IMG/VR virus record: IMGVR_UViG_3300021197_000369
Coordinates: 1 to 58,810 of that record
Length of the DNA: 58,810 nt
Origin: a virus
Direction: 5' to 3' (one strand)
Part shown: piece after piece, positions 1 through 58,810 of the stretch
How positions within the stretch are numbered: the stretch's first letter is position 1
Layout: each line of letters begins with the position of its first letter
Translations under genes and position numbers: made by a program
Notes under the pieces: model-generated
Database searches by the model: none
What the model was told of the DNA's origin: nothing
Seen by the model: only the letters and a program-made list of their open reading frames with translations

Positions 1-150
1 ATTTGAAACACTGCCATTAGCACCTGTAGAACCCGTGCCTCCAAATGCACCACCAGCACCACCAGCCCCAGCGGCAGTTCCGCCTGCACTGCCACCACCA
101 GCACTTTGACCATACCCAGCGCCGACGCCACCAGCCCCACCACTTGTGTT
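1..150. repeat. Left copy of the contig-end overlap
   Basis: These 150 bases align without gaps to 58661-58810 with six mismatches. The two copies are the same part of one glycine-rich tail gene, and joining them keeps the reading frame, so this is the overlap of a circular or circularly permuted molecule. The mismatches suggest population variants in a metagenomic assembly. A true imperfect repeat inside the gene is less likely. Confidence 0.85.
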
Positions 151-927
151 GCTAGTGGTTTGTCCTTTGCGGTAGCACTGAATTCTACAAGTCTCACTTC
201 CTCCTTGTGTTTGGTAACTTGCGTACTGAAAAACGCCCGAAGAATACCCATCATATCCACTGTATGGTTCAGGGCAATATCCGCCTACGTTAGTGTAGGA
301 AGTACCACTATTTCCAGAATAGCCAAGACTGGTACACGGACTCCCCCCTGATACAAGAACATAATATGTGGTGGTGCCAGATGTAGTCGTTTGAGACCCG
401 CTTCCACCTGCTCCACCGCCACCGCCACCAGAGCGTATCGTACCAGCATTAATCAAAGTGCAAGCAACGTCAGCTTCAAAAGCATCGCCACCATCCCCAT
501 CAGCAGCGCCACCTGCACCCGTTATGGTGCCATTGTTGGTTATGCTAATAGAACCAGATAGACCTGTGTCTATCTGCAAAGCTTCATTTGACGTGCTTGT
601 TGCCCCAATCTCAACACCATTATCGATAATAATTTGTTTTGGATAGTCTACAGCATAATCATCACCAAACACAGTTGACGCATCCTGATTGGTGGCATTT
701 GTTGAATATGTCTTACGAAAAGCTCTAGCCGTATTCTTAAAGTCATCTAGAGATATGACTCCACTAGTAGGTACGCTAGCAGCGGCATTGGTTAGACCCG
801 CTACGCTGGGTTCTAAAATATTACTGCCGCTTCTATAAAGTTGCGAAAAACTAATGGAGTTTTTGTTACCACCAACGAACTCTGTCCGCAAATCACCAAA
901 CGATATATTAGTAGATCCAATTGACAT
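1..927 (-). CDS. Glycine-rich tail fibre protein, N-terminal part (continues at the right contig end)
   Basis: This is the first 309 codons of a virion protein that starts at 927 and runs off the left end. Its last codons and stop lie at 58568-58660, giving about 339 residues once the circle is closed. The N-terminus reads MSIGSTNISFGDLRTEFVGG, then SVPTSG, then NQDASTVFGDDYAVDYPK, followed by long Gly/Ala/Ser stretches interrupted by a cysteine-containing segment. It is a paralogue of the 354-residue protein at 3270-4334, which shares the N-terminal block, the glycine core and an end of the form GISNVTLTNTGTITGSQA. Such proteins are typical adhesive or fibre components of marine phages; receptor binding is inference. 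It overlaps the neighbouring upstream gene by one base. Confidence 0.85.
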   Translation of the reverse strand, partial: MSIGSTNISFGDLRTEFVGGNKNSISFSQLYRSGSNILEPSVAGLTNAAASVPTSGVISLDDFKNTARAFRKTYSTNATNQDASTVFGDDYAVDYPKQIIIDNGVEIGATSTSNEALQIDTGLSGSISITNNGTITGAGGAADGDGGDAFEADVACTLINAGTIRSGGGGGGAGGSGSQTTTSGTTTYYVLVSGGSPCTSLGYSGNSGTSYTNVGGYCPEPYSGYDGYSSGVFQYASYQTQGGSETCRIQCYRKGQTTSNTSGGAGGVGAGYGQSAGGGSAGGTAAGAGGAGGAFGGTGSTGANGSVSN

Positions 928-1595
928 TATGGAGATCCAAACCCTGTTCTATCTTGAGCAGACGTTAGAGATCCATTACTCGCTATTTTCAAAACGGTAG
1001 CACCGTTATATTTAAACAGTAAGTCGTTGTCTCCAGAGTCCAAAACTATCTCCCACTTACTAGTTCCAAACTTCACACTTTGACCGCCCATTAAAATATT
1101 GTTTGAGTTTACATCAAGATCGCCACCAAGCTGCGGAGTAGTGTCATCAACTAAATCATTTTTATTGTTGAATAATTCAGTGACGACTCCACTAGATCCA
1201 CCGCCATCTGCCGTGACTTCTTTTATAACACTAGCGGCTATGCTTACAGAGTTACCTGAAGATGGAGTGACACCTTTGTAAACAACTGTGCACGTTTGAT
1301 TTGTACCGTTGTTTATTATAAAGTTTTTCTTCTGATCGGTTGGGGTTATCTCTAACTCAAAAGATGCACCCGGAGAACCCGTTAAAAGAATTACTTTATT
1401 CATGCCGTCGGTAACAGTTCCATCTATTGTCTCAAGATCAAACGCTGTTCCAGAGTTACAAGTTATGGTTGTTTGACCATGTAGACCTGCATCTATTATA
1501 TCAAAGTTGTTGTTTGTTGTTGCACCCCAAGAACCCGCCTGCTCACCAGAGCCGGGTTTTTCTATACCGGAGTTAGCTGTATATGTAGATGCCAT
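927..1595 (-). CDS. Tail fibre-like protein
   Basis: This is a 222-residue virion protein of the tail-fibre block. The start (GIEKPGSGEQAGSWGATTNNNF) resembles fibre N-termini that attach to the tail. The middle carries the DDTTPQLGGDLDVNSNNI motif common in marine phage fibres and structural proteins. The C-terminal part (DNDLLFKYNGATVLKIASNG) resembles the short pattern in the 62-residue protein at 4334-4522, suggesting module exchange. It starts right after the stop of the repeat protein at 1596-2309 and overlaps the glycine-rich gene by one base, so the three are probably translationally coupled. The exact role is not known. Confidence 0.7.
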   Translation of the reverse strand: MASTYTANSGIEKPGSGEQAGSWGATTNNNFDIIDAGLHGQTTITCNSGTAFDLETIDGTVTDGMNKVILLTGSPGASFELEITPTDQKKNFIINNGTNQTCTVVYKGVTPSSGNSVSIAASVIKEVTADGGGSSGVVTELFNNKNDLVDDTTPQLGGDLDVNSNNILMGGQSVKFGTSKWEIVLDSGDNDLLFKYNGATVLKIASNGSLTSAQDRTGFGSP

Positions 1596-2309
1596 CTAAA
1601 CCACCATATCTGTCCAAGTTTCGATTGTATCACTAGCGTTTACTTCTGTCCATGTGCCGCCACTAGGTGTGATAGCTGACCAACTGTCAACGGTTCCTCT
1701 CTCAATGCCCGTCCACAATATAGCACCATTTGTTGTTATAACAAATACCGCTTCAATAGTAGCAGTTCCTTCTTCTATAAAGGTTCCAGTGACAGTCTTA
1801 ACAAACACCGCTTCAATAGTAGCGGTTCCGGGTCTTACCAAAGATGCGGGTGTGGTTTGAGTAAAGTTAAGCGATTGTTCTGATGCGCCTAGTCTAACCC
1901 TAAGACCCGCCGATGTTTGAGTAAAGTTAGCTGATTGCTCTGATACTCCATGCTTTATTAAACTCGCTATCGTTGTTTGTATTGCGGAAGCTGATTGTTC
2001 TGATACAGCAAATCCTGTAAACGCCGCTGTTGTGGTTTGATCAAACTGACTTGTAATAACCGCAGCACCAGTTCCAAGAATTTCTCCAGAAGCTGACTGT
2101 GTGAAATTAGCGCTTGCTTCTAGTATACCAAGCATGACTTCAACAGCTATAGAAGTCTTGCTTGACGTGCCTATCATCTCCAAACTACCAAGTAAGGTAG
2201 CAGAAGCAGCACTTGTCTGATCAAACTGAGATATTGCTGTGGATGAACCTACACTCAATATAGCAGCTTCTGATAAAGATCGTGTGGCTATGGAGTCAAA
2301 AGCTAACAT
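1596..2309 (-). CDS. Virion protein built of about ten 20-residue repeats
   Basis: This 237-residue protein consists almost wholly of tandem units of about 20 residues. The clearest units begin SEQSANFTQT, SEQSLNFTQT and ATIEAVFV (twice). The pattern of alternating hydrophobic and small polar residues suggests a beta-solenoid or fibrous shaft. A short aromatic tail (WTEVNASDTIETWTDMVV) follows the repeats. It sits between a possible assembly factor (2311-2673) and a fibre (927-1595), so a tail-fibre shaft is the best guess. No named family was recognised. Confidence 0.65.
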   Translation of the reverse strand: MLAFDSIATRSLSEAAILSVGSSTAISQFDQTSAASATLLGSLEMIGTSSKTSIAVEVMLGILEASANFTQSASGEILGTGAAVITSQFDQTTTAAFTGFAVSEQSASAIQTTIASLIKHGVSEQSANFTQTSAGLRVRLGASEQSLNFTQTTPASLVRPGTATIEAVFVKTVTGTFIEEGTATIEAVFVITTNGAILWTGIERGTVDSWSAITPSGGTWTEVNASDTIETWTDMVV

Positions 2310-2310
2310 T

Positions 2311-2673
2311 TTACTCTTCCGGGTACTTCTTCTTTATTTCAGCAACATGCACTTGCCATGCCTCAAGACCATTTTCTGTTATATACTCTATTTGACTCAT
2401 GGGATCTCCGTAGGCAGATATTCTGTTCTGTAGCCAAAGTGGTGCAGATTCAGGCTCATCTTCTACTGAAATAGTCTTTGCTTTAGCTTTGCTAGTAAAA
2501 CCCTTAGATACAAACTTGGGTGCAGAACCAACCTTGGGTGCAAACTGATGTGCTACATCGTCGAGATCTTCCTGAGTCATATCAGAAGATAGAATGATTT
2601 CTGCCCAACTGCCATCGGAGTATCTAAGTATGGCTATTCCATTCTCCAGCTTTTCTACTATGTACTGTGTCAT
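2311..2673 (-). CDS. Small conserved phage protein, possible tail-fibre assembly factor
   Basis: This 120-residue soluble protein ends with PLWLQNRISAYGDP followed by QIEYITENGLEAWQ, a pattern seen in phage proteins next to fibre genes. The start at 2673 is chosen because GGAG lies eight bases upstream and the ATG overlaps the stop of the small cysteine protein (ATGA). An earlier GTG would run deep into that gene. The role in fibre assembly is inferred from location only. Confidence 0.55.
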   Translation of the reverse strand: MTQYIVEKLENGIAILRYSDGSWAEIILSSDMTQEDLDDVAHQFAPKVGSAPKFVSKGFTSKAKAKTISVEDEPESAPLWLQNRISAYGDPMSQIEYITENGLEAWQVHVAEIKKKYPEE

Positions 2674-2813
2674 TTCCATTTCTCCAAAGGACACCGTGCA
2701 TCTGTAAAATGCACTTTAATTTTCATTATACACATGCATTTTTTGCATTGTGAAATAGACTTTCTATACCACTCACACTCCTTACAAATATCCAGTCTTT
2801 TCTCAGGACTCAC
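2670..2813 (-). CDS. Small cysteine-rich (zinc ribbon-like) protein
   Basis: This 47-residue gene starts with GTG at 2813, has an AGAGG ribosome-binding site, and overlaps the end of the methyltransferase-like gene and the start of the next gene. The protein has the order CKEC, CKKC-M-C, K-x-K and a final CPLEKWK. This layout (C-x2-C, C-x2-C-x-C, CP..KW) is shared by small putative metal-binding proteins of T4-like and marine phages (DUF6171-like). The cysteines probably bind zinc. The function is unknown. The tight overlaps on both sides support a real gene. Confidence 0.65.
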   Translation of the reverse strand: MSPEKRLDICKECEWYRKSISQCKKCMCIMKIKVHFTDARCPLEKWK

Positions 2814-3273
2814 GATAAACCTCTATGTAACTCTTGTTTACCTTTTTCCATTTGTAATCTTTTAACAAAACGTTTTCATCCCACTCATAATAAGACATAC
2901 AGCTATCAGTTATCGATTGATTTTGATATCCAGTATGAATTAAGAATGCTGTCGCATGAGACAAACCTAAATCAATCAACTCTTTTTTTTCATCTGACTT
3001 TGCCGCAGACAACACAGCACCATGAGCAATGGCATAATCATGTTGACCAATTGGTTTTTGCCTGTGCTCAATCAAAGGTCCGTACGGGTCATATAAAGTG
3101 AAATCATACGGCATTAATTCTTCTATTTCCCCTGTTCCACAACCAATACTAAGAATTGTTTTTACACCACTAGGTATCAACTTCTGTAACTTTCTGTAGC
3201 TATCCCACAAATAATTTACATATTGATCTCTAAACATCTCTCTATAGTTATTAGCAGTATAGAACCGAGTCAT
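2803..3273 (-). CDS. Class I SAM-dependent methyltransferase-like protein
   Basis: This 156-residue protein carries a motif I loop, ILSIGCGTGEIEELM, at about residues 40-54. An acidic strand end follows (FTLYDPYGPLIEHR), as expected for the SAM ribose contact. The rest is short for a full Rossmann methyltransferase, and no catalytic target motif such as NPPY was seen, so the substrate is unknown. It lies within the tail-fibre block, overlapping the glycine-rich gene stop (ATGA), an unusual place for such an enzyme. It could modify a virion or cell-surface molecule, or be a degenerate enzyme. A role is not established. Confidence 0.6.
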   Translation of the reverse strand: MTRFYTANNYREMFRDQYVNYLWDSYRKLQKLIPSGVKTILSIGCGTGEIEELMPYDFTLYDPYGPLIEHRQKPIGQHDYAIAHGAVLSAAKSDEKKELIDLGLSHATAFLIHTGYQNQSITDSCMSYYEWDENVLLKDYKWKKVNKSYIEVYRES

Positions 3274-4334
3274 GCTTGTGGCCCGGTAATTGTGCCGTTG
3301 TTAGTTAAAGTAACGCTTGATATACCTCTAATAGACTTGCCAGCGGAACCTGCTGAAGTGGCGGAACCGCCAGCCGCACCGTTGGTTCGATTACCATTTG
3401 ACCCAGCAGTTCCATCAGTCCCGGTTGTTCCATCTACACCAAAGGCACCACCGTTGCCACCGTTGCCACCATTACCGCCAGTTCCGGCGCTGGTTCCACC
3501 GCTGCCGCCGCTGCCACCACTTGAACCGTCTGCACTACTTTGACCGTAACCTGCACCAACACCACCAGCACCAGCCGCACCAGCCGCACCACCATCCGTG
3601 TTTGTTACTGTAACCCTGTTTCCGTAACACTTGGTGGTAGCTTGTTCCATCATAATCGAACAGTCTGTGACAATATTTATATATGTGTAACCCCCGCTTG
3701 ACGATGAACAGTTGACATTACAATTGCCCCCGCTAAATGTCGTATACAAGGTATACCCCCCTGTGCTACTAGTTTGACCGCCGCCGCCAGCGCCGCCAGC
3801 GCCGCCAGTTGCCCCGCCACCACCACCAGAGCGGATGCTTCCATTGTTAATAAATATACAAGTTACATCTGCTTCAAAGGCGTCACCGCCATCACCACCA
3901 GCCGCACCACCAGCACCAGTAAGAGTGCCATTGTTCGTGATTGTAATTGTACCAACGCCGCCGCTGTCAATTTGTAATGCCTCTTGTGATGCCGAAGTTC
4001 CACCAAGTTCTACACCACTATCGATTACAATCTCTTTGGGGTAGTCAACACCATAGTCATCCCCGAATATCGCTGACGCATCTTGGTTCGTTGCATTTGA
4101 GGTAAAAGTAAATCTAAATCCCTTAGATGCTCCACGAAAGTTACCAACGGATATTGCACCCGAGGTGGGAACATTTGGTGCAAGGTTTACAGCGGTGTTG
4201 TTGCCAGCTTTTGCTCTAATATACGAGTTTGATCCACCGCGATACAGGTCTGAAAAGTTAATGGCGGCACTGCCGCCAATAAACTCTGTCCGCAGATTAG
4301 TGAAGGTAACTGGACCTGTAGAAGCGATGGGCAT
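3270..4334 (-). CDS. Glycine-rich tail fibre protein (second paralogue)
   Basis: This 354-residue protein starts MPIASTGPVTFTNLRTEF and has the SDLYRGGSNSYIR, SGAISVGNFRGASK and NQDASAIFGDDYGVDYPKEI blocks. A core of Gly/Ala/Ser/Thr repeats follows, with a cysteine-rich insert around residues 195-245, and the end is GISSVTLTNNGTITGPQA. It is a clear paralogue of the gene that spans the contig ends. Low-complexity glycine cores of this type occur in phage adhesins with polyglycine sandwich folds; that structural assignment is inference. It probably contributes to host recognition. Confidence 0.75.
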   Translation of the reverse strand: MPIASTGPVTFTNLRTEFIGGSAAINFSDLYRGGSNSYIRAKAGNNTAVNLAPNVPTSGAISVGNFRGASKGFRFTFTSNATNQDASAIFGDDYGVDYPKEIVIDSGVELGGTSASQEALQIDSGGVGTITITNNGTLTGAGGAAGGDGGDAFEADVTCIFINNGSIRSGGGGGATGGAGGAGGGGQTSSTGGYTLYTTFSGGNCNVNCSSSSGGYTYINIVTDCSIMMEQATTKCYGNRVTVTNTDGGAAGAAGAGGVGAGYGQSSADGSSGGSGGSGGTSAGTGGNGGNGGNGGAFGVDGTTGTDGTAGSNGNRTNGAAGGSATSAGSAGKSIRGISSVTLTNNGTITGPQA

Positions 4335-4522
4335 TACGGTGTTCCAAAAGCTGTGATCTCATCTTTAGCTACAACAGCACCTGCATCTGTAACTCTAAAC
4401 ACATCTGTCGTATCATTGTAACGTATAACAAGATCGTTGTTGCCATCTTTTGATGCCACATAGCCGGATGGAAAGCCGCTAATGTCGTTAATTAAATCTG
4501 CCACGTTTCTTGCTCTACTCAT
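4334..4522 (-). CDS. Short fibre-module protein
   Basis: This 62-residue protein begins MSRARNVADLIND, an N-terminal motif common in marine phage fibre genes. It ends with VIRYNDTTDVFRVTDAGAVV and ITAFGTP. The second half resembles the C-terminus of the 927-1595 protein. It shares one base with the next gene (GTAATG) and looks like a stripped fibre, consisting of an attachment peptide plus one small beta module. It may be a genuine short protein or the remnant of a longer fibre. Confidence 0.6.
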   Translation of the reverse strand: MSRARNVADLINDISGFPSGYVASKDGNNDLVIRYNDTTDVFRVTDAGAVVAKDEITAFGTP

Positions 4523-4531
4523 TATGCTATC

Positions 4532-5632
4532 CTAACCTATTAAAACGCCTGAAAACATACTACCACGATCATCAATACCAATAGACGTATCCGACTGAGT
4601 ACGAACCCAATGTTCTATTTCTTGACTAGCAGTACATTGTAGAATGGTAGAGGAAGTAAGACTTTGATAATCAGTAGAAGGTTGACCAATTAAAACATAT
4701 GCTGAACGATATACTATATCAGATTGACTAGTTCCTTGCCCATTGCCTGAGTAAGAGGGCGTTCTCAAACCCATATTGATGTAGTCGTTTGATGTACCAC
4801 TATTAACTCGAAGAGAAATATTGAATTGATAAATACCCGCTACAGGTGCAATAAATTTATTATTGCTTTTATCAAAACAATTACCTATATCAAATTGTTC
4901 AGTGCCATTGGTGTTATAATTAACTGTTGCAAACGATGATGCGTCTATAGTGTGTGTAGTTGTGATCGTAGCTAAAAACGCTGGTCTTGCTGGTGTAAGG
5001 ATCCGACCATTACTATCAATTGTCATAGCTGTAGTCGTGGCAGAAGCATCTTTGACCGTGCTCACATTCAAACCACCAGTGGCTGTAACAGCACCCGTGA
5101 AAGCACCGCCGGATGCTTTACTAACCGTGTCCGTTGCAGCAAACGCACGGAACGAACGAACAACAAGCTCGTCATTCGCGGTAGCTCCAGAGGCTAAAGT
5201 GATTGTGTCACCGCCACTTAATGTAAAGTCTGTAGTATCAAGATGCACTCCGTTCAGATATATATCTACATCACTACCAAACGCTAAAACGGCTCCTGTG
5301 CTATCGGCTCCGGTAAACGCTGTTTGATTTGATGTTGCAACATATTTGAAAATCTGCATTGCAAAGGATAAAGGCTGATCAACTGCACGACCAAAGAATC
5401 GAACAACAATATCGTCGCCATTTGCAGGGGCTTCGGAAAATGTAAGAGTAGTTCCTTGAGCTATGTATGAAGCTGTAACTCCCGGTTCCTGAATTACATT
5501 ACCCACCGTCACGAGTATAGCTTCGCCGCTTGCTACAGACTGAGCCAAAGTAAACGCCGTAGTAGACCCGTCGCCAGTAAAGCGCTGGAACGTGATGTCA
5601 CCTACATTTGGATCAATACCTATGTATGCCAT
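4532..5632 (-). CDS. Tail fibre with C-terminal C1q-like domain
   Basis: This 366-residue virion protein has an N-terminal GDGSTTAFTL repeat module of the type used by phage fibres (residues 1-75). A second similar module covers roughly 85-170, and a linker carries GGAFTGAVTATGGL. A C-terminal domain of about 140 residues contains FIAPVAGIYQFNISLRV, the signature of C1q/TNF-like jelly rolls. The N-terminus is paralogous to the protein at 9096-9584 and the C-terminus to that at 8219-8710, so the gene combines pieces that occur separately elsewhere in the block. Trimeric receptor binding is the likely role (inference from the domain). Confidence 0.75.
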   Translation of the reverse strand: MAYIGIDPNVGDITFQRFTGDGSTTAFTLAQSVASGEAILVTVGNVIQEPGVTASYIAQGTTLTFSEAPANGDDIVVRFFGRAVDQPLSFAMQIFKYVATSNQTAFTGADSTGAVLAFGSDVDIYLNGVHLDTTDFTLSGGDTITLASGATANDELVVRSFRAFAATDTVSKASGGAFTGAVTATGGLNVSTVKDASATTTAMTIDSNGRILTPARPAFLATITTTHTIDASSFATVNYNTNGTEQFDIGNCFDKSNNKFIAPVAGIYQFNISLRVNSGTSNDYINMGLRTPSYSGNGQGTSQSDIVYRSAYVLIGQPSTDYQSLTSSTILQCTASQEIEHWVRTQSDTSIGIDDRGSMFSGVLIG

Positions 5633-5646
5633 TATGCGAGGTCTCC
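5631..5646 (-). promoter_or_regulatory. Gene-junction seam 1 (GGAG ribosome-binding site within a GDLA tail)
   Basis: On the minus strand the sequence reads GGAGACCTCGCATAAT and continues into an ATG. The same bases encode the last residues GDLA plus stop of the upstream gene (5632-6006) and give the ribosome-binding site and start of the downstream gene (4532-5632). Near-identical copies lie at 6005, 6421, 7829 and 8708. Confidence 0.75.
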
Positions 5647-6006
5647 GTGTCTAACTCCAGAGTTATCATCTCTATCTTCTGCTGATCCAGAACTGTTTTG
5701 AGTTAATATATCGTAAGTGGAAGTTGTGTTTACAGACGTTCTTACTTTCACTTGGTTTCCGTCAGTTCCTGCTACAATTGCATTGCCATCAGCAGAAGAA
5801 AGGCTTGAGGTCAGTGTGACTGTGGTGTTGCCTGTTCCAGTGTCAGAAATAGAGGATGTGTTAAGTGCGCCAGTATAAATAGATATTGTTCCCGTTCCAT
5901 TAAAGTGAACAAAATGCTTCGCACTACCATTAATCACATAGGTAGTATCGACAGACTCGGTGCCTGCATTATTGGCAATGGTGGTGACTCTCAGTTCGCT
6001 TGCCAT
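5632..6006 (-). CDS. Short fibre protein of the GDLA family, copy 1
   Basis: This 124-residue protein belongs to a family of five paralogues in this block. Its N-terminus is MASELRVTTIANNAGTESVD, followed by TTYVINGSAKHFVHF, a variable beta-rich centre and an end in GVRHGDLA. It is closest to the copy at 7830-8219 in the NGSAK region. The family pattern is a constant N-terminal anchor, a variable middle and a constant C-terminal tetrapeptide. It is probably a small tail appendage or fibre tip; no enzymatic motif was seen. Confidence 0.65.
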   Translation of the reverse strand: MASELRVTTIANNAGTESVDTTYVINGSAKHFVHFNGTGTISIYTGALNTSSISDTGTGNTTVTLTSSLSSADGNAIVAGTDGNQVKVRTSVNTTSTYDILTQNSSGSAEDRDDNSGVRHGDLA

Positions 6007-6020
6007 TATGCTAGGTCTCC
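6005..6020 (-). promoter_or_regulatory. Gene-junction seam 2
   Basis: The minus strand reads GGAGACCTAGCATAAT before the ATG of the 5632-6006 gene. It encodes GDLA and the stop of the 6006-6422 gene while serving as the ribosome-binding site of the next. Confidence 0.75.
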
Positions 6021-6422
6021 GTGGAACGAAACACAGTTATGATTACAATCTTGTCTAGTGCCACCACCAGACATAGAAGAACATCTTTGTGTTGAGGTAG
6101 TTCTGTAATTGTTATATGCCCCATCACGGGTATTTCTGTCTTGCAGAACGTGACTTTGAGATGTGCTTCCAGTTATGCAAAACTTATCATTTCCAAAGGC
6201 ATTAGTAACTGTTAGAGTGAAGTCACCTGCCGCATTATCTGTAAGTGATGAACCGTTGAGACTGTCATTTATCGTATTACTGGTATACATCTGCGCTTGA
6301 AACCACGCCTTCGCCAACCCCTGCTGAAGTGACTGCGTAGCCGCGCCGCCCTCGCTAGTAACTGTAATGTCACCAGTCGTTGCGATACCTTGCAGTTCAT
6401 CTACCTTCAGGATACTAGCCAT
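6006..6422 (-). CDS. Short fibre protein of the GDLA family, copy 2
   Basis: This 138-residue paralogue starts at MASILKVDELQGIATTGD, chosen because the seam ribosome-binding site precedes it. It contains AKAWFQAQMY and SLTDNAAGDFTLTVTNAF, patterns shared with copies 3 and 5, and ends CVSFHGDLA. Four cysteines in the last 45 residues (QRCSS, RQDCNHNC) could form disulfides or bind a metal. The middle differs strongly from its neighbours, as expected for a receptor-contact region. The role is inferred from context. Confidence 0.65.
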   Translation of the reverse strand: MASILKVDELQGIATTGDITVTSEGGAATQSLQQGLAKAWFQAQMYTSNTINDSLNGSSLTDNAAGDFTLTVTNAFGNDKFCITGSTSQSHVLQDRNTRDGAYNNYRTTSTQRCSSMSGGGTRQDCNHNCVSFHGDLA

Positions 6423-6436
6423 TATGCGAGGTCTCC
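6421..6436 (-). promoter_or_regulatory. Gene-junction seam 3
   Basis: The minus strand reads GGAGACCTCGCATAAT before the ATG at 6422. It encodes GDLA plus stop of the 6422-6805 gene and the ribosome-binding site of the 6006-6422 gene. Confidence 0.75.
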
Positions 6437-6805
6437 AAATACACAAATATTTGATTGTCCAGCATCAGTTAGCGAGTTGCTAGAATTTCTATTTGACGTT
6501 CTAAACAAACTTGTTGTCCTATGACTTGCGCTTGTAGTTCTAATACTAGCATCTCCTGATGCGCCACTTTCTTCACCGCTTTGTTCGCAAGTTGCATAAG
6601 TAGCATCACTCATATTATTGGTAAAATTATAAGTAAATTTTCCAGTACCACCATCTGTCAATGATGCGGTGTTTAATGTGTTTTCTAAAGCAGGTGTAAT
6701 GTTGTTTGAGTGTGCAAAAACTTTTACTGCCGCTTGCTTAGTCAACCCAACAGGACCAGTGCCAGCCTTATCTGCAATAGTATCTACATTCAATACACTG
6801 GTCAT
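6422..6805 (-). CDS. Short fibre protein of the GDLA family, copy 3
   Basis: This 127-residue protein starts MTSVLNVDTIADKAGTGPVG, followed by LTKQAAVKVFAH and SLTDGGTGKFTYNFTNNM, and ends CVFGDLA. It shares the DTIADKAGTGPVGLTKQ type of anchor with many marine phage fibres. The start at 6805 overlaps the end of the upstream 63-residue gene by four bases. It is one of five tandem paralogues. Confidence 0.65.
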   Translation of the reverse strand: MTSVLNVDTIADKAGTGPVGLTKQAAVKVFAHSNNITPALENTLNTASLTDGGTGKFTYNFTNNMSDATYATCEQSGEESGASGDASIRTTSASHRTTSLFRTSNRNSSNSLTDAGQSNICVFGDLA

Positions 6806-6993
6806 ACGATACTCCAATAACCGTTAACAGTGACGGTTGCGTTCTGGGTAATCGGACCCGCGCTCATGCCATTTTGATCAGCATCAATGGTAAAGTCAGT
6901 CGAGATTGTCTGACCATTACGGCGCACGACATTGATGTCAGTTGTCTCCTGACGGTTGTCCACCATATTTGCTTCGGCTTTACTAAGGGCCAT
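6802..6993 (-). CDS. Short fibre-module protein
   Basis: This 63-residue protein begins MALSKAEANMVDNRQETTD and contains STDFTIDADQNGMSAGPITQ and a terminal VTVNGYWSIV. The SAGPITI/NGVTVTV pattern recurs at the C-terminus of the protein at 9096-9584, where it forms the last beta repeat. It is therefore probably a minimal fibre module and overlaps the GDLA copy 3 gene by four bases. Confidence 0.6.
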   Translation of the reverse strand: MALSKAEANMVDNRQETTDINVVRRNGQTISTDFTIDADQNGMSAGPITQNATVTVNGYWSIV

Positions 6994-7002
6994 TGTGTCC
7001 CC

Positions 7003-7362
7003 CTATGCGTAAGGGTTGTCCCCACAGCATGAAGGCCATGCGGCTTTAAGAGCAATGATGCTGTCTGCATCATCACCAGCGGTAGGTGCATCACGAAGAG
7101 CCTGCTTGTCAGCAACGATCTGAGTTGTGTCAGAGCTTGCTTCCAGTGCCTTCATGTAGTCAGTGTCCAGTGCGGCAAGCAAAGGTGTCCGCGTCTCGCG
7201 TACCTTGTCAGCAAATATTTCTTTTGCCTTGGTCAAGTCTTCGCTAATCACGCTGCCAGACAGTGTCCACGCTCCACGAAAATCACGAGTTGATGGGACG
7301 GTTGCAGTTGACGCATCGACCTGATTACCGTCTTTGTCCACAATATAAGTTGTTACAGCCAT
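7003..7362 (-). CDS. Putative tail-fibre assembly protein
   Basis: This 119-residue protein begins MAVTTYIVDKDGNQVDAS and contains RDFRGAWTLSG and a helix-rich second half (AKEIFADKVRETRTPLLAALDTDYMKAL). This layout is typical of small phage tail-fibre assembly chaperones, whose helical part follows a short beta strand with a W-x-L motif. A GGAG site ten bases upstream supports the start. It lies between fibre modules, which fits an assembly function. The assignment is by pattern and context. Confidence 0.6.
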   Translation of the reverse strand: MAVTTYIVDKDGNQVDASTATVPSTRDFRGAWTLSGSVISEDLTKAKEIFADKVRETRTPLLAALDTDYMKALEASSDTTQIVADKQALRDAPTAGDDADSIIALKAAWPSCCGDNPYA

Positions 7363-7371
7363 TAGATACTC

Positions 7372-7830
7372 CTATGCGGCTAGTTCATCAGATATGCGCC
7401 ACGAATTGCGCCATTCTCTAGTGCTCGGTAATTGTTGCTTTTTGCATATTACCATCTTCGGCTTATTGCCGCTATCCCAATTCTGCCAGACGTGCTGTGG
7501 TACATCCTTCTGGATTAGGTATTCGATTGCTTGCTCTTCCGTTAGAGGACCAATTGGCTCTGTCTGGTGCAGCAGATAACCCCGTGTATGCTTCTTGAAG
7601 TCCGGCTGCGCCTCATCCTTTGCCAGTTCCCAGTACACCCACACAGGCGGCAGGATACCGCCCTGCAATGCACACGCCATCCAGTTAGGGTCAGCCACCA
7701 GTATCTTGGCGCACTCGTCAACGCTGTTCTCATAGACAACACGGTAGTCTGACTGTACACCGTCTAGGTTTTCCTTTGCCCAGCATAGGCGGTCAAACAG
7801 GTGGGTGCCTTGAAATTCTGGTGTGTTCAT
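7372..7830 (-). CDS. Conserved hypothetical protein in the tail-fibre block
   Basis: This 152-residue protein starts at MNTPEFQGTHLFDRLCWAKE, chosen because seam 4 supplies its ribosome-binding site. It is mixed alpha/beta and rich in tryptophan (PNWMACALQGG, PPVWVYWELAKDEAQ, PQHVWQNWD). The region before residue 60 resembles small phage proteins encoded beside fibres. No catalytic motif was recognised. It could be a fibre chaperone or a virion component. Confidence 0.5.
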   Translation of the reverse strand: MNTPEFQGTHLFDRLCWAKENLDGVQSDYRVVYENSVDECAKILVADPNWMACALQGGILPPVWVYWELAKDEAQPDFKKHTRGYLLHQTEPIGPLTEEQAIEYLIQKDVPQHVWQNWDSGNKPKMVICKKQQLPSTREWRNSWRISDELAA

Positions 7831-7844
7831 TATGCAAGGTCTCC
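7829..7844 (-). promoter_or_regulatory. Gene-junction seam 4
   Basis: The minus strand reads GGAGACCTTGCATAAT before the ATG at 7830. It is the GDLA end of the 7830-8219 gene and the ribosome-binding site of the 7372-7830 gene. Here the downstream gene is not a GDLA paralogue, so the seam joins unrelated modules. Confidence 0.75.
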
Positions 7845-8219
7845 AAAAGTTGTGTAGCACAAAATCTTGGGGTCACGCTCAGTGCCGCCAGTGTCTGTGC
7901 AAAAAGCAGAACCGTTACTGGCAGTGCTTTCATAAGGGAGTACCCATAATCTGTTACCAGTGCTGTCTGTATTATTGTCATCTGTTTTACCGCTTACTTG
8001 CAGACAATAATTAACCGCATCAAGAGATGCTGTATAATTACACTGCGAATCACCAGTCGCATTATCTGCAATGCTGGCAACATTAAAACTTGTGTTAACT
8101 GTCGTAGTGTCTTGATTGTAGTGTGCGTGTACCTTCGCACTACCATTCACCACATACTGCGTATCAAGTGACCCAGCGGTGCTGTGTTCAATCTGGTCTG
8201 CTACAATTTTACCAGCCAT
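7830..8219 (-). CDS. Short fibre protein of the GDLA family, copy 4
   Basis: This 129-residue protein starts MAGKIVADQIEHSTAGSLD, has TQYVVNGSAKVHAHYNQD and SIADNATGDSQCNYTASL, and ends CYTTFGDLA. It contains four cysteines. The NGSAK block matches copy 1 closely, showing a recent common ancestor or gene conversion. It shares one base with the C1q-like gene upstream. Confidence 0.65.
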   Translation of the reverse strand: MAGKIVADQIEHSTAGSLDTQYVVNGSAKVHAHYNQDTTTVNTSFNVASIADNATGDSQCNYTASLDAVNYCLQVSGKTDDNNTDSTGNRLWVLPYESTASNGSAFCTDTGGTERDPKILCYTTFGDLA

Positions 8220-8710
8220 TATGCGACAAACCTTCCTCTAAAATAAGAGTATGTTCCTTGTGGACCCACAAATGCATCACTTCCAGCATCTGATTTACCA
8301 AAAACTGAGATATAATCATTTGCAGCAAGTTCTATGAACATCCCTGTGCTACCAATTTCAAAGTCATTATTAGTAGAGTCAGATGTATCGAGTCTTAATT
8401 GTGGTTGAAAGTTTAATAGTGACCCGTTTTTTGCAAAATCAAATCTAAACACGTCATTTGCACTTCCACTTATAAAATACATTTCAAATTCATATATACC
8501 AGCTACTGGTGCAGTATATCTACAAGATGAACCATCATAATCACTTCCTCTGTTTATCTGTACCTGAGTAAAAAAAGTTACTTCTGCTGAAGAGGTTCCC
8601 AATGTTAAATCTATTCCACCGCCACCAGAACCTCCAACTGCGACTGCATGAAAAATTGAAAGGTTTGGTTGAAGCAATTGATTGCCGGATGCTTGCAATA
8701 TTGCACTCAT
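8219..8710 (-). CDS. C1q-like receptor-binding fibre domain protein
   Basis: This 163-residue protein has a glycine run (GGSGGGGIDL) and then a single beta domain with CRYTAPVAGIYEFEMYF. That matches the C1q-like domain of the protein at 4532-5632 and the general APVAGxYxF signature. Here it stands almost alone, without the long N-terminal modules of its paralogue. It ends with YSYFRGRFVA. A trimeric tip that contacts the host surface is the likely role (inference). Confidence 0.7.
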   Translation of the reverse strand: MSAILQASGNQLLQPNLSIFHAVAVGGSGGGGIDLTLGTSSAEVTFFTQVQINRGSDYDGSSCRYTAPVAGIYEFEMYFISGSANDVFRFDFAKNGSLLNFQPQLRLDTSDSTNNDFEIGSTGMFIELAANDYISVFGKSDAGSDAFVGPQGTYSYFRGRFVA

Positions 8711-9099
8711 GCTAAGTCTCCGTGAATTGTATTATTCAAGTTATCATAGTCAAGTTGAGCATCACCGGTGTCATGTTCCGCCAATGCGTTTGCTGTGTTT
8801 ATTCTATAATGAGCTGTAGTCTGTAAAGAATTATTTCCTAGGTGTGAAAACAAATAACTACCATTCAAAGAACAACTAGAAGTGATTGAGTATCTCACAG
8901 AACCCATATTATTTGTGAGTACTGAATCTGTCCTTCCGGCACCATCATCCGTTAATGAAGACGTATTAAAACTTCCTTGTATGGTATGAGTGTTGCTACT
9001 TATAGTAGCATTTAACCATTGTTTCGCTGCATGCTGCTTAGTCAGCGTAGCCGCACCGCCACTCGTGCTTTGTATAGTATCTGCTTTTAACGTACTCAT
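8707..9099 (-). CDS. Short fibre protein of the GDLA family, copy 5
   Basis: This 130-residue protein starts MSTLKADTIQSTSGGAATLT, then KQHAAKQWLNATI and SLTDDGAGRTDSVLTNNM, and ends NNTIHGDLA. It shares the anchor and the (S)LTDxGxGxFT element with copies 2 and 3 but has a distinct middle. It overlaps the upstream gene by four bases. It is probably a small tail appendage. Confidence 0.65.
   Translation of the reverse strand: MSTLKADTIQSTSGGAATLTKQHAAKQWLNATISSNTHTIQGSFNTSSLTDDGAGRTDSVLTNNMGSVRYSITSSCSLNGSYLFSHLGNNSLQTTAHYRINTANALAEHDTGDAQLDYDNLNNTIHGDLA
8708..8721 (-). promoter_or_regulatory. Gene-junction seam 5 (variant)
   Basis: The minus strand reads GGAGACTTAGCATG. It encodes GDLA with a TGA stop that overlaps the ATG of the 8219-8710 gene (ATGA). 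It is a variant of the seam found at 5631, 6005, 6421 and 7829. Confidence 0.65.
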
Positions 9100-9584
9100 A
9101 GTATCACCAATGTTCCACCCGTAGCTACTGTGACTGTTACACCGTTTGCTATTGTTATTGGCCCTGTCGCAGAAGCATTTTCTGTAGCAGCAATCGTGAC
9201 ATTACTTGATATGGTCTGGTCATTAGTTTGAAACACGTCTGTTTTAGTTTTGTTGGAACCTGACGTAAATAATGCACCAGAGACAGTAGCTGCTGTATCG
9301 TTGGCTTCAAAACGAATAGCACGTTCAGAAAATCCACGGTACACGACATACACATTGCCTGTTCCAGAACCCGGAGCCGAACTAAAGGTTAGAGTTGTTC
9401 CGGTAGCTGTGTATGCGTTGCCGGAACCCGGTTTTTGTTGGACGTTGCTTACAAATACTTCTAGCTCTTCTGATAAATTTACAGCACGATTTAGTGTAAA
9501 CGCGGTTGTAGAACCGTCGCCGTCAAAAGATTGACTGGTCGGGGTTGCTATGGATTTTGCTGGATTGCCGCCTAGATATGACAT
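9096..9584 (-). CDS. Tail fibre protein with GDGSTTAFTL module
   Basis: This 162-residue protein starts MSYLGGNPAKSIATPTSQ, followed by SFDGDGSTTAFTLNRAV and an 80-residue beta module ending VYVVYRGFSERAIRF. A repeat tail follows (QTISSNVTIAATENASATGP, then NGVTVTVATGGTLVIL). The first module is paralogous to the N-terminus of the protein at 4532-5632. The hydrophobic C-terminal ladder is typical of fibre shafts. It shares one base with the next upstream gene. Confidence 0.7.
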   Translation of the reverse strand: MSYLGGNPAKSIATPTSQSFDGDGSTTAFTLNRAVNLSEELEVFVSNVQQKPGSGNAYTATGTTLTFSSAPGSGTGNVYVVYRGFSERAIRFEANDTAATVSGALFTSGSNKTKTDVFQTNDQTISSNVTIAATENASATGPITIANGVTVTVATGGTLVIL

Positions 9585-9913
9585 TAGGTGATCTCCAGTA
9601 CCGACACCGTTACATCTGCGGCTGAAGCCTGACTTGCAGTGATTCGTAGAATATCACTTGCGTTCATAACAATTTTTTGGTCTCCGCCCACTGCAACTAA
9701 AGACGAGCCAACAGGAACAACGGCAGATTTTACAATGTGCACATTATCACCGTCGTTGTTAATTAGCTGTACGTTGACTGTAATGGTAGCGGTAAGAATA
9801 TTTGCGATATTCAGACCAATAATGGTTGTTTCTGTAGCTGACGGACAAGTATAAACGTCTGCGTTTGCCGTGCCTACCGCTGTGTCTGTAAATGTTTTAA
9901 AAGCGTTTGCCAT
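9584..9913 (-). CDS. Small virion protein
   Basis: This 109-residue protein has the content MANAFKTFTDTAVGTANADV, TCPSATETTIIGLNIANIL and SSLVAVGGDQKIVMNASD, then a beta-rich end. Proteins of this layout are common in marine phage structural operons next to fibres and adaptors. A structural role is likely; the exact place in the tail is unknown. Confidence 0.6.
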   Translation of the reverse strand: MANAFKTFTDTAVGTANADVYTCPSATETTIIGLNIANILTATITVNVQLINNDGDNVHIVKSAVVPVGSSLVAVGGDQKIVMNASDILRITASQASAADVTVSVLEIT

Positions 9914-9917
9914 GTTG

Positions 9918-10298
9918 TCATCCTAATGCAATTGCAAACGCCAAGGCGTTTGGATCCTGTTCTGTAAAACCTTGTATGCTTCCGCTAGCATCTAAGAAAA
10001 CCATTTTTTCTGCTGGTAAAGTACAAAAGACTGTACGAGTTCCTGAAGTCCAATTCACCGCAGCATCTGAATTAGTGGACTGCAAGATTGTTGTACGAGC
10101 TAATGTGGTGCCAGAGGCTGTGTAAGTTCCAATGCCTGTCTCAAAGTCCGTGCCGTCGGTGCATGTGTAATATGTAGTATTACTATTGCCTATCTGACCA
10201 AAAGTTTCAAAACCAGTGACTGCACCAGCTAAAGTATATGTGCCAGTGCCTGTTGTGGTTGTTGTTTCTTTAACACGATCTTTGAGCACTAGTGCCAT
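9918..10298 (-). CDS. Virion structural protein
   Basis: This 126-residue protein begins MALVLKDRVKETTTTTGTGT and has TLAGAVTGFETFGQIG and SGTRTVFCTLPAEKMVFLDA. This pattern (KDRVKETTxTTGTGxxxLxGA) is widespread in marine podophage and siphophage structural genes near fibres. It overlaps the upstream gene by one base. It probably forms part of the tail or fibre attachment; direct evidence is lacking. Confidence 0.6.
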   Translation of the reverse strand: MALVLKDRVKETTTTTGTGTYTLAGAVTGFETFGQIGNSNTTYYTCTDGTDFETGIGTYTASGTTLARTTILQSTNSDAAVNWTSGTRTVFCTLPAEKMVFLDASGSIQGFTEQDPNALAFAIALG

Positions 10299-10726
10299 TA
10301 CTTTAGCTCAATAGTCAGGTTGTTTGTGTTTATCCGAAAGATGTCACCAGTGGCTATCGTTTTACTAGCGTCTAAGGCCCCGATAAATAGTATGTTACCG
10401 GAACTAGCTGCGTCCACAAGAAAGGCATGCGTGATAGTGTTTGACGTGCCTGTAGATGCAGGAAACTCTATGTTTCCTGAATTCTTAACAGTTTGTGTGT
10501 CATCAGAAGCTGAAGTCAAAGTCCAGTTTGATGCCGTAACTTGCTGTCTAGCGTAATTTCCAAAGGTAGCTTCTGTTAAGGAACCAGCCTCTGCATCACT
10601 TACCGCCGTTGCTAATCCAACATAAATGCTATCACCGGGAGTCGAAAGACTTCCGGCATTGTTTTTGAAGAGAAAGCTAAGAAGCTTGTTCTCCAAATAG
10701 GTGGTTGCTGCGTTTGATGTTGCCAT
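10298..10726 (-). CDS. Virion structural protein
   Basis: This 142-residue protein begins MATSNAATTYLENKLLSFLF, contains SIYVGLATAVSDAEAGSLTE and FGNYARQQVTASNW, and ends FRINTNNLTIELK. The LENxLLxxLFrN and VGLAT blocks are typical of a phage structural family found between adaptors and fibres. A role as a minor tail or fibre-connector protein is inferred. Confidence 0.6.
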   Translation of the reverse strand: MATSNAATTYLENKLLSFLFKNNAGSLSTPGDSIYVGLATAVSDAEAGSLTEATFGNYARQQVTASNWTLTSASDDTQTVKNSGNIEFPASTGTSNTITHAFLVDAASSGNILFIGALDASKTIATGDIFRINTNNLTIELK

Positions 10727-10741
10727 CTTCTTTTACTCCTA

Positions 10742-11389
10742 TTAAGTGCGTGGCCTATCAGGTAGACCTCTCCTGTAGGCATCACTATTCTCTCTAGCTT
10801 CTGCCAAATCTTTTAGACGCTGTATTTCCTGTGCAAACCGTTGTTCATACAGTTGCATCATATCTCCTTCGCCCTTCATGTAAGTATACGCCTCGACCAA
10901 TGAACCGTAAAGAAGGACATTTGGAGCGTTAGTACTTAACCAAGTTGTACCGCTGTCCACGCCTGCCGTCAAACTTGTTGGACGATAGTAGTAATGCAGT
11001 TCTGTTGTGTAAGCTACATCTGGTGTAGGGCTAACTATGAAGTTGTTTACATCGAAAATACCGTAGTATTTTGGAGTTCCGTTAGCATTTTTATCTATCG
11101 CATACTGTTGAACAAAGTTAACATCTTTGAAATCTAAAAACGATTTACTGCCTGTGGTTGTTATCTGTAAAGAAAAAGAGGCAAGGTAATCACTAGGCAC
11201 TGACAAATACTCGCTGCCAATTGTTAAGTTTGCGTTTGCGTTTTTGCGAAATAATTCCAGATCAACAAGTGTGAACACTCGATCTTCTGCACTGCGTATG
11301 AACACAGGCAGGTTTGTCACGAAAGTTGTTTCCGTGTTTTCCGCAAAATCCTGAATAGCTGTTTTTAGCTCTGCATATGTAAAAGACAT
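10742..11389 (-). CDS. Head-tail adaptor protein (SU10-like)
   Basis: This 215-residue protein is mostly helical and begins MSFTYAELKTAIQDFAENTE followed by FIRSAEDRVFTLVDL, the start expected for SU10-type phage adaptors. The middle has SEYLSVPSDYLASFSL and the end has long helices (QLYEQRFAQEIQRLKDLAEA). Such proteins dock under the portal and continue the DNA channel of a short tail. It lies near a second adaptor-like gene at 12626-13294. The assignment rests on pattern, length and context. Confidence 0.65.
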   Translation of the reverse strand: MSFTYAELKTAIQDFAENTETTFVTNLPVFIRSAEDRVFTLVDLELFRKNANANLTIGSEYLSVPSDYLASFSLQITTTGSKSFLDFKDVNFVQQYAIDKNANGTPKYYGIFDVNNFIVSPTPDVAYTTELHYYYRPTSLTAGVDSGTTWLSTNAPNVLLYGSLVEAYTYMKGEGDMMQLYEQRFAQEIQRLKDLAEARENSDAYRRGLPDRPRT

Positions 11390-11399
11390 TTTATGTTCA

Positions 11400-12053
11400 C
11401 TATACTATTGTTATGTTTCCAACCATGCCGCTATGAGTGGTGCATTGATATACCAAAGACGTATCACTAGGCTCATGCGGAACAATAAATTGAGTTAACC
11501 CCTGAGTGCTATTGAAATTATCTGTAACACCTGTTGTAAAAGCCGAGCCGCCAGAAGAAGTTCTTATCTGTAGCGGGTGACCGCTAACATATGAAGAGTT
11601 ATCTATCAGGTAAGTGTGACCTTTGTAAAAGCTAAAATTGGGGTTGTTTCCAGCAGTAGCCCCCGGTCCAGAAAACTGATAAGCAGATCCGGTAGCCGCT
11701 GTAGTTGTATACTTGGTCACTGGACCAGAGGTTTCATCATTTAATTTAATCCAGTTACCCCCATGAGCAAAATAAAGACCGCCCGTTGCATGAACATGCG
11801 CTACAGCCCCATGATATGTGGATGCACTTGGTAAATCACTAAGAGCGGCATAATAGAATACAATTTTATTAGCACCGGAACTAACATCCAAAAGACCATT
11901 TGCATCTATGATATCAGTTAAGACATCAGAACTATTTCCTAACGCTGCATAAATTTCGTTAAAGTTGTCGTTTATTTTGTCCGCACCAGCACGAAGACTA
12001 TCTCCAGTGCCGTCGTTCGCGGTTGTTCCAATTCCTACTGCCTGCTTTGCCAT
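11400..12053 (-). CDS. Fibre protein with a C-terminal cupredoxin-like domain
   Basis: This 217-residue virion protein has three parts. Residues 1-40 (GTTANDGTGDSLRAGADKIN, NDNFNEIYAALG) are a tail-fibre N-terminal motif. Residues 65-105 (LPSASTYHGAVAHVHATGG, FAHGGNWIKL) form a small module seen in marine phage fibres. Residues 125-217 form a beta domain with GHP (His159) and then YQCTTHSGM (Cys204, His207, Met210). One His plus C-x2-H-x2-M is the full ligand set of type-1 copper proteins, with the spacing used by amicyanin. Copper binding is inference; the fold may have been kept only as a stable adhesive domain. It lies between two adaptor-region genes. Confidence 0.65.
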   Translation of the reverse strand: MAKQAVGIGTTANDGTGDSLRAGADKINDNFNEIYAALGNSSDVLTDIIDANGLLDVSSGANKIVFYYAALSDLPSASTYHGAVAHVHATGGLYFAHGGNWIKLNDETSGPVTKYTTTAATGSAYQFSGPGATAGNNPNFSFYKGHTYLIDNSSYVSGHPLQIRTSSGGSAFTTGVTDNFNSTQGLTQFIVPHEPSDTSLVYQCTTHSGMVGNITIV

Positions 12054-12626
12054 TTAACCCTCGTCGAAAGTCTTACTTGTTGAGTCGAGTGTAACATTTG
12101 TTGCATCAAAGGTCGATGTGGTTGAAGTTGCTACACCCGGAGCAACTGTTGCATTGGTGCCACCACCTCTCGTGTTTCCTACCGACGCTGTGTCCCCAGT
12201 GATAGTAATAGTGTAAGAATCACTATCTACAACAGTAATTTGATATCCTACCGACTTTTGAAGAGCAGTGGTTGAAAACCCATCAAATGCATTTGTTTTA
12301 CGAAGTATAACAACATCTGATGTGCTGCGGTTATGAGAGGGTTCAAATACAGTAATTGTTGCGGATCCAGAGGAGCCAGATTGAAAAGGATTACTTATTA
12401 AAAGTTTTTGACCTTCTGTCTCAGTCCGTTGATCTGGTCTTGGCTGATATAAAGCTTGCGGGTCAGAACCCGGGCGAATAGGTTCCAACTGAGGATGCTT
12501 TATTTCATATTCATCAGGTCCTACTTTTAAACCGTTCCACTCAGTAATCATTTCGGACAAACGGTATCTAAAACCCGATCTGTCCGAGTAGCCCCAAGCT
12601 TTTTTACCTGAAGCATATCGTGCCAT
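12054..12626 (-). CDS. Conserved structural protein of the adaptor cluster
   Basis: This 190-residue protein begins MARYASGKKAWGYSDRSGFR, then YRLSEMITEWNGLKVGPDEY and EIKHPQLEPIRP. This conserved N-terminal 50 residues is found next to adaptor genes in marine phages. The second half is Ser/Thr-rich with a domain containing SVGYQITVVDSDSYTITI. It starts one base before the stop of the adaptor-like gene. It is likely a virion protein at the head-tail joint; the function is unproven. Confidence 0.6.
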   Translation of the reverse strand: MARYASGKKAWGYSDRSGFRYRLSEMITEWNGLKVGPDEYEIKHPQLEPIRPGSDPQALYQPRPDQRTETEGQKLLISNPFQSGSSGSATITVFEPSHNRSTSDVVILRKTNAFDGFSTTALQKSVGYQITVVDSDSYTITITGDTASVGNTRGGGTNATVAPGVATSTTSTFDATNVTLDSTSKTFDEG

Positions 12627-13294
12627 TAGTTAACCCTCAGATACTGCATACTAGGTTGAATCTTGAGTGGCACACGATCTTCGTCTTCTGCCGCTGCACG
12701 TTGAAACTCTTCTTCATAAATAGACTTCAACAATTGCACACGATCTGGCGCTTTCTTTACAGACAGGTAATAGGCTAAACCAGCTACCATACAAGGTAAA
12801 AACCTGAAAGGTGCATCTCCTGTATTTACCAGTGTATCAACATCTTCAATACGCTTTACATAATAATACACTAAAGTATCGGTAGAGTTTTCTGGTGTTG
12901 CCCACAGTGTAATCTGAGGAGCTATTTGACGATCATAGTAGTACTGACTAGGACGGCCCTGTGTTGTTTTATTAGGTAAGGATAAGTACTCTGATCTAGA
13001 CATACGAGTCAGTTCAGTATCCACGTCGCTACGACGCAGAACAACTTCAAGTAAATCTGTAAAATTAGAGTTTAATGTGTATGTTGCAGTGCCTTGTGTC
13101 AAAGCTTGAGTAGATTGCTTGACAGTCCACAAGTTTAAACCACGGTTAGCCCAGTCAGCAAACATCAAGTTCATTGATCTACGCGCTGATTTAGCGTCGT
13201 AAGCGGTGCGAACCTCAAGGCCACATCGCTCATACGCTTCTTCGATAATCTCAGCTACGTCGAGATCAAAGTCTGTAGATCCTGAAGTTGCCAT
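12626..13294 (-). CDS. Head-tail adaptor / tail accessory protein (P22 gp4-like)
   Basis: This 222-residue protein has helical ends around a beta core. FDLDVAEIIEEAYERCGLEV, MNLMFADWANRGLNLW and CMVAGLAYYLSVKKAPDR match the general pattern of phage gp4-like packaged-DNA-stabilisation or adaptor proteins, with LLEVVLRR in the middle. Twelve copies normally bind the portal after packaging. It lies in the cluster 10742-13294 downstream of the capsid genes. Family assignment is by pattern only. Confidence 0.65.
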   Translation of the reverse strand: MATSGSTDFDLDVAEIIEEAYERCGLEVRTAYDAKSARRSMNLMFADWANRGLNLWTVKQSTQALTQGTATYTLNSNFTDLLEVVLRRSDVDTELTRMSRSEYLSLPNKTTQGRPSQYYYDRQIAPQITLWATPENSTDTLVYYYVKRIEDVDTLVNTGDAPFRFLPCMVAGLAYYLSVKKAPDRVQLLKSIYEEEFQRAAAEDEDRVPLKIQPSMQYLRVN

Positions 13295-13522
13295 TTATTT
13301 CTTCACTGCCTTACCTTTTTTAGCCATGACGGGTCTTTTCATTGCACCGCCACCCATCATCTTTTTAGCAATGACTTTGTTGGCTCCACCGCCACGCATA
13401 CGTTTTGGAGCTTTCATTGCACCGCCACCCATTTTTTTAGTTGTGGTTTTTTTAGTTAAACCAAAACCCATCTTTTCTGCTAACTCTTTAAGTGCAGCCA
13501 TTTGTTTTTTTGTATCAGCCAT
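13295..13522 (-). CDS. Small Lys/Gly-rich protein
   Basis: This 75-residue, strongly basic protein has three copies of a GGGAMK or GGGANK element (KKMGGGAMKAPKRM, RGGGANKVIAKK, MMGGGAMKRP) after a short helix. It belongs to a run of very basic small proteins between the capsid and the adaptors. Binding of DNA or membranes is plausible from charge alone. No family with known function was recognised. Confidence 0.6.
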   Translation of the reverse strand: MADTKKQMAALKELAEKMGFGLTKKTTTKKMGGGAMKAPKRMRGGGANKVIAKKMMGGGAMKRPVMAKKGKAVKK

Positions 13523-13979
13523 TTTGAAATCTCCTATACCTACGGTCTAAAATTAAATTCACATAGTCTTCTTTACTATAGTTTTCATAATACCCAGTCT
13601 TCTCAAGTATCTTACTAGCATCATCAAGTTCTGACAATCTTTGTATAAACACCATAGTAAAGTCAGTCTGAAAGGATAAGAGCCACAAGTCTAGTTTATT
13701 ACAGGCAAACCATTCATTCATAGCTATACAAGCAGCTTCTACTTCTTCGTATGTTTGACTGGGTTCCTCTTCCAAACAGATTATAACAGAATGTTTGTTA
13801 CTAAAATTCTTACACTGTACCGCCACAGTCTCCCATAAATCCTGCCTGCTAATACACTCAACAACTCTTAGCCTGTCATCCCTCAAAGCTTTCTTTGCAA
13901 AAGGACAAGGCGCGTACCCTAAGTCCGAGTCTACCACACTTAAATCGTTGTAAACCCACTCCTCTATGAGTTTACGCAA
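13515..13979 (-). CDS. Conserved hypothetical phage protein
   Basis: This 154-residue protein begins MRKLIEEWVYNDLSVVDS with GYAPCPFAKKALRDDR, a conserved pair in marine phage proteins. Later it has SVIICLEEEPSQTYEEVEAA and a C-terminal KTGYYENYSKEDY. The start is TTG at 13979 with GAGG nine bases upstream. The acidic, soluble profile contrasts with its basic neighbours. No catalytic motif was identified. Confidence 0.55.
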   Translation of the reverse strand: MRKLIEEWVYNDLSVVDSDLGYAPCPFAKKALRDDRLRVVECISRQDLWETVAVQCKNFSNKHSVIICLEEEPSQTYEEVEAACIAMNEWFACNKLDLWLLSFQTDFTMVFIQRLSELDDASKILEKTGYYENYSKEDYVNLILDRRYRRFQNG

Positions 13980-13980
13980 C

Positions 13981-14157
13981 TTATTTTCCTCTTGTTGGCA
14001 TATTCATTGCGCCAGCCTCTAACTTGCGAGGAGCACACATAAACTTACCTTTCTTTGCTTTTACAATCTTGTCGCCCTTTTTTTTCAAAATACCACGCTC
14101 TACAAGCAAATCTTTTTGTGTGTAAACACCGTCCCCGGTAACATCTTTGCGGCTCAT
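13981..14157 (-). CDS. Small basic protein, unknown
   Basis: This 58-residue gene has ATG at 14157, an AAGGAAG site upstream and an ATGA overlap with the preceding gene. The protein reads MSRKDVTGDGVYTQKDLLVE, then a basic stretch with KKKGDKIVKAKKGKF and CAPRKLEAGAMNM, ending TRGK. It lies in the basic-protein cluster. A virion-packaged DNA-binding role is possible but untested. Confidence 0.65.
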   Translation of the reverse strand: MSRKDVTGDGVYTQKDLLVERGILKKKGDKIVKAKKGKFMCAPRKLEAGAMNMPTRGK

Positions 14158-14432
14158 TTTTTCTTCCTTCTTACTGCTTTAACACGTCTTGGCTTACCCG
14201 CTGGCTGACCTAAACGTTTCTTCTGCGATATTCTACTACGTTTTTCAGCGGCTGTCATTTCGCTCCCTGTTTTGGGAGTTTTAGAACTAATGCGTTTGGA
14301 GGGGCGGCAATATGGAGTACCCCGTTTTTCACCCTTGCGACGCCCACACGGTTTACCCGTTCTCTGGTCCGTCCACTTTTCCTTGAACCATCTTTTAAGC
14401 GCCAAGCCACTCTTTGTTTTCCTTACCGCCAT
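14154..14432 (-). CDS. Very basic small protein (DUF5872-like)
   Basis: This 92-residue protein starts MAVRKTKSGLALKRWFKEKW, has TGKPCGRRKGEKRGTPYCRP, and ends in a run of Lys/Arg. The KSGLALKRWFKExW start and the CGR..YCRPS pair match the small DUF5872-type family in marine phages. Two cysteines and the charge suggest nucleic acid binding. The biological role is unknown. Confidence 0.65.
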   Translation of the reverse strand: MAVRKTKSGLALKRWFKEKWTDQRTGKPCGRRKGEKRGTPYCRPSKRISSKTPKTGSEMTAAEKRSRISQKKRLGQPAGKPRRVKAVRRKKK

Positions 14433-14445
14433 GCTTTTTCCAAAC

Positions 14446-14925
14446 TTACAAAATCACCGTAAATAACAAAACAAACAAGCCAAAAGTCACAAGTATAACA
14501 GCACCGATCAAAACAACTTGCTGCATGACTTCTTCAAATTCTTTTGCCTCTTGCAGCTTTTTACGGCGTTCAACAGCAGCCTGTTCCTTTGCCTGTTGTA
14601 TACGTCTTGCTCTTTCATCTACAATACTTTGCCAAGTGCCCGGACCAAATCGTAAATCAACAAGTGTACGCATCTCCTGAACTTTTTCTTGAGCTAGTCT
14701 AGCGTCTATTATTTCTTGAGCAACAGTCTTTATACCAAACTGATCCCCAAGACTAACTCCAGATTTTTTTGTACGTTGCTCCTGTACCTGCTTTTCACCT
14801 GTCAATAGATTGTCTATCTGACCTGCTATTGCACCTAGGTCCTTGGCTGTATTTACATTCTCCTTTATGAACTTAACAGACTGCTGGACTAAAGCGATCC
14901 CCGTCAGCACCTCTGCCACAACCAT
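14446..14925 (-). CDS. Membrane-anchored coiled-coil protein
   Basis: This 159-residue protein has a long central helix (residues 75-135, rich in Glu/Lys/Gln with VDERARRIQQAKEQAAVERR) and one C-terminal transmembrane segment (VVLIGAVILVTFGLFVLLFT). A GGGAG site precedes the ATG. Spanin-like, holin-like or virion-membrane roles are all possible; the soluble coiled coil with a C-terminal anchor suits an inner-membrane protein. No family was recognised. Confidence 0.55.
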   Translation of the reverse strand: MVVAEVLTGIALVQQSVKFIKENVNTAKDLGAIAGQIDNLLTGEKQVQEQRTKKSGVSLGDQFGIKTVAQEIIDARLAQEKVQEMRTLVDLRFGPGTWQSIVDERARRIQQAKEQAAVERRKKLQEAKEFEEVMQQVVLIGAVILVTFGLFVLLFTVIL

Positions 14926-14935
14926 TTTTTTCTCC

Positions 14936-15136
14936 CTATCGTGGCTTTAACCTTATACAGCCACTGTCAATATATTGTCGTAGTTTTGTATTTATATGTT
15001 CCGCCTTTGGCTTTTTTATTTTTTCCGCCTGTGCCGTAGTTTGCGGCTCCGACTTTTCTACACTTTGCAATTGCACCGCTTGCGTACGCCGACGGGAAAA
15101 CTTTATAGCGTCGTTTAACCTTGTGATAGCATGCAT
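14936..15136 (-). CDS. Small basic protein, unknown
   Basis: This 66-residue protein begins MHAITRLNDAIKFSRRRTQA and ends DSGCIRLKPR. It is basic with a disordered, Glu/Lys/Gln-rich middle. It follows the small gene at 15139-15312 by two bases, so the two are probably translated together. No family was recognised. Confidence 0.5.
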   Translation of the reverse strand: MHAITRLNDAIKFSRRRTQAVQLQSVEKSEPQTTAQAEKIKKPKAEHINTKLRQYIDSGCIRLKPR

Positions 15137-15138
15137 CT

Positions 15139-15312
15139 TTAGGCATTCCTTTGTTTCCTTCTTGGGCGTTTAGTTACTTTTCTATTGTTACTTTGAACGA
15201 TCCCGCATCCTCTAGCTATGTTGGGGTTGTTGGTCGGCCTCTTCCTAGCGAACTTGCGTTTCTGCGGTGGTTTGGATATTTGGTTTGCGATTGACCCACG
15301 CGAGATTGCCAT
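15139..15312 (-). CDS. Small basic protein with NPNIARGCG motif
   Basis: This 57-residue gene overlaps the 3' end of the membrane protein gene 15245-15478 in another frame. Its ATG at 15312 has GGAG seven bases upstream. The protein is MAISRGSIANQISKPP, a basic linker, NPNIARGCGIV and a Lys/Arg-rich end. The NPNIARGCG core followed by N-x-R-K is a pattern I recognise from tiny basic proteins in marine phage structural operons. The function is unknown; DNA condensation is a guess. Confidence 0.65.
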   Translation of the reverse strand: MAISRGSIANQISKPPQKRKFARKRPTNNPNIARGCGIVQSNNRKVTKRPRRKQRNA

Positions 15313-15478
15313 TCCTTTTCTCCATAAAATCTCCCCACAACACAGACAGTATCTTGTGGTTTTCTTCTACCTTAACAGCAATAACCGCTGTTTCCGTTTT
15401 TAGCTCAACAACAGTCAAAGCTATCCAACCCAAGAAAGCTAATGCTGCGCCACCAATAAGACTGTTGATGTTTAACAT
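15245..15478 (-). CDS. Small single-span membrane protein
   Basis: This 77-residue protein has one N-terminal transmembrane segment (LIGGAALAFLGWIALTVVEL) and then a short helical domain (ENHKILSVLWGDFMEK). The start at 15478 is preferred over the ATG six bases earlier because GGAG is then well spaced. Size and topology resemble accessory holin or spanin-like phage proteins, but no lysis signature is visible. Its 3' end overlaps the basic gene 15139-15312. Confidence 0.55.
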   Translation of the reverse strand: MLNINSLIGGAALAFLGWIALTVVELKTETAVIAVKVEENHKILSVLWGDFMEKRNGNLAWVNRKPNIQTTAETQVR

Positions 15479-15756
15479 TTCCATCTCCGTCTTGCTTGTC
15501 TAAGCCTGCTATTAGGATTTTTTGCAGCTTTTGGGAACTTTTTCATCTGCCCAGCACTTCTAGCACAAAACGACTTACGTCTTTTTGCACTTTTACTGCC
15601 GGGTTTTACTTTACCCGTAACAGCCGTTTTCAACTTAGACCCGGGATTTGCACGTCTATATGCTTTTACCCCTGCCTCAGTCATTCCCGCCCCAGACTTT
15701 GTGGGGCGGAAATTCTTTTTGTTACGCTTTGGCATCTTAGATGGCCTTCTAGCCAT
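15472..15756 (-). CDS. Very basic small protein (DUF6321-like)
   Basis: This 94-residue protein contains SGAGMTEAGVKAYRRANPGS followed by KLKTAVTGKV, then SAKRRKSFCARSAGQMKKFP and a final RRRWKC. The GMTxxGVxAYRRxNPGSKLKTAVT and SFCARxxG blocks are a recognised small family of marine phages (DUF6321/DUF5872 type). The high positive charge and two cysteines suggest nucleic acid interaction. It starts within TAATG of the upstream gene. Confidence 0.65.
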   Translation of the reverse strand: MARRPSKMPKRNKKNFRPTKSGAGMTEAGVKAYRRANPGSKLKTAVTGKVKPGSKSAKRRKSFCARSAGQMKKFPKAAKNPNSRLRQARRRWKC

Positions 15757-16028
15757 TAGCCAAAGAACCCTGTAAGCGAGTCAACATTTGTAAGCGTTAC
15801 ATGACACTCATCATCAAAGACCATGCCGTGATCAGGTATGGTAATTTGGTTATCATCAGATGTATGAAACACCATTGACAACTGTGTTGCCCCACCACTG
15901 CCGTTTTTAAACACCACCGCAGGTGACCCACTTCCAGCCGTCTTTACATAGAAAGCTTTTAGTCGAGTTCTTCCGCCCAACAATGTGCCAGTAGCTGTAA
16001 CTGTTTTTGCCGTAATAGAAGCAGCCAT
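15756..16028 (-). CDS. Small virion protein
   Basis: This 90-residue beta-rich protein begins MAASITAKTVTATGTLLGGR and contains FYVKTAGSGSPAVVFKNGSG and SMVFHTSDDNQITIPDHG. The layout (modification of a scalar value along strands, GSGS loops) is common in small structural proteins encoded after the capsid. A capsid decoration or minor structural role is inferred from position. Confidence 0.55.
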   Translation of the reverse strand: MAASITAKTVTATGTLLGGRTRLKAFYVKTAGSGSPAVVFKNGSGGATQLSMVFHTSDDNQITIPDHGMVFDDECHVTLTNVDSLTGFFG

Positions 16029-16040
16029 GTCAGACTCCTA

Positions 16041-16529
16041 TTATGCTGTTGGTGAATCAGATGAAATACCAAAGAATTTCAATGACAACTGACCACCAGC
16101 ACCTGCTGTGCCTGAAATAGTTACTTCAACCTCATCGGCGGTTTCCGTGGCTACTTGACCAGCAGCAAATCCAGACATACCCAACACACCATTACAACCA
16201 AAGAAACCTTTAAAACCTGCTGCATTGATCGCTGTTGTAGGAAGTCCGTCAACAAAACCATCTGGGTCTGCGTCTGTGCCAATATCAACAAGATTCACGT
16301 TATTAGCAGCAGCCGTTACAACCGTAACCGCTACGCCCATAGGTATAAAGTTTGAAGGTATAGCGATGGATGCTTCTTTATGAGCCGTACCTGAAGCAGC
16401 AATATCAATTGTTGCTGTGTAGGTTGACAGAGCCATCTCGTTAGTCAAAGCACCTGTGGTGCTGTTCTTGATAATGTTTTTAAAACCGTTTTCGGAACGG
16501 ACGGGACCGCTGAAAGTAGTATTAGCCAT
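16041..16529 (-). CDS. Capsid-proximal structural protein
   Basis: This 162-residue protein begins MANTTFSGPVRSENGFKNI, a start found in many marine phage structural proteins. It continues with a beta-rich region (STYTATIDIAASGTAHKEAS, IPSNFIPMGVAVTVVTAAAN) and ends GGQLSLKFFGI. It is the first gene after the terminator downstream of the capsid gene. A head decoration or fibre-base protein is likely. Direct evidence is lacking. Confidence 0.6.
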   Translation of the reverse strand: MANTTFSGPVRSENGFKNIIKNSTTGALTNEMALSTYTATIDIAASGTAHKEASIAIPSNFIPMGVAVTVVTAAANNVNLVDIGTDADPDGFVDGLPTTAINAAGFKGFFGCNGVLGMSGFAAGQVATETADEVEVTISGTAGAGGQLSLKFFGISSDSPTA

Positions 16530-16586
16530 TTAGATCTCCTGTCTTGGCTAGTGTCAGCCGCCCCATGCGACTGTCAGGAATGCTGT

Positions 16587-16615
16587 ATTATACATAAAAA
16601 AAGGGCGACTGAATA
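16587..16615 (-). promoter_or_regulatory. Possible promoter downstream of the terminator
   Basis: A perfect TATAAT occurs on the minus strand at 16592-16587, right after the terminator T run. Seventeen bases upstream is only a weak -35 element (TATTCA). It could restart transcription of the post-capsid genes, but the -35 match is poor. Confidence 0.3.
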
Positions 16616-16625
16616 GCCGCCCTTT
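16595..16625 (-). terminator. Rho-independent terminator after the capsid gene
   Basis: On the minus strand AAAGGGCG and CGCCCTTT form an eight-base stem around a ten-base loop, followed by a run of T. It lies just downstream of the major capsid gene. It would lower transcription of distal genes, as often seen after phage capsid genes. Confidence 0.8.
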
Positions 16626-16645
16626 GATTTTTATTATGCCCAATC

Positions 16646-17557
16646 TTAGGCTCCGGGTGAACCGAAGATACAACGTGGGTCTGAGAAGCCGAAGCTATAA
16701 CGCTCACGAGCCTTATAACGCATGTTACCAGTGTCGAAATCTGGATCCATTGCAGTTGTAAGAGCAGCACGTTCAAAGTGCTTGAGTCCGTTAGGTGCAT
16801 CGGTCTTGATGAAGAATGCATCTGTGTCGGTCAAGTAGTCGTTGACTACATAACCTTCAGGTAACATGCCCATTGACTTGAGCGCATTCACATCGTTGTC
16901 GGCTGTACCTACCCGTAGGTTTGATACAAGCAAACGCTCTGCAATAAATTGCAGTTGACGTGGAATGATCAGCTTCACACCGCGAAGCGCGATGATAAGG
17001 CCACGCTCATCAACGAAACCAGCAATGCTGATCAAAGAGTCTTCCAAAGAAGTCTCGTTCAAGTCAGCAGCAGTGGATGGCTCGTTGTTGAATGTGCCAC
17101 CTGATGTCAGCGGGTGTGATGCATCACAAAGAGCAACACCGTCACCACCAGCGAATGCGCCAGCCGTGAATGCATTGTTCAGGATTGATGCAGCTTTAAC
17201 CTGCTTTGTGTGTGCCATAGAACGTGCGAGTGCACGAGTATAGCGAGATGCTAGACGATCATAAAGATTGTCTTCAACAGCTTCTTCAGTAATTGAAAAG
17301 GCCATAGCCACTGTCTCGTGGTTGTAACGAGCAGTGTATGCTTCCTGTGCATCGTCGAAAGATACACCTGAACCTTCACCTTTCACTGGAGCCGCGCCGA
17401 AGCCAGACAGCATTACCTCTTCTTCAAACGCCCGATCCGATGTCTCGGTGTCAAAGATCTCAGCATGCTGACCTTCGTAACGTCCATATTCCATACCAAA
17501 GAGAGCGTTTAGACCCGGCTCTAATTCTTTGGCGAGTTGTGCTCTAGAAATAGCCAT
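16646..17557 (-). CDS. Major capsid protein
   Basis: This 303-residue protein has an N-terminal helix (ISRAQLAKELEPGLNALFGM) and an E-loop-like region (GFGAAPVKGEGSGVSFDDAQ). It also has HETVAMAFSITEEAVEDNLY, a spine helix (SRYTRALARSMAHTKQVKAA) and the C-terminal KARERYSFGFSDPRCIFG. This matches a marine phage HK97-fold capsid family. It follows the scaffold and a further structural gene, and a terminator follows it, as expected for the most abundant virion protein. No cleaved prodomain is evident, in keeping with a separate scaffold. Confidence 0.85.
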   Translation of the reverse strand: MAISRAQLAKELEPGLNALFGMEYGRYEGQHAEIFDTETSDRAFEEEVMLSGFGAAPVKGEGSGVSFDDAQEAYTARYNHETVAMAFSITEEAVEDNLYDRLASRYTRALARSMAHTKQVKAASILNNAFTAGAFAGGDGVALCDASHPLTSGGTFNNEPSTAADLNETSLEDSLISIAGFVDERGLIIALRGVKLIIPRQLQFIAERLLVSNLRVGTADNDVNALKSMGMLPEGYVVNDYLTDTDAFFIKTDAPNGLKHFERAALTTAMDPDFDTGNMRYKARERYSFGFSDPRCIFGSPGA

Positions 17558-17570
17558 TATCTACACTCCC

Positions 17571-18188
17571 TTATGATATCGCAGCTTCAGAATCAGCCTG
17601 AAGCAGTGCGTGGTTATTAAGCATCACAATCACGGGAATACCAGCAGCAGCGTAATCTGCGTTTTCTACATCATCTTGAATGCCCACGATCTTCAAAGGA
17701 AGAGAGGCATTAGATGAATCTAGAGTCGCAACATCAAGTTGTGCATTAGAAATACCTGTGGTTGTGCTACCACCTGCGCCACTATTAAATTGAGAGTTCT
17801 CAAAAATAGCAGCCCGAGCAGTTGCTTCATTAGTTAACGTAGCGTCGCTACAAATAATGAACCGCTGCATTGGATTGTCATGGACGAACCCAATGATGTC
17901 AAAATCTGTATTAGCGCTACCCGAACCGGGCCAGAAGTTAGAAAACTTCTTCTTTCCGGTAGTGGCATCTACATATTCACAGCCAGCAAAAACACCAACG
18001 GGAGCTTCAGTATCTCCGGTAGCAGAACAAATAACGACGCTTCCACCGTTATCAGCCTTTACCATTGATCCCTGAAAAATCGCGCTTGCGCTGCTGCCAA
18101 TGAAGTATGCATTTGTACCTTGGGTAGACGGAGTGCTACCTGCGGTATTAATCGGCTTGAGGCCGAAGGCAACGTTTACGTTTGCCAT
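17571..18188 (-). CDS. Capsid-associated structural protein (decoration-like)
   Basis: This 205-residue protein begins MANVNVAFGLKPINTAGST and contains NAYFIGSSASAIFQGSMVKA, GVFAGCEYVDATTGKKKFSN and NPMQRFIICSD, ending in a helical tail. The GLKPI..AGS start and FxGCxYVD middle are typical of a phage structural family encoded next to the capsid. A head decoration or minor capsid role is inferred from position and pattern. Confidence 0.65.
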   Translation of the reverse strand: MANVNVAFGLKPINTAGSTPSTQGTNAYFIGSSASAIFQGSMVKADNGGSVVICSATGDTEAPVGVFAGCEYVDATTGKKKFSNFWPGSGSANTDFDIIGFVHDNPMQRFIICSDATLTNEATARAAIFENSQFNSGAGGSTTTGISNAQLDVATLDSSNASLPLKIVGIQDDVENADYAAAGIPVIVMLNNHALLQADSEAAIS

Positions 18189-18214
18189 TGCTTACTCCTT
18201 AACAGTTATGGGGA

Positions 18215-18667
18215 CTACTCTTTGCCCCCGAATGATACACGACTTTGCCTATCATTATGTATAGGCATTGAGGGATGTTGTTCCCTCATCAGGTTATCGT
18301 CAACGGCCTTCATTTGATTGCGGGTCTGCTCCCGGTAATATTCAGTTCTCTCTTCAACCGTTTCTTCTGGAATCCGTGCAAGCATTAACCCGCCTACACC
18401 AATAACTCCACTGTATTTACCCTCATCGATAGTTGGAAATTGATCTTCCAGATCCGGGTATTCGTCAGCCCGTACTGGCTCCCAACCTTCCCGAAGTTTT
18501 GCTGCTACGTTTGTGCGATCATCTTCTCCACGAATTGATGTGCGGATCCAACGATGCTGGTAACCTGCTGGAGCTTCGGGCGCTGCCAACTTTGATGGTG
18601 GTGTCCACGGCTTGCGCCGTGTAGTTTTTGCGCGTGATTTTGATTCGCGTGTAGTCCTATCAGTCAT
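18215..18667 (-). CDS. Conserved head-module protein, unknown
   Basis: This 150-residue protein has a basic, disordered N-terminus, then PAGYQHRWIRTSIRGEDDRT, NVAAKLREGWEPVRADEYPD, GVIGVGGLMLARIPEETVEE and a helical end. The HRWIRxxxxGxDD...KLREGWEPV block is conserved in many marine phages between scaffold and capsid. A morphogenesis role is likely; the molecular function is not known to me. Confidence 0.6.
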   Translation of the reverse strand: MTDRTTRESKSRAKTTRRKPWTPPSKLAAPEAPAGYQHRWIRTSIRGEDDRTNVAAKLREGWEPVRADEYPDLEDQFPTIDEGKYSGVIGVGGLMLARIPEETVEERTEYYREQTRNQMKAVDDNLMREQHPSMPIHNDRQSRVSFGGKE

Positions 18668-18670
18668 AAT

Positions 18671-19573
18671 CTAGTCCTTTACATACTTTGCATATTCTTC
18701 AAGCGGAACATTCAGACGTTTCGCAATTGCAATTTGCGACGGAGTCAATTTGACTGTTCTGCGCTTCTTTGGTGATGACGACTTAGAAGCCGTGGACTCA
18801 GCAGAAGCGACTCTGGGTCCTGTATCACGAACCTGTTCCTTAAACTTGTGCGGAAACTCGGAACGTATTCTACGATCAAGCTCATTATAGTACTCATTGG
18901 ACGATGGGTCAAATCCTTCATCTTCAATTAATTGCCTATGTAAGCCAAAAGCAGCATATGTCATTGGTTGATCAGACCCAAACCACTCGTTTTTAGTTGC
19001 CCAAGCCTCTGCTTTGGGATCAGGAGCCGTCTGTTGCGGAGCTTGTTGTTGCGGCTGTGGAGCGGGTGCTGGTGCAGCTTCTTTTGTTTCTTGTCTAGAC
19101 TTTGACTCTTCTAGTTTTGCTTGATCAAGAGCTAGTCTGCTTAAATTCTTTTGTGCCTCAAACATGGCTTCGGCATCGCCGTCGTCATATGCTTTTTGAT
19201 ATGCCTGCTTGGCTGATTCAATCTGCGACTCAACACGACTACCAAACTCACCTTGATAAGACTTATCTAGGTTATCCAGCTTTGACTTTAGCTCTTCGTT
19301 CTGTTTCTTAACGGCTTCTGCATACTCTACCGCTGCCTGACGCTGCCGCTCTTCTTCACGATACTTACCTGTAAGATTTCTGATACGACGTTGTACTGAC
19401 TCAGAATATTGAGCTAACTCATCTTCATTATCATTTTTAGGTGCTTCAGCTTCTGCCTCTTCTTGTGGCTCGGCTTCCGCCTTTTGCTCGTCTGCTTCGG
19501 GTTCAGCTTCCGCCTCAACCACCTCTACTTCTTGTAATTCTAGTTCTTCTTGCTTCTCTGCTACATCAGGCAT
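18671..19573 (-). CDS. Scaffolding protein
   Basis: This 300-residue protein opens with an extremely acidic region (residues 6-50, Glu/Ala-rich). A long coiled coil follows (residues 55-160) and then a Pro/Gln/Ala linker (APAPAPQPQQQAPQQTAPDP). The C-terminus is basic, with KKRRTVKLTPSQIAIAKRLN and EEYAKYVKD. Acidic start, coiled coil and a basic capsid-binding tail, directly upstream of the capsid genes, are characteristic of phage scaffolds. It acts inside the procapsid and leaves before DNA packaging (family knowledge). Confidence 0.75.
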   Translation of the reverse strand: MPDVAEKQEELELQEVEVVEAEAEPEADEQKAEAEPQEEAEAEAPKNDNEDELAQYSESVQRRIRNLTGKYREEERQRQAAVEYAEAVKKQNEELKSKLDNLDKSYQGEFGSRVESQIESAKQAYQKAYDDGDAEAMFEAQKNLSRLALDQAKLEESKSRQETKEAAPAPAPQPQQQAPQQTAPDPKAEAWATKNEWFGSDQPMTYAAFGLHRQLIEDEGFDPSSNEYYNELDRRIRSEFPHKFKEQVRDTGPRVASAESTASKSSSPKKRRTVKLTPSQIAIAKRLNVPLEEYAKYVKD

Positions 19574-19574
19574 A

Positions 19575-20009
19575 CTATACTCCGTATGTCTTTATATCAT
19601 CGGGATCGATGATGGTTGCAATGACTTCGTCATCGTTGATAATACGAACCTCGCCGCCTTCGATATTAAAGCGAGATCCGGCATAGCGTCCTATACACAC
19701 CCAATCACCTTCCTTGCACCACGGCTCACAATTGTCGCCGAACTTGTTAGGATCTTGATAGGCTAACGGACCAACCTTTACGACATAAGCTACAGTTGTC
19801 GCACGGGCTTCTTTCTCACGAGCAGCATCCGGTATATACACGCCGCCGTCTGTTTTTTCTTTGCCTATATAGGGCATAACAAGGATACGCCAACCTGTTG
19901 GCTGCGGTACTCGTTCTTTTATTGATTTTGATTTTGCAACTTCTTCGGCTTGTTTTTTTGCACGTTGCTGCTCAAGGATGTAGTCAGGTACTATCAAAGT
20001 CTTTGTCAT
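19575..20009 (-). CDS. GroES-like co-chaperonin (cpn10)
   Basis: This 144-residue protein has a 30-residue helical N-terminal extension and then a cpn10 core. GWRILVMPYIGKEKTDGG and VYIPDAAREKEARAT form the mobile loop, and VVKVGPLAY, GDWVCIGRYAGSRF and DDEVIATIIDPDDI follow. The loop hydrophobic triplet appears as VYI. The start at 20009 avoids a long overlap with the upstream gene. Phage GroES homologues cap host GroEL and help capsid protein folding; the position beside scaffold and capsid supports this. Two cysteines (EPWCKEGDWVC) form an unusual insert near the second half. Confidence 0.8.
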   Translation of the reverse strand: MTKTLIVPDYILEQQRAKKQAEEVAKSKSIKERVPQPTGWRILVMPYIGKEKTDGGVYIPDAAREKEARATTVAYVVKVGPLAYQDPNKFGDNCEPWCKEGDWVCIGRYAGSRFNIEGGEVRIINDDEVIATIIDPDDIKTYGV

Positions 20010-20193
20010 AGTCAACCTTTTGTAGCAGGGATCTAAGTTCATCAAGAGCAAAGGCAACACCCTGTATTTCGCCAACTCTTGCTTTGTAGTCTTCATAACT
20101 AGAAGCACTGCCGCTAGTCACCGATACACTAAGCTCTTCTATTCTAGTATTCAAGAGCTTTTGGTACTTTTTCAAAAAATCAAGTACGTCCAT
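19984..20193 (-). CDS. Small helical protein
   Basis: This 69-residue protein (DVLDFLKKYQKLLNTRIEEL, then YEDYKARVGEIQGVAFALDE) is predicted to form two or three helices, suggesting a hairpin. It lies before and overlaps the GroES-like gene by 26 bases. Small helical proteins in this place can be assembly or head-connector factors. No family is claimed. Confidence 0.55.
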   Translation of the reverse strand: MDVLDFLKKYQKLLNTRIEELSVSVTSGSASSYEDYKARVGEIQGVAFALDELRSLLQKVDYDKDFDST

Positions 20194-20195
20194 TA

Positions 20196-21275
20196 TTACA
20201 ATCCAAACGAGTTTATTGTTCCGTCAGCGTTCCTCGTTGTTGTTCTACCGTCTGGTAAAGTCAACCTACTCATGCCATCTGCTAACGGGTCTACTTTAAC
20301 ACCGGGGACTGGATTGTCTGGGGTAGGATCATCGAAAAACCCTTGCAAACCCTTACTTGGTTTCACGTTTAAGTTTACATCTGGTTTTAATACACCAGTG
20401 CTGAACTGTGATTTAGCGTCTTCAAACCCCTGTACAGGACTTTGCTGGGTAACAGACTGTGCTGGAGAAGCTGCTGTATCGGGGCTAAGTGCTGATCTAA
20501 GTCTATCTGCTAAACTTTCTATACCCGTCTTTGTAGCGGATGTAGCTCTAGAAACCTCTCCGGTGCCTATACCAAGAACAGCGCGTAAGGCAGTAGAGTA
20601 TGGGCTTTCATCTACATTCTGGAAACCCGGTGTAAAAGGTGTCCCTGCAATACCGTATTCTCTTGGTGCTAGAAGACCCACACCCGGAAGACCAAGGCTA
20701 GCCACACCAAGAGCACCAGCGCCTGCCAACCCTAGTTGTTCAAAATTTGATTGTACCGGGCCATAGTAAGTTTCCGGCGTTGAAAATAATGTTTGTAAGC
20801 CCTTCCTTAATTCACCCGGTTGAGCGGTTGCAAACTGATTGTTGTAGCCCGGAAGATTAGGGTCATTGGTTGGATTAATAAATTTTGAGTAATTATTATA
20901 CGCAACCGCAGCGTTGTTTATATTTTTGTATTTAAGATTTTTAGGGTCTAGCCCCAAAAACTTGCTAAAGGCACCCTGTTTGCCGAATCCATTATCTGCT
21001 GTAATACCTTGATTTTCGGCGAACTGTTTAAAAGACGGAGCACCCGCTATAGTAGAGCCGTACTTAGTGCCATACATAGCGCTAGCCAAACCGGGGCTAA
21101 ACTTATTAGCATTCATCGCAGCTTGCGCTGCCGACTCTCTGTTTCTCTCCGCCTCGTTCCTAGCAAGTTCTTTTGTAGCGTCAGATCCACTGTTTGGCCC
21201 AACTTTACTGGGACCCGACGGACCGAAGTCACCTTTTTGCTTATCAGAATCTGGTCCTGAACCGGCATCAGCCAT
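20196..21275 (-). CDS. Hypothetical virion-associated protein
   Basis: This 359-residue protein has a Gly/Ser/Asp-rich start and NEAERNRESAAQAAMNANKF. A middle rich in Asn/Gly/Tyr follows, then a hydrophobic glycine segment (LGLAGAGALGVASLGLPGVG). The end LPDGRTTTRNADGTINSFGL resembles a short structural repeat. The amphipathic/hydrophobic Gly-Ala segment is like those of the ejection proteins at 47.8-55.1 kb. It may be an internal head protein. No family was recognised. Confidence 0.5.
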   Translation of the reverse strand: MADAGSGPDSDKQKGDFGPSGPSKVGPNSGSDATKELARNEAERNRESAAQAAMNANKFSPGLASAMYGTKYGSTIAGAPSFKQFAENQGITADNGFGKQGAFSKFLGLDPKNLKYKNINNAAVAYNNYSKFINPTNDPNLPGYNNQFATAQPGELRKGLQTLFSTPETYYGPVQSNFEQLGLAGAGALGVASLGLPGVGLLAPREYGIAGTPFTPGFQNVDESPYSTALRAVLGIGTGEVSRATSATKTGIESLADRLRSALSPDTAASPAQSVTQQSPVQGFEDAKSQFSTGVLKPDVNLNVKPSKGLQGFFDDPTPDNPVPGVKVDPLADGMSRLTLPDGRTTTRNADGTINSFGL

Positions 21276-21679
21276 TATCTAACTCCAACGAACTTCGTAC
21301 CTTGGATAGCTATGCCGCCACCGCGTGATCTTTCCTCGACACCGTCAAACTCAAGATCAGCTTGCTCCATAGCATCGTAAAGTGTGCCGGGGTTTTTGGT
21401 CACATCGCTCTGCATCTTGTCCAACATTTTTTTCTTGGACTTAGGCAGCTTCATCTTTTTCTTCTTGTCTTCAGACATGGTTCCAATCCTTGTGTCTTCG
21501 GTGAATATACGCTCTGCATCCTCATAGCGCTGCATCTTCCGACGTAGCTCTGGAGAATAACTGTCTAATACTTCGGACCCGCCGTCTTTACGAGCACGGG
21601 CCTTCTTCATCAGCTTGTTTGCTTTTGGCCTGCTAATTTTTAAATCGTTAGCGAACTGACTTACTCTTGGCCTTACCAT
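21275..21679 (-). CDS. Small basic protein with possible helix-turn-helix
   Basis: This 134-residue protein begins MVRPRVSQFANDLKISRPKA, NKLMKKARARKDGG, which reads like a helix-turn-helix (VSQFANDLKISRPKANKLMK). A long charged region with KKKKMKLPKSKKKMLDKM follows and the end is RGGGIAIQGTKFVGVR. The RGGGxAIxGxxFxGV tail is a recurrent motif in marine phage proteins encoded near the portal. DNA binding is plausible but unproven. Confidence 0.55.
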   Translation of the reverse strand: MVRPRVSQFANDLKISRPKANKLMKKARARKDGGSEVLDSYSPELRRKMQRYEDAERIFTEDTRIGTMSEDKKKKMKLPKSKKKMLDKMQSDVTKNPGTLYDAMEQADLEFDGVEERSRGGGIAIQGTKFVGVR

Positions 21680-21827
21680 AACACGCTCCTGACCTAATTA
21701 TCTCTTCTATTGTTCTGTCACAGCCAATACATCTTATATGATCTTCGTCAAGTACACAAATACCAACACAGGGACTACTCTGTTTTGTGGTCTCTGTGTT
21801 CGTGTCCCATCCAGATTCCGAAGACAC
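21648..21827 (-). CDS. DUF1289-like small cysteine protein
   Basis: This 59-residue gene starts with GTG at 21827, with GGGAG nine bases upstream. It overlaps the holin-like gene upstream and the next gene downstream, both in other frames. The protein contains SPCVGICVLDEDHIRCIGCD and RTIEEIIRSG, which is the DUF1289 signature (PCVGIC-x-LD, C-x-GC-x-RT-x-x-EI). The four cysteines are predicted to bind an Fe-S cluster or zinc (family annotation). A role in phage infection is not known. Confidence 0.75.
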   Translation of the reverse strand: MSSESGWDTNTETTKQSSPCVGICVLDEDHIRCIGCDRTIEEIIRSGACYGKAKSKSVR

Positions 21828-21990
21828 CAGTCATTACTCCCATAACCACACTTACAAAAGCAGACTGTGCCGCCGTCGGATCTTCCAAAGCCATAAACCA
21901 TTCAGCACAGCGCCACGACATTGCAGTACTAACCAACATCATAAATCTAGGTAAAACTTTCCAACGTAGAAACTGTTCTACCGTAATCAC
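21775..21990 (-). CDS. Small holin-like membrane protein
   Basis: This 71-residue protein has MITVEQFLRWKVLPRFMMLV, two probable membrane segments (residues 13-36 and 44-62) and a short charged C-terminus (GHEHRDHKTE). The FxxWKVxPRxMML start and WFMALxDPTxAQ loop match a marine phage protein family often annotated as holin. It starts four bases within the end of the 3-TM holin gene, so both are likely translated together. It is the stronger or partner lysis candidate. Confidence 0.65.
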   Translation of the reverse strand: MITVEQFLRWKVLPRFMMLVSTAMSWRCAEWFMALEDPTAAQSAFVSVVMGVMTGVFGIWMGHEHRDHKTE

Positions 21991-22382
21991 TTTGTTAAAC
22001 CTTTGACCTTTTCTACAGTCCTAAGACCGCCAAGTCCGAGCATACCAAGAAGCACAGTCATTAAGCTATCCATGTCAAAAGTCGGTAGCTCCGGTGCTTC
22101 CATACCAGCGTATGCAAAACCGAACATAGTCACAGGCGCAAGAACGAAGTGCCATATCATGGCCGTCGCTAGGCCCCAGCCCAGAAAGGGTCTCCAACCC
22201 GCCACAAATATACTTCTGTGCTGGGCCTCTGCCTTATTTATTTCTATTTGACCCATGTTGGCTTCATGCATTTGCTTTTCAGCCATTGTAGCAATTTCGT
22301 GAGCCAGCTTGTTCTTTTGGTCTTTGTCTTCGATAAACTTATCTAGCAGCCCTGTGACCGGACCAATCAACGCTTGAATCAT
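21987..22382 (-). CDS. Holin of the GTA/3-TM type
   Basis: This 131-residue protein has an N-terminal helical region (LLDKFIEDKDQKNKLAHEIA). It then has the HRSIFVAGWRPFLGWGLATA signature of the 3-TM holin family related to gene transfer agent holins, and further hydrophobic segments (MTVLLGMLGLGGL). The start at 22382 is chosen from the ATGA overlap with the upstream gene. It is predicted to permeabilise the inner membrane so that the lysozyme (47379-47828) can reach the wall. The gene lies far from the lysozyme but in the same late unit. Confidence 0.75.
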   Translation of the reverse strand: MIQALIGPVTGLLDKFIEDKDQKNKLAHEIATMAEKQMHEANMGQIEINKAEAQHRSIFVAGWRPFLGWGLATAMIWHFVLAPVTMFGFAYAGMEAPELPTFDMDSLMTVLLGMLGLGGLRTVEKVKGLTK

Positions 22383-22582
22383 AGTCTTGACCCTTTCAAC
22401 GGTATACACCTGTACGATCTTGGCATAACCTTGCCCTTGTTATATTGAGCAATATCATTACCCATGTCATAAGCGCGGCTAGCACATCTTTCCTGCGTTT
22501 CATAAGGTCCTCTTGTGTCGTGGTACTGATAACAGTTTTCGGGCATCGCCACACTGCAAGCAATGACTAGAACCTTAAACAT
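22379..22582 (-). CDS. Small secreted-type cysteine protein, copy A
   Basis: This 67-residue protein has a hydrophobic N-terminus (MFKVLVIACSVAMPENCYQY) like a signal peptide. HDTRGPYETQERCASRAYDM and a terminal YRCIPLKG follow. It shares DTRGPYE, a C-x3-R-x3-M block and a final R-C-x-P with the protein at 46974-47192. Disulfide-linked cysteines and export to the periplasm are likely (inference). It starts within TAATG of the preceding gene. Confidence 0.6.
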   Translation of the reverse strand: MFKVLVIACSVAMPENCYQYHDTRGPYETQERCASRAYDMGNDIAQYNKGKVMPRSYRCIPLKGSRL

Positions 22583-22677
22583 TACATACACAAATCTTCG
22601 TATTTAGTTGTATGCTGCCGATGCTCGGACACATCGCCAAATCTACATAACCATAAATTCTTCAACCATCTAATCAC
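22582..22677 (-). CDS. Very small protein, unknown
   Basis: This 31-codon gene starts with GTG overlapping the portal stop (GTGA) and ends TAATG into the next gene. The protein is VIRWLKNLWLCRFG, then DVSEHRQHTTKYEDLCM. The HTTKYEDLC ending resembles tiny marine phage proteins I have seen. The overlaps on both sides favour a real gene, but the length makes this uncertain. Confidence 0.45.
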   Translation of the reverse strand: MIRWLKNLWLCRFGDVSEHRQHTTKYEDLCM

Positions 22678-25079
22678 TGTCTGCGGTTCCTTGATAAGTC
22701 AGCCTGCGTGTTAATACGGTATACGTTGACATCGTTTCTTTGATCAGCAATGTCACGCTGCACAGACATACGTTGATTTGCTAGCTGCATAGCCTGCGTA
22801 ATCTTTGCCTGATCTATTTGATAGTCCATCGCATCGTTCTGCATCTTGCGCTGTATTTCCATCTGGTCGTTTGTTAATTCTTGCTGACGGATGGCTACCA
22901 GTGGATCTCCCTGCTGTGCAGGCATCAACATAGGTGCAAGCTGCTCTAATGTCTCCGCAATCTGTTGTGCAACCATAGCTTCAACAGCCTCTGGTGCAAT
23001 CTGCGGAATTGGTTCGCCTGCGATCTGTGCCTGCTCCACACCTTTTTTAAACACTTCCTGCACAATATCACGCGCAAACATGGAGACGTGATCTTGCACG
23101 TGTGATTGCAACGCCAAGAAAGCCTGCGGGTTTGCTGCCAGTGCAGGTGACTGCAACAGCGCCGCGTGTACACGAATATGTGCGCGGTGATCCTGCTGCG
23201 GGAATGCCTGCGGCGGCTTACCTTTCATAGCCTCAGAGTTTTCTGTTGCTGGATCTTTAGGTGCGGGTGGTTGTGGTGGTGGTAAAATGCTATCAATGTT
23301 CTTTACATCCAACGCATCATACATCCGACGATAGGCTTCATACAGATTATGCATCTGCGGTGCTGCCTGTGCCAGTTGCAGTTGTGTCTGAGCAAGTGAC
23401 AGACGCTGCGCCATAGAAAAGATCGACGGATCAGAGACTGGCAATATGTCCACACGCCCGTCAAAGTCCTGTGCCATAATCTGCGGATTCACGTTGCCCC
23501 CAACAGGATAGGGATACGGCATAGGGTTGTTAGCAAAAATCTGCGATAGCATCCTGAACTCTGACTTTTGTGCATAGTGCAGACGCTTGTGGATACTTGA
23601 TATTACTTTTGATCCCTGTTCGATGAGAGCCACTGTAGTTCCCACGGGAGCATTGGAGTTGACATCTGCGACCTTTGTGTCTGCAACTTGTGCAAATCGT
23701 CTGCCCGAATCAACAACCACCCCGAGTAGTTGAGCCAACGTACCAGAAGGCTCCTTGTATGGGAGTGGCATAAGAGCATTGCGAATATCACCGCCGGGAA
23801 CATCAAGATCGCGGAACTCACCCGGATTAACAGGGTCATCGCTGTTTCTGATACGGACGCCACGCGCTTTGAAGCCACCCGGTAAATTCGACAAAGTGCC
23901 TGCATCGATAAGCTGGCGTAGTATTGAAGTCGCTGCACGGCTCAAGCCCCCTATCATGTGCAACAGGCCAAAGCCATAAAAGCCCAGACCCGGCAAAAAC
24001 TTGTAGTGTACAAAGTAATCGCGCTTGCGGCGCATCGGATCGTCTTCACGATAGTTGCGTACTACCGAGAGAATTTTTCCCGAATCCGCATCCATAGTGA
24101 CGATGTACGGAAGTTTGATACCTGTTGGCTCACCTGTCTGACCCATGTCTTCAAACCCGTCAAGGTCAAGATCAACATGGACTTCATATAGTGTAACCAA
24201 TTCATCAGAGTATCCCGGGCGCAAACCCTGAATTTCGTCAGCCTTACCACGAACAGTTGTGTCGCTTTCGTCAGCTTCGCTTGGAGACAACTCAACATCT
24301 CTATATATCCCCGCAACTTGTAGCTTCCGTACATCGTTCTCTGTCATACGGAAGACGTGTGTGTAACGCTCCGCAGTGCGTAAATCAGAGGCAGCGTACG
24401 GAACAACTAAATCTTCAGCAGGTACAAACTTTGACACCGCACGTTGTTTAGTCTCATCAAAGTATACCTTCTTGAAGGTCGAACCAGTAATCGGTAAGTA
24501 AAACAGCATCTGATCTGTATCCTGATCAAACTCTTCCATTACCTCTGTGATCTGATAATTCATGTAGTCTTTGACACGCTGTGCCTGATCTTCCAACTCG
24601 CGTGTCTGTGCCCCTAGTATCTGTGTCTTCACAGGACCACCCGGTGGCAGCATCTCACGATACGCCTGCGCCTGAAACTGCGTTACAGCTTCCGCCAACA
24701 ACGGATGAGTCACACCACTGGCACCCATAAACGGCTCGTTTCGCTCTTCATAATTAATGCCGAGCAGACCCAGTCCCTTCGCAATAGCTGATTCCCAATC
24801 TTCACGCGACGACTTGTCTTCGTCAATCTTTGAACTAAGGTCCGAGGACAGAGCACCAAGGTCCGAATCGTCCAAGATCTCAGCTAAGTTAGCATTGTGA
24901 TCATAGACTTCCGTCTCTATCTCCGTAGACATTTCTTCATCGCCAATTAACTCAATACCGGGCGGAAGATCTGGTAAGTCCGTATTCGGTACTTGAACCT
25001 CGGTCATGGCTTGTTCATCAGTCATGCCGGGACCGCCGGGTCCCATAGCCATGTCAACCATTTGTGGTGGTAATGCCAT
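22674..25079 (-). CDS. Portal protein
   Basis: This 801-residue protein is the expected size for podovirus-type portals. Features include an acidic N-terminus, GLLGINYEERNEPFMGASGV, RDYFVHYKFLPGLGFYGFGL, HMIGGLSRAATSILRQLIDA, FRDLDVPGGDIRNALMPL, and a long Gln-rich coiled coil at the C-terminus (after residue 640). The FLPGLGFYGFG..HMIGG block is characteristic of this portal family. It forms the dodecameric ring through which DNA is packaged and ejected, and it lies between the polyvalent-like gene and the head genes. Confidence 0.85.
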   Translation of the reverse strand: MALPPQMVDMAMGPGGPGMTDEQAMTEVQVPNTDLPDLPPGIELIGDEEMSTEIETEVYDHNANLAEILDDSDLGALSSDLSSKIDEDKSSREDWESAIAKGLGLLGINYEERNEPFMGASGVTHPLLAEAVTQFQAQAYREMLPPGGPVKTQILGAQTRELEDQAQRVKDYMNYQITEVMEEFDQDTDQMLFYLPITGSTFKKVYFDETKQRAVSKFVPAEDLVVPYAASDLRTAERYTHVFRMTENDVRKLQVAGIYRDVELSPSEADESDTTVRGKADEIQGLRPGYSDELVTLYEVHVDLDLDGFEDMGQTGEPTGIKLPYIVTMDADSGKILSVVRNYREDDPMRRKRDYFVHYKFLPGLGFYGFGLLHMIGGLSRAATSILRQLIDAGTLSNLPGGFKARGVRIRNSDDPVNPGEFRDLDVPGGDIRNALMPLPYKEPSGTLAQLLGVVVDSGRRFAQVADTKVADVNSNAPVGTTVALIEQGSKVISSIHKRLHYAQKSEFRMLSQIFANNPMPYPYPVGGNVNPQIMAQDFDGRVDILPVSDPSIFSMAQRLSLAQTQLQLAQAAPQMHNLYEAYRRMYDALDVKNIDSILPPPQPPAPKDPATENSEAMKGKPPQAFPQQDHRAHIRVHAALLQSPALAANPQAFLALQSHVQDHVSMFARDIVQEVFKKGVEQAQIAGEPIPQIAPEAVEAMVAQQIAETLEQLAPMLMPAQQGDPLVAIRQQELTNDQMEIQRKMQNDAMDYQIDQAKITQAMQLANQRMSVQRDIADQRNDVNVYRINTQADLSRNRRQ

Positions 25080-25312
25080 TAAAATGTTCCCTTAAATCTT
25101 TGTGGACGGGCAATGGGGCTGAAGCCCTTAATCATACCACCATTGCGTTTGTTAAAACCAATTTGGTCAGCCAGACTCATGCCTTTTTTTTCATAGTCTT
25201 CAGCGGGTCCTATAATTGTGCCGCCTACATACTGGCCCTCTTTGTTTCTCTTCGCACCAACAACAGCCATCTTTTTACCGTTGATCGTGCGGTATGTTAC
25301 TTTACTAGACAT
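25079..25312 (-). CDS. Small conserved protein
   Basis: This 77-residue protein begins MSSKVTYRTINGKKMAVVGA and has GTIIGPAEDYEKKGMSLADQ and FNKRNGGMIKGFSPIARPQR. The NGGMIKGFSPIARPQRFKG end shares the pattern GGMIRxGxxxMARE with the C-terminus of the next protein (RAAGGMIRSGIGSMAREVL), which suggests a common recognition tail. The function is unknown. It starts one base before the stop of the giant gene. Confidence 0.55.
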   Translation of the reverse strand: MSSKVTYRTINGKKMAVVGAKRNKEGQYVGGTIIGPAEDYEKKGMSLADQIGFNKRNGGMIKGFSPIARPQRFKGTF

Positions 25313-28300
25313 TACAGTACTTCCCTAGCCATAGAGCCAATGCCAGATCTTATCATACCACCCGCCGCACGTCTAATGGGACGTTGTGCTGTTTCCTTGG
25401 TTACAGGGTCTCTTAAATTTACTATGCGGAGTGGTGTTTTGTAATCAACAGCTAACTCTCGTTTTTTTGCTGTAAACACTCCTTTTTCAATGCCCAACTG
25501 TAGTTCTGTATTCCGTAACTCAGCCTTTTTAGCGTTTAAGGCTGCAATAACTTTCTGACTTTCCGACTCAATCATATCGCCGTCTGTGCCAGTGCGGATA
25601 ACACGTCTACGATTTCCAGATGGTGTTAGTCTATATTGATTGGGATCGTTTTTTAATTCATCAAGACGATTCTTTAGATCTTTTACTTCTTTGCGTAAAG
25701 CTTTTACAGGTGCATCCGCTTGATCAACTTTATCTTTTAGCGGAGTTAATTGTGAGACTACATCAGGGTCGTTTGGATCTATGGCCCGGACAGTAAACTC
25801 TGATTTACTGTTGTTTCCGCTGCCAAAGACAATCGGGTTTGGATCTTCAGAATGATTTCTTAGTTGGACTGTGCCACCAGCATCTGAAAAACCTTTTAGC
25901 GCTTTATCTATGGCGCTACCGTAATTGCGTGAAAATGCAGCCGACACATCGCCCACTTCACTAAATCCGGGTATTGCGTCTTCGTCTCTACCCGGAGCCG
26001 TAGCTAAATACCTAGAATCTGCAATCACGACTCCGTCTAAGCCAAGCTTTTCAGCTTGCTGGATAGCGGATCTAGTAGCAAACTCATAGAATCTTTGATC
26101 AGCGTTGTTTCTATTGCTATATGGCGTAGGTGTCTGAAAACCCTCTGTGCCGTTGGTTGTTATTGTTTTTTTAGCGACCCGTTGCAGTATCTGTAAATCG
26201 TCAGCGTCAGCTTGGCTTTTTATGCTTTCTGAGTATTCATCTTTGGCTTTTATAACGTCCGGCAGAATCTTGTCAGCTTCTTCTGTTACAGCCGCAGCTT
26301 TTGCTAGTAAGTCCTTACGTTCTTTGTTAGCAAAGACTGTGGGGACATGTCTAATCAACAAACCTAAAGCATCGTCGAAATCCCCTTCTATGTCGATCTC
26401 TTTGGGTCTAAAAGCGGATCTGTTGGCATCCGCATAATAACCCGATATATCTAATACATCGTTTTTTAACTTTTCAAAGGCAGGTCCAAATTTATTTTGT
26501 ATGTAGTCTTCACCTAAGGCCGCCTTCAGCGCATCTTGAGCTTTGTTCTCAGTTTTACTGTTTCTTTTGCCAGATAATTTTTTTAAAAGTTCGCTGTCTA
26601 AGTTTGTTACCGCTTCCAAGAATTCATCGGAGTCGTAGATCAATCTTTGTTTTGCCAAATCTAAATATTGGCTACCTACCGTTTCAACTTCATTGTTCAC
26701 AGATGTTATGAAGTTGCGTATGTCTGGCGTTTCTAGATAATCCATAACACGATACCCTTCTTCTAGAACATCGCGTAAATTTTTTGCCTGCTCTACCGAA
26801 ATACCTTCGCCGCCTTGAGTTTCAAAAAAATCATAAATACGGGATTCAACTCGCTCCATGGCATAGGGGTCTGTGTCACCGCCCTCTAGCGCATCTCGTA
26901 GATCATTAAACACACCAGCAGAAAAATCATCGTCATTGTTTAACGCTGCACGAAGTGAGTCACTATATTTTATGACAGCAGTTTCTTGAGTATCGCTATC
27001 CAAAATAAAGTTAGGAGTGCTTTTATATTCTTTACTATTTTTTATTTTATCAGCGGCAGCGTCGTATTCTTTTAGTTGTTTTGTAAGTGTATCGTTTTGT
27101 TTTAAGACATCCGGCTTCATAGCTTCCAGCCTTACCATCTTGTCATGTACTTCCTTTGTGTATGGTATTCTTATACTGTGATCATTTTTTGGTCTTTTGT
27201 TTTTATTAAATGCATCTAGCCTGTCTGAAAGACTTCTTACATATGTGTTGTCTGCAAGTCTTGTCCCACTCACAAGATTTGATACGGCGTTTGATTGAAT
27301 TTCGTTTATCCACAGATATCTTTTTCCATCAGCATCAGTCATAATCTGAAATCTTGTGTGACCGTAGTAACCGGGGTAGGCCCTGTAGTAATCGTGACCA
27401 CCAATACCTTTTGGTTTAGTTCTACCATAGCCGGGTATGTCGATGGTTGGCGCTGAGTTACTGTACACAATAACACCGAGTTCTTGTCCCAGTGCTCTGT
27501 CATCAGATCTATACTGTGCGGTGGTGTAAGGTATGCCGCTGCGGAACGGACCTTCAGTAACATCAGGCGCTAAAGGACCAGTACCACCTTCCAAGAACAG
27601 ACGTTCAACGGTCTGCGGTAAACGAGATGTTATAAGTGTACGCATCTCATCTAGTGTAAACATTGCGTCTGGATCTGCATCCAATATTCTTTGTAGCTCT
27701 GAACCATCAAGTTCCCCAGAACCGCCCGGTGTTTTTCCGTCGTTTCTGAAATGAGCCATATAATCTGCTGCTGATAATTCACCGCCTGCGGTGAATTTAA
27801 CCCCCTTCGGGTTTATCTTTAACTTATCAAAGCTGGTTATAATCGGTGAGTAATGCATGACCGTGCCACCAAATTGATCAGGCATAGAACCTATTGAAAG
27901 CACGTTGGTTGCGTGTAACCCCGGTGACTCATCTAGCGCACCAAGACCTAGCTGAACTGGTGGGTTTATTCCATCATCTAATGGAGTCAAATTGGTTGAC
28001 TGCATCAACGACACTCCCAGTGGGGGAACAGCGGTGTCGTCAAGATCTACTCGTGCCGGTGGTGCAGGGCGATCTGCAAAAGCATCGGTAAAGTCTACGT
28101 CTTGTAACTGCTGTGCAAATGCAGCTTCTTCTGCGCCGTCAACAACATTTTCAAGTGTGTTTTGATTGAACTGGTTGTTGTAAAGTGCGGCCTGTTCTGG
28201 TGTCAGTTGTTCCAGTTCTGTACCTCTACGACCAGCCATTTCATTGCGAAGCGTAAATCTGTCTATCTCAAGTCTTGCTATGAAACCTTGCGTGTCAGAA

Positions 28301-29091
28301 TTAACAAGATTTAAAATAGTGCCGGGATCGTCTGTTTGTTGAGTCATATTTGGAAAACGCCGCATGAACATGTCAGCGACAAGCATATCATTTGCCTCTA
28401 GAGCTTCTGCCAAGCCTTCCTCTCCCGCATCTCTGCGTCCTTGAAACTGTTGTCGGTCTTTCAGTAACTGAACATCTTCAGCCAACAGACCATGCTCTGC
28501 AGCCAATTCGTCTTCATTTAAAGCACCAAACCGAAAGCGCTGGTAATTAAGTCTAAGACCCTCACTGAATGTCTCGTTTCTCCTAAGTATGTCACCAATA
28601 CCGCCAGTAACAGACGACTCAGGTTCGCGGCTCAAGGCTTCACGCACTCTGCCATAGATTTTCTTGGCGGCTGGTGTTGCAGCGTCAACCACCTTTTCGC
28701 CAACCACGCCACCGACGGCACCAATACCCGTACCAATGGCAGCGGTTTTGATCGTGCCCTCTACACCCTCGCCCTCACCGATGCCGTATATCCCACCTTC
28801 GATTGCACCAAGCTTCCCAGCACCTCGGACCCCTGCTCTCAGTAACCCGATGCCAAGACCAACACCCGTGGGTATCGCACCTACGATCTCGGTCCCGTAT
28901 GCTGCCACTGGATTTGTCTCGCGGAATTCTTCTATATCTTCACGGATGTCTTTGACTTCTTGTTGGTAGGTTCTGTCGCTCATGGCAGCGCGTACCAGAG
29001 CTTCTATCTCGTCACCAAAGCCAAAAGTAACACCCTGACCTGCTGCTCTAAGCAGATTGCCTGCGTAACTTGTATCGGAATCTTGAGCCAT
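25312..29091 (-). CDS. Giant polyvalent-like internal virion protein
   Basis: This 1259-residue protein has several parts. Residues 1-150 include NLLRAAGQGVTFGFGDEIEA and Gly-rich hydrophobic stretches (IVGAIPTGVGLGIGLLRAGV), typical of ejected pore-forming segments. Residues about 540-1080 show polyvalent-protein features: YPGYYGHTRFQIMTD, YLWINEIQSNAVSN near residue 592, a long helical part, then IQQAEKLGLDGVVIADSRY near 1010 and NYGSAIDKALKGF near 1060. The RxxxxxxDGKRxLxIxEIQS pattern is known from phage polyvalent proteins that carry several effector domains into the host. The C-terminus ends GGMIRSGIGSMAREVL. Delivery with the DNA is inferred from its place between terL and the portal. 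Confidence 0.65.
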   Translation of the reverse strand: MAQDSDTSYAGNLLRAAGQGVTFGFGDEIEALVRAAMSDRTYQQEVKDIREDIEEFRETNPVAAYGTEIVGAIPTGVGLGIGLLRAGVRGAGKLGAIEGGIYGIGEGEGVEGTIKTAAIGTGIGAVGGVVGEKVVDAATPAAKKIYGRVREALSREPESSVTGGIGDILRRNETFSEGLRLNYQRFRFGALNEDELAAEHGLLAEDVQLLKDRQQFQGRRDAGEEGLAEALEANDMLVADMFMRRFPNMTQQTDDPGTILNLVNSDTQGFIARLEIDRFTLRNEMAGRRGTELEQLTPEQAALYNNQFNQNTLENVVDGAEEAAFAQQLQDVDFTDAFADRPAPPARVDLDDTAVPPLGVSLMQSTNLTPLDDGINPPVQLGLGALDESPGLHATNVLSIGSMPDQFGGTVMHYSPIITSFDKLKINPKGVKFTAGGELSAADYMAHFRNDGKTPGGSGELDGSELQRILDADPDAMFTLDEMRTLITSRLPQTVERLFLEGGTGPLAPDVTEGPFRSGIPYTTAQYRSDDRALGQELGVIVYSNSAPTIDIPGYGRTKPKGIGGHDYYRAYPGYYGHTRFQIMTDADGKRYLWINEIQSNAVSNLVSGTRLADNTYVRSLSDRLDAFNKNKRPKNDHSIRIPYTKEVHDKMVRLEAMKPDVLKQNDTLTKQLKEYDAAADKIKNSKEYKSTPNFILDSDTQETAVIKYSDSLRAALNNDDDFSAGVFNDLRDALEGGDTDPYAMERVESRIYDFFETQGGEGISVEQAKNLRDVLEEGYRVMDYLETPDIRNFITSVNNEVETVGSQYLDLAKQRLIYDSDEFLEAVTNLDSELLKKLSGKRNSKTENKAQDALKAALGEDYIQNKFGPAFEKLKNDVLDISGYYADANRSAFRPKEIDIEGDFDDALGLLIRHVPTVFANKERKDLLAKAAAVTEEADKILPDVIKAKDEYSESIKSQADADDLQILQRVAKKTITTNGTEGFQTPTPYSNRNNADQRFYEFATRSAIQQAEKLGLDGVVIADSRYLATAPGRDEDAIPGFSEVGDVSAAFSRNYGSAIDKALKGFSDAGGTVQLRNHSEDPNPIVFGSGNNSKSEFTVRAIDPNDPDVVSQLTPLKDKVDQADAPVKALRKEVKDLKNRLDELKNDPNQYRLTPSGNRRRVIRTGTDGDMIESESQKVIAALNAKKAELRNTELQLGIEKGVFTAKKRELAVDYKTPLRIVNLRDPVTKETAQRPIRRAAGGMIRSGIGSMAREVL

Positions 29092-30581
29092 TAATAATAT
29101 TCTCTAGCGCGTGGGGGCGGGTCGTCTTCAAACTCTTCGCCGTCTAAACTGATAAAGCCACCCTGACGAAAACGCATCAAGGCCATAGTCATACTATCAC
29201 AAAAATCATCGTGGTCGCCATTAGGAAATGACGCAATTTCTTCAATGACCTCGTCTGCAAATTTTTCACCAGAAGGATACCACACTTTGCCGGATTCAAA
29301 AATAGGAGACACAATATGCATGCGGGTTGTCTTGTCCATGCCCCCGCCACCGCGTTTGCGGCCCGGGCTGAATGTGGCAACAGGTAAATTCAGCATACGC
29401 ATCTCGTCCGCCAGCGGCTGACCCGACGCTTTGGCCTCTATTAGCATCAATTCTGGCTCCCAATACTCGTATTCTTCCTGTGCTATACCCTTTAACTCAG
29501 GAAAATTCCAGCGTCCCTTCTTTGCATCTATCAATATCAAGTGTTGTTCGCCGTTTTCGTGTGGTTGAAACACACCCCACGTCGTAATAGCAGAATAATC
29601 AGCCGTTTCCTTCTTGCTGTAGGCCGTATCGTACGATTGAATGATGTAATCTAGCTTTGGTATAGCGTCCTCGCCCCATTCTTTCCACCATTCCCGCTTG
29701 ACCATAGCGGTTTCTTCTGATGTGGGGTTTTGTTGCCACTGCGCGTTCCATTTTCCTACCGACAGCGAAGCTTTGACCTTGAGTAACTCTTCCTTTTGCC
29801 AAAATTCAGGCCACAATGGTTCCCCCGACGGCATAATTGCAGGAAATTCAACGATTTCCCACTGATCAGCCATCAAATCCTTGCTCATTGCGGTCAGTAA
29901 CCTGCCCGTTATGTCCTTTTTTGACCATCTGGTCTGCACAATAATGATGGTTCCCCCCGGCTGTAGACGCTGACGAGGCCCAGATGTGTACCACTCCCAC
30001 GCATTATCATACGCAGACGTGGATAAAGCGTCCTGTTCCGAGTGCGGATCGTCAATTATAAGCAAATCCGCGCCACGACCAGTCATTGCAGCACCCACCC
30101 CGGCTGCAAAATATTCCCCACCAGCGCTAGTCTCCCACCGACCTGCCGCTTGGCTATCCGGTTTTAAGTCCGTATTCGGAAAAATCTCGTGATAGACTGG
30201 GTCGGCAATCAGATCACGGACCTTACGACCAAATCTTACAGCAAGTTCCGTATTCATGGTAGCCTGAATAATCTTGAGCTTGGGATTACGGCCCAAGAAC
30301 CAAGATGGCATGAGGTAGGATGCAAATTCAGACTTAGAGTGCCGAGGTGGCATGTTCACAATCAAACGCTTTAAGTCACCCGACGCAATGCGCTCTAACT
30401 TTTCCGATATGATTCTATGATGGGTCCCCTCTATAAAGCCGTCGTATACGTGCTTTACGTACGACATAAACTTATCTTGGGCCTCGGACCTTGTAACTAG
30501 GCGCTTTTGCTGCTCTTCCAGTAACAGGATTTCCTTTAGGACTTCCTCTGGCAGCAGGTCTAGGTTTTGCATGTCTGTCAT
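29091..30581 (-). CDS. terL: Terminase large subunit
   Basis: This 496-residue packaging ATPase-nuclease has an altered Walker A, PPRHSKSE (residues 78-85), and a Walker B, ADLLIIDDPHSEQD, with its acidic pair. IIIVQTRWSKKDITGRLL follows. The RNase H-like nuclease domain has SYDTAYSKKETADYSAITTW, LMLIEAKASGQPLADEMR and NGDHDDFCDSMTMALMRF, which supply the metal-binding acidic residues. The start at 30581 is chosen because the upstream codons look non-coding and lie in the operator region; 30572 is an alternative. It packages DNA into the procapsid through the portal. It is separated from terS by the plus-strand cassette. Confidence 0.9.
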   Translation of the reverse strand: MTDMQNLDLLPEEVLKEILLLEEQQKRLVTRSEAQDKFMSYVKHVYDGFIEGTHHRIISEKLERIASGDLKRLIVNMPPRHSKSEFASYLMPSWFLGRNPKLKIIQATMNTELAVRFGRKVRDLIADPVYHEIFPNTDLKPDSQAAGRWETSAGGEYFAAGVGAAMTGRGADLLIIDDPHSEQDALSTSAYDNAWEWYTSGPRQRLQPGGTIIIVQTRWSKKDITGRLLTAMSKDLMADQWEIVEFPAIMPSGEPLWPEFWQKEELLKVKASLSVGKWNAQWQQNPTSEETAMVKREWWKEWGEDAIPKLDYIIQSYDTAYSKKETADYSAITTWGVFQPHENGEQHLILIDAKKGRWNFPELKGIAQEEYEYWEPELMLIEAKASGQPLADEMRMLNLPVATFSPGRKRGGGGMDKTTRMHIVSPIFESGKVWYPSGEKFADEVIEEIASFPNGDHDDFCDSMTMALMRFRQGGFISLDGEEFEDDPPPRAREYY

Positions 30582-30623
30582 GCCCAAACGATAATATCGC
30601 TGAATGAATTTATCAACCCTGCA

Positions 30624-30656
30624 AATTGTGCACAATTGTGCGCAGCTTGTATACAA
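30624..30656. promoter_or_regulatory. Paired palindromes before terL (possible operators)
   Basis: AATTGTGCACAATT (30624-30637) and TTGTATACAA (30647-30656) are perfect palindromes with the shared form TTGT-NN-ACAA. Their centres are 21 bp apart, about two helical turns. A further palindrome, GCACAATTGTGC, overlaps the first (30630-30641). They lie in the gap between the divergent terL and 30825 genes, fitting two dimers of one regulator. Confidence 0.5.
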
Positions 30657-30725
30657 TATATGGGGGTGGGGTGTCTGCCACAGCCAAAGCTGATTGTCAA
30701 TCAGAATCAGTAACCCGGTCGTTGC

Positions 30726-30756
30726 CAATATAGCAAAACACATTTGCTAATTATTG
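30726..30756. promoter_or_regulatory. Dyad upstream of the plus-strand cassette
   Basis: TAGCAAA-ACACA-TTTGCTA (30731-30749) is flanked by CAAT and ATTG, giving an extended inverted repeat. No convincing -35/-10 pair was found nearby. It may bind a regulator of the cassette genes or mark a junction. Confidence 0.4.
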
Positions 30757-30824
30757 GGGTAATGCTGCGTTGCCATCCGTCGTACAATCTTATCAAGAAC
30801 CAACTGTGTCTAAAGGAGGAGACC

Positions 30825-31013
30825 ATGACACATACACACATAGCCACCATCAAGGGCATCCGCTGCTTTGAGCATGAGACCCATGGCGATGAACATCCCA
30901 TCTTGTTTAAGCTGCGTGACCAGTTCGTGAGCAGCGGGTTGTATGACCTGCTGGATCATGACGAGGTCGTTGACGCATACAACAACGTGAAGGGAGAAAT
31001 GGACAATGACTGA
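30825..31013 (+). CDS. Small hypothetical protein of the inserted cassette
   Basis: This 62-residue protein has a strong AAAGGAGG site. It reads MTHTHIATIKGIRCFEHETH and FVSSGLYDLLDHDEVVDAYN with an acidic end, and is His-rich near the start. It is the first gene of the plus-strand cassette that separates terL from terS, and it overlaps the next gene by eight bases. The function is unknown. Confidence 0.6.
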   Translation: MTHTHIATIKGIRCFEHETHGDEHPILFKLRDQFVSSGLYDLLDHDEVVDAYNNVKGEMDND

Positions 31014-31110
31014 GATCATACTGTTGGTATTGCTGGGCTGGGTCGTCATCGCTTGCTGGTGCCTGATGGCATCACTCTGGGATCTTCGGAACCATGACCT
31101 TGAAAACTAG
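31006..31110 (+). CDS. Tiny single-span membrane peptide
   Basis: This 34-residue peptide is MTEIILLVLLGWVVIACW, then CLMASLWDLRNHDLEN. One hydrophobic segment is followed by a charged tail. Its ATG overlaps the preceding TGA region and a hairpin follows at once, so it is likely to be translated. It could be a small membrane effector; no family is known to me. Confidence 0.55.
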   Translation: MTEIILLVLLGWVVIACWCLMASLWDLRNHDLEN

Positions 31111-31113
31111 AAC

Positions 31114-31135
31114 GAAGGCGGCGCAAGCCGCCTTC
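31114..31135 (+). terminator. Hairpin after the first cassette pair
   Basis: GAAGGCGGC, loop GCAA, and GCCGCCTTC form a perfect nine-base stem with a GNRA-type loop, four bases after the stop. No T run follows (TCTTCCC), so termination may be weak or factor-dependent. The GC-rich repeat island begins about 11 bases later. Confidence 0.6.
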
Positions 31136-31146
31136 TCTTCCCGCCA

Positions 31147-31191
31147 AGCGCGGCGCGGCGGCGGTCGGGCGCAGGTCGCAGAACGCAGATC
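31147..31191. repeat. Heptamer-repeat island R1
   Basis: A GC-rich block (AGCGCGGCGCGGCG with GGTCGGGC) runs into GCAGGTC, GCAGAAC and GCAGATC in exact seven-base steps. It is very similar to R2 at 31944-31992. It lies after a hairpin, in a non-coding gap. Confidence 0.75.
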
Positions 31192-31315
31192 GATTATTGC
31201 ATTTTTAACAAAAGACATTTGCCAAACTAGCTATTGTATTAGTCCATTGTAAAGACTACTTTGGATACATGGGATTTCCCCATAGTGTTAACAGTCAAAT
31301 AGAAGGGATATTATT

Positions 31316-31630
31316 ATGACTGATATTATCATCAACATTACCGTTGCAGCAGACGGTAAACCAAAGGTCGAGGTGCGCCAGCCCGTGACCGTTGGTAAGA
31401 AAGTGTCAAGCGCACCGAAGCTTGGCTCTCCTAAGTTGTCCACTATATCTCGCAATAAGCGCATGATTTTAAACGTCCTGCGTGATGCGCGAGGTGGTCG
31501 CGTGACTCGCAGATTCATAGAGCGTCAGACTGGTTTGTCTACCAGTTCTGTTTACGATGGCATCTGGCGTCTGCGTCACGAGAATGGTGTTTCGATAACC
31601 ACTAAGAGAGGTTATCGTTTGGTCGGGTAA
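31316..31630 (+). CDS. Putative winged helix-turn-helix protein
   Basis: This 104-residue protein has a 45-residue basic N-terminus and then NKRMILNVLRDARGGRVTRR, FIERQTGLSTSSVYDGIWRL and a wing-like end (SITTKRGYRLVG). That is the order expected for a winged helix-turn-helix that recognises DNA. AGAAGGG precedes the start. A strong terminator follows. It is a candidate regulator of the cassette or of the divergent late genes. Confidence 0.6.
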   Translation: MTDIIINITVAADGKPKVEVRQPVTVGKKVSSAPKLGSPKLSTISRNKRMILNVLRDARGGRVTRRFIERQTGLSTSSVYDGIWRLRHENGVSITTKRGYRLVG

Positions 31631-31646
31631 TATCCCGCCCGACTCG

Positions 31647-31687
31647 GCGGCTGTGGTGTTCTCCCTACCACAGCCGCTCTTTTTTTT
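31647..31687 (+). terminator. Strong Rho-independent terminator
   Basis: An eleven-base stem (GCGGCTGTGGT with ACCACAGCCGC), a nine-base loop and a long T run follow the helix-turn-helix gene. The T run is immediately followed by the AGGAG site of the next gene, so that gene depends on readthrough or on a hidden promoter. Confidence 0.9.
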
Positions 31688-31700
31688 AGGAGATGATACT

Positions 31701-31892
31701 ATGACATTTGATAGTTTTATGAAGGCATGTGACAAAGAACTGTCCGGTCTGGGCTGGCCTATGGGCGTCGAATCTTTGCCCGATGCCATGTGGCGAGACT
31801 ACTACGAAGACGGTATGTGCGTTGTTGATGCATTGCAGACAGCCAACGACGATCACTGGGACAATCAACTTGATTGTCTGTTGTATGGTTAA
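31701..31892 (+). CDS. Small acidic protein of the cassette
   Basis: This 63-residue protein is MTFDSFMKACDKELSGLGWP, MGVESLPDAMWRDYYEDGMC, then an acidic end. AGGAG precedes the ATG and lies directly after the terminator T run. Short acidic phage proteins may inhibit host enzymes, but there is no specific evidence here. A second terminator follows. Confidence 0.6.
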   Translation: MTFDSFMKACDKELSGLGWPMGVESLPDAMWRDYYEDGMCVVDALQTANDDHWDNQLDCLLYG

Positions 31893-31907
31893 CAACCAAG
31901 GAAGGGA

Positions 31908-31934
31908 AAAAGAGCGGGCATTGCCCGCTCTTTT
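31908..31934 (+). terminator. Rho-independent terminator
   Basis: AGAGCGGGC and GCCCGCTCT pair around a three-base loop, flanked by A-rich and T-rich sides (AAA / TTT). It follows the small acidic gene. The R2 repeat island begins ten bases later. Confidence 0.8.
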
Positions 31935-31943
31935 GTTTGCAGC

Positions 31944-31992
31944 AGCGCGGCGCGGCGACGGTCGGGCGCAGGTCGGGCGCAGATCGCAGATT
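31944..31992. repeat. Heptamer-repeat island R2
   Basis: The block starting AGCGCGGCGCGGCG is nearly identical to R1 over about 32 bases. It then has GCAGGTC, GCAGATC and GCAGATT. It lies between a terminator and the promoter of the next gene. Confidence 0.75.
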
Positions 31993-31996
31993 GTTG

Positions 31997-32025
31997 TTGT
32001 CTTATACATTTATTTATGGGATAAT
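31997..32025 (+). promoter_or_regulatory. Sigma-70-like promoter for the GP88-like gene
   Basis: TTGTCT (31997-32002), 17 bases, GATAAT (32020-32025). The spacing is optimal and the start of the 32053 gene lies 28 bases downstream. With the upstream terminator, this makes the gene an independent transcription unit. Confidence 0.6.
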
Positions 32026-32052
32026 CTTATAAACCATTAGAAGGGGTATCAA

Positions 32053-32760
32053 ATGGAACAGGACACCGAGTTAGAAATACTCAAGACAAATGTAAATAAT
32101 CCCGCTCAAAGTGATAAAGCGAAATCACTAATGCGGGAGCGCATAGAACAGATAAAGGAAGACAAAAAACTTTTGTCCAATGTCTCAAAAATGCCGGGCT
32201 ACTCTATTAGCCGCTCTGCATGGCTGTGTCACGTCGGGCAAAAGCTACGCAAAATAAAAGGCAGCACCTGTGAAAAGTGTTATGCATGCAAAGGCATGTA
32301 TAATATGCCAAACGTCAAAAACGCAATGGAACGGCGCGAGATATTTTTTCACGCGTTGGATTTTGTCCCGCGAATGGTCGCTGTTCTTAACACGTTGCGC
32401 TTGCCTGAATTCAGATGGTTTGATAGCGGCGACTGTGACAGCGTCCGCATGGGTCACAATATTCTAGACGTATGCGAAGCAACACCAGAAAAAAAGCATT
32501 GGATACCGAGCCGCGAATATAAAATCTGGAGCGACGTTTTAAAAACGCGCAAACTACCCGACAACGTCACGTTGCGGATGTCAGCGCATATGATAGACGG
32601 CGCACCGTCAAAGGGCTGTAATAATACCAGCACCGTTGCCAGCCATGGCAGCAAAACATCCGGTCATGTTTGCCCAGCACCGTTGAACGATGGTAAATGC
32701 GGCGACTGTCGCGCTTGCTGGGATCGCACCGTTGACAATATCACGTATTACCAACACTAG
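32053..32760 (+). CDS. GP88-like cysteine-rich protein
   Basis: This 235-residue protein has GSTCEKCYACKGMYNMPNV at residues 70-88 (Cys73, Cys76, Cys79), then EFRWFDSGDCDSVRM and LPDNVTLRMSAHMIDG. The C-terminal cysteine cluster is HVCPAPLNDGKCGDCRACWD. This is the pattern of the phage gene product 88 domain. The clusters suggest metal or Fe-S binding. The biochemical role is not established. It has its own promoter and terminator. Confidence 0.7.
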   Translation: MEQDTELEILKTNVNNPAQSDKAKSLMRERIEQIKEDKKLLSNVSKMPGYSISRSAWLCHVGQKLRKIKGSTCEKCYACKGMYNMPNVKNAMERREIFFHALDFVPRMVAVLNTLRLPEFRWFDSGDCDSVRMGHNILDVCEATPEKKHWIPSREYKIWSDVLKTRKLPDNVTLRMSAHMIDGAPSKGCNNTSTVASHGSKTSGHVCPAPLNDGKCGDCRACWDRTVDNITYYQH

Positions 32761-32766
32761 GACAGC

Positions 32767-32796
32767 AAGCATAGCGGGTTTACCCGCTATGCTTTT
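32767..32796 (+). terminator. Rho-independent terminator
   Basis: AAGCATAGCGGG and CCCGCTATGCTT pair perfectly around a short loop, followed by TT. It ends the GP88-like unit, 7 bases after its stop, before repeat island R3. Confidence 0.8.
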
Positions 32797-32802
32797 GTTG
32801 TG

Positions 32803-33243
32803 TCACGAACGCGCCGCGCCGTCCGCAGGTTGCAGGTCGCAGTTCCACCGTGCAAGGGCGCAGGTGCGAAGCGCAGAAGGCGCAGATCGCAGGTCGCCGC
32901 ACCATGAGGCCGCAGGTCGCAGGTCATCGATCCTTGAACCTTGCAACTTGGCTGCTAAACCCCCGTCAAATAAAAATACATCGCCCGTCGAGGGGCAGTG
33001 CAGCAAGAAAAAACTTACACCATTACAGCGTGTATGCCCCAAATGCCAAGCGATCTGGGACTTTGACACAGAGACCTTGCCATTTTTAATTATTTTTAAT
33101 TCAGACCAAATTGGTACGCCATCCATGCACAGATATACATCTGGCATACCCTCACCCGCTCTGTTTTCTATCCGCTGGAAGTGGGTCTTTTTCGGTAAAT
33201 TTTGCTTCAATGAGTTCCACAGGCTCTGCTCTGTTCGTGGCAT
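32803..33243 (-). CDS. VRR-NUC type nuclease (PD-(D/E)XK)
   Basis: This 146-residue protein starts MPRTEQSLWNSLKQNLPK, with AGAGGG upstream of ATG at 33243. It has the nuclease core RIENRAGEGMPDVYLC (metal-binding Asp), then WSELKII (E-x-K) and SQIAWHL, typical of VRR-NUC and similar Holliday-junction nucleases. The last 45 residues (LRPAASWCGDLRSAPSALRT and beyond) are encoded by the R3 repeat island and are probably an added tail. It overlaps the end of terS by 92 bases, in the same orientation. It may resolve branched DNA before packaging (inference). Confidence 0.75.
   Translation of the reverse strand: MPRTEQSLWNSLKQNLPKKTHFQRIENRAGEGMPDVYLCMDGVPIWSELKIIKNGKVSVSKSQIAWHLGHTRCNGVSFFLLHCPSTGDVFLFDGGLAAKLQGSRIDDLRPAASWCGDLRSAPSALRTCALARWNCDLQPADGAARS
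32809..32960. repeat. Heptamer-repeat island R3 (longest)
   Basis: This island has GCAGGTT, GCAGGTC and GCAGTTC in steps of seven (32825-32845). GCAGATC-GCAGGTC (32882-32895) and GCAGGTC-GCAGGTC (32912-32925) follow. At 32932-32951 there is CCTTGAACCTTGCAACTTGG, the inverted form of the R4 unit. The 3' end of the VRR-type nuclease gene reads through this island, adding Arg/Ala/Cys-rich residues. Confidence 0.75.
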
Positions 33244-33754
33244 CTTCAACCCTCTTCATTTCAGGTTCGGGGAATGCATTTGGGTATTGCTTCCTGATAG
33301 CGGCGAGTCGAGCGACGATGTCTTCACGCGAAAGGTTGTCGAGTTGATGCACATGTGTGGACTCTCGCCTATCGATGGTCAAACCACCCAGACTAGATCG
33401 TATCTTTTCAGCATTGATGGCGGCACTAAATTGTCCAGCCTCTTCAGCCGATATAGACAATTCTTCAAATCGTTTAAGTTGATTGATCAAGGTCACGCCA
33501 TATCTGCGCTCTCTGGCTTGCCGCATGTCTTTGATCAGTTCAGGCACATCAGGGAACGATTTACCGTCAAGCAGTTTGGCGGCATGTTGTGCGGCGCTAC
33601 CTTCAGCGTAGCCAGCTTTTCTAGCGCACTCTGCGTTGGAGTATTTACCCTCGACATAATACTTGGCAAATTCACGCTGTCTGTTGGTAAGCCCAGCAGG
33701 TCTACCAGCTTTTCCTATAGTGTTTTCTGTGGGTTTATCAGTTTTATTTTCCAA
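33152..33754 (-). CDS. terS: Terminase small subunit
   Basis: This protein of about 200 residues contains GRPAGLTNRQREFAKYYVEG and KYSNAECARKAGYAEGSAAQ, the DNA-binding helix-turn-helix of the Terminase_2 family. A helical oligomerisation region (RRYGVTLINQLKRFEELSIS) and an acidic/proline end follow. The start is uncertain: TTG at 33754 has GAGG seven bases upstream, and an earlier TTG at 33778 is also open. It recognises the packaging site and hands DNA to TerL. It lies next to the 9-mer array. Confidence 0.85.
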   Translation of the reverse strand: MENKTDKPTENTIGKAGRPAGLTNRQREFAKYYVEGKYSNAECARKAGYAEGSAAQHAAKLLDGKSFPDVPELIKDMRQARERRYGVTLINQLKRFEELSISAEEAGQFSAAINAEKIRSSLGGLTIDRRESTHVHQLDNLSREDIVARLAAIRKQYPNAFPEPEMKRVEDATNRAEPVELIEAKFTEKDPLPADRKQSG

Positions 33755-33778
33755 AATCCATCCTCGTACAGACTCCAA

Positions 33779-33858
33779 AGTGTTACAGTGATACAGAAGT
33801 GGTACAGCTATAACCGTTATCCAGTAAGGGTTGTATCACTTGTACCGTTTGTATCACT
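33779..33858. promoter_or_regulatory. Symmetric array of 9-bp repeats (origin or operator)
   Basis: Three copies of TGTAYCACT-like 9-mers lie on the minus strand (33779-33787 TGTAACACT, 33787-33795 TGTATCACT, 33798-33806 TGTACCACT). Three lie on the plus strand at exact 9-base steps (33832 TGTATCACT, 33841 TGTACCGTT, 33850 TGTATCACT). A 25-base centre separates the two groups. The array sits at the divergence of the late and early units, as expected for iterons of a replication origin or for a cooperative regulator. Confidence 0.6.
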
Positions 33859-33926
33859 ATTTTCAGAAAAAAATAAATTAAATCGTTTACCCGTAGAAAA
33901 CATTATATGTCCTGTTACTTTTATGT

Positions 33927-33954
33927 TTGACCTTATGGGATATTATGCTAGGAT
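33927..33954 (+). promoter_or_regulatory. Candidate early promoter
   Basis: TTGACC (33927-33932), 16 bases, TAGGAT (33949-33954), 75 bases before the first early gene. The -10 match is moderate. It lies between the 9-mer array and the R4 repeats. The gap 33779-34028 holds no gene. Confidence 0.45.
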
Positions 33955-33985
33955 TCTACTAAATCAGGTGTTAATTGTAAAGCAC

Positions 33986-34013
33986 CAAGGTTCGAGGTTC
34001 AAGGTTCAAGATA
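33986..34013. repeat. Heptamer-repeat island R4
   Basis: Four contiguous seven-base units, CAAGGTT, CGAGGTT, CAAGGTT and CAAGATA, lie just before the first early gene. Their reverse complement occurs within R3 at 32932-32951, linking the islands on both sides of terS. Confidence 0.75.
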
Positions 34014-34028
34014 GAAGGGGTTCTAACT

Positions 34029-34163
34029 ATGAAACACAAACCAATTACTATCGGTCTAGCGAAACCGAAGCTACGTCATCGGGTGTTGCACATTACGATC
34101 AACAACCGTGGGTGGCTGAAGCAGGCTATGTCAAAACCAATGACCGTGAAGGGATCAAAGTAA
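34029..34163 (+). CDS. Small basic protein, first early gene
   Basis: This 44-residue protein is MKHKPITIGLAKPKLRHRVL, HITINNRGWLKQAMSKPM and a short basic end. GAAGGGG lies eight bases before the ATG, and the stop overlaps the next start (TAATG). It is strongly basic, as seen in early phage peptides that target host nucleic-acid machinery; that is only a guess. Confidence 0.55.
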   Translation: MKHKPITIGLAKPKLRHRVLHITINNRGWLKQAMSKPMTVKGSK

Positions 34164-34570
34164 TGCAAGCATATTTCATAAATCCATTTAGCCAGAAAGT
34201 CACGACTGTTGACTATGACGGCAACTACGAAAGCATCGGTCGCATGGTCGATGCCAGCCGTGGTTATTTCGATGTCGTGCGTCTGTATCAAAACCAAGAT
34301 GCGGCCTTTGTCGATGACGAAGGTTTGTATGTTGAGAACCAGCGTTTTTGGATTCACCGCAATTATCCCCAGCCGCTAGCTGGCAAGGCATTGGTGTTGG
34401 GTTGCAATGATGAGGGTGATTCCATTGAGCCGAAGACCAGCTTTGAAGAGTTGGTCGGGGACATCCGGTTCATTGGTGATCGGTTTGAGTTGCAGTTATT
34501 GCACACGTTCATTGGCAAGATTGACGACTACCGCCCACACTTTTTTGCAGGCATGAAGGAGACAGCGTAA
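34163..34570 (+). CDS. DUF3846-like protein
   Basis: This 135-residue protein has MQAYFINPFSQKVTTVDYDG, NYESIGRMVDASRGYFDVVR, AAFVDDEGLYVENQRFWI and LAGKALVLGCNDEGDSIEPK. This order (small beta start, FVDDEGL, PLxGKALVxGxDxEG) is that of the phage DUF3846 family. The biochemical role is unknown. The same open frame extends far upstream across terS on the other strand, but only these 135 codons look coding. Confidence 0.65.
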   Translation: MQAYFINPFSQKVTTVDYDGNYESIGRMVDASRGYFDVVRLYQNQDAAFVDDEGLYVENQRFWIHRNYPQPLAGKALVLGCNDEGDSIEPKTSFEELVGDIRFIGDRFELQLLHTFIGKIDDYRPHFFAGMKETA

Positions 34571-35040
34571 TGGGACTGGATATGTATTTGCGCGGTGACA
34601 AGTTTAAGCGCACCGAATTAAAGCGTGATGAGTCGGGTGAACTGGAGCGCACTAAGGACGGGGATATCATCCCCGTCAATGTGCAGATGGTCGATGGCTT
34701 TGAGCGCACGTCAGAAACTTTGCGGCTGGGTTATTGGCGCAAGCATGCGCCGTTGCATAAACTTATTGTCGATACGTTTGCAGACGGTGTCGATGAGTGT
34801 CAGGTCATTCACCTGACTGCCGATGACTGCCGAAAGATAGCACAGATGCTGCGGGGCAGGGACTTTCCTGACTTCCATGAGTGCGATGGGTTTTTCTTTG
34901 GCAAAGGTGATTGGTGGCGTGAATGCGTAGCTGATGCTGACGAAGACGCTGAAGTTTTTGAACGTGCGGCAGATTGGAATGACTTGGACAATCAGACCGA
35001 TGGCTACTGGCATTCGGTTGAATATCAGGCAAGTTGGTAA
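34570..35040 (+). CDS. Conserved phage protein (MGLDMYL family)
   Basis: This 156-residue acidic protein begins MGLDMYLRGDKFKRTELKRD and contains LRLGYWRKHAPLHKLIVDTF and VIHLTADDCRKIAQMLRG. It ends GYWHSVEYQASW. The MGLDMYL start, the YWRKxxxLHxWxV block and the later two-strand region mark a widespread phage family of unknown function. It overlaps the upstream gene by one base. Confidence 0.65.
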   Translation: MGLDMYLRGDKFKRTELKRDESGELERTKDGDIIPVNVQMVDGFERTSETLRLGYWRKHAPLHKLIVDTFADGVDECQVIHLTADDCRKIAQMLRGRDFPDFHECDGFFFGKGDWWRECVADADEDAEVFERAADWNDLDNQTDGYWHSVEYQASW

Positions 35041-35077
35041 GGTGCGCGATGATAACGAAAGATAGAAAGGATTGGAA

Positions 35078-35392
35078 ATGAGTAAAGCAGCTAAGTATGA
35101 TGAGGTTCAATGGCACATTGGGTACGAGTATTCAAACCCACCAATGCCCCACTTCATAGGCAACAGCGATACGGTAGATGTAGATCGCTGGGATGATGAG
35201 ATGGAAGAACATGAGCCGGATCAAGAAGTTATGGCTATTGTGTTTGATGAGGCACTTACCGAACCCATCAAAAAACTTTTGTACGGCAAAGTCGAACAAA
35301 TGCGCGAAGTGTACATGTGCGATGAAGTCGATGTGTTTGAATACGAGGTTCGGAGAGAACCGCCAGAAGAACACAGGAAGGATTACGAATGA
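35078..35392 (+). CDS. Small acidic protein, unknown
   Basis: This 104-residue acidic protein is MSKAAKYDEVQWHIGYEYSN, PMPHFIGNSDTVDVDRWDDE and KVEQMREVYMCDEVDVFEYE. AAAGGA precedes the ATG. It overlaps the next gene (ATGA), as part of a chain of early genes translated in series. No family was recognised. Confidence 0.6.
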   Translation: MSKAAKYDEVQWHIGYEYSNPPMPHFIGNSDTVDVDRWDDEMEEHEPDQEVMAIVFDEALTEPIKKLLYGKVEQMREVYMCDEVDVFEYEVRREPPEEHRKDYE

Positions 35393-35649
35393 TAACGCTT
35401 GAACTGACATTGGTTGACCACATAACTGGTCGTGATGCTGAGTCAATATTTTTGGTTGGTGACAGGTTTACTGTCACCACCCGCAACATGCAATGGGGTG
35501 AGACAGAGCGTGAGGTAACCGTCATCAATGACGGCCTGTGTAGGCATGATGGCTACTTTGTTGCAGAGTCTTACGGATATTTGAAAGACGTGATCCAGAA
35601 CAAACTGGTCACACGCAATGTATATTTGGCGAGGTCAAAGGTGCAATGA
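35389..35649 (+). CDS. Small protein, unknown
   Basis: This 86-residue beta-rich protein has MITLELTLVDHITGRDAESI, FLVGDRFTVTTRNMQWGETE and NDGLCRHDGYFVAESYGYLK. It overlaps its neighbours on both sides by four bases. No family was recognised; no catalytic motif is visible. Confidence 0.55.
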   Translation: MITLELTLVDHITGRDAESIFLVGDRFTVTTRNMQWGETEREVTVINDGLCRHDGYFVAESYGYLKDVIQNKLVTRNVYLARSKVQ

Positions 35650-35870
35650 GGAATGTCGAAAGGAACGGGCTTGATAAAAAGCTGAACAAAAGAACTGAGT
35701 TGAGCATAAATCGTCACGCTGACGATGAGCGCAAACAGAACAGACTTGCATGGATAAAAAATAGCAAGTCGTTGCCTGAGAATTGTTTTGCCGATGACGT
35801 GCAGGACGATGACCGTAGTGTGTATTATTCAAGAAGTGTGTATGAAGGAAGGAGACACAGTAATGACTGA
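35646..35870 (+). CDS. Small charged protein, unknown
   Basis: This 74-residue highly charged protein is MRNVERNGLDKKLNKRTELS, NRHADDERKQNRLAWIKNSK and DDVQDDDRSVYYSRSVYEGR. Basic first half, acidic second half. Overlap with both neighbours supports translation. The function is unknown. Confidence 0.5.
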   Translation: MRNVERNGLDKKLNKRTELSINRHADDERKQNRLAWIKNSKSLPENCFADDVQDDDRSVYYSRSVYEGRRHSND

Positions 35871-36144
35871 TGAGATGACAATAGAAGAGCGTCAAGAATA
35901 TTGGGCAAAGCAGCGTGAGCAGGAAGCAATGGTGCGTGAAGCCCTGCTGTTTCAAATCCGCGACAAATATCCATCGATGCTGGAAAGCGTGGAGTCACTG
36001 GTCAAGGTTGCCAACAGTATCGGCGAAGATCTTCAGTGGCACGGCATTGAGGCTGTTACCTGCGCCGATATGCACAAGCTGATCGACTCAGCCTATTCGG
36101 TCACTAGACTCTATCATTTGGATAAGGACGAGTCGGATGAGTAA
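35863..36144 (+). CDS. Small helical acidic protein, unknown
   Basis: This 93-residue helical protein starts MTDEMTIEERQEYWAKQREQ with GGAAGGAG upstream. It contains LLFQIRDKYPSMLESVESLV and CADMHKLIDSAYSVTRLYHL. It overlaps the previous gene by eight bases. No family was recognised. Confidence 0.55.
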   Translation: MTDEMTIEERQEYWAKQREQEAMVREALLFQIRDKYPSMLESVESLVKVANSIGEDLQWHGIEAVTCADMHKLIDSAYSVTRLYHLDKDESDE

Positions 36145-36325
36145 GTATCTTTTGATTATGGTCACGATGACCAGCTTCAATGGTGGTACGGTCAATGTGG
36201 TTAGTACCCACGACACAATAAGTGAGTGCCATGTGGCACTCACTCAACACGGGTTCACAGACTCACAGATACACAACACCTTCTGCTTGACTACCGAAGA
36301 AGGTGTGGATTGGAGATTGGAATGA
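36137..36325 (+). CDS. Small cysteine-containing protein, unknown
   Basis: This 62-residue protein, MSKYLLIMVTMTSFNGGTVN, VVSTHDTISECHVALTQHGF and NTFCLTTEEGVDW, has two cysteines and a hydrophobic start. It is distantly reminiscent of the signal-like small cysteine proteins at 22379 and 46974, but the DTRGPYE block is missing. The function is unknown. Confidence 0.5.
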   Translation: MSKYLLIMVTMTSFNGGTVNVVSTHDTISECHVALTQHGFTDSQIHNTFCLTTEEGVDWRLE

Positions 36326-36495
36326 CAGATCGTGGTAACTATCGGGTAAAGGTTCGGGTGTTAGTGGATCGTGAAGTAAACGTGATGGCATCCAGTCTTG
36401 ATGAGGCTGAAGAGAAGGCTATGAAAGAGGTCGTCAGTCTAACAGGTGGCAGGGAACCCGAAGTGGTTTGGCTACATCAGGAGACATCTTCATGA
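36322..36495 (+). CDS. Small protein, unknown
   Basis: This 57-residue protein starts at the ATGA overlap: MTDRGNYRVKVRVLVDREVN, VMASSLDEAEEKAMKEVVSL, ending in WLHQETSS. A beta strand pair followed by a helix resembles small phage proteins of the DUF-type ferredoxin-like fold. No family is claimed. Confidence 0.5.
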   Translation: MTDRGNYRVKVRVLVDREVNVMASSLDEAEEKAMKEVVSLTGGREPEVVWLHQETSS

Positions 36496-36689
36496 GTGTT
36501 CCTAGTTGGGAAGCACTGATTGCGAACTTACGTATATTAGAGATAGATCGTAAGTATGATACGCTGGGACGTATTAAGAGGCCGAAGCGGTTGCGTAGCG
36601 ATGTTAATTTTAAGAAGGAGTTGGGTTATGGGAAGAGTGAAAGCAATGATGATGGAACAGGAAGAAAAGTTCCAATACGAGGCGGTTAA
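36492..36689 (+). CDS. Small basic protein, unknown
   Basis: This 65-residue protein, MSVPSWEALIANLRILEIDR, KYDTLGRIKRPKRLRSDVNF, starts at the ATGA overlap with the preceding gene. Its last 62 bases overlap the next gene in another frame, so one of the two ends may be inexact. The start overlap supports it. Confidence 0.45.
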   Translation: MSVPSWEALIANLRILEIDRKYDTLGRIKRPKRLRSDVNFKKELGYGKSESNDDGTGRKVPIRGG

Positions 36690-36840
36690 TATTATAGGTG
36701 AGTGCGAGACGTGGCATGAGTTCACGAGTCGCATGGAGAGTCATATGCATTTGGTTGAGATGCATTCGTTGAGCGAGACAATGGATCTTATGTCGGAGAT
36801 GTGGGCTGAGTATTGGAGCGAGTATAAAGATGCTGATTAA
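36628..36840 (+). CDS. Small helical protein, unknown
   Basis: This 70-residue protein is MGRVKAMMMEQEEKFQYEAV, NIIGECETWHEFTSRMESHM and SETMDLMSEMWAEYWSEYKD. It is Met-rich and helical. AAGGAG upstream of the ATG supports this start. It overlaps the preceding gene by 62 bases in another frame, and its stop overlaps the next start. Confidence 0.55.
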   Translation: MGRVKAMMMEQEEKFQYEAVNIIGECETWHEFTSRMESHMHLVEMHSLSETMDLMSEMWAEYWSEYKDAD

Positions 36841-37060
36841 AATTGGTGATAAGATCGAAACAGATCAAAGTATTGGTAAAATTGTTGGCATAGAAAAGGT
36901 CAGACCCAATGAAAAATATGGGCACGATTGTTTAGAGGCCAACATAGGTTCAAGGGACGATGACCGCAGGTTCAGCTATGTAATTGATATGGACAATGGT
37001 CACTGGTGTTATGCTCACCAAATTGCAAGAAAGGTAGATGATGAAGAAATCAAACACTGA
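36830..37060 (+). CDS. Small protein, unknown
   Basis: This 76-residue protein (MLIKIGDKIETDQSIGKIVG, IEKVRPNEKYGHDCLEANIG, RFSYVIDMDNGHWCYAHQIA) looks like a compact SH3-like beta barrel with G-D-x-I...G-x-I-x-G-I. It may bind nucleic acid or protein. No named family. Confidence 0.5.
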   Translation: MLIKIGDKIETDQSIGKIVGIEKVRPNEKYGHDCLEANIGSRDDDRRFSYVIDMDNGHWCYAHQIARKVDDEEIKH

Positions 37061-37277
37061 AAAAGCGGCGGTTATAATCAATGATGCGATGGAAGCTTTT
37101 GCAGAAAAGCGTCTGGATCCAGATATGATTTCGTTCCTGTTGATGTGTACGGCCTTGACAATGGCGTTGCGGAACAATTCGCATTCGCCATGTGCAGTGA
37201 CCCAGATGATAGCATCCGCGATGGAAGCGTCGGTAGCATCTGTAATGGATGATGATGATGAGGAGACAAAGCATTGA
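37038..37277 (+). CDS. Small helical protein, unknown
   Basis: This 79-residue helical protein is MMKKSNTEKAAVIINDAMEA, FAEKRLDPDMISFLLMCTAL and PCAVTQMIASAMEASVASVM, with an acidic DDDDEE end. It overlaps the upstream gene by 23 bases and the next by four. No family was recognised. Confidence 0.5.
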   Translation: MMKKSNTEKAAVIINDAMEAFAEKRLDPDMISFLLMCTALTMALRNNSHSPCAVTQMIASAMEASVASVMDDDDEETKH

Positions 37278-37651
37278 TAGTCAAGGGTGATGGAAGCTGG
37301 CAAAAACTCATAGACTACGACATATGTCCAAGGTGCAAGGGCGCACTAAATCAGATTGCAAAACCATTTGCAAAGCGCGAGTGCATAACATGCGGCATGA
37401 CCATAATTGACAATAACGCAGAATCCTATAAAATAAAAGACAAACAAAATCAGGAGTCTGATATGCATGAGACCAAACTGAAAGCAGATGAAAAACAAAT
37501 AGCGCAAGATGCGAAGGCTCTGATGCCTTGGCCTGATGCTGTTTCGGTAATCGAAAACGTAATAAACGAGTATTTGTATGATCCTGAACCAGTACATCAT
37601 ACACACGAGTCAGAGGTGCTAGAAGCATGGAACAGAATTCTACGGGGCTAG
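37274..37651 (+). CDS. Small zinc ribbon protein
   Basis: This 125-residue protein starts with TTG at 37274 (GGAG eight bases upstream). It has DICPRCKGALNQIAKPFAKR and ECITCGMTII, a C-x2-C / C-x2-C zinc ribbon, then a helical second half (AQDAKALMPWPDAVSVIENV). It may be a DNA- or RNA-binding accessory factor of the early region. The specific role is unknown. Confidence 0.55.
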   Translation: MIVKGDGSWQKLIDYDICPRCKGALNQIAKPFAKRECITCGMTIIDNNAESYKIKDKQNQESDMHETKLKADEKQIAQDAKALMPWPDAVSVIENVINEYLYDPEPVHHTHESEVLEAWNRILRG

Positions 37652-37827
37652 GTCGTATCATTCGGATACTTGACGAGGAGCACACAGAGTTGCAATCTGC
37701 TGGTCTATACCGCGAAGCCGAAAAGGTATACAAGCGGAAACAGATTTACGTTGACATGAAAAATCAAGGAACGACAGATGAGCGACAACGACAACATAGT
37801 CTACCTAAAACAGCCACAGAAAATTGA
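37627..37827 (+). CDS. Small charged protein, unknown
   Basis: This 66-residue protein is MEQNSTGLGRIIRILDEEHT, ELQSAGLYREAEKVYKRKQI and a basic, disordered end. It resembles small helical early proteins. It overlaps the genes on both sides. Confidence 0.5.
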   Translation: MEQNSTGLGRIIRILDEEHTELQSAGLYREAEKVYKRKQIYVDMKNQGTTDERQRQHSLPKTATEN

Positions 37828-38041
37828 AGTTGTACTGGATCCGGTGCCAATTGTATGTGAGTACGCATCGAAGATATACAAAGATGTAGTCATCTTGGGG
37901 GAAGCAGAGGACGGATCAATCAAGATGATGACAACTCAAGAAGATGTCGCTGACATATTATTCTACTTAGAGTCCGCAAAATTTTCCCTACTTGGTAGTG
38001 GAGTAGAGGAACAAAAGGATCCGCCCGAAGAAGGGGCGTAA
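37778..38041 (+). CDS. Small acidic protein, unknown
   Basis: This 87-residue acidic protein is MSDNDNIVYLKQPQKIEVVL, ICEYASKIYKDVVILGEAED in outline, then DVADILFYLESAKFSLL. It is the last small gene before the SNF2 helicase and overlaps the preceding one by 50 bases. No family was recognised. Confidence 0.5.
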   Translation: MSDNDNIVYLKQPQKIEVVLDPVPIVCEYASKIYKDVVILGEAEDGSIKMMTTQEDVADILFYLESAKFSLLGSGVEEQKDPPEEGA

Positions 38042-38061
38042 TACACTACGAAGGGGCGCAG

Positions 38062-39519
38062 ATGAAATTTAAATACAAAACGACACCGTATAAGCACCAG
38101 CACGAAGCTCTATTAAGAAGCCACGACAAGGTAAACTACGGCTACTTTATGGAGATGGGTTGTGGCAAATCGAAAGTTCTCATCGACAACATTGTCTGGC
38201 TATACGAGCAAGGTAAAATCGACACTGCCGTTATTGTCGCGCCCAAGGGTGTATACAGAAACTGGCAGATATCAGAAATACCTGCTCACATGCCAGAGGA
38301 CGTTGAACACGAGGTTTACGTTTGGACACCGTCTCCGAATAAGACCCAAGCTGAACGCCTCAAAGCTAGCCTTGAAGAGCGTGATAAGCTCCGCATCTTA
38401 CTGGTTAATGTTGAAGGATTTGCAACGGCGAAGGTCGCAAAATTTGTGGATTTCTTCACTCGCCAAGCGTCGTTCTTACTTGCGGTCGATGAGTCAACAA
38501 CTATTAAAAATCCCAAAGCCAAACGGACTAAGGCTCTGGTTAAGTTTGGTGAAAAAGCATCGTATAGGCGTATCCTCACCGGGTCGCCCGTTACTAAATC
38601 GCCGATGGATCTTTACTCGCAATGTGGATTCATGTCCAAAGCCCTGCTTGGATTCGACTCGTACTATGCCTTCCAAGGCAGATTTGCAATTACGAGAACT
38701 CAACGGATGGGCGGTCACAGTTTTCAGCAAATCGTGGGATATAGAAATCTGGACGAGCTTTCTGCCAAGCTGGAAAAGTTTTCGTTCAGGGTTACTAAGG
38801 AAGAAGCACTAGATTTACCCGATAAAATATACACAACAAGGACAGTTATGCTGACCAAAGAACAGCATAATTACTACACTAGCATGCGGAACGCAGCAGT
38901 TATACTTCTTGAGGACGGAGAATTAGTCAGTGCTCCTGCTGTAATGACACAAATGTTAAGACTGCAACAAGTGTTGTGCGGTCACATAATGACGGACGAT
39001 GGTGAGATGATAGAGTTTCCAACCAAACGTATTGACGCATTACTTGAAACAATCGAAGAGATGTCAGGTAAGGCAATCATTTGGTCTAGGTTCAGATACG
39101 ATATTAAGAACATTGAAGCCAAGCTAGCCAAGGTTCACGGTGCAAGTTCCGTGGTCACATACTACGGCGATACGTCGGACGAGGACAGACAAACAGCAGT
39201 TCGCAGATTCCAGTTTGAAGATGCAAGGTTCTTCGTGGCTAACCCTCAGACCGCAGGCTATGGTCTGACGCTGACCGCAGCAACCAACGTGATTTACTAC
39301 GCCAATGACTTCAATTTGGAGACACGGGTGCAGTCAGAAGACAGAGCGCATCGTATCGGTCAGGACAGTGCAGTGACGTATGTGGACTTGATGACCCGCA
39401 GCACTATTGATGAGTACATAGTCAAGTCTTTGCGGAAGAAGATTGACATATCGGCGAAGACTCTGGGGGAAGAAGCTCGGAAGTGGTTGGAGCTATCACC
39501 CCGCCGAAGTGACGATTAG
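38062..39519 (+). CDS. SNF2-family DNA helicase / translocase
   Basis: This 485-residue superfamily 2 ATPase has PYKHQHEALLRS, FMEMGCGKSKVLIDN (motif I), TAVIVAPKGVYRNW (Ia), LLAVDESTTIKN (motif II, DEST instead of DEAH), RILTGSPVTKSPMDL (III), GYGLTLTAATNVIYYAND (V) and QSEDRAHRIGQ (VI). SNF2 proteins track along double-stranded DNA; phage forms work in replication or recombination (family knowledge). It is a short, complete member, and a minus-strand nuclease gene overlaps its 3' end. Confidence 0.85.
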   Translation: MKFKYKTTPYKHQHEALLRSHDKVNYGYFMEMGCGKSKVLIDNIVWLYEQGKIDTAVIVAPKGVYRNWQISEIPAHMPEDVEHEVYVWTPSPNKTQAERLKASLEERDKLRILLVNVEGFATAKVAKFVDFFTRQASFLLAVDESTTIKNPKAKRTKALVKFGEKASYRRILTGSPVTKSPMDLYSQCGFMSKALLGFDSYYAFQGRFAITRTQRMGGHSFQQIVGYRNLDELSAKLEKFSFRVTKEEALDLPDKIYTTRTVMLTKEQHNYYTSMRNAAVILLEDGELVSAPAVMTQMLRLQQVLCGHIMTDDGEMIEFPTKRIDALLETIEEMSGKAIIWSRFRYDIKNIEAKLAKVHGASSVVTYYGDTSDEDRQTAVRRFQFEDARFFVANPQTAGYGLTLTAATNVIYYANDFNLETRVQSEDRAHRIGQDSAVTYVDLMTRSTIDEYIVKSLRKKIDISAKTLGEEARKWLELSPRRSDD

Positions 39520-39844
39520 CTGCACGTTGAGACGCATTAGCGTGTTTGGAGAATTGATGAGGGTAAAAGTGACACTCAAGAGTTTCCCGATCAACATACA
39601 GGAGCTTGACTCCAAGTTGGCGTTGGCGTTGAGTCAGCATGCGGCTGATTACGCTTCCATTTTTCCGCCGACTTGCGGTCTTGACATCAAATTTCAGGAT
39701 TTCGCCTTCCGGCGTGAGGGCTATAAGATCAATCGGACCTTGTTCAATGAAGGGAGCATACACATAGCAGCCACGCCCGATTAGCCAAGCGGCGGCGATG
39801 AGTTCTGATTGCTTACCATATGCGATTCTGTGATCTGGTCTCAT
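39422..39844 (-). CDS. PD-(D/E)XK nuclease-like protein, antisense
   Basis: This 140-residue protein begins MRPDHRIAYGKQSELIAAAW and has IGRGCYVYAPFIEQGPIDLI and GEILKFDVKTASRRKNG, the E...D...D-x-K catalytic pattern of restriction-like and Holliday-junction-type nucleases. Its 3' end overlaps the SNF2 gene by 98 bases on the other strand. It is the only minus-strand gene within the early unit. The opposite-strand open frame at 39443-39784 lacks any motif and is judged a shadow. Its likely promoter lies before 39845. Confidence 0.7.
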   Translation of the reverse strand: MRPDHRIAYGKQSELIAAAWLIGRGCYVYAPFIEQGPIDLIALTPEGEILKFDVKTASRRKNGSVISRMLTQRQRQLGVKLLYVDRETLECHFYPHQFSKHANASQRAANRHFGGVIAPTTSELLPPESSPICQSSSAKT

Positions 39845-39851
39845 TTTTTAC

Positions 39852-39896
39852 TTGACTATCCTTTTTGTTATCAGATAAGGTTACGCTAACAGATAA
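39852..39896. promoter_or_regulatory. Bidirectional regulatory gap with palindrome and direct repeats
   Basis: It contains TTGACT (39852), the palindrome TTATCAGATAA (39868-39878), and CAGATAA twice (39872-39878 and 39890-39896), 18 bases apart. It lies between the divergent nuclease and ribbon-helix-helix genes. The arrangement suits autoregulation by a ribbon-helix-helix dimer pair. Confidence 0.45.
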
Positions 39897-39914
39897 AAAT
39901 TCAGGAGACAATAG

Positions 39915-40067
39915 GTGGATACAGATAAATGGAAATCAGTTGCGGTTTCAATTGACATCTACAAAATGCTAAAGGCTATGGCAAAAGCCAGCGACAGAAG
40001 TTTAAGCAAACAAGTCGCACACATTGTTAAGAAAGAATATCAAGCAGGTGATAAATTATCCGCTTGA
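39915..40067 (+). CDS. Ribbon-helix-helix regulator
   Basis: This 50-residue protein (GTG start, CAGGAG five bases away) is VDTDKWKSVAVSIDIYKMLK, AMAKASDRSLSKQVAHIVKK and EYQAGDKLSA. A short beta strand (KSVAVSI), helix A (DIYKMLKAMAKAS) and helix B (SLSKQVAHIVKKEY) match the ribbon-helix-helix fold of small transcription regulators. It lies between a palindromic gap and a strong promoter for the replication genes, so it may repress both. Confidence 0.7.
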   Translation: MDTDKWKSVAVSIDIYKMLKAMAKASDRSLSKQVAHIVKKEYQAGDKLSA

Positions 40068-40091
40068 CACGGTGGTCACAATATATATGAT
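40064..40091 (+). promoter_or_regulatory. Strong sigma-70-like promoter for the replication genes
   Basis: TTGACA (40064-40069) overlaps the stop of the regulator gene, followed by 16 bases and TATGAT (40086-40091). It precedes the 40139 gene by 47 bases. Confidence 0.7.
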
Positions 40092-40138
40092 CCCCGTCCA
40101 CAGCCGAAGGGCTTAAACTTTTACGAAGGAGATGAAAG

Positions 40139-40702
40139 ATGGCTGAATGGTTCCAGCTACTAGATGAGGCAGTCGAAGCCGACAAGTTCGACAACATAGA
40201 TACGAAAGGCGGCTCTCGTCTTTCAAGTCTTATTCGTGAGTCTATCAAGGCTGACGAAGACATTGCTGCCGCAGAGCAGTATTTGAAAGATCTCAAGTAC
40301 AAAAAGCGTAAGATCAACGAAGAAGACATCCCTGCCCTGATGCAAGAGATGGGTGTGGATAGTCTTGAGGTTGATGGTAACAAGATAAAGCTCCGTCAGT
40401 TTGTACACGCCCGTATTACGGATGACAAACGCGATGAAGCCTACGCTTGGTTACGTTCTATTGGCGAAGGGGACATCATCAAAAATGATGTGACAGTGTC
40501 ATTCAATACAGGACAGGACAATGTAGCAGGTTCAGTTGTAGAGGACTTGCGGACACAGGGTCTGGATCCGGTACAGAAGACTCACGTCCATCCACAGACG
40601 TTAAAGGCGTGGGTAAAGAACCGGGTAGAGTCGGGACAAGATATCGACTTTGAAACATTCGGTGTGTTTGTAGGAACTGAAGCGAAGATAAGTAGGAGCT
40701 AG
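40139..40702 (+). CDS. Conserved protein of the replication cluster
   Basis: This 187-residue protein begins MAEWFQLLDEAVEADKFDNI and TKGGSRLSSLIRESIKADED. A coiled coil follows (AAAEQYLKDLKYKKRKINEE), then IPALMQEMGVDSLEVDGNKI and a C-terminal domain (THVHPQTLKAWVKNRVESGQ). GAAGGAG precedes the ATG. It lies just before the possible ssDNA-binding gene. Members of this type occur in phage replication clusters, but the function is unknown. Confidence 0.6.
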   Translation: MAEWFQLLDEAVEADKFDNIDTKGGSRLSSLIRESIKADEDIAAAEQYLKDLKYKKRKINEEDIPALMQEMGVDSLEVDGNKIKLRQFVHARITDDKRDEAYAWLRSIGEGDIIKNDVTVSFNTGQDNVAGSVVEDLRTQGLDPVQKTHVHPQTLKAWVKNRVESGQDIDFETFGVFVGTEAKISRS

Positions 40703-40709
40703 GAAGAAG

Positions 40710-41510
40710 ATGCCCGATACAGCAGTAGTAGAAAAAAAGTCCACGGCAGTGGCAAATGTAATGGATGACTTGTACGCGAGTGCAGGTGAAGGTCTTGAGA
40801 ATGTAGGTGCAGAAGATATGCAGATCCCGTTTCTGCGGATTCTGCAACCGTTGTCTCCGCAGTTGAATAAGCAGGACTCTAAGCACATTAAAGGTGCTTC
40901 AGGTGGTGACTTGTTCAATACGGTGACGGGTCAGTTATGGGATTCTGAAGAGGGGGTCAGTGTGATTCCTTGCGCGTACCAAATGAAGTATCTGGAGTTC
41001 CAGCTACGCGAAAATGGTGGCGGCTTTATGGGTGAGTTGGATCCGAATAGTCCTGACATCCGTAGTACAGAGCGTAATGGTGCTAACGAGATGCTACCGT
41101 CCGGTAACGAGCTTGTGCGGTCAGCGCAGTTCTTGGTGCTGGCTTTCGGTGACGACGGCATACCGCAGCAAATGATCTGTGATATGAAGAAGACTCAGAT
41201 GAAGATTGCCAAGCAGTGGAATACCAGACGCGCTGGCATGAAGCTGGTGCACCCAGAGAAGGGTTTGTTTACGCCACCAATGTGGGCAACTGTCTGGAAG
41301 CTGACCTCTGTGCAGGAGAGCAACGACAAAGGTTCGTGGTTCAACTATCAAATAGCGCAGGGCGATGTGAAGGAAGTGTCCAGCGATATTTTGGTGCAGG
41401 CGCGTGACTTGTATAACCAGTTTAAGAAGGGTGAGATTAAGACAGCCGCAGGCACGGCTGAAGAGATGAATCATACCGCACCAGATGAAGGAGATGAAAT
41501 ACCGTTTTAA
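40710..41510 (+). CDS. Putative ssDNA-binding protein
   Basis: This 266-residue protein has a beta-rich core with IPFLRILQPLSPQLNKQDSK, PCAYQMKYLEFQLRENGGGF and LVLAFGDDGIPQQMICDM, and a helical tail. The very end is PDEGDEIPF. An acidic tail closing in D-x-x-IPF is the hallmark of ssDNA-binding proteins, which use it to recruit partners. The first 250 residues match no standard OB-fold that I can identify by eye, so this is a functional guess. It stands directly before the primase. Confidence 0.6.
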   Translation: MPDTAVVEKKSTAVANVMDDLYASAGEGLENVGAEDMQIPFLRILQPLSPQLNKQDSKHIKGASGGDLFNTVTGQLWDSEEGVSVIPCAYQMKYLEFQLRENGGGFMGELDPNSPDIRSTERNGANEMLPSGNELVRSAQFLVLAFGDDGIPQQMICDMKKTQMKIAKQWNTRRAGMKLVHPEKGLFTPPMWATVWKLTSVQESNDKGSWFNYQIAQGDVKEVSSDILVQARDLYNQFKKGEIKTAAGTAEEMNHTAPDEGDEIPF

Positions 41511-41610
41511 TCGCGGGTGGTTTTGGGCGTAGCCGGGGGCTGCGTACAAGGTTGATTGGTCCCGCGACAGGTCACACTCTGACCTGAGTTTGCTAATCAA
41601 CCACCCCCGC
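41511..41610 (+). ncRNA. Candidate structured leader RNA with pseudoknot
   Basis: Four helices are visible. P1: TCGCGGG (41511-41517) with CCCGCGA (41561-41567). P2: CGTAGCC (41528) with GGCTGCG (41538), including G-T. P3: CAGGTCA (41568) with TGACCTG (41580). Pseudoknot: GGTTGATT (41550-41557) with AATCAACC (41595-41602). GGGTGGTT (41515) can instead pair with AACCACCC (41599-41606), and this excludes the pseudoknot. It ends 25 bases before the primase ATG. It may be a regulatory leader or a small RNA; the known ribozymes I checked do not fit. Confidence 0.5.
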
Positions 41611-41634
41611 TCTAAACCAACATGGAGCGATCCA

Positions 41635-43170
41635 ATGAACATAGACGAACGGTTTATGGCTGCGTTTGAGGGCTTTGACGCAGCACATGGACAGACACAG
41701 ATATCGAATGAACGAAGGGCTGGTAAACAGAAAGCTAAGTCGTACATCGTAAGAAAGCCACTGACATTAGATTTGATTCGTGAACACTTACAGGGGTTGA
41801 ATGGTGTTGGATCTATTCCTATTAACGAGCACAACAAGTGCAAATTTGGCGCTCTTGATATTGATCAGTATCCTTTGGATCTGGTGGCAATAGACAAGAA
41901 ACTGCGCGATATGGAAGTGCCCTGCATTGTATGCAGGAGCAAGTCCGGCGGTGCTCACATATTCTTTTTCTTCAATGACTGGATCAGCGCAGGAGAGTTG
42001 CGTGACAAAGCATCAGAGATTGCTGCCTATCTTGGGTACGGTGGCTGCGAAATATTTCCGAAGCAGGAGCAAATTCTTGTCGAGCGTGGTGATGTTGGGA
42101 ACTTTATTAATCTTCCGTACTTTGATTCGGAACAGACGCTCCGCTTCGCGGTTGACGAAGATGGTGAGCCAGCATCGTTAGAAAGATTCCTTGAACTCGT
42201 CTCTGCCCGATCTGTAGACCCAAATGTTTTTGTTGGTTTGACATTTGGTGAACAGGTTGACGAGTTCGTTGAGTGGTCTCCCTGCCTGAACTGTATGTTT
42301 GGGCAGGGGATTCCAGAGGGCACACGCAATACAGTTATGTTTGCAGCAGCAGTTGCCTGTAAGAAGGAACAGCCAGACAACTGGCGGCAACGGCTAGAAG
42401 AAATCAACATGAAGTATTGCACTCCGCCGCTACCAGCTACGGAGATTGTTACCATACAGCAGCAGCATGAGAAGAAAGAGTATGGCTTTCCGTGTGATCA
42501 GGAGCCGCTCAAATCCTTTTGCAACAAGAGCCTGTGCAAGACAAAAAAGTTTGGCATCGGATCCAACATAACAAGCGTAGAGGTCACGGGTCTGTGTGTT
42601 GTCAAATCAGAGCCGCCTGTGTGGTTTTGTGATGTGGGCGGTAAGCGAGTGGAGTTAACGACAGATGACCTACAGACACCACAACGTTTTCAAAAAGCAT
42701 GCATGGAACAGATACACATCATGCCACCAATGATGAAGATGGCTGATTGGCAGGTCATTGTATCTATGATGATGGAAGATATGAGTGAGATCGAAGTGCC
42801 GGAAGAACTGACATACAAAGGTCAGTTCATGGATCTGCTTGAAGCATTCTGTGACGGCAGGGTACAGGCGCAGTCAGCCGAAGAGCTAGCACTGGGCAAG
42901 CCGTTCACTGATGACGAAGAGGGCAGGACATTCTTCAAGCTTGAAGCATTAATCAAGTATCTACGCAACAACAAGTTTGACAGCTACAGTCGTGGTCAAA
43001 TACAGGAACGTCTGAAAGAATTAAACATCGATGGTACAGCCAATGGACAAAAAAGATTCAACACAAGCAGGGGTGACACCAAGCCTATGCGCGTGTGGTG
43101 GGTGCCGTCGTTTAGCACCGAGGTCCAAGTACCAAGGATCGATGTCGGGGAGAACGAGGTGCCCTTCTAA
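41635..43170 (+). CDS. TOTE-type / AEP primase
   Basis: This 511-residue protein starts at MNIDERFMAAFEGFDAAHG (GGAG upstream). The archaeo-eukaryotic primase core has GALDIDQYPLD (Asp75 and Asp77), CRSKSGGAHIFFFF (His108) and CEIFPKQ (about 138-144), as in the TOTE conflict primase family. Residues about 270-310 carry CDQEPLKSFCNKSLCKTKKF, which may bind zinc or Fe-S. The C-terminal half is helical and ends VGENEVPF, again an acidic tip like that of the preceding protein. It makes primers for the DNA polymerase encoded downstream. Confidence 0.8.
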   Translation: MNIDERFMAAFEGFDAAHGQTQISNERRAGKQKAKSYIVRKPLTLDLIREHLQGLNGVGSIPINEHNKCKFGALDIDQYPLDLVAIDKKLRDMEVPCIVCRSKSGGAHIFFFFNDWISAGELRDKASEIAAYLGYGGCEIFPKQEQILVERGDVGNFINLPYFDSEQTLRFAVDEDGEPASLERFLELVSARSVDPNVFVGLTFGEQVDEFVEWSPCLNCMFGQGIPEGTRNTVMFAAAVACKKEQPDNWRQRLEEINMKYCTPPLPATEIVTIQQQHEKKEYGFPCDQEPLKSFCNKSLCKTKKFGIGSNITSVEVTGLCVVKSEPPVWFCDVGGKRVELTTDDLQTPQRFQKACMEQIHIMPPMMKMADWQVIVSMMMEDMSEIEVPEELTYKGQFMDLLEAFCDGRVQAQSAEELALGKPFTDDEEGRTFFKLEALIKYLRNNKFDSYSRGQIQERLKELNIDGTANGQKRFNTSRGDTKPMRVWWVPSFSTEVQVPRIDVGENEVPF

Positions 43171-44684
43171 TGGAAACTACAATTTTTGGACCACCCGGTA
43201 CGGGTAAGACAACCAGACTTATATCAATCGTGGAAGACGAGCTTTCTCGCGGCACACCACCGGACAGGATTGCGTTTGTGTCGTTCAGTCGGAAGGCCGC
43301 AGAAGAAGCGCGTAACCGTGCAGCAGAAAAGCTGAACATGGACGCACAACAAATGGTTTGGTTTCGCACACTGCATTCACTGGCCTTTAATTCACTGGGT
43401 CTGAATAGTCAGAAGGTGTTGAAAGGTGCAGATTACACAAAGATAGGCAAGTATCTGGGGCTGGAGTTCTCTTCTAACTCGTCTGTAAAAATGTCTGACG
43501 GCATATTGTTTACACCGGGGCGTAGTGGTGATGCGTACTTGTCGTTAGTTCAAATGGCGCGTGTCACAGGCAGGACACTAGAAGAACAATTTTCTGTTAC
43601 AGCAGATCGCAGGTTGCATTACCAGCAACTGAAGCTAGTGGATCAGGTCTTGTGTGACTACAAGAAGGAAACAAACAAGCTAGATTTTGTTGACATGATC
43701 GAACAGTTTGTAGCCGAGGGCCAAGGTCCGACGTTAGATGTCCTGATTGTAGACGAAGCGCAGGACCTTGTACCTATGCAATGGCGCATGGTGCACGAGG
43801 TGCTGAAGACCAAGGCTAAACGCATCTATTATGCAGGCGATGATGATCAATGTATCTACTCGTGGATGGGTGTGGATGTGAGAGATTTCCTGCGTTCATC
43901 AGAAAATAAGATAGTATTAGATAAGTCATATAGGCTTCCCACGCAAGTGTATAATTTAGCAGATTCCCTTGTAAAACAAATAGATATACGGCAGAAAAAA
44001 GTGTGGTCACCCACCGATAAAACTGGGACAGTTGTCTGGCATCGTGATATCCTAGATGTGGACATTACAACTGGTGAGTGGCTAATCCTTGCTCGTACAA
44101 ACTTTATCGCCAACAGAATCGCAAATGACCTCAAAGAACAAGGGTTCCTGTATTGGCGCGAAGGATCCGGTTGGTCCATATCGCCCAATGTTTTAACAGG
44201 AATTGAGGTATGGCTTAGATTATGCAAGAGCAAACAACTGTCCGCATCGGAACTGAAGAGCTTATCGACACAGTTAAACTCAACCGTTATTACCAGAACT
44301 GGCAGGAAAAGCCTTGCAAACCTAAACCCAGAAGTAACTTACACGCTCACAGATATACAGAACCTGTGCGAGTTGAGCGCGACAGAGCAGACCCCGTGGC
44401 ACGAAGTCCTGAAAGTATCGGACAAGGAGCGGATCTACATTACTTCTGTACGTCGGATGGGCGAGTCTATCTTATCGGGCAAGCCGAGGATTCGGATATC
44501 GACGATTCACAAAGCCAAAGGTGGCGAGGCGGATAACGTCGCCCTATTATTAGATTCATCAAAAGCATGCGCCGAAAGCGAAGATCAAGCGTCTGAAATA
44601 CGGACGTTTTATGTTGGGCTTACTCGTGCTAAGAAGGCTCTGCATATCGTAGAGTCACAATCACAATACGGATTTCAGTTATGA
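43170..44684 (+). CDS. UvrD/Rep-like superfamily 1 helicase
   Basis: This 504-residue protein has METTIFGPPGTGKTTRLIS (motif I), FVSFSRKAAEEARNRAAEKL (Ia), VLIVDEAQDLVPMQW (II), IYYAGDDDQCIYSWMG (III), LDKSYRLPTQVYNLA (IV), RIRISTIHKAKGGEADNVAL (V) and RTFYVGLTRAKKALHIV (VI). All core motifs are intact. UvrD/Rep helicases unwind DNA 3' to 5'. It overlaps the primase stop by one base and belongs to the same replication unit. Confidence 0.85.
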   Translation: METTIFGPPGTGKTTRLISIVEDELSRGTPPDRIAFVSFSRKAAEEARNRAAEKLNMDAQQMVWFRTLHSLAFNSLGLNSQKVLKGADYTKIGKYLGLEFSSNSSVKMSDGILFTPGRSGDAYLSLVQMARVTGRTLEEQFSVTADRRLHYQQLKLVDQVLCDYKKETNKLDFVDMIEQFVAEGQGPTLDVLIVDEAQDLVPMQWRMVHEVLKTKAKRIYYAGDDDQCIYSWMGVDVRDFLRSSENKIVLDKSYRLPTQVYNLADSLVKQIDIRQKKVWSPTDKTGTVVWHRDILDVDITTGEWLILARTNFIANRIANDLKEQGFLYWREGSGWSISPNVLTGIEVWLRLCKSKQLSASELKSLSTQLNSTVITRTGRKSLANLNPEVTYTLTDIQNLCELSATEQTPWHEVLKVSDKERIYITSVRRMGESILSGKPRIRISTIHKAKGGEADNVALLLDSSKACAESEDQASEIRTFYVGLTRAKKALHIVESQSQYGFQL

Positions 44685-44962
44685 AAAGAGCAGACGTACT
44701 GGACACAGCCAAAGGCTATGTCACACAGGATCGCGCATCGCAGCATGGCGATATGGAAGACAACTTCAAGAACATTGAAACCGTTTGGTATTGGTGGGAT
44801 AGCATCAAGCCAGACGATCTTCCTGTCGGTGCGGATTGTGCCATAAAAATGACATTATTGAAGATAGCGCGTATAGCATCGAATCCAGAGCATGCGGATA
44901 ATTGGATAGACGCATGTGGATACATGGCTTGCGGCGGTGAGGTATCAACAGATGAAAGCTGA
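44681..44962 (+). CDS. DUF6378-like protein
   Basis: This 93-residue protein has VTQDRASQHGDMEDNFKNIE, TVWYWWDSIKPDD and IKMTLLKIARIASNPEHADN, and ends with IDACGYMACGGEV. The R-x-x-x-HG...N-I...W and MxxLKIARI...DxxGYxA blocks are typical of the phage DUF6378 family, which has a nucleotide pyrophosphohydrolase-like helical layout. Function unknown. It overlaps both helicase and polymerase genes. Confidence 0.7.
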   Translation: MKRADVLDTAKGYVTQDRASQHGDMEDNFKNIETVWYWWDSIKPDDLPVGADCAIKMTLLKIARIASNPEHADNWIDACGYMACGGEVSTDES

Positions 44963-46823
44963 TCTATTTGACTATGAAGATACATGGGTGCCACCATCGT
45001 CGTTCCCTGATTTAACTAAATATGATCGCATAGCTATTGACTTAGAGACATGTGATCCAAACTTGACACGACTCGGTCCCGGCTGGTGCCGTGATGACGG
45101 GTATGTTATTGGCTATGCTGTAGCGGCTGGTGACTTTGTGGGTTACTTTCCTGTGCGGCACAAGTCTGGCAACCTACCAGAAAAACTTGTGGTCAACTGG
45201 CTGAAGAAGCAGTTAGCTACGCCCAACATTGAGAAGGTTATGCATAACTCTATGTATGACTTAGGCTGGCTACGTTGGGCGGGAATAAAGGTCCAAGGTC
45301 CGATAATCGATACCATGATAGCCGCGCCACTGCTAAACGAGAACCGCCTGTTCTACAACTTGAACTCGCTGTCTAAAGAATATCTGGGTGAAACAAAAAA
45401 CGAAAAGATGCTACGCGCTGCGGCGGCGATGTATGGCGTTGACGCTAAAAGTGGTATGTGGCAACTGGACTCAAGCTTTGTGGGTAGATATGCAGAGCAG
45501 GATGCTGCTGTTACGCTTCGCTTGTGGGACAGGTTGCGTGTGGATTTACAGAAGGAAGAATGCACATCTATCTTTAAACTTGAGTCCTCACTGCTACCCG
45601 TGCTGCTGGACATGAAGCAACGCGGTGTTAGAGTAGACATAGATAAAGCAGAGCAAGTAAAGAAGGAACTGCTGACAAGGGAAAAAATATTACTAGAAGA
45701 AATAAGGTCCGAGACCGGGGTTGTTGTAGAGCCTTGGGTTGCTACATCTGTGGCAAAGGCGTTTGATGCCCTTGGTCTTAAATACCATAGGACAGAAAAG
45801 ACGGATGCTCCCGCCTTTACAAAACAATTTTTGGCGAACCACGATCACCCAATCGCGAAGAAGATTGTGCGCCTTCGTGAGTTTAACAAAGCCAACACGA
45901 CATTTGTGGAGACTATTCTTGAGCATTCGCATAATGGTCGTATACATTGTGATTTTAACCCTCTTCGTTCAGATGAAGGGGGCACAGTCACAGGACGATT
46001 TTCTTCGTCCAACCCCAACCTTCAACAAATCCCGGCGCGTGACCCCGAAATAAAGGCCATGATCCGTGGTCTATTTATACCAGAAGATGGATACAAGTGG
46101 GGAAGTTTTGACTATGCATCGCAAGAACCAAGGTGGTTAGCACATTACTGTGCTCAGATCAAAGGTGCAAACAGACACGCACAGATTGATGAAGTAGTGG
46201 AGATGTACAAGCAAGGCAAAGCTGACTTCCATCAAACTGTTGCGGACATGGCAGGGGTTAGCCGCAAAGAAGCAAAGACAGTGAACCTTGGAGTCATGTA
46301 CGGCATGGGCCGCAAAAAGTTAGCTGGTGTTCTCGACTTAACAGACGAGGAAGCAAAGGAATTGCTGTACAAATATCACGAGCGTGTGCCTTTCGTAAAA
46401 GGCATCGCCGACATGACGATGAACCATGCTGCCGATAAAGGTATTATACGAACATGGCTTGGTAGGAAGTGTCGCTTCGATAAGTGGGAACCAAAATCAT
46501 TTGGATTTCACAAGGCGCTGTCGATAGAAGAGGCGATAAAACAATATGGTGGTAAGAGCATGATCAAACGTGCGTTTACCTACAAGGCGCTTAACAAGCT
46601 AATCCAAGGTTCAAGTGCCGATCAAACCAAGAAGGCTATGGTAGATTGTCACAGTGAGGGCTTATGTCCTATACTTACAGTTCACGATGAACTATGCTTT
46701 AACATAGAGTCAAAAGATCAAGCCGACAAAGTTGTTGAAATTATGACAACGTGTATACCTGATCTTAATATACCCTTCGATGTTGACGCAGCAATTGTGG
46801 ACAACTGGGGGCAGGTAGAATGA
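44952..46823 (+). CDS. polA: DNA polymerase, family A
   Basis: This 623-residue polymerase is encoded from ATG 44952 (ATGA-type overlap with the upstream gene). The 3'-5' exonuclease domain has RIAIDLETCD (Asp30, Glu32), MHNSMYDLGWLRWAG and YAEQDAAVTLRLW. The polymerase domain has GGTVTGRFSSSNPNLQQIPA, motif A SFDYASQEPRWLA, motif B RKEAKTVNLGVMYGMG and motif C ILTVHDELCFNI (His578, Asp579, Glu580). The residue equivalent to E. coli Phe762 is Leu446. No 5'-3' exonuclease domain is present. It is the replicative polymerase of the phage. Confidence 0.9.
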   Translation: MKADLFDYEDTWVPPSSFPDLTKYDRIAIDLETCDPNLTRLGPGWCRDDGYVIGYAVAAGDFVGYFPVRHKSGNLPEKLVVNWLKKQLATPNIEKVMHNSMYDLGWLRWAGIKVQGPIIDTMIAAPLLNENRLFYNLNSLSKEYLGETKNEKMLRAAAAMYGVDAKSGMWQLDSSFVGRYAEQDAAVTLRLWDRLRVDLQKEECTSIFKLESSLLPVLLDMKQRGVRVDIDKAEQVKKELLTREKILLEEIRSETGVVVEPWVATSVAKAFDALGLKYHRTEKTDAPAFTKQFLANHDHPIAKKIVRLREFNKANTTFVETILEHSHNGRIHCDFNPLRSDEGGTVTGRFSSSNPNLQQIPARDPEIKAMIRGLFIPEDGYKWGSFDYASQEPRWLAHYCAQIKGANRHAQIDEVVEMYKQGKADFHQTVADMAGVSRKEAKTVNLGVMYGMGRKKLAGVLDLTDEEAKELLYKYHERVPFVKGIADMTMNHAADKGIIRTWLGRKCRFDKWEPKSFGFHKALSIEEAIKQYGGKSMIKRAFTYKALNKLIQGSSADQTKKAMVDCHSEGLCPILTVHDELCFNIESKDQADKVVEIMTTCIPDLNIPFDVDAAIVDNWGQVE

Positions 46824-46981
46824 ATTGTTGGCATTGTGGGTTTAATTTGACTTGGGGCGGTGATCACGATCTAGAAGAAGAGGACGAAGATTACTGCATG
46901 GTAACCAATTTAAGCTGTGGTAACTGCGGATCTTTTGTACTCGTATACTTACCCAAGGACGAAGAGCAAGAAAATGTTTGA
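46820..46981 (+). CDS. Small zinc ribbon protein
   Basis: This 53-residue protein is MNCWHCGFNLTWGGDHDLEE, EDEDYCMVTNLSCGNCGSFV, LVYLPKDEEQENV. C-W-H-C and C-G-N-C pairs form a zinc ribbon with an acidic tail. It overlaps the polymerase stop by four bases and the next gene by eight. Its role is unknown, but zinc ribbons of this kind often bind nucleic acids. Confidence 0.65.
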   Translation: MNCWHCGFNLTWGGDHDLEEEDEDYCMVTNLSCGNCGSFVLVYLPKDEEQENV

Positions 46982-47192
46982 AGCAATGATCCTAGTGTGT
47001 TTGTTGGGGGATGTACAAGATTGTTTTGTAGCAGACGACACACGCGGACCATATGAAGAGATAACAGAGTGTATTGACAGAACTACCGAGATGTCAGCGC
47101 AGATAGAATCAATGAATAGGAATCACGTCGTGATGGGTGTGCGCTGCGACCCCACAGGTTCTAAACCAGAACCAGATGGATTAGAGACCTGA
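46974..47192 (+). CDS. Small secreted-type cysteine protein, copy B
   Basis: This 72-residue protein has a hydrophobic start (MFEAMILVCLLGDVQDCFVA), then DDTRGPYEEITECIDRTTEM and MGVRCDPTG. It shares the DTRGPYE box, C-x3-R-x3-M and R-C-x-P with copy A (22379-22582) on the other strand in the late unit. The start probably acts as a signal or membrane peptide. The shared function is unknown. It is the last gene of the early unit and overlaps the end of the opposite zinc ribbon gene. Confidence 0.6.
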   Translation: MFEAMILVCLLGDVQDCFVADDTRGPYEEITECIDRTTEMSAQIESMNRNHVVMGVRCDPTGSKPEPDGLET

Positions 47193-47335
47193 CAGGTTTC
47201 GCCCTGACAACAGTCATCAATTACAGCTTTACAGTACACACACTGCCCATGACCATGCACTTGCACCACTTTTAGGGGTGATTGACAGCGCGGACAGCGA
47301 TTCTCAGCGACCTGATGGTGTATTGGTACGGTCAT
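47123..47335 (-). CDS. Small zinc ribbon protein, end of the late unit
   Basis: This 70-residue protein has MTVPIHHQVAENRCPRCQSP, LKVVQVHGHGQCVYCKAVID, DCCQGETC and a disordered end. CPRC and CVYC with the following CC...C cysteines form a zinc ribbon. The last 70 bases overlap copy B on the opposite strand; the cysteine core is in the free part. It is probably the last gene of the late unit. Confidence 0.6.
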   Translation of the reverse strand: MTVPIHHQVAENRCPRCQSPLKVVQVHGHGQCVYCKAVIDDCCQGETCQVSNPSGSGLEPVGSQRTPITT

Positions 47336-47369
47336 TGTAAATTAGCTCGACGAGAATCGATGTTTTTTT
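47298..47369 (+). terminator. Possible terminator of the early unit
   Basis: CGATTCTC (47298) and GAGAATCG (47352) can pair across a 46-base loop, followed shortly by a run of seven T. The long loop weakens the case. It lies in the convergence region of early and late units, within and beyond the small zinc ribbon gene. Confidence 0.35.
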
Positions 47370-47378
47370 CTAGTGTTT

Positions 47379-47828
47379 TCAGTCATTTGTTAAATCACGG
47401 ATTCGCTTGACTAAACGCTTGGCGCGGTTCGGAACCTGATCATGCCACCTAGAATCGACCATTTCGTCTGCCATTTTGTTCCAGTCCCGGGCATCGCATC
47501 CAGCTTTCATACCTTTGAACTTGGACAGGCGTGGGTAGCCGAGGTTGAAGCACATGTTGGCGATGACCAACTGAGCCTCTTCAGGTAGCTCATCGAAGTC
47601 GTCGTACAGTCTGTGGCAATCCTCAATGGTCACAAGGATATCCAGATCAAAAGCTTGCCGTACCCGCTCTTCGGATACAGGTGTGCCGACTGGCTGACCA
47701 TTTTCGGGGTCAGCATCTTTGATTAAATGACCGATTCCGAAAGTTGGCAGAGCAAGATGGTCTAAATATATCTCGTACTTGCAGCCTTCATCGGATGCAA
47801 GCTCTTCGCGTAGCTGATCTTTGTTCAT
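47379..47828 (-). CDS. T4-type lysozyme (endolysin, GH24)
   Basis: This 149-residue protein has SDEGCKYEIYLDHLALPTFG with Glu14, Asp23 and Thr29, matching the E-D-T catalytic triad of T4 lysozyme at the same spacing. IGHLI and later NMCFNLGYPRLSKFKGM and a helical end follow. It cuts peptidoglycan after the holin opens the inner membrane. No signal peptide is present. It lies at the far end of the late unit, about 33 kb (on the circle) after the holin genes. Confidence 0.85.
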   Translation of the reverse strand: MNKDQLREELASDEGCKYEIYLDHLALPTFGIGHLIKDADPENGQPVGTPVSEERVRQAFDLDILVTIEDCHRLYDDFDELPEEAQLVIANMCFNLGYPRLSKFKGMKAGCDARDWNKMADEMVDSRWHDQVPNRAKRLVKRIRDLTND

Positions 47829-50800
47829 CGCGTTGCCAGTCTTTGTGCAAGTTCCTGATCCCTTGGGTCAGGTAAGGTCGTAGGACCGATGTTCAAGGGC
47901 CGAGGTGGTTGAACCGGAAAAGTAGCGGGGGCTGTCGAAGGGGTTGGAACAGCCCCCGCTAGTTGCGCTTCAGCAGGAGGAGTTGCCAAAGCAGCAGAAC
48001 CTTGAGTGCGTGGTGTCTTTAAGAAATCGTCGCTTATAGTATCAGGTATCCGTGATCTAGCTGCATCTTGTTTAACAATTGGATTGTTATCTGTTTCCAG
48101 ATCAACAGAACCACCATCAGCTTTACTTAAAAGATCTTCACCCGTCAAGGGGAGACGCATAAAATCGCGCCGTCTAGCAAAGATTTCACGCATTGGAAAC
48201 TCACCACCAAACTCACGGACGGTTTTTCTTGCTTGTTTTTTGACCTCGTCTGATGGTGTGAACGGGCTAAATATACCACGCATCAACTTATTTACGTTAC
48301 CTACTTTAGCTTTTTTCAAAGTCTTTCGTATTTCCTGATCGCTCATGCCCAAAGTCCGCATGTCTTTTATCACCCCAAACATCCGGTTTTGTTCACGGAA
48401 TAAAACCTGATTTGCTTTGTCATACACAGATAGGATGTTGTCGGGGTTTAAAGCCTGTTCCACACGAGCGGCACGGTTAAATATCTGGGCTGCACTTGAT
48501 ACAGACCTTTGATATTGATAGCCACCATACCGAACAATCTTGTCTGATTTTACATCAACTTCGCGTAGACCAGTTAAGATAGATGCCACTTCTTCTTCTA
48601 TCTGTCTTACGTTTCCACGCGCATCCCTGCCGTCAGGTGAGAATAAAGCCGTAGCTATTCTGCCCGGAACAAAGCCCACTTCGCCACCAAGTTCTGCTTT
48701 TGCTCCAATTGTACCAGCCGTCTGCTCTATGATACCGGGAGTAAAGGCACCAAGCACATGGGCTATACTTTTTGTCCATTGTTCATAAGTAGTATCAACT
48801 TTGAAATCACCGGAACCCTTGTTGTAAATAACAGCACCTGTTTTTGTCCTGCCGCCCCTGCCTCTTTCAGATACGTCCGCTAGTTTTTCAAACAAGATAG
48901 AATCTTCCAAAAACGGGCTAGCTAGCTCATGTGTTACGTCAACAAGTGCGCTAGTAAGGAACTTGTCTGTGTCGTACTGGTTCAAAACACCTTCCCTGTG
49001 TGCCTTCATTATAGCTCTGGCTGGACGCATCCAATAATCGTATGGGTTGGTGTAGCTAAAATCTACATATCCACTTACATAATTCTTGTTGTCTCTACCT
49101 TTTTTAACGCTGGTAGGCACTAACGTAGAAGCGCGGCTCCAGTTTGCAACGCGCCGCTGCAACGCATCCATCTGTTCTTGACCAACACCAAGAGCGTACA
49201 TACCAATACCTTGGACCGCTGGACCTGCTACACCAACTGTGCCCATAAAGCCCATCATACGACGCATGCCTATTTCTCTGACTTTTTGGTTATCGGATGC
49301 TAGTTCCTTGGCTGCATAGCTAAGTGTATTTGCGCTGGTGCGAATAATCTCGGCGGGGAAGGCAATGAAGTTACCAAGCGGAGCTTTACGCAGCAGCTTA
49401 ATAGCTTCTGGTACACGCTCATAGTTCGGGACAACATTCTTGACGATGTCCGCAGCGTAACTGTCCAGATCATCAAAGCCCATCTGTCTGGCGTATTGTT
49501 CTGCGTTGTTGGCATCACCAAGTGCGTTGACAATCTTTTGCCTTTCAAAGTGAAAGTTGTATATCTTCCATATGTCATCACCACCTTGATACCAGTCTCT
49601 AGATACCTGAGTTGCTTTTTTAAGTGGTTTTACTGCGGCGCTATCTACAAATCTTCCTAACCTACTACGACCTAATGTCCGTCTAATAAAACCTTTGTCT
49701 CGGGTGATGTTAACACCCATGCTGTCAATGTGACCTTTTAACGACCCACCCAGACCTTCTTCGATTAACTTATCCATTTCTTTAAGTTGAGTCTGAGTTC
49801 CAACCACGCCAAGACGTTGCAACTTACCATAAAAAGCTTCGCGCTGTGCGTTGTCCAACCTGTGTATATTTTCAAAAACTAACTTAATAGACTCTCCTAA
49901 ATTACCACCTCTTCCAATATTACCTTGAGCCATAGCGAAAAGCGCTGATGATGTTACGTTTCTAACTTGTGTGATTGGTGACAGAACTGTTTTGGCAAAC
50001 TGAACCTGACCCTTGGCTCTAAGAAAGTTGCCATAGGTTGAGCGGTAAATAAAATCACCGGGAGTTCCTCTAGCCATGGTTAGTTCGGTAAGTTCACTGT
50101 ATATAGAACCACCGATTTTTTCCCCAATTTTACTAGTGAATCCATGCTTTGCATATGCACCCTGTAGCGCACCGTACTGTATGTCTCCAAGATTATCTAA
50201 ATCGGTCATGGCTCCATCAGGCCCCACCTGTTTAGGCTCCCCCAGTCTTTTGTATTGTTTTGCTAACGGACTTTCTGCGGGTATGGTTTTAAATGTTTCT
50301 TCAGATATTATCTCATCACCAATTCTGGTTGGATTATCAGGATCTAAAAATTCTCTTGCCAAATAGTTGTAATAATTGTCGGTTGCACGGAACTGCGCTA
50401 GATCATTTACAGTAGCTAAGAAAGAATCCATGGGGTCTTTTATTTCACCCAGAACAGCACGAAGCACGGGTTGATTCAATGGTTTGTTTGTTATCATAGA
50501 CGTGCGTAGTCTGTCGCGCACAACTCTATCAACAGTTCCGTCTTGAGCGTTTGGACGTGCAGGCTTTTCGTACTTTTTAACAAACCGATCAACTATTTGT
50601 TTAGCATATTCAGGTCTGACACGGGCGTTGATACCGACGCCCGTTGTAAAGTCTTCGACCTCTGAAGTGCTCACCAAACGCCTGTACATGTCAGTGGCTA
50701 TGTCTGGGTTTTCTTCGTAGAATTTAATCGCGTCATCATATGATTGTTTAAATGCATCCGACTTAAACCAACTTGGATCTTCAAAAGCAGCATAACTACG

Positions 50801-52093
50801 TCTTATAAATTCAGATAGATTCTGATCAACTATCTGTTTTATGTCTGGTAGTATACCTGATGATACAAAAGGTGAACTGGCTAAAGAACTAGTTAACCTG
50901 TCTATTTGTCTTCTTGCAGCCAGTGCGCTCATCTGCATGAAGTCCGGTAAAAACTGCACAAGATCTTCGTTTTTTGTAACGTCTATTTCTTTTCCTAGTC
51001 TACCAGCCTCACGTTTAGCACCATCTATGAACCCCGGATCGCGAGTCAAGAACCCATAAAACAGGTTACCGACTTCTGTTTTATCAAGACCCGTGCCATC
51101 GGTTAATATATTTCTAAACTCGCCGTAATCATTTTTACTGCCTTTGAATGCCGCCGTTATTAATTTATCAATTCTTTTAACGATCTTATTGGCTTTTGTT
51201 ACCTGTTGCTCGACATCACCAACAATCTTAGATCTTTTTTCAAACGCATTAGCTGGCAAGAACCCACGAGATCGCAAACGTCCGAGTATTTGATCAAGGG
51301 TTTCATTGTACCATTTATCGCCAGTGGTTGCTTTTTGTACAATCCTGTTTGTTGCTTCTCCACCTTTAGCGATGATAGCGTTAAGACCCACAGCGTCGCC
51401 AACCTTTGTGGCTCCCGTCACGGCTGCACCACCTGTAACACCAATTGTTTTAAAAATTACAGGCAATGATGCCGTAACACCTGCCGCTTCTGCGGCAAAC
51501 TTTATCCTGTTTCCAAATCTACGACCAGCTTCTTCCCGTCCAGACAAACCAATGTCTTTGCTAGTCATTGTGCGTCCACGACCTACGAAGTCACCGATAG
51601 TTGTAGTGCCATCAGATGCGACCATACCATCAACAACGCCTGCTGCGCCTATACCCGTAAGTGCAGTTGTTGTCTTACTAAGATTTTTTAGTTTAGCTAA
51701 TTTAGATGCGACACCAACAGCACCGATACCGGGTACAGCGAACTGCACAAGAGCCTGTGTAATCTCACCAGTCAGGCCAGTAGGATCTATGCCAAGGTCA
51801 TCTTTGAGTTGGTTTTTTGCTTCTGTGACGCGCCTGCTATAATTTGTATCGTTTATAGCATCGGGAACAAGCGCAGCAAGTTCAGCTACACCAGCGCCAG
51901 CTTCTATTAAACCACCGACGACACCTTCGCCAAATTCTTGAAGCACACCCTCATCAGCCGGGTCTATAGGAACATCCGAACGATCTTGTTTTGGGTTTTG
52001 CTCAAGATACGCCCTGATCTTAGACATAGCTTCTGCTGGAGAAGTGCCGTCTGGTAAGTCGTATCCCTGACCTTCATAGGTGTAGGTTATCAT
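47825..52093 (-). CDS. Giant internal virion / DNA ejection protein
   Basis: This 1422-residue protein starts with a small domain (MITYTYEGQGYDLPDGTSPA). Gly/Ala-rich membrane-active segments follow (EGVVGGLIEAGAGVAELAAL, LVQFAVPGIGAVGVASKLAK, GVTASLPVIFKTIGVTGGAA) with a very long helical body between and a Pro-rich end. This is typical of large proteins that leave the head and form a channel in the host envelope. No lytic transglycosylase Glu motif was seen. It overlaps the lysozyme start by four bases. Its N-terminal pattern is like that of the 1259-residue protein at 25.3 kb. Confidence 0.65.
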   Translation of the reverse strand: MITYTYEGQGYDLPDGTSPAEAMSKIRAYLEQNPKQDRSDVPIDPADEGVLQEFGEGVVGGLIEAGAGVAELAALVPDAINDTNYSRRVTEAKNQLKDDLGIDPTGLTGEITQALVQFAVPGIGAVGVASKLAKLKNLSKTTTALTGIGAAGVVDGMVASDGTTTIGDFVGRGRTMTSKDIGLSGREEAGRRFGNRIKFAAEAAGVTASLPVIFKTIGVTGGAAVTGATKVGDAVGLNAIIAKGGEATNRIVQKATTGDKWYNETLDQILGRLRSRGFLPANAFEKRSKIVGDVEQQVTKANKIVKRIDKLITAAFKGSKNDYGEFRNILTDGTGLDKTEVGNLFYGFLTRDPGFIDGAKREAGRLGKEIDVTKNEDLVQFLPDFMQMSALAARRQIDRLTSSLASSPFVSSGILPDIKQIVDQNLSEFIRRSYAAFEDPSWFKSDAFKQSYDDAIKFYEENPDIATDMYRRLVSTSEVEDFTTGVGINARVRPEYAKQIVDRFVKKYEKPARPNAQDGTVDRVVRDRLRTSMITNKPLNQPVLRAVLGEIKDPMDSFLATVNDLAQFRATDNYYNYLAREFLDPDNPTRIGDEIISEETFKTIPAESPLAKQYKRLGEPKQVGPDGAMTDLDNLGDIQYGALQGAYAKHGFTSKIGEKIGGSIYSELTELTMARGTPGDFIYRSTYGNFLRAKGQVQFAKTVLSPITQVRNVTSSALFAMAQGNIGRGGNLGESIKLVFENIHRLDNAQREAFYGKLQRLGVVGTQTQLKEMDKLIEEGLGGSLKGHIDSMGVNITRDKGFIRRTLGRSRLGRFVDSAAVKPLKKATQVSRDWYQGGDDIWKIYNFHFERQKIVNALGDANNAEQYARQMGFDDLDSYAADIVKNVVPNYERVPEAIKLLRKAPLGNFIAFPAEIIRTSANTLSYAAKELASDNQKVREIGMRRMMGFMGTVGVAGPAVQGIGMYALGVGQEQMDALQRRVANWSRASTLVPTSVKKGRDNKNYVSGYVDFSYTNPYDYWMRPARAIMKAHREGVLNQYDTDKFLTSALVDVTHELASPFLEDSILFEKLADVSERGRGGRTKTGAVIYNKGSGDFKVDTTYEQWTKSIAHVLGAFTPGIIEQTAGTIGAKAELGGEVGFVPGRIATALFSPDGRDARGNVRQIEEEVASILTGLREVDVKSDKIVRYGGYQYQRSVSSAAQIFNRAARVEQALNPDNILSVYDKANQVLFREQNRMFGVIKDMRTLGMSDQEIRKTLKKAKVGNVNKLMRGIFSPFTPSDEVKKQARKTVREFGGEFPMREIFARRRDFMRLPLTGEDLLSKADGGSVDLETDNNPIVKQDAARSRIPDTISDDFLKTPRTQGSAALATPPAEAQLAGAVPTPSTAPATFPVQPPRPLNIGPTTLPDPRDQELAQRLATR

Positions 52094-52102
52094 ATGAAGC
52101 CC

Positions 52103-53407
52103 CTACGTACTCTGATCTTCGGTGCCTGTTAGGGGTATGTTACCATTGGTTCCGTCTTCACCCCCGGTGTTACCTGATGATTGTACTGTTGCAAGATCAT
52201 TAAGAAGTTGGTTTAGCTGATCAGATGTTATTTCACCTGTTAGTATCTTTGAAACTAAGTCTGTGTCTCTGGCTAACAGACGCGCCGTAGATTCAGGAAT
52301 GCCTCTTGCCATTAGGGCCTTTGCAGCCTGTACTTCAGCACCCGGTGTTTTAGCAGAAGACGAGTTGTACAAAGCCAAAGAATCTTCAAAGCTTTTGCCT
52401 GTTTTTGCCATAATCCCTTCAACTTCGCGGATCATCTTTGGATCTTGATCCAACTCAGCTTGTTGCAAGGCGGCGGTGATAGAAAGTTTATCCATAGCAA
52501 GCTGACGAGCGGCGGCGGTAGCAGCGGCAGTGTCTTCTTGTGCAAGCACACGTTCAGCAGCAGCCATGTTTAACTTCTGTTCAAGTTGGCGCTCTTCCTG
52601 TTTGCCGCTAGCAAAAGTACCAAGGACCGAGGACAAAGCTGAAACGGCGTCCTGACTCATGCTACCAGTTCCACTACCTGCGGCAAACTTCAGGCCACCA
52701 AGCATCATCAAAAAGTCACGATCTGTTCTTACGTCCTTGGCTTGTGTTACACCTGCTTCAACTAAAAAGTCTTTAGCTTCTTGGAATTTTTGTTTGCGTG
52801 TCTTTTTATCAGCATCTTCGGTTCCACTCATACCAGCAATTCTATCTAGGACTTCATCCATTGCGCTCTTTGCAGATTTTTTGCCTTTTTTCTCGTCTGG
52901 AGACTTGTCTGTTACACCACCAGTTTTTGGCTTTGGCTGGATAAATGAATCAGGAACGTCATCCAATATACCGGGGGCACTGCCACCAATTCTTCTTGAC
53001 TCTTCCGCTTCTTCATCGCTTCTTTGGTTTGTAGGTGGTGTCATGCCCGGATCTGTTTGTGGGCCAACACCCTCAAACTCACCTTGATTTGTTGTGGTTC
53101 CACGATTACGGGCAGATAACTGCGCGGGGGTCAGAATAGGTGTAGGTCCACTAAGGTCGATCACTGGATTTTGCGTGGCTACCTGTCTACGATTAACTAA
53201 ACCCTGATCGATAAAAGGATTTCCTGTTGTAGATGTAGCGCGTATTAGCTCTGGACCAGACGCATTAATACCAACAGGACCACGAGCCATTGCAGCCCGT
53301 TGCTGTGGCGTAGTAAACATTCTGCGGTTTAGCACAGGATTTCTAAGTCTACCTAATTCGTCACCAATCACTGCCTGTCTCCTAGTTAAAGTAGTTGTAG
53401 GCACCAA
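52103..53407 (-). CDS. Internal virion protein with coiled coil
   Basis: This 434-residue protein has a disordered, Asn/Gln/Pro-rich N-terminal half (residues 1-200) and then a coiled-coil/helical part with DKKTRKQKFQEAKDFLVEAG, GLKFAAGSGTGSMSQDAVSA and a long Ala/Gln-rich helix. It belongs to the cluster of ejection-type genes 47.8-55.1 kb. The overlap of 26 bases with the upstream gene suggests coupling. Family not identified. Confidence 0.55.
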   Translation of the reverse strand: MVPTTTLTRRQAVIGDELGRLRNPVLNRRMFTTPQQRAAMARGPVGINASGPELIRATSTTGNPFIDQGLVNRRQVATQNPVIDLSGPTPILTPAQLSARNRGTTTNQGEFEGVGPQTDPGMTPPTNQRSDEEAEESRRIGGSAPGILDDVPDSFIQPKPKTGGVTDKSPDEKKGKKSAKSAMDEVLDRIAGMSGTEDADKKTRKQKFQEAKDFLVEAGVTQAKDVRTDRDFLMMLGGLKFAAGSGTGSMSQDAVSALSSVLGTFASGKQEERQLEQKLNMAAAERVLAQEDTAAATAAARQLAMDKLSITAALQQAELDQDPKMIREVEGIMAKTGKSFEDSLALYNSSSAKTPGAEVQAAKALMARGIPESTARLLARDTDLVSKILTGEITSDQLNQLLNDLATVQSSGNTGGEDGTNGNIPLTGTEDQST

Positions 53408-54170
53408 GTCCAGCTATACCAAGACCTGCAAGCTGCTGCATTGTGCTTGGATCTGGTGTAGACTGTGTGCTGGTTGTCTGCTGCAATGCAGGTACACCAC
53501 GGAAGATGTCTGACAAGAAGCCAATCTCTTGATATGGAAGCGCTTGTTGTGCCAACAGGTTCTGACGTGCAGCGTCTAGCTCTGTCTGACTCTGCCCTTG
53601 ATACAGACTACCAATACCCAACAGTGTGTTAATGTCTTGCACATTCATCTGCTGCGAGGCTGTGCCTAATTGACCGAACCGTGCAGCGGCTTGTTGTGCC
53701 GCCTGCTGCGCCTGCTGAAAACCAGATGCGCGAAGCTGCCCTGAAGTACGAGCCTGCTGCTCTAATGTACCACGAGCCAACTCACCAGATGCCACGGCTG
53801 CGCGAGAGCCGCCAAAAGCTCCTGCACCTGTAGCTTGTCCAGCCAGTTGCCCCTGCTGCATGACACCGCCACGCGCAATGTCAGCCATAGACTGATCAAC
53901 AACAGCCGTTTCATATGGATTCATAAATGCGAATGCACCACCCGGCCCAGCAAATTGAGTAGCTGCATTTAAGTACGGTTGATATGAACCCACACCACCC
54001 ATTGCTAGCTGACCAGCACCTAACTGTTCTTGAGTTAGACCCGCAACTTGCTGTGGAGCAAAAGGCATACCTGTGCCTTTTAATCCCTCTGCCTGCTTAA
54101 ATATATTAGCTAAATACTCTTCCTGAAACGGAGCAAGTCTTTGGGTTACTTCTTGTGTTTGTGTTGCCAT
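53382..54170 (-). CDS. Internal virion / ejection protein
   Basis: This 262-residue protein has RLAPFQEEYLANIFKQAEGL, APQQVAGLTQEQLGAGQLAM, FMNPYETAVVDQSMADIARG and GAGAFGGSRAAVASGELARG. A Gln/Ala-rich helix (QQAQQAAQQAAARFGQLGTA) follows and the C-terminus is hydrophobic. Marine podophage genomes often encode such a protein next to the tail hub. It is probably ejected with the DNA. No enzymatic motif was seen. Confidence 0.6.
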   Translation of the reverse strand: MATQTQEVTQRLAPFQEEYLANIFKQAEGLKGTGMPFAPQQVAGLTQEQLGAGQLAMGGVGSYQPYLNAATQFAGPGGAFAFMNPYETAVVDQSMADIARGGVMQQGQLAGQATGAGAFGGSRAAVASGELARGTLEQQARTSGQLRASGFQQAQQAAQQAAARFGQLGTASQQMNVQDINTLLGIGSLYQGQSQTELDAARQNLLAQQALPYQEIGFLSDIFRGVPALQQTTSTQSTPDPSTMQQLAGLGIAGLGAYNYFN

Positions 54171-55060
54171 TACGCTGTGGCCTCCAATTCTGCCATCATA
54201 TCATAGAGACGAGCCGCTCCCATGTCTCTGTCTCCGCCGCCTGCACCGCGCACGGCTTTGGCGGTTAATACAAATTCACCATCCGATAATTTGGCAGGCA
54301 CTGAATCAGAGGTGCCTGTTCCGGGTCCAGCGACCTCACCCCTTACGGGTACATCATAACCCATAGCGCCACCTTCTGCAAACCGTACAGCATTCAGATC
54401 ATACTCAAAGTCTGGTCTTTGCGTCTGCGCCTTTGCCTCTGTGTACGCCGCCTTCTGCGTTGGGTTATCTAAATCGTATGTCTCACCTTTAAACATTATG
54501 TCCCAAGCTTCACCCTGTGGGTCTGGACGAGGAGTTCCACCTTGCTCTTCTGGCCCACCAAGTAAGCCGAGTGCACCAGCAGCGCCAAGACCCAAACTAC
54601 CAGCCATCAAATAATCGCCTGTGTCCATACCACTAAAGAACTCGCCTATACCACCGGATGAACCAGCGGCGGTTTCGGCAGCAGCGTCTCCATAATAATA
54701 CGTTGGATCTCCCACCATTCCACCTGCTGTGTCTATTTGTGCAGCCCCTTGTGCAGTGGGCACACTATACAAAGAATTTTGCATGGTTGTCGGGCCAAAC
54801 ACGCTAGAAGTAGATGCCTGCGCCGACGGACTCATTAGATTTGGTGACACAAAGTTTGTAACGCCGTAGGCTAGCGCAGCATTTGTCAAAGCATCGTTGA
54901 CTGATTTGCCACCAGCTAGACTACCGATCCCAGAACCAAGGGCCGCGCCTGCTGGACCACCGAAATAGAACCCAGCAGCAGTGCCAGCAACAGCCAGCAG
55001 ATCGCCCGTGTCAGTGTCACCCAACCCTAATGCTTTTCCAAGATCACCAAATAATGCCAT
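54170..55060 (-). CDS. Internal virion / ejection protein
   Basis: This 296-residue protein has Gly/Ala-rich membrane-active segments (AVAGTAAGFYFGGPAGAALG, LMAGSLGLGAAGALGLLGGP). Its conserved end is VAGPGTGTSDSVPAKLSDGE followed by FVLTAKAVRGAGGG. The GxGTGxSDSxPAxLSDGEFVLxAxAV motif recurs in phage tail and ejection proteins. It lies between the small 55060 gene and the other ejection proteins. The precise role is unknown. Confidence 0.6.
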   Translation of the reverse strand: MALFGDLGKALGLGDTDTGDLLAVAGTAAGFYFGGPAGAALGSGIGSLAGGKSVNDALTNAALAYGVTNFVSPNLMSPSAQASTSSVFGPTTMQNSLYSVPTAQGAAQIDTAGGMVGDPTYYYGDAAAETAAGSSGGIGEFFSGMDTGDYLMAGSLGLGAAGALGLLGGPEEQGGTPRPDPQGEAWDIMFKGETYDLDNPTQKAAYTEAKAQTQRPDFEYDLNAVRFAEGGAMGYDVPVRGEVAGPGTGTSDSVPAKLSDGEFVLTAKAVRGAGGGDRDMGAARLYDMMAELEATA

Positions 55061-55287
55061 TATGCTACCTTTACAGTCCCACCATCATTATACAGTGCTC
55101 CTGTCTCAAGTCCAGTCGCGCTTGTTGGTAAGTTCGTCAGTGTTATTTTAGTGCCACGCAACTGACCGGGGTTTCGTTCCTGCTCAATAAATAATTCCAA
55201 CGCTCTAATAAGATCCTGCATATGAGAAGCAGAATATTCTTGTGGTGCTTCTGGTAGTCTTGGTGGTGCAATTTCATTACTAGCCAT
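55060..55287 (-). CDS. Small structural protein
   Basis: This 75-residue protein, MASNEIAPPRLPEAPQEYSA, SHMQDLIRALELFIEQERNP, then LTNLPTSATGLETGALYNDG, has an N-terminal helix and a small C-terminal beta hairpin. LPT...GL.xGxLxxDxGxVKV is a frequent end in phage structural proteins. It lies between the tail hub and the ejection proteins, overlapping by one base on each side. Confidence 0.6.
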   Translation of the reverse strand: MASNEIAPPRLPEAPQEYSASHMQDLIRALELFIEQERNPGQLRGTKITLTNLPTSATGLETGALYNDGGTVKVA

Positions 55288-58200
55288 TAGCGTCTACCAT
55301 CTTGTCTTATATCTACTCGTGGGCTACCCAGCTTCCACTTAGATCCAAGGGCCGTGCTTTCTACTCTAAAGGCAAAGGATCTGCCACGGATTCTAGCGTG
55401 TACTTGGTTTGTATATTCTTCTACAGGTGTGACCTGTGTTCTAGTTGCGGTGCCAGACCCTGTACTGTTAAAATCTTCGCCCGGAAAGTTACGCGCTTTT
55501 ATAGTAAATGTGGCTTGTGGTGTACTTAGTGCTGTAGATCCAGTAAACGTGAGATCTGGAACAATTCTGCGGATATACAAGAAATGATCTCCGTCTTGTA
55601 TGTCCATAGCCGCTGACTCAATGTACGAAGTCATTGCAGTGCCGTCGTCATCGTTACCAAACTCATGGTTATACAAATAACCACCCTGCGTAGCCAATGG
55701 GAAGTTCCGAGTTCCACGGTCCAACCACGCATTTCTTGAGAGCGTACCGTAATACCATATCTTATCTAGATAATTGTATACCACATAACGATCATTGTCT
55801 GTAGCACCTGAAGATGAATAAAACCAAACTGCTTCACCAAACTCAGAGTTCACACCAGCGTACACTTTGTCTAGCTGCTCAATATTTATGTCCTCAAACA
55901 CACGGTCTTTGACAGTGCAGGGTAGCTGAGTTGTCTGACCAGCGTAGACATAGAAGTTATCGATGCCCATCCAGAACACAAAGTCCTCTGTTGCTGCAAC
56001 TGCATTGGGTCCAGCGATAGTGATGTTGTTGGCTAGCTGCTGTAAACCAAAGGTAAATGGCGGACCGATAAACCTGAGTGAGTTGAGGGCTGTATCAGTC
56101 CACACCAAGATCTCACGTTTCGTTTCGATAGCCTTTACAAAGGTGGACCCAGAGCCAAGACGTAAATCCCCGGCGGTGTTAGTCGCGGCTGGATACCAAG
56201 TGGTTGGATTCTCCTGACTTGAAAAGCGAATCAATAAAGGATCTTGTACTCCATCACCTTGAACTGCGGTTGGATCAGTGTTGATGGCATCACATCCAAA
56301 AGCAAGAACGTGACGATCACGGTCAGACACCATGACCTGCTTGCATTTTGTAGGGACAGATGTCTTTGTGCCATCTATTGTAGATAACTCTTTTGCTCGT
56401 ACACCTGTGCCAAGACTCCTCTCCCAATAAAAGATGTTAGAGTCTCTTGGATTGATGAGTAGATCTTCGCCAAAATTGTCATGTGTCCAGAGTCTAATCT
56501 GCGTAGTTGTTGTTAAACCACCGGATGCTGCTTCTCCCCACCCAAAGTAGTCATCATCTGCACTAGCATTACCTTTTATGAGCGTAATCAGTGACCCATC
56601 GGCATGAGTTCTTGCTACAACAAAAGAACCAGTTCCCGCTAAATTTGTAGCCGCACCTGACCCAGCATGACCTCGTACAACGGTAAGATCATTAGTAGCC
56701 ACATTTGTTACAAAAACAAACTCAAGTTGTGCAGGAACAGAAGTTGGATCACCAAGGAGTAGAATGTCGTTTGCCACTATTCCCGTGGCACTGGTAACTG
56801 TTAGTGTTGTGTCTGTTGAACTAAAGGTGCCACCTTCGTTGATTGTAGTTTGAAGTGGACCCGATGTTAATCCACCATACAACCCTGCACCCCAACCAGT
56901 ACCACCAACCGTCGTGTCCAATCCCACATTTATTTGATAATTTGCTATAGTAGGAAAACTACGACCAGTGACGGTAAGTGTTAAATTATTCGCGCTGGTA
57001 GCGCCGCCAAGATTTGCTCCAGCTATGGTTATAGTGTCATTGACAGCGTATCCTGTGCCGATTGCAGTTATAGCATCTACAGAATAAACATTTGAACCGT
57101 TAACTGTTATTGTAAATGCCGCACCAGAGCCGCTGCCACTGGTACTTGCTTGTGTGACACCAGTAAATGAAACAGAAGTTAAGTCTGTTATCGTAAGAAC
57201 TAAATCGTTGGCTGGAGTCGCTCCACCAAGACTTGTGCCAGCAATAGTAATTGCGTTGCTACCACCACTAGTGGAGTAGCCAGATCCAATCGTTGTTACA
57301 GCGTCCACTGTGTACCCGCCGGAACCGTCCGTGCTTATTGTAAATTTTACTCCACTCCCAGAACCAGTCGTGCTCGTTTGAACAACATCTGTGAAAGTGC
57401 TTGTGCCAATAGATGTTCCTGAAAGTTGAGTAACAGTAAGAACTATGTCGTTGGCTGGAGTCGTACCGCCCACGCTGGTTCCAGCAATGGTAATTGTATC
57501 ATTTACGGCATAGTTTGAACCTACAGTTGATACGCTTAGACTGTACCCACCATCACCGTCTGTAGTAACACTAAACTGTGCGCTTGAACCGCTGCCACTT
57601 GTACTTGTCTGAGCTACGTTATTGTGCGTTGTGCTGCCAACAGAAGAGCCAGCAAGGTGTGTTATGGTTAGTGTTAGGTCATGCGTTCCTTTTGTGCCGC
57701 CAAGGTTCTGACCTTCAATCAGTATTTCTTCACCAACAACGTAACCAGAGCCAATAGCAGTCACAGTCACTGTGTAGGCTCCAGAGCCAGCAACTACAGT
57801 AAACGTCGCACCTGCTCCAGATCCGCTCGTGGTTGTTTGAACAACACCTGTGGTGGTTGCACTACCTGTCGAAGCACCAGAAATAGTGAGGTTACCAACA
57901 CCGTTACTACTTGGAGATGAAAACGTAAGAGCACCAACACCTGTGCCAGACGTGCCAACGGTAACTGTCTTTATACCTGTGCCACCAACACCTGTGCCAG
58001 AAAGACTAACCGTGCCCACACCACCACCACCAACGCCAGTGTCACTAGAATTAGCTGTAACAGCCATAGTGACTTCATACGATGATGCGTTAATAATTCT
58101 GGTTATTTGATATTCTTGGTTCAATACGGTGGCTGTAACAAGACCACCAAGTGATTCAGCGTTACTAAATGTAACAAAATCATTTTGATTAGCGCCGTGA

Positions 58201-58556
58201 TTTGTATGATTTACCGTTAAGGTAGTATTACCATTGGTGGCTGCAAACGTTACGTCACCTTGTGTTGTTGTGCTGCGTATTGGGGTGACATCGTTGAACG
58301 ACTCACCCTCTTCCACATAGTATTTTAGGTGTGTGCCTACACCTAAAAAATCTGAACCATCAAGAGCAATCCAGTTATGAAGCGCTCTTGCTGATCCTAA
58401 ATAGGTGCTAGATGCATACTTAGACCACCCACCAATTTTTTCAGGATACCCTAAACGAAAACGCACCTTATCACCGTCACGCCAGCCACCCTCGTTTGAA
58501 TATGAGGTAAGGTCGTTATTGATGCCCGGTCTAAATTGTAGTTTGGATAACGGCAC
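55287..58556 (-). CDS. Tail hub / packaged-DNA stabilisation protein (P22 gp10-like)
   Basis: This 1089-residue protein starts MPLSKLQFRPGINNDLTSYS, has a region ending in a receptor-like turn (GYPEKIGGWSKYASSTYLGS), and a C-terminal beta-rich domain with VWTDTALNSLRFIGPPFTFG and AATEDFVFWMGIDNFYVYAG. This matches P22 gp10-like tail-hub proteins, which close the short tail. Residues about 210-550 are an insert of four tandem 65-75-residue repeats. The rest is near the usual family length, so the insert explains the large size. It supports a podovirus tail. Confidence 0.75.
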   Translation of the reverse strand: MPLSKLQFRPGINNDLTSYSNEGGWRDGDKVRFRLGYPEKIGGWSKYASSTYLGSARALHNWIALDGSDFLGVGTHLKYYVEEGESFNDVTPIRSTTTQGDVTFAATNGNTTLTVNHTNHGANQNDFVTFSNAESLGGLVTATVLNQEYQITRIINASSYEVTMAVTANSSDTGVGGGGVGTVSLSGTGVGGTGIKTVTVGTSGTGVGALTFSSPSSNGVGNLTISGASTGSATTTGVVQTTTSGSGAGATFTVVAGSGAYTVTVTAIGSGYVVGEEILIEGQNLGGTKGTHDLTLTITHLAGSSVGSTTHNNVAQTSTSGSGSSAQFSVTTDGDGGYSLSVSTVGSNYAVNDTITIAGTSVGGTTPANDIVLTVTQLSGTSIGTSTFTDVVQTSTTGSGSGVKFTISTDGSGGYTVDAVTTIGSGYSTSGGSNAITIAGTSLGGATPANDLVLTITDLTSVSFTGVTQASTSGSGSGAAFTITVNGSNVYSVDAITAIGTGYAVNDTITIAGANLGGATSANNLTLTVTGRSFPTIANYQINVGLDTTVGGTGWGAGLYGGLTSGPLQTTINEGGTFSSTDTTLTVTSATGIVANDILLLGDPTSVPAQLEFVFVTNVATNDLTVVRGHAGSGAATNLAGTGSFVVARTHADGSLITLIKGNASADDDYFGWGEAASGGLTTTTQIRLWTHDNFGEDLLINPRDSNIFYWERSLGTGVRAKELSTIDGTKTSVPTKCKQVMVSDRDRHVLAFGCDAINTDPTAVQGDGVQDPLLIRFSSQENPTTWYPAATNTAGDLRLGSGSTFVKAIETKREILVWTDTALNSLRFIGPPFTFGLQQLANNITIAGPNAVAATEDFVFWMGIDNFYVYAGQTTQLPCTVKDRVFEDINIEQLDKVYAGVNSEFGEAVWFYSSSGATDNDRYVVYNYLDKIWYYGTLSRNAWLDRGTRNFPLATQGGYLYNHEFGNDDDGTAMTSYIESAAMDIQDGDHFLYIRRIVPDLTFTGSTALSTPQATFTIKARNFPGEDFNSTGSGTATRTQVTPVEEYTNQVHARIRGRSFAFRVESTALGSKWKLGSPRVDIRQDGRR
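56960..57900 (-). repeat. Four tandem repeats inside the tail hub gene
   Basis: Each repeat codes for a unit of about 70 residues with TSTSGSGSGAAFTI, IGSGYAVNDTITIAG and an LGG-A-ANDLxLTxT end. Upstream is a run of shorter Gly/Val/Ser repeats (GVGGTGIKTV, GTGVGALTF). The repeats resemble each other at the DNA level, so they are probably recent duplications or hot spots for recombination. Confidence 0.75.
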
Positions 58557-58567
58557 GACGATTCCCT

Positions 58568-58810
58568 CTAAGCTTGCGATCCTGTGATTGTGCCAGTATT
58601 TGTCAGTGTAACATTGCTAATGCCTGTGATTGCGTTACCAGCAGAGCCACCAACAGAACCATTTGAAACACTGCCATTAGCACCTGTAGAACCCGTGCCC
58701 CCAAATGCACCACCAGCCCCACCAGCCCTAGCGGCAGTTCCGCCGGCACTGCCACCACCAGCACTTTGACCATACCCCGCGCCGACGCCACCAGCCTCAC
58801 CACTTGTGTT
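58568..58810 (-). CDS. Glycine-rich tail fibre protein, C-terminal part
   Basis: This is the last 80 residues of the gene whose first 309 codons lie at 1-927. It includes the 150-base overlap and ends GISNVTLTNTGTITGSQA before the TAG at 58568. It follows the tail hub gene by 11 bases. With the overlap counted once, the full protein is about 339 residues. Confidence 0.85.
   Translation of the reverse strand, partial: NTSGEAGGVGAGYGQSAGGGSAGGTAARAGGAGGAFGGTGSTGANGSVSNGSVGGSAGNAITGISNVTLTNTGTITGSQA
58661..58810. repeat. Right copy of the contig-end overlap
   Basis: This is the second copy of the 150-base overlap with 1-150. Mismatches are at window positions equivalent to 40, 58, 70, 85, 117 and 137 (approximate). 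It supports a circular map of 58660 bases. Confidence 0.85.

Follow-up and report, generated by a model that had tools for sequence, protein, structure and literature searches.

The window analyzed here, a stretch of 58,810 nucleotides that corresponds to positions 1 to 58,810 of the IMG/VR virus record IMGVR_UViG_3300021197_000369, encodes a virion-type protein whose C-terminal domain is predicted to have a cupredoxin fold and carries four residues, His159, Cys204, His207, and Met210, that probably constitute a copper-binding site of the type-1-like kind. Moreover, this cupredoxin-type domain is a mobile module of the tail-tip, baseplate, and fiber proteins of marine phages, in which the ligands are kept. 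The preliminary description of the protein had reported the ligand set as a single instance; the instance is real, but the domain recurs in many virion proteins. Cupredoxins are well known, and among the open-licence papers listed by literature searches none describes a virion protein with type-1 copper.

The ORF does not overlap its neighbors (10742-11389 and 12054-12626), and its regions and proposed ligands are the following.

12053-11400, minus strand: whole ORF, 217 residues, ATG start; virion-type protein with three regions.
11871-12047, minus strand: T4 gp9/gp10 N-terminal domain, residues 3-61 (PF07880, E-value 7.1e-9, 36.4 bits for a cut-off of 25).
11724-11870, minus strand: small middle domain, residues 62-110, with an HxH motif; common to some cyanophage tail proteins.
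11763-11813, minus strand: middle-domain stretch YHGAVAHVHATGGLYFAHGGNW, residues 81-97, with four histidines; its HxH resembles the iron motifs proposed in marine fibers.
11403-11723, minus strand: predicted cupredoxin-type domain, residues 111-217 (AlphaFold2 model and structural matches).
11577-11579, minus strand: codon of His159 (CAC), the first of the proposed copper ligands, conserved in 34 of 34 domains.
11442-11444, minus strand: Cys204 codon TGC, proposed thiolate ligand, conserved in 33 of 34 domains.
11433-11435, minus strand: His207 codon CAT, proposed second His ligand, conserved in 33 of 34 domains.
11424-11426, minus strand: Met210 codon ATG, proposed axial ligand, conserved in 32 of 34 domains, with one further Met shifted by one residue.

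The assignment of the N-terminal domain is supported by a match to T4 gp10 in the PDB (1.4e-5), and virion attachment would be the role of this gp9/gp10-type region, judging from its sequence relationship. Also, the whole protein is matched by PHROG 677, 'baseplate wedge tail fiber protein connector' (6.7e-47), in two stretches, the best of them being residues 100-217; with this match of the C-terminal domain and the gp9/gp10 N terminus (PF07880), the protein belongs to that family. A full-length model has a pLDDT of 66.2 and is poor outside the C-terminal domain, so no fold is claimed for residues 1-110, although a helix appears at 19-37 in this low-confidence model. Residues 60-112, which comprise the middle domain, are matched by 35 phage records, and His81, His86, His88, and His97 are invariant in 67 distinct sequences (the window and its close homologs).

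The invariant HxH of the middle domain brings in a different metal. According to PMC11705849, phage fibers hold iron by HxH motifs, as in T4 gp37, and marine phages are proposed to carry iron in this way (the 'Ferrojan' or 'Trojan Horse' idea). The window protein has in common with these systems a tail protein that would bear a metal and the presence of an HxH, so that zinc or iron bound for trimer or fiber stability could be envisaged for the predicted site as well. However, the iron of the gp37 type is held by the HxH of a fiber trimer (PMC11705849), whereas the His-Cys-His-Met site predicted here would be formed within a single chain. Furthermore, the HxH of the window protein belongs to a different domain than the His-Cys-His-Met set. 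This set in a cupredoxin fold is, as a matter of general knowledge, a copper site, and we therefore consider another metal quite improbable. Copper would then be the metal of the predicted site by analogy with the known cupredoxins.

The fold of the C-terminal domain was predicted by AlphaFold2 on residues 111-217 with 43 IMG/VR relatives, which gives a model with a pLDDT of 88.6 and a pTM of 0.81 that corresponds to a Greek-key β-sandwich of cupredoxin type. In this model, His159 (domain residue 49) directly precedes strand 51-54, Cys204 (domain residue 94) is the last residue of strand 89-94, the next-to-last strand, and His207 and Met210 (domain residues 97 and 100) are located in the loop ahead of the last strand. 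The His, Cys, His, and Met are thus placed by the model in the canonical order and loops, and this layout is the type-1 layout of cupredoxins. A search with VIA-align returns cupredoxin copper proteins in 50 of the 50 matches listed, the best being 2dv6 (Z of 10.1, rmsd of 2.4, 93 residues aligned), which aligns through the N-terminal part of a copper nitrite reductase with three domains, and rusticyanin reaches a Z of 8.5. Also, the models of two cyanophage connector proteins in BFVD match at a TM score of 0.86 by query length. The preliminary description had proposed a beta domain joined to a fiber N terminus, and both halves of this proposal are borne out, by the PF07880 match (7.1e-9) and by a confident model of cupredoxin type (pLDDT of 88.6) for which structural searches of the PDB find cupredoxins.

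A search of the PDB with Foldseek likewise places rusticyanin first (2.9e-4) and pseudoazurin second, the E-values being weak in this case, with only one row at or below 1e-3. Among the 50 Foldseek matches listed, Ig-fold proteins appear from rank 11 onward, and one BFVD relative is labeled 'Immunoglobulin domain-containing protein'. Both observations would suit a domain that is a metal-free structural core, an Ig-like or cupredoxin-like decoration whose copper-site resemblance is a relic. What distinguishes such a relic from a working metal site is the behavior of the four residues among relatives.

All four residues are kept in the 80 close IMG/VR homologs listed (84-98% identical), which were fetched with patterns that include none of the four. 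For the distant relatives, an alignment of 34 domains was compiled, consisting of the window domain and 33 domains from 19 phage records hand-picked for spread among the best 60 of 327 tblastn matches; the profile used to extend this set was not ligand-blind. Pairwise identity in the alignment has a median of 27% and a minimum of 12%, and each of the four residues is nevertheless retained in 32 to 34 of the 34 domains. Besides the four, only P160 and Y202 reach at least 32 of 34, which makes six such columns in total, and a Pro follows the first His in 32 domains. Moreover, of the two remaining histidines of the domain, His146 is found in 2 of the 34 and His193 in 3. The probability that the four named columns fall among six of 107 is 2.9e-6 if the columns are taken as independent, and the conservation of His159, Cys204, His207, and Met210 exceeds chance. 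The residues named in the preliminary description thus stand with the numbers it gave them, as a complete type-1 ligand set, and the observation is stronger than first stated. Cys204 is, in addition, the sole cysteine of the protein.

A ligand-blind survey indicates that the set is kept or lost as a unit. The profile for this survey drew on all 34 rows of the alignment, of which one lacks the ligands, and the four ligand columns in it were masked; in a first round it found 288 domains in 168 sequences, of which 238 carry all four residues and 50 lack Cys-His-Met. Once widened by more distant loci, the survey comprises 459 domains, from the window and from 332 of 335 loci, the blind profile finding no domain in the other three (L324, L328, and L347); 13 of 348 loci had been left out, namely the window's own locus, a MAG contig, and L168-L178. 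A His at position 159 together with a Cys...His...Met motif is present in 409 of the 459 domains, in locus sets that lean somewhat to ligand carriers because one or two of the patterns used in each of five scans for the larger sets contain ligand residues. The spacing of the ligand loop varies among the 409, being C-x2-H-x2-M in 312, C-x2-H-x3-M in 85, C-x4-H-x2-M in 11, and C-x2-H-x5-M in one (L246), a doubtful case in which the Met is displaced or lost and which is still counted among them. The C-x4-H-x2-M loop (for example, CTVPSHASM) occurs in 11 domains of L293 and L295-L304, among 58 from L259-L316, and resembles the azurin-type spacing.

The 50 domains without Cys-His-Met (for example, L137:3358-3741) are all copies of a single paralogous domain of the long protein whose gene follows gp9, annotated 'baseplate wedge subunit' in P-SSM4. 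They form a single cluster at 40% identity, 49 of them coming from one set of loci and one from P-SSM4, and in 50 of 50 cases the ORF also holds a ligand-bearing copy. A His near position 159 is kept in 9 of the 47 ligand-less domains examined, and the three that have a stray Cys are counted among the 50. Profile A1, made of 33 of the 34 domains with the ligand-less one omitted, finds this clade in three records as partial matches (3e-8 to 9e-8), and the clade would be, from the sequences, the same domain as the ligand-bearing copies. The name 'gp10-like' was considered for the long protein after gp9 and dropped; a review has g10 missing from cyanomyoviruses (PMC2984593).

That this clade is still recognized, even by a profile built without its members, agrees with a metal-free core whose ligands are a relic. 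However, a relic should shed its ligands singly, and the 459 domains are all-or-nothing, with at most one doubtful Met, in L246. In the ligand-bearing copies the residues also stay in place while the length of the loop changes, and the domain's remaining histidines, His146 and His193, are seldom retained in the 34-domain alignment. Joint loss of the ligands, and their retention while the loop changes length, are both predicted by a metal site and not by a packing core, and we regard the relic as unlikely. Free loss of Cys204 or His207 was looked for and not found, the losses being concerted and confined to the one paralogous domain. The suggestion in the preliminary description that the site might stabilize the fold is weakened in turn, because the ligand-less clade still scores as the same domain; a clade that has the domain but not the site makes stabilization alone a poor explanation for why the site is retained.

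The sequence relationship to known copper proteins is more restricted than the predicted fold. Among PDB entries, the 33-domain profile matches nitrite reductase, plastocyanin, and amicyanin (E-values of 5e-5 to 1e-3). The alignments shown for these matches place the first His opposite that of the plastocyanin 1kdi, but against amicyanin and the plastocyanin 2plt it is displaced by two positions. A plastocyanin gene (PF00127, over cut-off) is present in 7 of the 11 cyanophage records searched, and against these seven proteins profile A1 pairs the four residues with the four ligand positions (E-value of 1.6e-4). The same pairing is obtained with profile A4 (43 of 46 ligand-bearing representatives and none of 19 ligand-less ones), weak on its own (E-value of 0.013), and profile A2 aligns only the Cys-His-Met end. 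When the four columns are masked, the score of the plastocyanin match drops to the level of shuffled columns, so the likeness in sequence comes down to the ligands themselves, and the predicted fold is the one independent line of support.

As for curated families, the window protein has no NCBIfam match, no Copper-bind match, and no copper family in Pfam. Its relatives remain below the curated cut-offs, the best reaching 21.0 bits against the 21.2 of PF00127 (a domain of P-SSM2) and 23.4 against the 110.2 of the amicyanin family TIGR02657. In Pfam, 13 of the 33 domains of A1 weakly match an At5g54830-like domain (best 0.0043). The window domain shares with amicyanin, plastocyanin, and rusticyanin the predicted cupredoxin fold and the order and loops of the His-Cys-His-Met set, and with amicyanin also the C-x2-H-x2-M spacing. 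However, it differs from them in being fused to a virion domain, in having His-Pro instead of His-Asn, and in reaching no curated cut-off. The label amicyanin-like used in the preliminary description is therefore right for the spacing of the ligands, but it does not extend to family membership, and the link in sequence to plastocyanin vanishes on masking.

The presence of plastocyanin genes in the cyanophage records suggests a further origin for the domain, a host or phage plastocyanin (petE) captured and turned into a virion part. Plastocyanin is carried by cyanophages as a metabolic gene, according to PMC3037559. However, the ligand-blind comparison with the seven plastocyanins is at the shuffled level, and the residue that follows the first His is Asn in seven of seven cyanophage plastocyanins and Pro in 32 of 34 module domains. 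Such a capture is therefore extremely improbable. In P-SSM2 (L082), four matches to the domain profile are found in addition to a separate PF00127 gene over cut-off.

The closest known structures belong to the N-terminal part of the copper nitrite reductase of Hyphomicrobium (residues 25-134; 2dv6, 6tfo, and 6tfd), with Z values of 9.6-10.1 over 93 residues; this part holds a type-1 copper. It differs from the window domain in being part of a respiratory enzyme, and the identity between them is 18-20%. Among phage proteins, the gp9 of T4-like cyanophages (PHROG 677) has the same C-terminal domain and the same gp9/gp10 N terminus as the window protein, and identity between the window domain and 12 such phage domains is 32-47%. 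The window protein is, in contrast, about half as long, and the terminase and capsid of its phage are near those of HTVC027P and 023Pt_psg01. Cyanophage gp9 proteins are already annotated as connectors, and no copper site is named in those of their record annotations that were seen.

The terminase and capsid genes of the window are near those of pelagiphages and their kin. The TerL of the window is 55-61% identical to those of HTVC023P, HTVC027P, and 023Pt_psg01, and its capsid protein is about 70% identical to those of the last two; we take the relatives of this type to be podoviruses. The counterparts of the two flanking genes (12054-12626 and 10742-11389) are directly adjacent in HTVC027P and 023Pt_psg01, and the ORF therefore occupies a junction that is otherwise closed. 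In 023Pt_psg01, the module is found at the front of an SU10-type adaptor (THQ...CTAHSGM; L170:33696-34793), whereas the window homolog of this adaptor (12626-13294) is without it. In another record (L256), the module is inserted in a homolog of the window gene 9918-10298, with flanks that match residues 1-58 (64%) and 65-110 (61%) of that gene and the domain in between.

Other phages carry the module in yet other proteins. In T4-like cyanophages it is present in the C termini of gp9 and in the next long protein, in L343 in a gp53 baseplate wedge protein (PF11246, 3.8e-9), and in L193 (2060-3052) within a minor tail protein of the lambda gpL type (PF05100, 1.6e-23). A gpL-type N-terminal motif is also found in 60 of the 80 module-carrying ORFs of the group L179-L258. 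A cyanophage query finds the module in 349 of 50,697 records of a phage collection, 341 of which are named Synechococcus, Prochlorococcus, or cyanophage, and at least 599 IMG/VR stretches encode a relative (599 of the 600 listed). On the cellular side, the genome scan for relatives gave a single contig of a Winogradskyella MAG, with a match to residues 1-50 only. Promiscuous Ig-like domains are likewise movable beta domains present on many virion proteins; unlike the module, they have to our knowledge no conserved metal ligand set.

The module is not found in every relative. A profile search detects no domain of cupredoxin type in HTVC027P, and S-PM2 gives one partial match only (5.3e-4) and no intact copy, with no Cys-His-Met motif in the ORFs of at least 150 residues within the 3.1 kb fetched around this match. 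Then, the module would not be essential. S-PM2 also bears on the idea, raised in part by the preliminary description, of a redox or light sensor that gates the adsorption of cyanophages. Type-1 copper is redox active, which would be consistent with such a sensor, and the light variant of the idea was prompted by light-dependent adsorption. However, S-PM2 is reportedly a phage that was tested and is light-dependent in its adsorption, and it has only the partial match described; moreover, the module is also present in a relative of SAR11 phages, namely the window itself. A sensor of this kind thus seems very unlikely.

Returning to a type-1-like copper site as the preferred reading, the C-terminal cupredoxin would hold one copper ion through His159, Cys204, His207, and Met210, and the T4 gp9/gp10-type N terminus would display this domain on the virion. 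The domain may fold metal-free inside the cell and acquire its copper either on lysis or once in seawater; the loaded site would then serve the contact with the host surface, either through a copper-dependent grip or through copper offered to the host. The position of the module on baseplate, tail-tip, and fiber proteins points to host contact, and a role in host attachment is possible, although we propose it tentatively. In its broadest form, for T4-like cyanophages, phages with gpL-type tail tips as in lambda, and pelagiphage-like phages, the copper-loaded cupredoxin would be a common movable infection part of ocean phages, with a copper-dependent tail-tip contact and with free phages carrying seawater copper; this extension is speculative and, in our judgment, rather doubtful.

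Should the site indeed bind copper, a large number of marine phages would bear a redox-active copper where the host is contacted, and viruses would join the list of seawater copper ligands. Also, the copper dependence of adsorption would be testable in the cultured cyanophages Syn9, P-SSM2, and P-SSM4, and virion proteomes of cyanomyoviruses exist (PMC3037559). If the broad reading is true, it would be a copper counterpart to the 'Ferrojan Horse' idea for iron. Finally, a separate observation in the window concerns the row of small genes at 7372-10298, in which the gene at 8219-8710 encodes a C1q-like domain (PF00386, 3.1e-8).

Follow-up and report, generated by a model that had tools for sequence, protein, structure and literature searches.

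The window analyzed here is the whole 58,810-base virus record IMGVR_UViG_3300021197_000369. In this record a gene resembling Pam3_gp34 is followed by a primase gene, and the leader described below is the 124 nt gap between the two (Table 1). A strong sigma-70-like promoter match (11/12) was found just upstream of the DUF7307-gp34-primase genes. IMG/VR searches with the primase and gp34 yielded about 250 relative loci (L numbers), many of which share contigs. The leader is hosted mostly by marine phages, and among relatives whose primases are at least 69% identical the gp34-primase gap ranges from 32 to 226 nt. Relatives of the primase were also seen in bacterial MAG contigs (L254-L304) from many phyla, including SAR202, Maricaulis and Verrucomicrobia; these are probably binned phage contigs.

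Table 1. Features of the gp34-primase leader, its flanking genes and two further elements in the window.
Feature	Position	Strand	Evidence or remark
Sigma-70-like promoter match	40064-40091	+	
Upstream gene, Pam3_gp34-like (PF23977)	40710-41510	+	C-terminal tip DEIPF, the sole basis for calling it SSB-like
P1 5' strand TCGCGGG	41511-41517	+	Begins directly after gp34 stop; topology score, strand swaps, covariation
P3 5' strand GCGUAG	41527-41532	+	Topology score, covariation
P3 loop strand CGGGGG, Shine-Dalgarno-like; 5' strand of second pseudoknot	41534-41539	+	Topology score, covariation
P3 3' strand CUGCGU	41540-41545	+	Topology score, covariation
P2 5' strand GGUUGAUUGGU	41550-41560	+	Topology score, strand swaps, covariation
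P1 3' strand CCCGCGA	41561-41567	+	Topology score, strand swaps, covariation
P4 hairpin CAGGTCA/TGACCTG, variable in length and sequence	41568-41586	+	
P2 3' strand GCUAAUCAACC	41592-41602	+	Topology score, strand swaps, covariation
3' strand of second pseudoknot CCCCCG, C-rich, potential anti-Shine-Dalgarno	41604-41609	+	
Candidate Shine-Dalgarno-sequestering hairpin CGCUCUA (41608-41614) / UGGAGCG (41623-41629), loop with AACCAAC	41608-41629	+	Predicted; covariation weak overall
Shine-Dalgarno GGAG, AUG 7 nt downstream	41624-41627	+	
Primase (AEP-TOTE, PF22548; PHROG 21866 primase)	41635-43170	+	Start ATG at 41635
Start-codon hairpin AUGAAC (41635-41640) / GUUUAU (41652-41657)	41635-41658	+	Synonymous-codon constraint; predicted fold
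Mu-gpT-DE RNA (Rfam RF03012)	16527-16579	-	71 bits; adjoins major head protein gene 16646-17557

The leader RNA almost certainly contains a double pseudoknot. The P1 and P2 helices cross, which produces the first pseudoknot, and the loop of P3 pairs with a C-rich strand ending 14 nt before the Shine-Dalgarno, which produces the second. In all families the strands follow the order P1, P3, loop, P3', P2, P1', P4, P2', and loop partner. The initial annotation had described a compact 100-nt pseudoknot at 41511-41610, built from P1, an inner hairpin, the hairpin CAGGTCA/TGACCTG and the P2 pair GGTTGATT/AATCAACC. All of these pairings exist there, and the pseudoknot is supported by both topology and covariation; however, P2 extends to 11 bp, the element is longer than first noted (about 41511-41660) and the second pseudoknot had been overlooked. 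The presence of a pseudoknotted RNA just 5' of the primase ribosome-binding site is thus strongly supported.

About 30 distinct leaders share the double-pseudoknot topology. They fall in three deep clades of the primase tree, on both sides of its midpoint root, and this distribution needs at least five or six changes. Leader L238 and a new family (L317/L331) match the topology by eye, with small bulges. In each of seven representatives, the pseudoknotted topology outscored all 200 dinucleotide shuffles. The nested minimum free energy (MFE) of -51.3 kcal/mol (z = -4.4) was reached by 0 of 200 shuffles; the MFE fold includes an outer stem between the 5' strand and the 3' C-rich strand, which forms only weakly beyond the window clade.

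Further evidence was obtained from an alignment of 15 related sequences (A1), which contains 30 pairs and 440 cells. In A1, 98.0% of the 440 cells are paired compared with 85.2% in shuffles, and pairing falls to 37-53% once the partner is shifted by 1-3 columns. Half of the pairs (15/30) changed on both sides, giving 66 double-change cells, and the covariation score was 0.468 against 0.222 in shuffles; these counts come from related sequences and do not represent independent events. Four of five measures beat all 500 shuffles, the exception being the pair-type count. Moreover, P1 and P2 do not survive an exchange of strands among ten families (matched versus mismatched values of 19.9 and 11.0 for P1, 22.2 and 9.0 for P2, and 13.8 and 9.3 for P3). 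The second pseudoknot is nearly invariant, with an A-U to C-G change in the window clade and a G-C to A-U change in two sequences; its loop strand reads CAGGGGG in relatives versus CGGGGG in the window. The covariation check proposed at the outset therefore left the structure standing, as helix bases vary among relatives with compensation. Outside the helices, the AAG before P2 and the A after it are invariant in A1, and the AA is lost in the L096 and L237 types. Among the leaders compared, no conserved unpaired core clearly points to a ligand pocket.

The same data bear on which molecule is under selection. Because the element adjoins a primase gene, it might be thought to act as a single-stranded DNA structure in replication, either as an origin or as a primase site. 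However, within families Watson-Crick pairs change to G-U eight times and to A-C not once, and therefore the selected molecule is the + strand RNA. The helices also lie on the coding strand and are tied to the Shine-Dalgarno and the start-codon hairpin, which leaves a role as DNA with hardly any probability.

The strand order raises the question of a self-cleaving ribozyme. The initial annotation had noted that the order P1, inner hairpin, P1', hairpin, and downstream strand recalls HDV-like folds, but doubted the resemblance. A nested double pseudoknot that opens with P1 is indeed common to the leader and to HDV-like ribozymes, including the theta ribozymes of phages, and a chance GCUAA lies near the expected junction. 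However, the HDV order is P1, P2, P3, P3', P1', P4, and P2', whereas the P2 5' strand of the leader comes after P3 rather than before it. Relatives keep no junction cytosine of the catalytic kind, the A1 sequences differ in both the length and the sequence of the junction, P1 is absent in L018 and L023, and no HDV-family match was obtained in Rfam even at E-values up to 10. The doubt was well placed, and HDV-like self-cleavage is extremely improbable.

A transcription terminator or attenuator between gp34 and the primase is also quite unlikely, albeit slightly less so. In its favor, U5-U7 runs occur after the C-rich strand of the L069/L153/L159 clade, and in the distantly related L249 and L139 U-rich stretches come after hairpins. 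Conversely, the window leader (41511-41634) carries neither a U-run nor a terminator-like site, and the same holds for most families. In the L069, L153, L159, and L081 leaders, the C-rich strand followed by U5-U7 has a terminator-like appearance in which a pseudoknot helix replaces the hairpin stem.

It was originally suggested that GGGTGGTT competes with GGTTGATT as a regulatory switch. The competing pairing GGGTGGTT/AACCACCC is present (8 bp, within repeat I1), but only the window, L002, and L003 form it strongly, with GGGTGGTT pairing with the P2'/C-rich strand at about -14 kcal/mol. In L159 the corresponding alternative amounts to -10.6 kcal/mol, and the eight remaining representatives range from -6.5 to +1.3. 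Since the pairing energy is not kept beyond the window and its nearest relatives, the GGGTGGTT/GGTTGATT switch is not a conserved mechanism. The broader idea of regulation fares better, as a translational role is the best explanation of the leader even though this specific switch is not conserved.

A conserved candidate for competition was instead found between the P3 loop and the Shine-Dalgarno, both of which can pair with the C-rich strand. In a nested-folding model with upstream bases blocked, the probability that the Shine-Dalgarno is unpaired is 0.06-0.30 across all 10 families when the second pseudoknot is present, and 0.00-0.04 when its 3' strand is free. Covariation does not demonstrate that the C-rich strand sequesters the Shine-Dalgarno: the signal is weak, and matched and mismatched hairpins differ little (-9.8 versus -9.1 kcal/mol). 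Any C-rich strand can be expected to pair with a G-rich Shine-Dalgarno. The window GGAGCG gives -9.7 with its own leader versus -3.2 to -6.2 with leaders from outside the window clade. In several families the sequestering hairpin and the second pseudoknot barely overlap and could coexist. A compositional bias was detected in 73 leaders, among them many unrelated sequences; in 72 of the 73 the strongest helix near the Shine-Dalgarno has a G-rich 5' arm and a C-rich 3' arm.

Downstream of the leader, the first codons of the primase enclose the start codon in a separate conserved hairpin. Nearly all relatives pair AUGANC with GUUCAU within codons 1-8, irrespective of the leader that precedes them. 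Codon 6 ends in G in 119 of 119 sequences, and where it encodes arginine it is CGG or AGG in 98 of 98 cases, whereas elsewhere 28% of arginine codons end in G. At codon 7, UUC is used in 116/119, while at codon 11 nearby UUU is used in 118/119. The window carries the weaker UUU variant at codon 7, and the hairpin is weak there; it is strong in relatives, reaching up to 13 bp in L237.

The architecture of the leader is far from fixed. In nearly all relatives a stable hairpin or pseudoknot lies between gp34 and the primase, and its form varies freely. Simplified leaders consist of P3, the second pseudoknot, and P2, with P1 missing altogether (L018, L023), or of P3 and the second pseudoknot alone (L008). 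The 32-nt leader of L149 contains just the Shine-Dalgarno hairpin, other relatives have plain hairpins, and plain hairpins are also found at this position in more distant phages. In L036 (3783-4000) and L040 (3818-4000), close relatives of L030, 120-156 nt of extra structured sequence lies within the loop of a short leader hairpin.

Whole leaders are exchanged as cassettes between phages with 97-99% identity in the flanking genes, and the leader stays base-paired. A primase identity of at least 95% and a gp34 identity of at least 93% are shared by 103 pairs, of which 21 have leaders that are less than 60% identical; the pairs are not independent and reflect about four or five exchange events. 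The clearest case is that of L073 and L076, whose flanks are 98-99% identical and whose leaders are unrelated (131 versus 226 nt). In L076 the 226-nt leader replaces that of its near twin from the gp34 stop to the region of the primase start. A leader with 96.5% identity to it occurs in L048, a locus whose flanking genes differ strongly and whose gp34 is just 61% identical at the DNA level. It is strongly structured (L076 and L048, 3775-4000) and has no Rfam match, and a search for the insert elsewhere returned the same three contigs only.

One reading is that the fold is a spacer for differential expression, which would protect the upstream message against exonucleases at its 3' end and throttle the primase without any sensing. 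Such protection has a precedent in the REP hairpins of malE-malF. The stop codon of gp34 ends at 41510 and the structure starts at the very next base, a stable fold occupies this site in nearly all relatives while its architecture is free to change, and plain hairpins serve more distant phages. However, this reading leaves unexplained the orientation of G-rich and C-rich arms (72/73), the conserved start-codon hairpin, and the double pseudoknot kept across three clades. It is a possible account, though clearly not the favored one.

The main role of the leader is more likely than not cis-acting control of primase translation initiation in a polycistronic message. In the proposed mechanism, the G-rich P3 loop would mimic a Shine-Dalgarno. 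While the double pseudoknot is held, the C-rich strand would be occupied and the Shine-Dalgarno partly free; if the pseudoknot opens, the C-rich strand could pair with the Shine-Dalgarno and block initiation. The balance might be tipped by a replication protein of the phage or by ribosomes that terminate at the gp34 stop codon next to P1; alternatively, there may be no trigger, and the leader may act as a fixed low setting. Based on the gp34-primase position and the precedent of T4 gene 32, a replication protein is the natural candidate. No elaborate sensor is needed, since many close relatives have a simple hairpin or, like L149, almost nothing.

A more specific form of translational control is a protein operator, in which the primase or the gp34 product binds the pseudoknot and the start-codon hairpin and represses primase translation. 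As this is a sub-case, the likelihoods expressed here for the different readings are not meant to sum to one. T4 gp32 and gp43 are known to repress translation of their own messages. The leader sits in an operon between gp34 and the primase, the start codon lies within a conserved hairpin, and the DD(E/D)IPF tip of gp34 resembles the acidic tail of SSB. However, the SSB identity is unproven and rests on this tail, as a PDB structure search with the predicted gp34 model (pLDDT 78) returned zero significant fold matches. T4 gp32 regulates the gene that encodes it, but the RNA described here is located 3' of gp34. Unrelated leaders before 99% identical primases also argue against an operator, since a sequence-specific repressor would not tolerate them. 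Conversely, the gene 32 operators of T4 and RB69 contain leader pseudoknots that differ in sequence and are nevertheless bound (PMC535899), which would allow rapid leader turnover under such control. Taken together, a protein operator is rather unlikely, a little more so than the spacer.

Cis-acting control of primase translation can be compared with several known systems. As with the T4 gene 32 operator, the leader lies in a phage replication cluster and places a pseudoknot ahead of a replication gene's ribosome-binding site; the leader sequence diverges between relatives, and the leader can be absent in some. The T4 operator, which regulates gene 32 itself, is a single pseudoknot of ~28 nt located about 67 nt before the start and followed by unstructured UUAAA repeats. 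In contrast, the leader described here precedes the primase and combines a double pseudoknot of 100 nt with the P3 and P4 hairpins. Its structure extends to the start codon, and unstructured A+U-rich repeats of the T4 type are absent between its pseudoknot and the start. The enterobacterial type I toxin mRNA timP also adopts mutually exclusive conformations, of which the translatable one needs a pseudoknot (PMC11228461), but it differs in gene, topology, and organism and is controlled by an antisense RNA. The manA (RF01745) and wcaG (RF01761) motifs are structured leaders associated with marine phages and are candidate cis-regulators, and the STAXI motif (RF01728) has pseudoknots near genes of DNA-binding proteins including Ssb. 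However, manA and wcaG precede other genes, and the present leader shows little conserved unpaired sequence; STAXI is a tandemly repeated motif of Enterobacteriales in which UUCG loops are frequent, and the leader does not match it.

Searches of Rfam 15, at the gathering score and at E-values up to 10, returned no relevant match for the leader and no riboswitch or leader family, and a nucleotide search of isolated phages left it unmatched. No second copies of the element were found with model R1 in 34 sources. In a collection-wide pattern scan, 23 of 24 matches fell between gp34 and the primase, and the remaining one (L323) looks like chance. The leader is therefore a well-supported new structured RNA without an Rfam 15 family; its general kind is that of phage translational leaders, among which its architecture and mobility are unusual. 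A bolder proposal is that it represents a translational switch of a new class, which would use a Shine-Dalgarno-mimicking loop in a double pseudoknot, sense how phage replication is proceeding (through a replication protein or through ribosomes that leave the upstream gene), and circulate between phages as a leader cassette under selection for diversity; this is conceivable, though the odds are well against it. The finding adds a second, larger, and unrelated example of a pseudoknotted leader in a phage replication operon, with natural variants that extend from a plain hairpin to the double pseudoknot. Moreover, natural leader swaps between near-identical phages amount to a ready-made mutant series, so that the switch hypothesis is testable with existing sequences.
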